The notes beneath the pieces are model-generated. The model saw only the letters and a program-made list of their open reading frames with translations, was not told the origin of the DNA and did not search any database. A DNA stretch of 5,090 nt from a bacterium (GTDB taxonomy: Bacteria; Arandabacterota; Arandabacteria; Arandabacterales; Arandabacteraceae). Positions 1-5,090 of the stretch are shown here, piece after piece (within the stretch, counting starts at the first letter, position 1; the number at the start of each line of letters is the position of its first letter). Both the position numbers and the translations under genes were made by a program. The stretch covers positions 1 to 5,090 of the forward strand of contig JAOZOU010000040.1 in assembly GCA_029933125.1 (NCBI GenBank). The letters are read 5' to 3'.

Positions 1-19
1 AGACACCTATACGACAGCG

Positions 20-48
20 TTGACTTGATCCGTCGACCGTGGTATAGT
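20..48 (+). promoter_or_regulatory. Sigma70-like promoter with extended -10, upstream of the propeller gene
   Basis: The -35 box TTGACT lies at 20-25 and the -10 box TATAGT at 43-48, separated by 17 nt. A TGn extension (TGG, 40-42) sits directly before the -10. Each hexamer differs from the bacterial consensus at one position. Transcription would start near 55, leaving a leader of about 209 nt before the GTG at 264. The match is seen in the sequence; that it drives the gene at 264 is inferred from orientation and the lack of another gene between them. Confidence 0.6.
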
Positions 49-54
49 ATTCAA

Positions 55-263
55 CGCAGCATGTGGAGCGTCGGTCGCGGTGAAGGAGAGCTGCTACTGC
101 ATTGCACACGGCAACATATTTAAGCTTGCGTGAAATAGCTGTCCACCGCGCAGCGTTGTACTTGCCACCAGCAGCCTCCCGGATATTCCCGCTGAACGCT
201 TCTTAAGGCAACCCATACCGGTACACAAGGGGGGATCACGATGACAAGGATTGGCACAGCTTT
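55..263 (+). other. Long 5' leader, no gene recognised
   Basis: This stretch runs from the predicted transcription start to the start codon of the secreted protein. I see no convincing gene, terminator or known riboswitch in it. It holds a perfect 8-bp palindrome TACCGGTA (216-223), a weak long-range pairing AGCGTT (152-157) with AACGCT (195-200), and a purine-rich AGGGGG (228-233) placed 7 nt before an ATG at 241. That ATG opens only a 17-codon frame ending in TAG at 292-294, overlapping the next gene out of frame. Confidence 0.35.
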
Positions 264-3092
264 GTGCGCAGGATTGCATGCAGAAGAGCTGTAGTGACCG
301 GGATTTCAGCCCTGATTCTCCTTGTTGTTCTCTCAGCGAACACCTATGCCGATTGGCTATTTGACTGGCGACTTACGTCTGACGAATCGGAATCCCGGCT
401 CTGTAACAACGCCTGGTGTGTCGGATGCGACGATTCTGGAAATGTCCATGTTGTCTGGTCAGACAACCGCGACGGCAACTACGAGATATACTACAAGCTA
501 TTTGACGGGACCAGCTGGAACGCGCCCTTCCGGCTGACATATGCCAATGAGATCTCTGACTGTCCTTCAGTAGCAATCGATCCAGGCGGCACGGTACACG
601 TCGTATGGAGGGATTATCGTGACGGCAATCCCGAGATCTACTACAAGAAGTACTATCTCGGTAAGTGGCGTGCGGACAAACGCCTGACGGATGATCCCAA
701 GTTTTCCGGCTACCCGTCACTTGCGATTGGGAAAGATGGTAAGCGCCACCTGGTCTGGTGTGACTATCGTGATGGAAACGCCGAAGTCTATTACAAGATG
801 CACGACGGTACGTCCTGGGGGACAGACCTTCGCCTGACCAGCAGCCCAAGTTTCTCAGAATTCCCTTCGGTGGCTGTCGACACCAGCGGCAATGCGCATG
901 TCGTCTGGCAGGACTACAGAGATGGAAACTACGAGATTTACTACAAGACAGGCGCCGGCACAATGTGGAGCTCAGACGAGCGGCTTACCGATGATCCGGG
1001 TTTGTCACAACATCCGTCGGTTGCTGTTGATCGGAGCGGAAATGTCCACGTGGTCTGGCAAGACAACAGAGACGGAAATTTCGAAATCTACTACAAGGTC
1101 TATGACGGGGTCACGTGGAGTTCCGATGAGCGCCTGACCAATGATGCCGCCTCTTCAACCTATCCAACAATAGCCGTTGATACGACTGGAAAGGTGTACG
1201 TAGTCTGGCAAGATGATCGCGATGGCAACTATGAGCTGTACTGTAAGACCTATGATGGTACAAGCTGGAGTCTCGATCAGCGAGTAACCACCTCTGATGG
1301 GGACTCCCAGCACCCGGTAGCAGGTATTGACCGGACTGGAAATGTTCACCTCGTTTGGCAGGATGATAGAGACGGAAACAACGAAATCTATTGGAAGGAG
1401 TACTACAGTGGAACGGTTCCCACTCCTGAGATAGCCTCAATTGAACCTGCCAGCTACTTTCGTGATGAAACAGTCTTCATTACAAATCTGTCAGGAAGCG
1501 GCTTTATTTTCCCGGATTCGGTCTGGCTGGTTCGCCCTGGCGAATCGAGAATGGTTGCGTATGGACTCAGGGTGGAATCATCTGAAAAGATCGTTTGTGC
1601 AATCGATCTTGACAGTACAGCTGCTGGCTACTGGGATGTCGTGGTCAAGAACCCGGGGGGTAAGCAAGACACCCTCCCAGAAGGTTTCTATGTTATTCCG
1701 GCCTCGTCATGGAGTGAGGACATAAGAGTATCCTATGACGCCGGGGTCTCCAGAACATCTTCGTGCAACGCCTGGTGTGTCGCATGCGACACTGCCGGCA
1801 ATGTTCATATCGTGTGGGAGGACGAACGAGATGGGCTCACCGAACTCTACTACAGGATGTTTGATGGTGAGAACTGGAGTCCCGAACAGCGTCTCACCAA
1901 CAAGCTGGATGGACACTCACGAAATCCGAACCTCGTTGCAGACGCCTGGGGGAATCTCCACCTGGTCTGGGATGACTCGAGGTATGGAAACCCAGAGATA
2001 TGTTACATGAAATACAATGGTGTAGACTGGGAGACCCCCGTACGCCTGACAGTTCAAAGTGCCGTTTCCGAGAAACCATGCGTAACAGTCGATACCTACG
2101 GCAATGTTCATGTGGTCTGGTCTGACTACCGAGATGGTGCGGAACTTTATCATAAGATATATGATGGCACGAGCTGGAGCGGGGACGAGCGTGTGACCTG
2201 GACTGATGACTTCGCAACAGCTCCGTCAATAGCTGCTGACGCGGACGGCAATCTGCACCTGGTGTGGGCAGGGGTTGGCGGAAGTAAAGCACAGATACAT
2301 TACAAGATGTACGATGGTTCGAACTGGGATATCTACGATCAGGCACTGACACAGATAATGGGGTTCGCCCTGTGCCCAAGCATAGCGGTGGATTCCAGCG
2401 GCAGAATCCATGTTGTTTGGAAAGACGACCGGGATGGAACGTACCGACTCTACCACAAGATTTATGACGGCATTTCCTGGACTACCGATGAACTTGTGAC
2501 TTTCGGTAGCAGCTCCATCTACTGGAAGTCAATTGCAGCTGACCGCAACGGTAACATTCACCTTGTCTACATTGACATAGCCGATGGGCATCCCGAGCTT
2601 TTCTACAAGATGTATAACGGCTTCGCATGGAGCACTCGTAAGCGTCTGACTTTTGGCGGTGTTAGTCTTTCCCGTTCATCCATTACCGTGGATCGAGATG
2701 GCGATATCCATGTCGTCTGGACGGAGGGTCGGGATGGGAATCAGGAAGTTTACTATAAGTTTAGGCATCCAGTAGCTGAGCCAGCAAGTGTGAATGTTCC
2801 TGTCATACCTCACGCATCCCTTGTGCTCAGAAGCATAAGACCCAATCCGACAAGTTCGCTCGCCAGCATAGTCTTCAAACTCAGATCTAGCCAGGAAATC
2901 AGACTCACAGTTCACGATGTCAGGGGGAGATTGGTTTGGCATCAGACTATCACCGACCTTGAACCCGGAACTCACACCATTCTCTGGAATCCCGAGGATG
3001 TCCATGGGATGCCCCTGTCGCCCGGCATTTACTTCGTCAGGATTGCATCCGGGAGCGAGCGGTTCTCAGCGAAGCTGGTGATTCTAAGGTGA
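264..3092 (+). CDS. Secreted double beta-propeller-like protein with IPT/TIG domain and T9SS-type C-terminal tail
   Basis: This is a 942-residue exported protein, most likely a cell-surface or extracellular binding protein. Residues 1-29 form a signal peptide: arginines at 2, 3, 7 and 8, a hydrophobic core at about 10-24, and a probable cut after T-Y-A (29). Residues 36-385 hold seven repeats of about 50 residues with the core VHVVWxDxRDGNxEIYYK and YDGxSW. Residues 386-477 resemble an IPT/TIG Ig-like domain (IxSIEP at the start, VVKNPGG and GFYV at the end). Residues 488-834 hold seven more, less regular repeats. Residues 853-942 are a FlgD-Ig/T9SS type A-like tail (RPNPTS at 859-864, HDVRGRLV at 884-891, SPGIYFVRI at 919-927, KLVILR at the end). 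Seven repeats of this size suggest a seven-bladed propeller each, but the fold is inferred. Such proteins are often labelled sialidase or BNR-like; I see no canonical Asp-box or FRIP motif, so no enzyme function is claimed. GTG at 264 is the first start after the in-frame stop at 204-206; its ribosome site (AAGGA, 246-250) is 13 nt away and weak. GTG at 294 is an alternative. Confidence 0.9.
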   Translation: MRRIACRRAVVTGISALILLVVLSANTYADWLFDWRLTSDESESRLCNNAWCVGCDDSGNVHVVWSDNRDGNYEIYYKLFDGTSWNAPFRLTYANEISDCPSVAIDPGGTVHVVWRDYRDGNPEIYYKKYYLGKWRADKRLTDDPKFSGYPSLAIGKDGKRHLVWCDYRDGNAEVYYKMHDGTSWGTDLRLTSSPSFSEFPSVAVDTSGNAHVVWQDYRDGNYEIYYKTGAGTMWSSDERLTDDPGLSQHPSVAVDRSGNVHVVWQDNRDGNFEIYYKVYDGVTWSSDERLTNDAASSTYPTIAVDTTGKVYVVWQDDRDGNYELYCKTYDGTSWSLDQRVTTSDGDSQHPVAGIDRTGNVHLVWQDDRDGNNEIYWKEYYSGTVPTPEIASIEPASYFRDETVFITNLSGSGFIFPDSVWLVRPGESRMVAYGLRVESSEKIVCAIDLDSTAAGYWDVVVKNPGGKQDTLPEGFYVIPASSWSEDIRVSYDAGVSRTSSCNAWCVACDTAGNVHIVWEDERDGLTELYYRMFDGENWSPEQRLTNKLDGHSRNPNLVADAWGNLHLVWDDSRYGNPEICYMKYNGVDWETPVRLTVQSAVSEKPCVTVDTYGNVHVVWSDYRDGAELYHKIYDGTSWSGDERVTWTDDFATAPSIAADADGNLHLVWAGVGGSKAQIHYKMYDGSNWDIYDQALTQIMGFALCPSIAVDSSGRIHVVWKDDRDGTYRLYHKIYDGISWTTDELVTFGSSSIYWKSIAADRNGNIHLVYIDIADGHPELFYKMYNGFAWSTRKRLTFGGVSLSRSSITVDRDGDIHVVWTEGRDGNQEVYYKFRHPVAEPASVNVPVIPHASLVLRSIRPNPTSSLASIVFKLRSSQEIRLTVHDVRGRLVWHQTITDLEPGTHTILWNPEDVHGMPLSPGIYFVRIASGSERFSAKLVILR
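369..1418 (+). repeat. First seven-repeat propeller-like array (150-bp coding repeats)
   Basis: Seven tandem repeats encode blades in residues 36-385 of the secreted protein. The VHVVW-type strand begins at residues 61, 111, 161, 211, 261, 311 and 361, an exact 50-residue (150-bp) period without indels. All seven units keep RDGN followed by a (E)(I/V/L)Y(Y/C/W)K strand, and most are followed by a DGxxW turn and an (R/Q)(L/V)T strand. At DNA level the units differ by many synonymous changes, so the copies are not recent. Confidence 0.85.
1725..2765 (+). repeat. Second, more divergent seven-repeat propeller-like array
   Basis: Seven repeats span residues 488-834. The HVVW-like strand begins at residues 514, 565, 615, 664, 715, 765 and 815, so spacings are 51, 50, 49, 51, 50 and 50. 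The RDG turn is lost or altered in units 2 (RYGN), 4 (GGSK) and 6 (IADG). Unit 1 shares the unusual N-A-W-C-V-x-C-D strand with unit 1 of the first array, which points to duplication of a whole propeller. Confidence 0.8.
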
Positions 3093-3311
3093 GGGCTATG
3101 CAAAGTCCTTCGAATCGAGTATAGGCAGTGGGTACAGTCGAGATCTAATGGCACCTTACATATCTGCTGCAATAGCAAGGAGTTATGGCTGCGTGGACTG
3201 AATGTCCCAGATGGAGCCACGAGCCCTCCCTTGTATGCTCGAGATGGCTTGACTTTCCTTATTCATCCTTCGTACTCCCTTACCCATTGCCTATGGACAA
3301 ATTGCGCTGGC

Positions 3312-3340
3312 TTGACTCGGGACGGCAGGTGCCATAAAAT
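3312..3340 (+). promoter_or_regulatory. Sigma70-like promoter for the JAMM protease gene
   Basis: TTGACT at 3312-3317 and TAAAAT at 3335-3340 are 17 nt apart. Transcription would begin near 3347, right at the ribosome site and about 13 nt before the ATG at 3360. This rules out the upstream TTG at 3231 for this transcript and suggests that the gene is transcribed independently of the propeller gene. The boxes are seen; activity is inferred. Confidence 0.6.
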
Positions 3341-3346
3341 CGTAGC

Positions 3347-3351
3347 GGAGG
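3347..3351 (+). promoter_or_regulatory. Ribosome binding site deciding the JAMM gene start
   Basis: GGAGG at 3347-3351 is followed by 8 nt and then ATG at 3360. This is a textbook Shine-Dalgarno site and spacing. The longer reading frame would begin with a TTG at 3231 that has no purine-rich site before it (the bases there are GAGCCCTCCC), so 3360 is the better start. Confidence 0.75.
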
Positions 3352-3359
3352 ACAGGGAG

Positions 3360-4415
3360 ATGGCATTACCCAGATATACTCGATTGGCTCGCGCTTATGA
3401 GGAGACTGTTGACGCTCATCTTGAACGCACCTATGGGAATCGGCGCCATAAGCGATTGCGAACTCACCTCATGCGATGTCTGCTCACAACCCTTCTTAGT
3501 GGGCAGGCGCCTGATTCGGATAACCTCACCAGCCACTTGAGATCCCATCTCAACCGGCTCGAACGCCAACTGGCACAAGACGACTACCGACTGTCCAAGG
3601 CCTGGTATGAAACCAAGATCTATGGCGCAAGCCAGAATACAGTGGCCTCAAGGTGGCAAATAAATCGACGCGACCTGAGGATGCTTGAACAGCTCTGGAG
3701 CGATACGGGTTATGAGGCAGATGAGTACACAAAGCTCCTGGCGAAGGTTGAACCAGACTGGCCATTTGACGTCGATGAAAGACACGAGGAGCTGGTGATC
3801 TGGCTTGACGACCGTGCAATTGAGGATATCGTACTTGTCGCCCTCGAAGCCTACATCGTTCCGCGCAAAGGTGTGAAGTTCACGGAGACCTATGGAATTT
3901 GCTTTGGCTCAACCAAGACTACAGATCGCGAACGTCCCGCGAGTGGGCGCTACGCTTTGCGTCACATTGATATCCGAAGTGTTCATATCCAATTGCGCGC
4001 CGTTGGGTTTTCCAACAAAGTAACCTACGATCTCAGAAGCCTTGAGACGCAAATGGCAGTTGCGACGCATCTATTTCCCCAGCTCGATATTGTGGGCGAC
4101 TTTCATACCCACCCCTATGAAACCGCTGAGGAGCTGAGGGAGGTTAAGGGCTGGCGTTACAGTAGCGGTGATGAAGCAGGCATTGCCGAGTGGGTCAAGC
4201 CGCTTAAGCACATGGGCTATCATCCAAGGACTTCACTGATTGTGGGTATCGCTGAAGGGACCAAGCGCATTAGCCGCCCTGGCAGATTCAAGCCCAATGT
4301 CGTGAGATTCTCAGTAAGCAAATACCACTTTTATATCGCGTGCTATCGAATCGTTGGCAACAGATACTCCGACAAACACATCACACTCAACGCCGTAGCC
4401 CTACCCGGCCTATAA
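3360..4415 (+). CDS. JAMM/MPN+ (JAB) domain metalloprotease-like protein with unrecognised N-terminal region
   Basis: This is a 351-residue protein, probably cytosolic since there is no signal peptide or membrane segment. Residues about 165-300 match the JAMM/MPN+ fold: E176 in TETYGICFG (the usual E-x-x-G-(I/L)-x-x-G strand), then DFHTHP with H249 and H251, then S268-S-G-D271, and a hydrophobic SLIVGI strand (292-297). These are the expected zinc ligands (two His, one Asp), the catalytic Glu and the Ser of an isopeptidase-type metalloprotease. The gap between HTHP and SxxD is 15 residues, longer than the 6-8 usual in JAMM proteins, so there is an insertion. Residues 1-85 are basic and probably helical, and 89-112 (NTVASRW..NRRDLRML) could be a helix-turn-helix; I do not recognise this part. 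The gene has its own promoter and ribosome site. No E1, E2 or ubiquitin-like partner is nearby, so the substrate is unknown. The JAMM assignment is fairly sure; any role in tag removal, sulfur-carrier processing or defence is inference. Confidence 0.85.
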   Translation: MALPRYTRLARAYEETVDAHLERTYGNRRHKRLRTHLMRCLLTTLLSGQAPDSDNLTSHLRSHLNRLERQLAQDDYRLSKAWYETKIYGASQNTVASRWQINRRDLRMLEQLWSDTGYEADEYTKLLAKVEPDWPFDVDERHEELVIWLDDRAIEDIVLVALEAYIVPRKGVKFTETYGICFGSTKTTDRERPASGRYALRHIDIRSVHIQLRAVGFSNKVTYDLRSLETQMAVATHLFPQLDIVGDFHTHPYETAEELREVKGWRYSSGDEAGIAEWVKPLKHMGYHPRTSLIVGIAEGTKRISRPGRFKPNVVRFSVSKYHFYIACYRIVGNRYSDKHITLNAVALPGL

Positions 4416-4451
4416 AAAGGGGTCGGAGCTAAAAACGTGCATTCCGACCCC
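4414..4451 (-). terminator. Hairpin terminator for the minus-strand gene, possibly a REP-like palindrome
   Basis: A perfect 9-bp stem pairs GGGGTCGGA (4419-4427) with TCCGACCCC (4443-4451) around a 15-nt loop. On the minus strand it is followed by TTTTT (complement of 4414-4418), the layout of an intrinsic terminator for the gene ending at 4488. On the plus strand there is no T-run after the stem, so termination of the JAMM transcript there would be weaker. The A-run overlaps the JAMM stop codon (4413-4415). The loop is large for a terminator, and the sequence may instead be a dispersed palindromic element. Confidence 0.6.
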
Positions 4452-4487
4452 CGAGATTCGAAGCAAACCTCTATCGAATGCTCAAGA

Positions 4488-5090
4488 CTACCGCGATATC
4501 ACAATCTTGCGAGTCGTACTCTCTCTTCCAAGCCGCAGATTGACAAAGTAGATCCCACTCGGTACCTGCCCTGCCGGACTCAAACCAACACTATGATAAC
4601 CAGCACTGTAGCGCCCCTCTGCCAGCGTAGCAACCAGCCGCCCTGAAACATCATAGAGCGTGATCTCCACATCGCCATCAACTGGTATGCCAAAGCGCAC
4701 TGTCGCATGCTCCATGACCGGATTGGGCTTGATCGCTGCTATCACAACCCCAGTGGGTATCTCAACCCCACTCAGTCCAGCCACAGGATCGTAGATCTCA
4801 AAGTCAGCATCACTCTCATCCTCACCACTGTTGCCACTACCATCATAAGCGATAACCTTCACGCGTGCCTGTGTTGTTGCTTCTGCATCAACTGTCCAGG
4901 TATAGACCCCATCGTTCGTCTCACCTGTGGCTATGGTATCAGTGAAGGTGGCTCCGCCGTCGTGTGACAGGAGGATATCAATTGAGGTCACATCTATATT
5001 GTCAGTGGCCGTCCACGTGATGTCATAGCTCGAGCCTATATCCCAGACCTCACCACCATTGGGTACCGACACCGTCACTTGTGGCGCATC
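4488..5090 (-). CDS. Secreted protein, C-terminal part: PNGGE-type Ig-like domain plus T9SS-type tail (5' end outside window)
   Basis: The frame is open to the window edge, so only the last 200 residues and the TAG stop are seen. A GTG at 5078 lies inside the first domain and is not a credible start. In fragment numbering, residues 5-100 form an Ig-like domain of the kind that begins VxVxxPNGGExW (PNGGEVW at 10-16), with ITWTATD (24-30), a LLSHDGGATF strand (40-49), YTWTV (63-67) and ARVKVIAYD (75-83). This resembles the Ser-Thr-rich GPI-anchor/Kre9-like domain family that is common in bacterial surface proteins. Residues 110-200 are a FlgD-Ig/T9SS type A-like sorting tail: IKPNP (120-124), LYDVSGRLVATL (145-156), VPSGIYFVNL (176-185) and KIVISR at the end. 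The catalytic or binding domain, if any, is upstream of the window. The gene converges on the JAMM gene, 72 nt apart, with the hairpin between them. Confidence 0.85.
   Translation of the reverse strand, partial: DAPQVTVSVPNGGEVWDIGSSYDITWTATDNIDVTSIDILLSHDGGATFTDTIATGETNDGVYTWTVDAEATTQARVKVIAYDGSGNSGEDESDADFEIYDPVAGLSGVEIPTGVVIAAIKPNPVMEHATVRFGIPVDGDVEITLYDVSGRLVATLAEGRYSAGYHSVGLSPAGQVPSGIYFVNLRLGRESTTRKIVISR

Follow-up and report, generated by a model that had tools for sequence, protein, structure and literature searches.

A solitary, conserved gene encodes a divergent JAMM-family protein with an apparently lineage-specific helical N-terminal domain

The DNA analyzed here (the window) is an entire 5,090-base contig, so that the neighborhood can be read only as far as the contig ends. 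It carries a solitary gene on the plus strand at 3360–4415, which starts with ATG and encodes a 351-residue JAMM protein; the gene is delimited by its open reading frame, its orthologues and the purifying selection acting on it. A Shine-Dalgarno sequence, GGAGG (3347–3351, plus strand), ends 8 nt 5′ of the start codon. Upstream of this, a motif scan returned a weak sigma70-like promoter match (3312–3340, plus strand; TTGACT-17-TAAAAT, 10 of 12 positions), of which about 1.0 per region is expected by chance, and the promoter of its own that the original prediction had granted the gene is accordingly a weak candidate. The regions 264–3092 and 4488–5090 encode two surface proteins whose C-termini are T9SS-type sorting tails; one is a repeat protein of the BNR/beta-propeller type and the other is Ig-like. 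A strong intrinsic terminator on the minus strand (4414–4452; a stem of ~10 pairs followed by U5, −20 kcal/mol, z −4.5) is positioned to serve the surface gene that converges on the JAMM gene from the minus strand, with a T run overlapping the JAMM stop codon; its long loop probably explains why the consensus scan did not report it. An Rfam scan of the window gave no match.

Two parts can be distinguished within the JAMM protein: an all-helical N-terminal domain (residues 1–141; 3360–3782, plus strand), delimited by predicted helices, alignment and distribution, and a predicted JAMM/MPN+ catalytic domain (residues 145–332; 3792–4355, plus strand), delimited by hhalign and an independent profile search. 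The five JAMM residues—E176, H249, H251, S268 and D271—lie exactly where the original prediction had placed them. The codon of the presumed catalytic Glu176, within an ETYG motif (3885–3887, plus strand), is invariant in two alignments and nearly so in a third. Both the predicted zinc-binding motif HTHPY (residues 249–253; 4104–4118, plus strand) and the stretch GWRYSSGD (4149–4172, plus strand), which joins a subfamily GW pair to the zinc/active-site residues S268 and D271, are conserved in relatives. All five residues are kept in orthologues (47–86% identity to the window protein) and in relatives that consist of the JAMM part only (19–28%), the exception being an Aeromonas partial relative that starts after the glutamate; the orthologue of genome G005 is cut off by the end of its contig just after D271. 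A six-frame scan of the window found the HxH..SxxD pattern at one further place, where it is broken by a stop.

Searches with the window protein against Pfam, NCBIfam, PADLOC, PHROGs and PDB sequences returned no significant match, and its identity was therefore established through its relatives. A profile of the JAMM-only relatives (about 220–280 aa, without the N-terminal domain), from which the window's own family was left out, found the window protein at E = 9.4e-20. Aligned by hhalign, the window family matched the plasmid- and phage-borne JAMM-only relatives with a probability score of 99.2 (E = 1e-19, residues 145–332), and small proteins above the Pfam Prok-JAB cut-off with a score of 90 (E = 1.4e-6, residues 146–257). 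Orthologue P0003 reaches 17.1 bits against Prok-JAB (PF14464), for which the gathering cut-off is 25, and several relatives likewise score under the cut-off. These low scores likely reflect an insertion: in classical JAMMs, as in protein P0014, 7 residues lie between HxH and SxxD, whereas 16 separate H251 from S268 in the window protein. The canonical HxH-x7-SxxD spacing is thus absent, which qualifies the original prediction. Compared with Prok-JAB and JAB1/MPN/Mov34 (PF14464, PF01398), the protein has the E, HxH, S and D in common and can be aligned from helix 1 to HxHP, and differs by this longer spacing and by the lack of a Pfam match. The signature of the subfamily reads ET[YF]G ... HxHPY-insertion-SxxD; among the JAMM-only relatives the insertion varies in length, and most have GW or a similar pair directly before SxxD.

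Judged by its sequence, the window gene is a real and conserved, divergent member of the JAMM family, and we file the protein as a divergent variant rather than as a canonical member. It would be expected to bind zinc and to catalyze hydrolysis. The unusual 16-residue spacing might instead suggest an MPN-like scaffold, intact at the active site in sequence and acting mainly by binding. We regard this as very improbable, since the invariance of the five catalytic residues across proteins of about 20–30% identity is hard to explain without catalysis.

Five of the GTDB family's six genomes (G000, the window's genome, and G001, G002, G004 and G005) carry full-length orthologues that have the N-terminal part as well. 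No orthologue was found in one order mate and one class mate searched, nor in G003, where the absence is provisional because the rsmA locus of this genome lies at a contig end. Comparison of the window gene with that of a congener gives 94% identity for the JAMM half (dN 0.036) and 74% for the N-terminal half (dN 0.18); synonymous sites are saturated or nearly so. For reference, rsmA of the same two genomes is 75% identical. A dN of 0.036 at synonymous saturation argues against an open reading frame that carries the motif by chance, and the comparison indicates that the protein is functional and under purifying selection in both domains.

The N-terminal domain is predicted, at moderate confidence, to form helices at residues 6–25, 31–47, 58–74, 77–87, 103–116 and 120–128, and residues 1–141 contain 31 invariant columns in an alignment of five sequences. 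Convincing matches to these ~140 residues were obtained in five family members only, among 386 genomes, with no sequence relative found in plasmids, phages, viral contigs or the PDB (best profile E-value against the PDB 0.075, helical noise), suggesting that the domain is confined to this bacterial family within the databases searched. AF2 modeled the domain alone with a mean pLDDT of 68 and a pTM of 0.65; in the model of the full protein, based on a three-sequence alignment, pLDDT was mostly 72–82 over residues 11–70 and lower thereafter, falling below 40 in the JAMM half, where the model is too poor to judge whether the JAMM fold is present. Neither Foldseek nor VIA gave a match above noise for the full or the N-terminal model, bearing out the original prediction that this half has no recognizable relatives and yielding no clear match to a characterized family. 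The top rows were bestrophin and Nav helices, and SlmA and sigma-region-4 rows appeared at Z 2–4.

Two finer claims about this half call for qualification. Its helices had been called basic, and residues 1–141 are only slightly so (23 K/R vs 21 D/E); a helix-turn-helix had been placed at 89–112, where our predictions give helices 77–87 and 103–116, with a further, low-confidence helix at 92–98 that only one of the two models shows. Since HTH-like rows (PhyR, sigma region 4, KorA, SlmA) recur in the fold searches amid unrelated ones, all at noise level, a helix-turn-helix at residues 77–116 (3588–3707, plus strand) is possible on the models. It would allow the protein to work as a one-gene regulator, in which the N-terminal domain would bind DNA while the JAMM domain cuts a repressor or the protein itself; IrrE/DdrO offers a precedent, IrrE being a different metalloprotease (PMC7907104). 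The two helices with the conserved R98 and W99 between them, and the weak resemblance of residues ~34–119 to sigma region 4/PhyR/KorA-like HTHs, are what such a role would call for. However, none of the fold matches rises above noise (Foldseek E > 0.1, Z 2–4), unrelated helical proteins outrank them, and the domain is almost without net charge, which leaves this regulatory analogy unlikely.

The position of the gene changes across the family (rsmA, pdxJ and nth were named from their sequences, DUF5362 from a Pfam match in G004). In G001 and G004 it lies in the pdxJ-rsmA region, divergent from rsmA, and in G004 between rsmA and the DUF5362 gene; in G002 it is near nth, away from rsmA. The rsmA-DUF5362 interval provides an occupied and an empty site (L049 vs L003), measuring 291 bp without the gene in G002 and 1404 bp with it in G004. 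In the window's genome, rsmA is on a separate contig, beside a transposase-like ORF at the contig end, and the JAMM gene stands between the BNR-propeller gene and the convergent Ig-like gene. That it lies between two surface-protein genes, as originally noted, is true of the window and carries little meaning, because relatives have the gene beside rsmA or near nth. Neither the window nor the related loci that were read (L002, L003, L019, L020) have an E1, E2, Ubl or cyclase gene next to it, in keeping with what had been stated from the window. The adjacent E1/E2/Ubl genes by which Bil and 6a–6e Ub-like operons are recognized are likewise absent from the loci read. We conclude that this is a single gene that changes place, without a constant partner. 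With the active-site residues conserved and no partner gene adjacent, the sequences support the original view of a stand-alone JAMM enzyme whose active site is predicted to be intact.

JAMM-only relatives were found on plasmids of Photobacterium (P0008), Thiodictyon (P0007), Rhizobium (P0006), Vibrio (P0009) and Marinomonas (P0010), together with the Aeromonas fragment, and one (P0013) was found on a phage contig (L029). They too are stand-alone genes with the ETxG ... HxHPY-insertion-SxxD signature, and differ from the window gene in lacking the N-terminal helical domain, in their 19–28% identity and in their accessory, mobile contexts. Viral contigs yielded the one JAMM-only relative and nothing related to the window protein itself or its N-terminal domain; phage records contained no match, and none was detected in E. 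coli at the DNA level. On the phage contig, the relative (7974–8702) is opposite in strand to adjacent terminase-type genes and is possibly an accessory gene.

These settings raise the idea that the protein belongs to a mobile JAMM family whose members arm or disarm conflict systems, and that it is resident in the window's lineage. JAMM-only relatives follow HsdRMS/McrBC genes, sit beside AbiEii or beside an HNH endonuclease with an ISL3 transposase, and occur on the phage contig; PADLOC JAB models match P0009 (1.5e-8) and P0013 (8e-6), and the window gene itself varies in place within its family. Yet the relatives are only a handful, neither the window nor the orthologous loci hold a defense gene, no SMODS cyclase was detected in eight genomes, and slow protein evolution and presence in five of six family members look resident. 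The accessory-DNA setting of the JAMM-only relatives thus mildly favors a conflict-related origin; for the window's lineage a resident function fits better, given the strong conservation of the gene and its presence in five of six family genomes, and we consider a defense or counter-defense role doubtful.

CBASS Cap3 is encoded in an operon with a CD-NTase and an E1-E2 protein (Cap2). The JAMM isopeptidase-type domain is common to Cap3 and the window protein, and the relatives match the corresponding PADLOC models weakly; the window protein differs by its extra N-terminal domain and by the lack of a Cap2-type E1-E2 neighbor or a detected SMODS cyclase. A role as CBASS partner is therefore not supported, the cyclase search having covered the SMODS type. 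The search for the E2 family gave no match in any of its controls, so that it carries no weight.

Possible partners are encoded elsewhere in these genomes. ThiF/MoeB-type E1 genes are present, one of them in the nadA/iscS region of G000. At least four of the family's six genomes (G000 C42, G002 C394, G003 C167, G004 C176) also encode a MoaD-like protein that terminates in (I/V)SGG and could provide a -GG substrate; its gene sits in a hydantoinase/threonine-synthase-like operon and is never adjacent to the JAMM gene in the loci read. DRJAMM of Deinococcus is a bacterial JAMM that acts in trans on a MoaD-MoaE fusion (PMC8832034), and a partner in trans is the likeness that we propose. By this analogy, and given the E1 and the MoaD-like protein, the enzyme might serve sulfur-carrier and cofactor metabolism by trimming or releasing a MoaD/ThiS-like protein. 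The counter-evidence is that the MoaD-like protein already has GG as its last residues and needs no processing, that the genes are never adjacent in the loci read and that no MoaE turned up in any of the eight genomes, in a search with 11 of 14 controls positive; processing of MoaD-MoaE as in Deinococcus is for this last reason an unlikely job. Overall, we rate a sulfur-carrier function as quite unlikely.

Among JAMM-type proteins, RadC likewise combines a helical N-terminal domain with a C-terminal JAMM-type domain. The window protein is not RadC: hmmscan gave no RadC match, and the RadC of G000 is a separate, ordinary gene elsewhere in the genome (L023, 3657–4340) with a different motif, HNHPTGCVLPSREDILLT. 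JAB genes have been described in E1/E2/Ubl operons, sulfur-carrier operons and phage tail clusters (Iyer et al. 2006, PMC1779556). JAB-N of the 6d operons carries an extra alpha+beta N-terminal domain and accompanies E1/E2/Ubl genes; compared by description, the window protein also has an extra N-terminal domain, in its case all-helical and on a solitary gene, and none of the architectures in that survey combines these two features (PMC1779556). A limited literature search found no paper on a helical domain with a solitary JAMM. What appears to be new, from sequence comparison, is the union of a lineage-specific helical domain with a divergent JAMM on a solitary gene, the JAMM type itself being known.

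We favor, at about an even chance of being right, an active one-gene zinc JAMM peptidase or isopeptidase of a divergent subfamily, whose helical domain picks a target in trans. Such an enzyme would work without an operon partner: the N-terminal domain would most likely recognize the target, be it a protein or a DNA/RNA-bound protein, and the C-terminal JAMM domain would cut it, at a -GG-ending tag or in one specific partner encoded elsewhere. Both the targeting role and the nature of the substrate are suppositions, and the atypical HxH-SxxD spacing counts against this explanation in that it leaves the metal geometry a sequence-based prediction. The lack of a direct Pfam, PADLOC or PDB sequence match and the GG terminus that the MoaD-like protein already has weigh in the same direction. 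In a more specific and tentative form, which we think improbable, the protein would be a one-gene deconjugase or regulator whose lineage-specific domain targets nucleic acid or protein, and it would act in trans on a MoaD-like -GG modifier without a dedicated E1-E2-Ubl operon. Most studied bacterial JAMM enzymes have been interpreted through their operon partners. A solitary, conserved JAMM with a targeting-like domain of its own, together with a wider family scoring under the Pfam cut-off and carrying an HxH-SxxD insertion, suggests that JAMM-type peptidases without such partners are under-counted, and the window gene offers a testable case of tag removal in trans.

The window's genome holds a second JAMM gene on another contig, C25 (L054 111–7884), encoding a 269-residue protein with the motif FHIHP...PSHID and no significant similarity to the window protein. 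It is followed by genes for a ThiF/E1-like protein, a small membrane protein, a HerA/FtsK-like ATPase, a primase-like protein and a large serine recombinase, a cluster of Ub-like conjugation type on a probable mobile element.
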